Source: Acidobacteriota bacterium (GTDB lineage Bacteria > Acidobacteriota > Terriglobia > Terriglobales > Acidobacteriaceae). From it: DNA of 13,629 nt. The notes under the pieces are model-generated. The model had not been told where the DNA came from and searched no databases. It saw only the letters and a list, made by a program, of their open reading frames with translations. Numbering within the stretch: position 1 is the stretch's first letter; each line of letters begins with the position of its first letter. Positions 1-13,629 of this stretch are shown here, piece after piece. The stretch is from positions 1-13,629 of the forward strand of contig JAKART010000016.1 in the NCBI GenBank assembly GCA_021819255.1, in the 5' to 3' direction. The position numbers were made by a program, and so were the translations under genes.

Positions 1-195
1 TCCGATCTCGCCGGGAGCCGTCGGCACCTACGTCTGGTGATGGCGGCCAAAAGGCGATCTCGGGCCAGGCCGGCGGAGGCCAGGTTGCGCAGCCGGCCTT
101 CCTGTTTTTCCATTGAGCATTGAGCCGCGCAGGCTTTGGCCTTTTTCTTTGCAATGAGCCCTCCCCGGCAGGCAAGCGTGCCGGGGATCCCGAGC
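1..195. other. Left-edge region, no callable gene
   Basis: All three plus-strand frames are open from the edge and close early: one ends at the TGA at 38-40 with last residues PISPGAVGTYVW, another at the TGA at 114-116, the third at the TGA at 121-123. Any of them could be the C-terminus of a gene lying mostly outside. On the minus strand an ATG at 113 opens a frame that runs off the edge (starting MEKQEGRLRNLASAGLA), but no Shine-Dalgarno precedes it. The sequence alone does not decide between these. From about 124 to 195 I see only the hairpin at 163-186. Confidence 0.4.
163..186 (-). terminator. Hairpin just downstream of the GH28 gene
   Basis: A perfect 8-bp stem (ccccggca / tgccgggg) with an 8-nt loop lies 10 bp past the GH28 stop codon. 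On the minus strand it is followed by AGGGCTCATTG, so there is no U-run as in a classical intrinsic terminator. It could still end the GH28 transcript or protect its 3' end. The functional call is inferred from position and stem only. Confidence 0.35.
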
Positions 196-1812
196 TCAGC
201 TTTGGGCTCCGTCCTTCACTCCCCGCACCCAGAGGGCGTCCACCTTGGCTGAGTCGTGCATCTCCAGGACTGGCGCTGCGGATGGTGTGCGGATGTGGAA
301 CAGATCCGCTCCATCTACATCCTGCATCAGGATCGCCGGACGAGCGTCTTCGGTCAGGGCGGAGATTTCGATCTCCGCAAGGCTCACGTTCTTCACATGG
401 CGCAGGTAAAAGCCCTGCGACGGCATCGGGCCGAACATGTTCGGCTCCGGATACCGATGCTCCTCTTCGGGCGGCGTGGTCGCCGCCTGGGCCGCCGTCC
501 CGCCGCCGCGATGCTGGATGTAGATGTTGTGCAGATGCAGATCCTCGATGGGGTAGCCGGGAACTCCGCTGATGATGCAGCCGTACTCGGACGATGCGTC
601 CGAACAGACGATGTTGCTGATGTTCACCCGGCGCAGGGCGCCAGTTTGGGTTGAGCCGGCAGGACCGCGCAGACGGCTGCCCAGGCGAAGGAAGAGCGGC
701 GCGGAGACGATGCCGCGCATGGTGATGTTGGTGACGGTGACATCCTCGAGATGAGCGCCGTCCACCGTCTCCAGCGCCAGACCCTGGCAGTGATCGAAGG
801 TGCAGTTCGAGATGGCGATGTTCTTGAATCCGCCGTTGGATTCGGTGCCCAGCTTGATCCGCCCGACCTGCGGAGCACGATGCGGAGCGGAGAGATCGAA
901 GTTCTTCCAGGCGCCGTCGATCATCGTCCCCAGTTGATAAGCGCCCGTCACATAGCAGTTGGAGATCTCCAGGTTCTCGGTAGCCCGCGGATAGCCCAGC
1001 GCATAGCTGCTCTTGAGCACGATGGCGTCATCCCAGGGCGAGTTGACGGCGCAGTTGACGATCCGGACATTTCGGCAGCAATCAATGTCCATGCCATCGC
1101 GGTTGGTGTCCATGGTCAAGCCGTCGATCAGCAGGTTGTCCACGCCCGTGGCCAGGATTCCAAACCAGCCGCCCTGCAGGATCTGGAAGTCACGCAGTTG
1201 CACATTGCGGCAGTTCTTCAGGCTGATGGACTTGTTCCCGACCCCTTCAACGCGCTGCTCCGCCGGTCGGCGGCTATGCGGATCATTGCTCCTCACCAGG
1301 CCGCGCCCCCAGATGCGCCCCGGCCCGGAGATGGAGAGATCATGCAGATCCTCACCCCAGATCAGGCTGTTTCGCCAGTGATTGTGGCCAAAGTCCTGAT
1401 ACGCCTCCCAGGGTTGAGCCGGACCGGGCGAATCGTAGCCGCCGGACTGCCCTGCCGGCAGCGGATCGGCGGCGATGATCACCGCGCCGTGATCCAGATA
1501 CAGCCCCACGTTGCTGCGGAGATGAATCGAATGGCAGAGGTACTGCCCGGCCCCGCAATAGACGGTTCCGCCGCCACGTTCAGCCGCAGCCTCAATGGCG
1601 CGGTTGATGGCCGGCGTATCCAGGCTGTGGCCGTCGCCGCGGGCGCCGAAGCTGCGCACGTCCAGCGCTCCGGCGGTTTGCCCAGAGGGCGCCGCAGCTC
1701 CGGCCGGGCTGGGCCCCTGACCCCAGGCGCGCGGCATGACGCCGCCCGCAGCGCTCAGCCCGACAAACTTCAAAAGGCCGCGGCGCATGTTTCCAGAAGG
1801 CTTCGGTTCCAT
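196..1812 (-). CDS. Exported GH28-family glycosidase (polygalacturonase/rhamnogalacturonase-like)
   Basis: Predicted 538-aa right-handed beta-helix glycosidase acting outside the cytoplasm on galacturonic-acid polymers such as pectin or rhamnogalacturonan. A Tat-type signal is visible near the N-terminus (residues 10-18, RRGLLKFVG, then a small-residue hydrophobic stretch to about AWG at 29-31). Residues 50-115 form the usual N-terminal segment (DVRSFGARGDG, GGGTVY). GH28 landmarks follow: NRDG at 237-240, DD at 261-262 (catalytic acids in the family), and RIK at 318-320 continuing into LGTESNGGF. The usual GHG motif between DD and RIK is not recognisable; the stretch there reads GTMIDG. The start at 1812 is chosen for the upstream GAGGAG and the compact Tat signal. 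ATG at 1851 (preceded by AGGTGGGTGG) and ATG at 1788 are alternatives. The frame stays open to 2118, but that extension runs through the promoter-like and palindromic region and looks non-coding. Exact substrate unknown. Confidence 0.87.
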   Translation of the reverse strand: MEPKPSGNMRRGLLKFVGLSAAGGVMPRAWGQGPSPAGAAAPSGQTAGALDVRSFGARGDGHSLDTPAINRAIEAAAERGGGTVYCGAGQYLCHSIHLRSNVGLYLDHGAVIIAADPLPAGQSGGYDSPGPAQPWEAYQDFGHNHWRNSLIWGEDLHDLSISGPGRIWGRGLVRSNDPHSRRPAEQRVEGVGNKSISLKNCRNVQLRDFQILQGGWFGILATGVDNLLIDGLTMDTNRDGMDIDCCRNVRIVNCAVNSPWDDAIVLKSSYALGYPRATENLEISNCYVTGAYQLGTMIDGAWKNFDLSAPHRAPQVGRIKLGTESNGGFKNIAISNCTFDHCQGLALETVDGAHLEDVTVTNITMRGIVSAPLFLRLGSRLRGPAGSTQTGALRRVNISNIVCSDASSEYGCIISGVPGYPIEDLHLHNIYIQHRGGGTAAQAATTPPEEEHRYPEPNMFGPMPSQGFYLRHVKNVSLAEIEISALTEDARPAILMQDVDGADLFHIRTPSAAPVLEMHDSAKVDALWVRGVKDGAQS

Positions 1813-1907
1813 GATCTCCTCGATGGTCTTACGAGTCTCGTTGGCCGCCATCCACCCACCTGATCTGCGGCTTGCCTGTCCGGCTCCACGTGGCTTCGCC
1901 AAAATGA

Positions 1908-1956
1908 AATATAGAACAAAGCAGACTTCCTTTGTCTGCCGCGACAAGTGTCTGCC
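1908..1956 (-). promoter_or_regulatory. Candidate GH28 promoter with repeated GCAGAC half-sites
   Basis: Reading the minus strand toward the GH28 gene, there is a -10-like TATATT (1913-1908), five of six to TATAAT. Immediately upstream lie GCAGAC half-sites: the direct repeat tgtctgcc at 1933-1940 and 1949-1956 (16-bp period) and an inverted partner gcagac at 1921-1926 facing gtctgc at 1934-1939. No good -35 hexamer sits 17 bp from the -10, which fits an activator-dependent or repressor-covered promoter. The predicted start near 1901 lies upstream of both the 1851 and 1812 start codons. The regulator is unknown. Confidence 0.35.
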
Positions 1957-2020
1957 GGGGCAAGCTTTGACCCGATGGATCCGAAGGGCGGCCCGGGAGA
2001 GCGGCTCGGCAGAGCCGAGT

Positions 2021-2148
2021 CGCCCTGGACCATTTTCCCTGAAGGTGTAAGCAAGGGGAACGACTCCTGTGGGCGTTTTCCTCAATGAAAACGCCACGGA
2101 ACGCCCGCTTCCGTACACCCATCATCAGGGAAAATGGTCTAGGGGGCG
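2021..2148. repeat. Palindromic MITE-like foldback element
   Basis: The outer arms are an exact 15-bp inverted repeat: gaccattttccctga (2028-2042) and tcagggaaaatggtc (2125-2139). With one mismatch and a small bulge the match extends outward (cgccctg at 2021-2027 against tagggggcg at 2140-2148). Inside, ggtgta (2044-2049) pairs with tacacc (2114-2119), and the centre is a 9-bp hairpin ggcgttttc (2072-2080) / gaaaacgcc (2087-2095) with a 6-nt loop. The whole stretch can fold on itself and encodes no plausible protein. It looks like a miniature inverted-repeat or REP-type element. I see no clear target-site duplication. The right arm contains the GH42 stop codon (2139-2141). Confidence 0.6.
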
Positions 2149-4277
2149 GCCGATGGCTGCGCGGGAGCCGATGGCTGCGCGGGCCGTTGCAGTACGGCGA
2201 CGGCAAAGCGTTGGAGGGTCACGGAGTGCTGGGATCCTCCGGCAAGCACATTCTGAAAGGCGGAGGGCAGGTTGACGGTCTGGGCGGCCTGGCCGAAGTT
2301 GATCAGAATCCAGACCTCATGACGCGCGTCGGAACGGATGGAAAGATCTACGCCCGGGGGAAGGGAGCCGAACTCCGGATGCACACCGGCTTCGGTCATC
2401 ATCCAGCTTGCGGCCTTGTTCAAGGTCGCGCCGTCCAGCTCCGCGCCGATGTAGGTGATGCTGCCCTGGCCCACCTTGCGGGTGATGGCCGCCGGCTGGT
2501 CATCCAGCCAGCCCAGGGGCGTCTTGCCGTAGCGCATCAGGACGTGGGTCTGCGGGCTGGATGTGGAGAGCAGCTCTGCCCACAGGTGAGAGTTCTCACC
2601 GCCCCACACTCCGGAGATCGGGATGGCGGTATCCAGTGCGTAGCACTGCTCCACCCGACCACCCAGCAGAGAGACCAGCGGGCCTGGCTGGCGCTCCGTC
2701 TGAAGGCCGTTGTCGACATTCTTCATCCCTGAACGCTGGGTGAGGACCAGGTGGCCTCCGTTGCGAACGTAGCTGATCAGGTTGGCCGCTTCCCGGTCCG
2801 TGATGAGGTTGAGTGCGGGGGCGATGACCAGCTTGTACTGGGAGAGATCGACGTCCGGGCTGACGATGTCCACCGAGTGCGCCAGGGCGCGGATGGCGCC
2901 GTAGTAGGAGACCATGGCATCAATCGGACTGAAGGCCTTGTTATGGCGCTGCCAGTTGATGGCCCAGTAGCTCTCATAGGAGTGCAGGATCGCCACCTGG
3001 GAGTGGACCGTGGTGCCGGAGAACGCCGGACCGGCCTTCGCAAACTCGCGGCCAACCTGGGCGACCTCGGAGTAAAGCGGGACCGGGGTGCCGTCGGGGC
3101 CGACCAGGGTGCCGTGGTACTCCTCCTGGCCATTCAAGGCCGAGCGCCACTGCCAGTAAGAGACGGCGTCGGCTCCGTGGCCAATGTCGAGCCATGCCAT
3201 GGCCCTCACCTCGCCCTTGTCCAGTGCATTGTTATCCGGAGACCAGTTGACGGATCCGGGCTGGGTCTCCATCACCCAGAAGTTCTTGCGCAGGAAACCG
3301 CGGGTCAGGTCATGCTCGGCTCCGTTATGTACGGGGTTGAGTTGGCCGGTGCCGACGTAGTCATCCCAGGAGGCCAGATCCAGATCGCGGCTGACGGTGT
3401 AAGCATCGTAGACATCCGCGAAGCCAATCATGTTCGTAGTGATGAACTGGCGCGAGTCAATGTTGGGACGCAGGGCGCGCAGTTGATTCGCCTGATAGCT
3501 GCGCCAGGTGTCGGAGACAAATCGCTTCCAGCTCAGCAACAGGCCGGGGTTGCCACGGTTGGTTTCGATGGGGATCTGGCTCCAGGCGGTGTAGGTCTGG
3601 CTCCAGTAGGCGGTGGTCCAGCGGGCGTTCAGGTTGTCCAGGGTCTGGTAACGGTGATGCAGCCAGTTTTGAAACTGTGCCTGGGCGATGGGTCCATAGG
3701 ACAGGGTCGCGTACTCATTGTCGATCTGCCAGCCGATCACATCCGGATCATGGCCAAAACGCCTCGCCTCCTGCAGCACCATTTGGTAGACCAGTTGGCG
3801 ATACAGTGGGTCAGCCCAGTTGAACTGCTGGCGGTTGCCGTGCTCGGCCCGGCGGCCGTCACTTTTGATGCGCAGCGTCTCGGGATACTTGGTGGTAAGC
3901 CAGGCGGGTGGAGCGGCGCTGGGCGTTCCGATCACCACCGCGATGTGGTGGCTCTCGGCAGCCCGGATGGCGCGATACATCCAGTCCAGATGATAGTCGC
4001 CTTCCGACGGCTCCAGTCTGGACCAGGCAAACTCGCCGATGCGGACAAAGCGGACGTGGGCCGCCTCCATCAGGTCCAGGTCAGCGTTCCAACGCGACTC
4101 CGGCCACTGCTCCGGGTACCAGGCCGCGCCCAGATACAGCGCCGGGGAGGAAGAAGCGGCCTCTGCCGGCGAAGAACCCGGCGCAGCAAGCCGCTCACCG
4201 GGCGCGCCGTTGGCCTGACGGAGGAGGAGCACCGCGGCAGCAAGACAAAGGGGCAGAGAAAGGCGGAAGATTTTCAT
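2139..4277 (-). CDS. Secreted GH42 beta-galactosidase
   Basis: A 712-aa retaining beta-galactosidase, likely acting in the periplasm or outside on beta-galactosides such as pectic galactan oligomers. An N-terminal signal peptide (residues 1 to about 24, hydrophobic core LPLCLAAAVLLL, possible cleavage after ANG) is followed by a Ser/Ala/Pro linker. The GH42 (beta/alpha)8 domain begins at about 46 with LGAAWYPEQWPESRW. NE at 187-188 (IGWQIDNEYA) is the predicted acid/base, and E337 (FWVMETQPGS) the predicted nucleophile. Residues from about 425 to 630 resemble the GH42 middle, glutamine-amidotransferase-like trimerisation domain, followed by a small C-terminal domain and a PAQPSA repeat tail. 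Start ATG 4277 has AGGA seven bases upstream. The stop lies within a palindromic element, so the last codons may be recent. It sits next to the co-oriented GH28 gene, which suggests plant cell-wall polysaccharide use. Confidence 0.92.
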   Translation of the reverse strand: MKIFRLSLPLCLAAAVLLLRQANGAPGERLAAPGSSPAEAASSSPALYLGAAWYPEQWPESRWNADLDLMEAAHVRFVRIGEFAWSRLEPSEGDYHLDWMYRAIRAAESHHIAVVIGTPSAAPPAWLTTKYPETLRIKSDGRRAEHGNRQQFNWADPLYRQLVYQMVLQEARRFGHDPDVIGWQIDNEYATLSYGPIAQAQFQNWLHHRYQTLDNLNARWTTAYWSQTYTAWSQIPIETNRGNPGLLLSWKRFVSDTWRSYQANQLRALRPNIDSRQFITTNMIGFADVYDAYTVSRDLDLASWDDYVGTGQLNPVHNGAEHDLTRGFLRKNFWVMETQPGSVNWSPDNNALDKGEVRAMAWLDIGHGADAVSYWQWRSALNGQEEYHGTLVGPDGTPVPLYSEVAQVGREFAKAGPAFSGTTVHSQVAILHSYESYWAINWQRHNKAFSPIDAMVSYYGAIRALAHSVDIVSPDVDLSQYKLVIAPALNLITDREAANLISYVRNGGHLVLTQRSGMKNVDNGLQTERQPGPLVSLLGGRVEQCYALDTAIPISGVWGGENSHLWAELLSTSSPQTHVLMRYGKTPLGWLDDQPAAITRKVGQGSITYIGAELDGATLNKAASWMMTEAGVHPEFGSLPPGVDLSIRSDARHEVWILINFGQAAQTVNLPSAFQNVLAGGSQHSVTLQRFAVAVLQRPAQPSAPAQPSAAP
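2149..2184. repeat. 18-bp tandem duplication in the GH42 3' end
   Basis: Two adjacent copies of an 18-bp unit (gccgatggctgcgcggg plus one variable base) at 2149-2166 and 2167-2184 encode the repeated PAQPSA at the C-terminus of the beta-galactosidase. The repeat abuts the palindromic element, so the end of the gene may have been remodelled by slippage or insertion. Confidence 0.7.
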
Positions 4278-4310
4278 AGAAAGATCCTACGCGATTCTCA
4301 AAGTGTTTTT

Positions 4311-4390
4311 AGAGGAAGACCAGATGGCTTGAAGGAAGGCCAGACGGCTTGGAAGAAGACCCGCCGGCTTGAAGGAAGACCAGATGGCGT
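4311..4390. repeat. Four tandem 20-bp repeats upstream of GH42
   Basis: Four consecutive units of exactly 20 bp with consensus gaaggaagaccagatggctt lie at 4311-4330, 4331-4350, 4351-4370 and 4371-4390. The third is the most diverged (cccgccgg in place of ccagatgg). They end 33 bp before the GH42 start codon, so they lie in its promoter or 5' leader. The period is not a multiple of three and no gene spans them, so they are not coding repeats. A period close to two helical turns would place each unit on the same DNA face, as in an operator array, but slippage alone can also give such repeats. Confidence 0.8.
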
Positions 4391-4417
4391 CAGTTCGCCT
4401 GTCTGGAGAAGGTCAGA

Positions 4418-4488
4418 GGTTGCCGGCCGGCTTTGGCCCGGCCCGCCGGCCGAACCGCTGTTGTGGCGCAGCTTGCGCCCTCGCCACA
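4418..4488. other. Cluster of strong hairpins between rpoD and GH42
   Basis: A 12-bp stem with a 2-nt bulge pairs 4418-4431 with 4445-4456 (ends ggtt / aacc, 13-nt loop, GC-rich middle). A second hairpin pairs tgtggcg (4462-4468) with cgccaca (4482-4488); ggcgca / tgcgcc inside it is an alternative fold. These lie between the rpoD terminator and the 20-bp repeats and belong to no reading frame I trust. They could be extra termination or processing structures, or a small structured RNA. No family recognised. Confidence 0.45.
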
Positions 4489-4503
4489 CAGAACCTTTCA
4501 AAC

Positions 4504-4535
4504 CAAGAGGGCGCCCCGCCAGGGACGCCCTCTTG
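4504..4535 (-). terminator. Intrinsic terminator of rpoD
   Basis: A perfect 10-bp stem, caagagggcg (4504-4513) and cgccctcttg (4526-4535), with a 12-nt loop starts 27 bp past the rpoD stop. On the minus strand it is followed by GTTTGAAAGG, only moderately U-rich. Position and stem length support Rho-independent termination of rpoD. Confidence 0.7.
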
Positions 4536-4562
4536 CATCGAGCTTGCCGCGCCTGCTTCCGT

Positions 4563-6278
<1,716 letters not shown>

Positions 6279-6548
6279 TGAGGCGCTCCTGTCAAGAAGG
6301 CTCGCGCAGGACGGAGCCTCCTGATCAATTGCGGGGAAATGACTTGCGGCCTTCCATGGGTGCGCGCAGACCGAGATCTCCCCGGGTTGTATCGGGATTG
6401 CCGGAACGAGGTTGCGGTCAAGGCCGCGGGCGCAGGCGGAAGTCCTTCAGGATGAGGCTTCGGCGACTCAGGGGCGCGCACGTCTCCAGCGTTCTTATGT
6501 TACCACAATTCTAAGACGTTGCCGGCGAGGAAAAAGATGCCGGTAAGC
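6279..6548 (-). promoter_or_regulatory. rpoD upstream region
   Basis: This 270-bp gap between the GNAT stop and rpoD should hold the rpoD promoter. On the minus strand the best -10-like boxes are TAGAAT (6513-6508) and TAACAT (6502-6497), both without a convincing -35 at normal spacing. A TTGACC hexamer occurs further in, but no -10 follows at 16-18 bp. An AGGAGG at 6317-6322 has no start codon at useful distance. The rpoD Shine-Dalgarno is AGGAG at 6290-6286. The exact promoter is not resolved. Confidence 0.25.
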
Positions 6549-7133
6549 CTAAAGTTGCCTGGCAAAGATCAAATCGCTGCACTGCAGGCTACCCACCTGG
6601 AAGAGTCGCGTCCCCACCTCTCGAAAGCCGTTGCGGCGGTAAAACGCTATGGCCCGGGAGTTGCCCGCATGTGTACCCAGCAACAAGCGGCTGCCGCCCA
6701 GAGCTCGGGCGTCAGCCAGGGCCGCATCCAGCAGCGCCGGGGCGGGACGAAGGTTGGCGATGATCCGGCCCGCGGCGTCCAGCACCGGAGCCAGGCGAAA
6801 GCGCGAGAACAGATAGATACGCTTCAGCTCCACATCCGTGGGCAAGACGGGGAATGACGGCAACTCCGGGGAGCAGATCAAAACGTAGCCCACCACCGAG
6901 CCCGGCTGGTCCGGGCAGCCAACCGCCGGACCCGTGACGGCCAGCGTCACCCGCGCGCCGGGCTCGGCCAGGTAGCGCGCGTACACCTCCGCCGCATGGT
7001 GCTTCCGGGTATGGGCCACGATGTCGGGGCCGGGCAACATCCAGGTAAAGGCCTCCAGAAAGGTGGCCGCTCCGGTGAGCGCCAAGGCCGGGGCGTCTTC
7101 GGCCGTCGCCCGGCGCAGGGTAATCGTCTCCAT
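6549..7133 (-). CDS. GNAT-family N-acetyltransferase with disrupted acetyl-CoA loop
   Basis: A 194-aa GNAT fold protein; acceptor substrate unknown. The N-terminus (METITLRRATAEDAPALA) is typical of the family. VELKRIYLFSRF at 101-112 is the beta-4 strand leading into motif A, and NSRAIAFYRRNGFREVGT at 158-175 is motif B. Motif A itself, normally Q/R-x-x-G-x-G/A directly after that strand, is missing in frame. In its place stands RLAPVLDAAGRIIANLRPAP, about 13 residues longer than usual before the helix ALLDAALADARALG. The other minus-strand frame encodes GSGAGR at 6792-6775, just where the motif is expected. The gene may carry compensating frameshifts or an insertion and could be impaired. 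Start ATG 7133 is chosen on family length; its GAGGGG is very close. A TTG at 7214 with AGGA upstream would add 27 residues unlike the family. Confidence 0.75.
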   Translation of the reverse strand: METITLRRATAEDAPALALTGAATFLEAFTWMLPGPDIVAHTRKHHAAEVYARYLAEPGARVTLAVTGPAVGCPDQPGSVVGYVLICSPELPSFPVLPTDVELKRIYLFSRFRLAPVLDAAGRIIANLRPAPALLDAALADARALGGSRLLLGTHAGNSRAIAFYRRNGFREVGTRLFQVGSLQCSDLIFARQL

Positions 7134-7195
7134 CCCCTCGGCGGCGAAGCGCCGCACTGCCGAGGGTGCAGAGGCGCCGGAGATGGATTCTTCTG

Positions 7196-7225
7196 GCAAG
7201 AACGATCCTCGCAAGAAAGATCCTA
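7196..7225. repeat. 15-bp tandem repeat between GNAT and photolyase
   Basis: Two adjacent 15-bp units, gcaagaacgatcctc (7196-7210) and gcaagaaagatccta (7211-7225), differ at two positions. They lie in the 296-bp divergent intergenic region (7134-7429) upstream of both the GNAT and photolyase genes. Apart from this repeat I see no convincing promoter there. A regulatory role is possible but unsupported. Confidence 0.5.
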
Positions 7226-7429
7226 GCCCAATCTTTGCTTGGATGGATATCCCCGCTCAGAACTCGCCGCTGCGCTCGGCTTCCGCTCCGCCCCACCCTG
7301 TCGAGGCGCGCAAGATCGCTTGGCCCGCCCTCCATCCCCGGCCTTGCGCTTTCTACGCCTGTGGAGGATGGTTTCGGCCCGACTCAGCCCTTGAGGTAGC
7401 TTGGAAGAAGTGGAAGAACGGAGAGACCC

Positions 7430-8926
7430 TTGCAGCCCCTCAAACCACAACCGCGCAGCGAATGGACAGCCGAAGAGAAGGATCTTGCTTTTTTGCGTCT
7501 GGCCGAAGAGATGGCCGCCGACCAACGTGTGCCCGAGGCACTGCGCGACTTGGCCCAGGATGCTCGCGTGCAGGTTCGCCGAGCCGGCGTTCCACCCCCC
7601 GAGAGCAGATGCGTTGTGTACTGGATGCAGCGTGCGCAGCGCGGACGCGACAACCATGCCCTGGATGTGGCGATCGCCGCAGGCAACGCCCTGGGGCTGC
7701 CGGTGGTGGCTTACTTCGCCGCCATCAGCAACTTCCCCCACGCGAACCTGCGTCACTACGCCTTCCTCAGCCAGGGACTGCCGGACGCCGCCGAGGAGTG
7801 CGCCGAGCGGAATGTCGGCTTCGTTCTGCGCCGCGCGCCCCGCGAGGATCCTTTGCGCTTCTTCACCGAGGTTCAGGCGGCGATGGTCATCGGCGATGAG
7901 AATCCCTTGCGCGGGCCGGAGCTATGGCGGATGAACATCGCCCAGCAGATCAAGGTTCCCTTCTGGACCGTCGATGCCGATGTGATGATCCCCTCTCGTC
8001 TCCTGGAGAAGGCCCAGTTCAACGCCGCCGTGGCTCGGCCGCGGCTGCTGCGCGCCCTGCCGGGATTTCTCACCCCTTACGCCAATGCCGGCGCTCAGAT
8101 CCCCTGGCGCCGACCGCGCGGCCTCGAAGCCGAAGACGTCAAAGGCGATATCACCCGCGGCTGGACGGAGCTGGACCGCAGCGTGCAGCCCGTCGAGGCC
8201 TGGACCGGAGGCAGCCGCGCCGCGCGGCAGCGGCTGCAGCACTTCTGCGCCGTCATCCTGCCCGGCTACCCGGATGATCGCAACCATCCGGAGCTGGATG
8301 GGAGCAGCCGGATGAGCCCCTATCTGCACTTCGGCCACATCGGGCCGCAGACCATCGCCCTGGCCGTGGATGCGGCCGCGCAGCAGCATCCCCAAAAACT
8401 GGAAGCCGCCCGCTCCAGCTTCTTCAACGAGCTGATCGTGTGGCGCGAGCTAAGCGTCAACTTCGTGCGCCATCAGCCTGACTACGACTCTCCCGCCTGT
8501 GCCGACGCCTGGGCGCAAAGGACCATCCAGGAGCACGATGGCGATCCGCGCCCCGTGCTCTACAAACTGCCCCAGTTGGAGCAGGCCCAGACCCACGACG
8601 AGCTGTGGAATGCCGCCCAGATCCAGATGGTGCGCTTCGGTTGGATGCACAACGTCATGCGCATGTACTGGGCCAAGAAGATCCTGGAGTGGACGCCCAA
8701 TGCGCGCATCGCGATGAAGGTGGCCATCTATCTCAATGACCGCTACCAGATCGACGGGCGTGATCCCAATGGGTATGCCGGCATCGCGTGGTCCATTCTG
8801 GGCAAGTTCGATCGCGCCTGGTTCGACCGCCCCATCTTCGGCAAGCGGCGTTACATGTCCGGCGCCAGCACCGGCCGCAAGTTCCTCTCTTCGCTCTACA
8901 TCGAACAGATGCGCTCCCTGGATTGA
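7430..8926 (+). CDS. phr: Class II CPD photolyase
   Basis: A 498-aa FAD-dependent, light-driven enzyme that splits cyclobutane pyrimidine dimers in UV-damaged DNA. The class II signature is clear: VVYWMQRAQRGRDNHAL at 62-78 opens the antenna domain, SPYLHFGHIG at 296-305 the FAD domain, followed by HNVMRMYWAKKILEW at 407-421 and LNDRYQIDGRDPNGYAGIAW at 435-454, with RPIFGKRRYMS near the end. W393, W414 and W421 match in spacing the Trp residues of the electron-transfer chain in the Methanosarcina mazei class II enzyme, so it should be active. The start is a TTG at 7430 with GGAG six bases upstream; no earlier start exists after the in-frame TAG at 7397. ATG 7511 would shorten it by 27 residues. 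The N-terminus is about 40 residues longer than in the archaeal enzyme. It stands alone on this strand, convergent with the methyltransferase gene. Confidence 0.96.
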   Translation: MQPLKPQPRSEWTAEEKDLAFLRLAEEMAADQRVPEALRDLAQDARVQVRRAGVPPPESRCVVYWMQRAQRGRDNHALDVAIAAGNALGLPVVAYFAAISNFPHANLRHYAFLSQGLPDAAEECAERNVGFVLRRAPREDPLRFFTEVQAAMVIGDENPLRGPELWRMNIAQQIKVPFWTVDADVMIPSRLLEKAQFNAAVARPRLLRALPGFLTPYANAGAQIPWRRPRGLEAEDVKGDITRGWTELDRSVQPVEAWTGGSRAARQRLQHFCAVILPGYPDDRNHPELDGSSRMSPYLHFGHIGPQTIALAVDAAAQQHPQKLEAARSSFFNELIVWRELSVNFVRHQPDYDSPACADAWAQRTIQEHDGDPRPVLYKLPQLEQAQTHDELWNAAQIQMVRFGWMHNVMRMYWAKKILEWTPNARIAMKVAIYLNDRYQIDGRDPNGYAGIAWSILGKFDRAWFDRPIFGKRRYMSGASTGRKFLSSLYIEQMRSLD

Positions 8927-8966
8927 CCGACTTGACCGATTAACCGCTTAACCACCTCTTCGCAGT

Positions 8967-8986
8967 TGCCGACAAGGGCCTCGGCA
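8967..8986. terminator. Possible shared hairpin between convergent genes
   Basis: A 6-bp stem tgccga (8967-8972) / tcggca (8981-8986) with an 8-nt loop lies in the 71-bp gap between the photolyase stop and the methyltransferase stop. It has no U-run on either side, so bidirectional termination is a weak inference from position. Confidence 0.25.
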
Positions 8987-8997
8987 GCGCGGGCGGC

Positions 8998-10308
8998 TTA
9001 CCCCTCCATCCGGCAGATCAGGCACTTCAGGTAGCCTGTCTCGGGGAGGGTCAGAATCTCCGGATGGTCCGGCGCGGCGGCGCGGCGCTGGAGAAGTTGA
9101 ACCTTGCGGCGCGCGTCCGAGGCCGCTGCGGCCACCACCGCGGTGAACTCCTCCATCGAGATGTGGTGCGAGCAGGAGTTGGTGATCAGCGTGCCTCCGG
9201 GAGCCAGCAGACGCAGCGCGCGAAGGTTCAGCTCCTTGTAGCCGCGCAATGCTCCCTCCACCGCGCGCCTGGACTTGGCAAAGGCCGGCGGATCCAGAAC
9301 GATGGCGTCAAAGAGGCTTTTGGAAGAAGAAGGGCGTGAACCGCCCGCTCGCGCCGTGTCGTCCAGATGGCGAAGATAGGCAAAGGCGTCGGCCTCCATC
9401 CAGTCCACCTGGCAGTCTGTCAAGAACGAAGGATGGTGAGTCTGGTTCAAGGTCAGATTGCGCTCGGCTGCCTCCAGCGCTGCGCGGCTGGCATCAACCC
9501 CCGTCACCTGAGCGCAGACCTGGGCCAGGTGAAGCGCGAAGCCGCCCTGATAGCTGCATATGTCCAGCGCCCGCGGACCGTCGGCTCCGGACCACCGCGC
9601 CGAAACCGCCTCTGCCACGGCGCGAGCCGCGGCAGCGTAGTTCAGCCGCTGATCGAGAAAGGCGCCCGTCTTCTGGCCCGCAGCCACATCGTAGTGGAAG
9701 CGCAGGCCATTGAGGGCGAAGATGGTGGAACTGGGCGGCTCGGCCTGGGTGCTGAACAGAGCGCCGCGCGCCGGTGCGGGAAGCTGTTCCAACTCCCCGA
9801 CGCGCGCGTCAGGACGCTCCCAGATCGTCAGCTCACGCTGCCCTTCGCCGTTGGGAACTGCCGCGCGCAGAGCTTCCACAAAGACGGAACGAACATCCTC
9901 CTGCGCGGTGCCCTGAGTGAGCAGTTGCAACAGCACAAGGTCGTTGTAACGGTCTGCCACGATGCCGGGAAGGTTGTCGGCCTCGGAAAAGATGATGCGG
10001 TGCGCATTGTTGGCCGCTGAGCTGGGCGCAAGCCGGCGCCGCAGATCGAGAGCCTCCGCAATGCGGGTGCGCACGTCAGCCAGATACTCCGCACGAGTCA
10101 GCCCCGGCCGGGACGAGACGAGCCGCGCCGCAATCTGCGAGGCCGAGGAGTAGAGCGCCGTGCCCAGAGGCAAACCACGCGGATCCAGCAGCGTGACCAG
10201 CGAGCCGGGCTCGGCTTCCGGCTCGGCGGCAAGATCCGAGCGGTAGGTCCAGAGATGGCCCGAGCGGAGGCGATCCGCAGCCCGGCGGTTAACCGAGAGA
10301 GTGAACAT
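8998..10308 (-). CDS. rlmI: RlmI-type 23S rRNA (cytosine-C5) methyltransferase
   Basis: A 436-aa class I SAM-dependent methyltransferase of the RlmI/COG1092 group, which in E. coli makes m5C1962 in 23S rRNA (396 aa there). The N-terminal PUA RNA-binding domain spans about residues 1-70 (SVNRRAADRLRSGHLWTY at 5-22). A middle domain carries EADNLPGIVADRYND (109-123) and GAFLDQRLN (215-223). The Rossmann domain shows motif I LDICSYQGGFALHLA (248-262), acidic motif II GVDAS (270-274), catalytic DPPAFAK (339-345), and SCSHH (378-382) containing the likely catalytic cysteine. A Ser/Gly-rich insertion (320-331) precedes the DPP motif. The frame is open to 10605, but the conserved PUA start fixes ATG 10308; the extra 99 residues are low-quality sequence crossing the maeA start. 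Only a weak AGG precedes the ATG. TACTCT ends 7 nt before it, so a leaderless mRNA is possible. Confidence 0.92.
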   Translation of the reverse strand: MFTLSVNRRAADRLRSGHLWTYRSDLAAEPEAEPGSLVTLLDPRGLPLGTALYSSASQIAARLVSSRPGLTRAEYLADVRTRIAEALDLRRRLAPSSAANNAHRIIFSEADNLPGIVADRYNDLVLLQLLTQGTAQEDVRSVFVEALRAAVPNGEGQRELTIWERPDARVGELEQLPAPARGALFSTQAEPPSSTIFALNGLRFHYDVAAGQKTGAFLDQRLNYAAAARAVAEAVSARWSGADGPRALDICSYQGGFALHLAQVCAQVTGVDASRAALEAAERNLTLNQTHHPSFLTDCQVDWMEADAFAYLRHLDDTARAGGSRPSSSKSLFDAIVLDPPAFAKSRRAVEGALRGYKELNLRALRLLAPGGTLITNSCSHHISMEEFTAVVAAAASDARRKVQLLQRRAAAPDHPEILTLPETGYLKCLICRMEG

Positions 10309-10562
10309 ACAGCCTAGAGTACAAAGAAGACGGGAGGCTACCAAACTGTCCACGCCGCCGCGAACCACGGCTCTTCCGTCTTTCCTGCCGGTCGGCTCGC
10401 CCCGGAGCTGGTTCCGCAACGTTCTCCTGCGGGGAGGCGCGCTGACAGATTCACGCCGCGGAAGAGACCGCACCGCAGATGCGCTGGGCCGAATACAGGC
10501 CGGCTCCGGTTGGCGGGACAAACTCCCTTCAAAAGGGTGGAGACCGCGACTGTAAAATCCTG
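10309..10562. promoter_or_regulatory. Divergent rlmI/maeA promoter region
   Basis: This 254-bp gap must hold both promoters. Toward maeA, TAAAAT (10553-10558, five of six to TATAAT) ends 4 nt before the first ATG and 7 nt before the second, so transcription would start at the start codon. Toward rlmI, TACTCT ends 7 nt before the ATG, with TTGGTA 17 bp further upstream as a possible -35. Neither gene has a good Shine-Dalgarno. A small hairpin (CCCTT / AAGGG, 10525-10537) lies before the maeA box. Confidence 0.4.
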
Positions 10563-12311
10563 ATGATGGACAGGAAGCGCACGACGCCGAAGTTTCTTGA
10601 GACATCGTTGACCGGCTTGGGTCTTTTGACCTCTCCGATGTTCAACAAGGGAACAGCCTTCCCGGAGTCCGAACGGGATGAGTTTTCTCTGCATGGTTTA
10701 CTTCCGCCCCATGTGGGCACGCTTGACGAACAGGTGGAGCGGCGGCTGCGAGCCTTTCGTTCCCTGCCCGACGACTTCGCCCGCTACACCATGATGTGCG
10801 ACCTGCAGAACGTCAACGAGACCCTCTTCTACGCCCTGGTGACGCGCCACGTCGAGGAGATGCTGCCGATGATCTATACGCCGGCGGTGGGTGAAGGCTG
10901 CCAGCGGTTCTCCGAGATATGGCGGCGGCCTCGTGGCGTCTTCCTCAGCTATCCCAACCGCGAGCGCATCGAGACCATCCTCAGCCATCCGCGCTATGAC
11001 CACGTTCGCTGCATCGTGGTCTCTGACGGGGAGCGGATCCTGGGACTGGGCGACCAGGGCGCGGGCGGCATGGGCATTCCCATCGGCAAGCTGGCGCTGT
11101 ATACCGCGCTGGCCGGAATCCATCCGATGACCTGTCTTCCGGTGCTGCTGGATGTTGGCACCGATAACCCCGAGCGGATCGCCGACCCGCTCTACATCGG
11201 CTGGCGGCAGGAACGGGTCCGGGGCGCGGAGTACGACAAGTTCGTGGACACCTTCGTCCGCGTCGTCCGCAAACGCTGGCCGCATGTGCTGCTGCAGTGG
11301 GAGGACTTCGCCGGCCACAATGCCCGCAGACTCCTGGACCGTTATCGCGACCTGCTGCCCAGCTTCAACGACGACATCCAGGGAACAGCCGCGGTTGCCG
11401 TGGCGACCCTGCTGGCCGCGGTGAACCGATCCGGTGTTCCCCTCTCCGGGCAACGCGTGGTGATCTTCGGATTCGGATCCGCAGGACTGGGCATCAGCGA
11501 GCTTCTCACCCAGGCCCTGGCCGGCTCCGGCCTCAGCGAAACGGCTGCCCGCCGGCGCATCTTTGCCGTGGATATGGATGGTCTGCTGGTGGAAGGAGAG
11601 CAGGGCGCGGCCCTGGCTGCCGCGCAGAACCCTGACCCAGATCCTGACCACGCCCGGATGGCTTACGCGCGGCCGCTCCACGAGGTTCGTGATTGGCAGC
11701 GCGGCGAGCACGGAATTGACCTCCTGGAGGTGGTGCGGCGAGTGCAGCCCACCGTCCTGATCGGGGTCTCCGGCCAGGCCGGCGCCTTCACCGAAGAGGT
11801 GGTGCGCGCCATGATGGCCGGCCTCCGGGGACAAGGCGAGCGACCCGCGCCACCCGTGATCCTGCCACTCTCCAATCCCACCAGCCGTTGCGAAGCCTTG
11901 CCCAGCGACCTCCTTCGCTGGACCGATGGCCAGGCTATCTTGGGTACGGGCAGCCCCTTCCCTCCGGTGGAGTTTGGCGGAAGAGCCCTGAAGATTGCCC
12001 AGACCAACAACTCCTATATCTTCCCCGGTATGGCGCTGGGGATTGTCAGCGCCCGGGCCAGACGGGTCAGCGATGGCATGATCATGGCCGCCGCCCAGGC
12101 GCTGGCCGCCCTCTCGCCTGCGGGCAAGGATCCCCAGGCGGCTTTGCTGCCCCCGCTCGACTCCCTGCGCGAGGTCTCAAGGAACGTGGCCGTCGCGGTC
12201 GGCAGGCAGGCTGGCCGCGAGGGGCTTGCGGCTGTCGACGGTGAGGCGTTTCTGGAGGATCTGGCCGCCAATGTATGGGAGCCGGTCTACCTTCCCTACC
12301 GAAGAAGGTGA
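10563..12311 (+). CDS. maeA: NAD-type malic enzyme (oxaloacetate-decarboxylating)
   Basis: A 582-aa cytosolic enzyme converting L-malate to pyruvate and CO2 with reduction of NAD(P)+, linking the TCA cycle to pyruvate. Length and sequence follow the large MaeA/SfcA type (565 aa in E. coli), not the short MaeB type. Landmarks: FNKGTAFP (27-34), NVNETLFY (83-90), YTPAVG with catalytic Tyr105, GLGDQGAGGMGIPIGKL (161-177) with catalytic Lys176, metal-binding ED at 247-248 (QWEDFA), FNDDIQGTAAV (268-278), the nucleotide-binding GFGSAG (303-308), and downstream LSNPTSRCEA and NNSYIFPG. NAD preference is inferred from the family; the sequence does not prove it. Two adjacent ATGs (10563, 10566) are possible starts; neither has a nearby Shine-Dalgarno, and a -10-like box sits immediately upstream. 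An 84-base upstream extension to 10479 is open but unlike the family. Confidence 0.95.
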   Translation: MMDRKRTTPKFLETSLTGLGLLTSPMFNKGTAFPESERDEFSLHGLLPPHVGTLDEQVERRLRAFRSLPDDFARYTMMCDLQNVNETLFYALVTRHVEEMLPMIYTPAVGEGCQRFSEIWRRPRGVFLSYPNRERIETILSHPRYDHVRCIVVSDGERILGLGDQGAGGMGIPIGKLALYTALAGIHPMTCLPVLLDVGTDNPERIADPLYIGWRQERVRGAEYDKFVDTFVRVVRKRWPHVLLQWEDFAGHNARRLLDRYRDLLPSFNDDIQGTAAVAVATLLAAVNRSGVPLSGQRVVIFGFGSAGLGISELLTQALAGSGLSETAARRRIFAVDMDGLLVEGEQGAALAAAQNPDPDPDHARMAYARPLHEVRDWQRGEHGIDLLEVVRRVQPTVLIGVSGQAGAFTEEVVRAMMAGLRGQGERPAPPVILPLSNPTSRCEALPSDLLRWTDGQAILGTGSPFPPVEFGGRALKIAQTNNSYIFPGMALGIVSARARRVSDGMIMAAAQALAALSPAGKDPQAALLPPLDSLREVSRNVAVAVGRQAGREGLAAVDGEAFLEDLAANVWEPVYLPYRRR

Positions 12312-12432
12312 GGACTTTGCTTCCCCTGTCCCTCCTTCCGTCCAAGAAGAACCACCGGCTCTGCCAACCTGACAACAGGCTCCGCAACATTTGGAGAGAA
12401 TCTGCCGTCTAAAAGTCTAGAGGATTTTGGGT

Positions 12433-13629
12433 ATGACCTGGAATGACAGATGTCTCCTGCTCGCTCTCACGCTCTCAACGGTTTCGACCTTAGCGTTTGC
12501 ACAGGCTGGCGACCAGGAGGGCACGGCTCCTGGCTACCCGTCGACTCCAACAACGCAGTATCCCTACCAACAGCCCGCGCCAATTCAGCAGCCTGCAACC
12601 ACCCAGCAACCTGCGCCCATCCAGCGCACCACCGGCGGCCAGCAGTATCAGCAGTACCCACAGCAGTATCAGCAGCAGAACCAGCAGTATCAGCAGCCTG
12701 GCCAGCAGTACCCGCAGCAGAACCAGCAGTACCAGCAGTACCAGCAACCGAACCAGCAGTACCAGCAGCCTGCGCCCATCCAACGCAGCACCGGCGGTCA
12801 GCAGGGCCAACCGCAGTACCCACAGCAGTACCAGCAGCCATACCCGCAACAAAACCAGCAGTATCAGCAGGCATACCCGCAACAAAACCAGCAGTACCCG
12901 CAGCAGAACCAGCAGACTAAGCCGACGCAGGCTGCGGGCAACGCTCCACAGAGCACAAATCCCGATTACCAGAACCACTTTTTTAACCATGTGACCGCCG
13001 GACAGGTGATCGCTCCGGCGCATGGCACTGCCAGCGCCGTGCCCGCAACCGGGGTCTTTCTCCGCGTGGCTCAGGGCGCCAGCGTGCGCTTAGATGAGCT
13101 GAACGACACGGAGATGAAGCTGGAAGTGACCCGTGGCGTCGCCAATGTAGCCATCCACAACTCGGTCAAGAATGCCGAGCTACTGGTTGATCTCCCCGGT
13201 GGTGAGACGGCGATGGTCAAGGACGGCTTCTACACCTTCAACGCCGGCACAGACACCATGCGCGTGCTCAAGGGTGAGGCCTACGCATACCCCGGCGACC
13301 ACATGAGCCGGAAGCCGATCAAGATCAAGGAAAAGCACGCTATCTACTACAACGGGCCCCAGAGCAAGGTCTTTGAGTTCGACCCCAGCGAGGTCGTCGG
13401 AGACCTGGTTCCGTTTGGACCTCCCCAGGGCGCCAGCATGGGCAGCGGCGGCTTTGACGACGGCTACGGCGACCAGGCTTACGGCACCGGAGTTCCCTAT
13501 GACTGGTACCAGAACGAGGAGCCTTACTGGTGGTCCTACCCCTACTGGTGGGATCCCGGCTGGGATTGGGGCTTTGGCCTCGGCTGGGGTTGGGGCTGGG
13601 GTGGCTGGGGTGGTTGGGGTGGATACGGC
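12433..13629 (+). CDS. Secreted FecR-like protein with Q/Y/P-rich prion-like tract (partial)
   Basis: The frame is open from ATG 12433 to the window edge (399 codons, no stop), so the C-terminus is missing. GAGGA sits 8 nt before the ATG. Residues 1-23 form a signal peptide (core LLLALTLSTVSTLAFA, cleavage after AFA), so the protein leaves the cytoplasm. Residues 41-161 are low complexity: 58 Gln, 16 Tyr and 6 Asn in 121 residues, no Asp or Glu, two Arg, built from QQY, PQQ and NQQ steps, with PAPIQR-S/T-TGGQQ at 60-71 and again at 113-124. Residues about 183-305 resemble a FecR-like beta domain (FLRVAQGASVRLDEL, EVTRGVANVAI, DLPGGETAMVKDGFYTF, MRVLKGEAYAYPGD). From 358 to 399 there are 12 Trp among Gly, Tyr and Asp (GWGWGWGGWGGWGG). 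No sigma or anti-sigma partner is visible. Function unknown; a surface or matrix role is a guess from composition. Confidence 0.85.
   Translation, partial: MTWNDRCLLLALTLSTVSTLAFAQAGDQEGTAPGYPSTPTTQYPYQQPAPIQQPATTQQPAPIQRTTGGQQYQQYPQQYQQQNQQYQQPGQQYPQQNQQYQQYQQPNQQYQQPAPIQRSTGGQQGQPQYPQQYQQPYPQQNQQYQQAYPQQNQQYPQQNQQTKPTQAAGNAPQSTNPDYQNHFFNHVTAGQVIAPAHGTASAVPATGVFLRVAQGASVRLDELNDTEMKLEVTRGVANVAIHNSVKNAELLVDLPGGETAMVKDGFYTFNAGTDTMRVLKGEAYAYPGDHMSRKPIKIKEKHAIYYNGPQSKVFEFDPSEVVGDLVPFGPPQGASMGSGGFDDGYGDQAYGTGVPYDWYQNEEPYWWSYPYWWDPGWDWGFGLGWGWGWGGWGGWGGYG
12610..12918. repeat. CAG-rich coding repeat array
   Basis: Irregular short tandem repeats of cagcag-tac/tat and cagcag-aac codons encode the Gln/Tyr tract of the partial secreted protein. 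A longer unit beginning cctgcgcccatcca recurs 159 bp apart (12610 and 12769), so an ancestral segment of 53 codons was probably duplicated. Third-base variation (cag/caa, tac/tat) shows the repeats are not freshly copied. Such arrays are prone to length change by slippage. Confidence 0.75.

Follow-up and report, generated by a model that had tools for sequence, protein, structure and literature searches.

The gene at the end of the contig analysed here encodes what may well be an exported, stand-alone protein of the cell envelope or extracellular matrix of Acidobacteriaceae. We infer the matrix function and give this reading about even chances. The window, i.e. the whole stretch of DNA that was analysed, has a length of 13,629 nucleotides and is one entire contig of a 2.7 Mb genome that is 67% complete. 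Judging by sequence, the protein has a C-terminal tail rich in aromatic residues and glycine, and further exported proteins from its genus carry similar tails on cores without detectable relation to that of the window protein. This likeness hints at a shared, undescribed way to build or anchor the cell surface or matrix. A single odd protein thereby becomes one of a set that can be tested: in a soil lineage, several exported families with poor annotation have this kind of tail in common, and its last residue hardly varies within the genus. Of the roles suggested by the initial annotation, a matrix or adhesive assembly would still be the most likely class.

Export-type start, Q/P/Y tract and FecR-like core

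The visible gene (12433–13629, forward strand) starts with an ATG at 12433 and runs for 399 codons without a stop before the contig ends. A putative Sec-type signal peptide, MTWNDRCLLLALTLSTVSTLAFA, is encoded at 12433–12501 on the forward strand; it was assigned by eye and from the N-terminal hydropathy of the family. Only seven residues lie ahead of the hydrophobic, signal-peptide-like stretch, which is followed by the sequence AFA/Q. The signal peptide claimed earlier is borne out by this reading, as is the overall picture of an exported start and a FecR-like folded core with two low-complexity flanks, and a recount reproduced the composition figures given at the time (48% Gln, no acidic residues and 12 Trp in the last 42 residues). 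Between positions 12250 and 12600, scanning revealed no promoter; a single terminator-like site lies on the opposite strand (0.3 expected, sd 0.6). Pfam assigned no family to the window protein, and the five rows from NCBIfam, which include PRK07003 and PavB, were all far under the cut-offs. Among open-licence papers, none was found on this architecture or on the shared tail.

Residues 42–161 (12556–12915, forward strand) form a tract of 120 amino acids that was delimited by composition, tandem repeats and low AlphaFold confidence. It consists of 48% Gln, 15% Pro and 13% Tyr with no acidic residues, and the Q-richest 121-residue stretch has 58 Gln (48%), likewise with none. None of 137 control ORFs reached 17 Gln in any 100 residues, so the Q-richness is not due to chance. 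Tandem repeats are also seen at the DNA level. The DNA word for QQYQQ has eight exact matches in the 67% complete genome, all within the window gene, and with one mismatch a further eight in the gene and 11 elsewhere.

In a FastTree phylogeny of 83 core sequences (midpoint-rooted; some genes are present twice, from two sources), the 10 proteins with at least 20 Gln before the core make up one group of exactly 10 leaves with a support of 1.0. Within this clade the tract varies from 33 to 130 residues, and the proteins P0002 and L018, otherwise identical, differ by one in-frame 37-residue repeat, which could reflect polymorphism or assembly collapse. The composition stays within narrow bounds across the 11 clade sequences listed (Q 45–54%, P 14–18%, Y 12–15%, no more than one acidic residue). 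In the 36 aligned homologues a short linker with the pattern Q..AP(I/V).R is kept, and more distant homologues have a different N-terminus; since the tract repeats this motif, it resembles a tandem expansion of the linker. By sequence, the tract is an insertion that lies between the signal peptide and the core, is confined to one clade and varies in length. Orthologues lacking both low-complexity regions had been named in advance as the case that would speak against the proposed architecture. The tract is indeed missing from the remaining 73 of the 83 core sequences, which have at most eight Gln before the core, but the tail is not lost, being present in all 48 loci compared.

The core comprises residues 184–335 (12982–13437, forward strand) and was delimited by the family profile, the structural model and PDB matches. 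Its model has a pLDDT of about 90 across most of the core, and the predicted fold matches FecR-family structures in the PDB. Although the label "FecR-like" found no backing in the direct Pfam search of the window protein, it is supported by this fold and by matches of family members to PF04773: 18 of 36 matched at E ≤ 1, the best at 4.4e-5, and the relative L106 scored 30.2 bits against a cut-off of 24, with L111 below it at 20.6. The alignment with PupR covers PupR residues 111–251 only; according to an excerpt of PMC9249621, the periplasmic part of PupR consists of two subdomains, 110–238 and 250–324. The core is therefore predicted to fold like the first of the two periplasmic beta subdomains in FecR/PupR proteins, the remainder of that regulator being absent. 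The core profile matched in 116 of 250 genomes of the family at E ≤ 0.001, where the match list includes 12 genomes of the same genus, the present one among them, with one match apiece, and in 78 of 297 genomes of the phylum. Many of the weaker matches in family and phylum are other, longer FecR-like ORFs with open frames of about 500–950 amino acids. The named homologues come from Acidobacteriaceae or Acidobacteria, Granulicella among them; the gene is present in the genome of the cultured soil strain Granulicella paludicola DSM 22464 (L020/L056).

The aromatic/Gly tail and its basic last residue

The visible part of the tail (13438–13629, forward strand) contains the 12 tryptophans mentioned above and has a pLDDT below 50; low values are expected in low-complexity sequence whatever its role. 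The contig ends in or beside a GGCTGGGGT repeat of the tail, of which 66 residues are visible, compared with full lengths of 112 and 121 residues in the close relatives L018 and L014 (46 and 55 more before the stop). Contig ends fall within tract or tail repeats at 13582–13629 in the window, at the start of L016 and at the end of L015/L054 (window, L016, L054), so that short-read assemblies may under-represent such genes.

The tail was compared across 48 distinct loci, namely the window, 13 named loci and 40 chosen from the stronger core-profile matches, less six duplicates (L013, L015, L016, L019, L020 and L021). It is kept in all 48, with 17–51% Gly and 20–43% Tyr/Trp/Phe, and a membrane-like stretch was found in none of them; near-identical pairs (L068/L077, L058/L059) remain in this set, and the counts therefore overstate independent events. 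All 45 closed ORFs of the FecR-core family end in a basic residue, Arg in 42 and His in three, with a run of Gly nearby. In a cruder earlier control set of 591 ORFs, each with 200 amino acids or more and shadow ORFs included, 94 ended in Arg or His and four had a tail-like composition.

A DNA search for GGGG[HR]R-stop gave 14 matches in seven genomes versus two for the reversed pattern. The comparison, which took in 61 relatives, yielded 55 matches versus 7 reversed in 28 genomes of the genus (none in the genome of the window), 3 versus 1 in nine genomes of the same family, 0 versus 12 in the 14 genomes of the sister family f81, and 1 versus 3 in nine genomes of the same class; in the few genomes searched outside the genus, the pattern is not enriched. 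Of 67 distinct matches, 41 loci were fetched, and eight without an export-like start were set aside. The other 33 comprise five FecR-core proteins, 11 with a YACAPYGYYG motif, nine with WXXGXW repeats, two coreless paralogues and six others, some of them similar by eye to the YACAPYGYYG family. The coreless paralogues, L114 and L117, have an N-terminus ("TQAQPAPIQ") and a tail like those of the FecR-core family but no FecR core. A match to PF12779 was confirmed for the three WXXGXW-type proteins scanned.

Because the search pattern itself selects the ending, the last residue was assessed in ORFs selected by their cores only. Thirty loci were fetched per family, of 72 YACAPYGYYG and 98 WXXGXW matches; ORFs were recognised by motif, 29 per family, and duplicates were dropped by their last 40 residues. 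Arg, His or Lys was last in 27 of 28 closed YACAPYGYYG ORFs of the genus and in 28 of 28 closed WXXGXW ORFs, compared with 41 of 137 conserved neighbour ORFs that served as controls. Two of the ORFs assessed, L159 and L182, look frame-shifted at the end, and L182 was counted as basic by accident. In a wider database, of the best 120 matches per family (out of 5143 and 7970), 93 WXXGXW proteins end in Arg and 99 in a basic residue; for YACAPYGYYG, fragments included, the numbers are 70 and 83. On contigs of at least 10 kb, the matches listed have Arg, His or Lys last in 38 of 41 WXXGXW and 15 of 25 YACAPYGYYG proteins, and two named Dyella members of the latter family, also among the matches listed, end in His and lack the long Gly tail. 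The basic terminal residue is a strong regularity within the genus and a looser one outside it.

All 28 genomes of the genus encode WXXGXW proteins, and 26 of them encode YACAPYGYYG proteins. Some proteins of both families have a basic ending without a Gly tail, which makes the tail and the last residue partly separate features. Four WXXGXW ORFs (L194, L199, L200 and L201) lack the Gly tail and yet have Arg or Lys last. The genome of the window has two closed WXXGXW ORFs, both ending in Arg and neither with a Gly tail; no YACAPYGYYG protein was found in it, at 67% completeness. It also holds pieces of WXXGXW genes at contig ends, L204 (end of contig C245) and L203 (end of C89), the former with a long Gly-Tyr-Gln repeat tract before the core. 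At least 17 Gln are present in residues 21–120 of six of the 29 WXXGXW ORFs (L185, L189, L190, L191, L192 and L197), and WXXGXW proteins, which form a separate Pfam family, do not match the FecR-core profile. The layout of signal peptide, Q-rich tract, core, Gly tail and basic end is thus found in two families of the genus with cores that show no relation by profile or Pfam, from which we infer that it arose twice in the genus. No published function of WXXGXW proteins was found in the open-licence literature, where one paper names the repeat in a table row.

In the explanation proposed here, the tail would be the working part common to these exported proteins. Its many Tyr/Trp/Phe, His and Arg residues would act as "stickers" spaced by Gly and bind multivalently to one another, to cell-wall glycans or to the polysaccharide matrix, thereby placing the protein in a surface layer. 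Gly-rich tails can, however, come to resemble one another through convergence on simple repeats. The FecR-fold core would be what sets this protein apart, holding a partner or serving as a rigid spacer, and the Q/P/Y tract may be a flexible tether that is additionally weakly sticky. Fibrillar cellulose chambers or amorphous extracellular material have been reported for Acidobacteria of this group, according to a portion of PMC9693552, which makes a matrix role plausible but does not prove it. A more far-reaching proposal, which we put forward only tentatively, is that Acidobacteriaceae have an undescribed C-terminal module free of transmembrane helices, a lengthy repeat of Gly, aromatic residues and His that almost always ends in a basic residue. 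This module would be attached to at least three unrelated exported cores as well as to coreless paralogues, and machinery dedicated to the envelope or matrix would recognise it; the Q/P/Y tracts between signal peptide and core would belong to this toolkit as another element, invented repeatedly. Should the tail target proteins to the surface or matrix, it would offer a handle on how these acidobacteria build extracellular material and possibly represent a new type of C-terminal signal.

Gene neighbourhood and competing explanations

Upstream of the gene lies a malic enzyme gene (10479–12311, forward strand; identified by Pfam and NCBIfam and by synteny), which is also present in all four other Q-tract loci with upstream sequence (L014, L018, L053 and L054). 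Downstream, nadD occurs in 10 and rsfS in 9 of the 47 loci compared, some of which are cut short by contig ends. We rejected nadD-rsfS-rlmH as functional partners because nadD is found in these ten loci only, which all fall on the same side of the tree of cores, and the gene occurs in other contexts. A Pfam scan (E ≤ 1e-5) of 30 ORFs that flank the gene at 15 further loci, out of 60 listed neighbours, detected no ECF sigma factor or TonB receptor, and nine of the 30 matched nothing. None was detected among the seven neighbours in the window either, where the sigma-70 gene has region 1.1, like a primary sigma factor. On this evidence the gene behaves as a stand-alone unit. Elsewhere in the window, on the reverse strand (196–4277), GH28/pectate-lyase-like and GH42 beta-galactosidase genes stand in a row, possibly a pair for plant-polymer degradation.

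A surface sensor, the other role suggested initially, would be a FecR-derived regulator passing signals on to a sigma factor or a TonB receptor. Despite the PupR/FecR fold of the core, we consider this very improbable, since the chain begins with a signal peptide in place of a cytoplasmic anti-sigma domain, the second PupR subdomain (250–324) is missing, with the alignment ending at PupR residue 251, and the scanned flanking ORFs show no ECF sigma or TonB match, the sigma gene of the window being of the primary type. Single neighbours do have signalling domains (a SpoIIE-type phosphatase next to the gene of L087 and a HATPase_c_2 protein next to that of L089), and in some Granulicella loci large opposite-strand ORFs 2–6 kb away resemble, by eye, TonB/Oar-type outer-membrane proteins. 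A role in iron signalling was rejected, given the lack of ECF sigma/TonB matches in the scanned flanking ORFs and of an anti-sigma domain. Equally doubtful is that the Q/Y tract drives the formation of a functional amyloid or prion. The Gln/Asn and Tyr content and the low charge of the tract agree with this idea, and FecR is listed among the domains linked to prion-like proteins in an excerpt of a bacterial survey (PMC4606120); however, the tract contains 15% Pro and is absent from 73 of 83 core sequences. The earlier description as "prion-like" is backed by the composition only. A PAPA-like score with approximate weights has a mean of −0.10 and a maximum of 0.014 over the tract and stays below an approximate threshold of 0.05 in all seven proteins tried.

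Two rivals carry the most weight: a role of the tail chiefly as a sorting signal, and a nearly neutral repeat expansion of the tract. In the former case, a dedicated Acidobacteriaceae machine would recognise the free C-terminus of several unrelated exported proteins, by the tail and its terminal basic residue, and place or process them, stickiness being secondary. Of 101 closed ORFs picked by their cores from three families, 100 have a basic last residue, compared with 41 of 137 controls; this fits such a role, as does the presence of the basic residue even where the Gly-rich tail is absent (e.g. L194 and L199). We nevertheless find this account unlikely: there is no known reader of the tail, many of the ORFs are close relatives, so that events are fewer than counts, and the regularity is looser for YACAPYGYYG among the matches listed from the wider database. 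Moreover, the tails lack the transmembrane helix that LPXTG, PEP-CTERM and GlyGly-CTERM sorting signals have according to an extract of PMC3237569. Similarly improbable is that the tract, and perhaps the tail as well, expanded almost neutrally, with selection only on the core and some C-terminal feature. Confinement of the tract to one fully supported clade (10 of 83 core sequences), its spread in length, the 37-residue difference between P0002 and L018, and the tandem repeats in the DNA all point that way. Against it, the Q/P/Y composition is held across all clade sequences listed, Q-rich N-termini recur in the WXXGXW family, and the tail is kept throughout the 48 loci.

Comparison with known systems

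The exported envelope or matrix protein favoured here shares with the FecR/PupR anti-sigma regulators (PF04773) the periplasmic beta fold. It differs from them in having a signal peptide in place of the anti-sigma domain and membrane anchor, in lacking the second periplasmic subdomain, the rest of the visible chain being of low complexity with a pLDDT below 50, in its low-complexity flanks, and in the absence of ECF sigma/TonB matches in the scanned flanking ORFs of its family; a FecR fold need not imply sigma-factor signalling. Like the GlyGly-CTERM, PEP-CTERM and LPXTG regions, the tail is a common kind of C-terminal region with a basic ending on otherwise unrelated exported proteins, but it is without a transmembrane helix (48 of 48), much longer, and repetitive in aromatic residues and Gly. 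Gly/Tyr-rich disordered adhesive proteins, exemplified by the tick-cement glycine-rich protein described in part of PMC11794139, are likewise secreted, disordered and Gly-rich; that protein is eukaryotic and has no FecR core, so the resemblance is one of composition only. WXXGXW (YXWGXW) repeat proteins (PF12779) have a different aromatic core and a Pfam family of their own, which the window protein does not match, and resemble it in being of the exported type, in the Gly/His tail ending in HR or RR in many members, and in the Q/P/Y-rich N-termini of some. The FecR fold, WXXGXW repeats and Gly-rich secreted proteins are all already known kinds.
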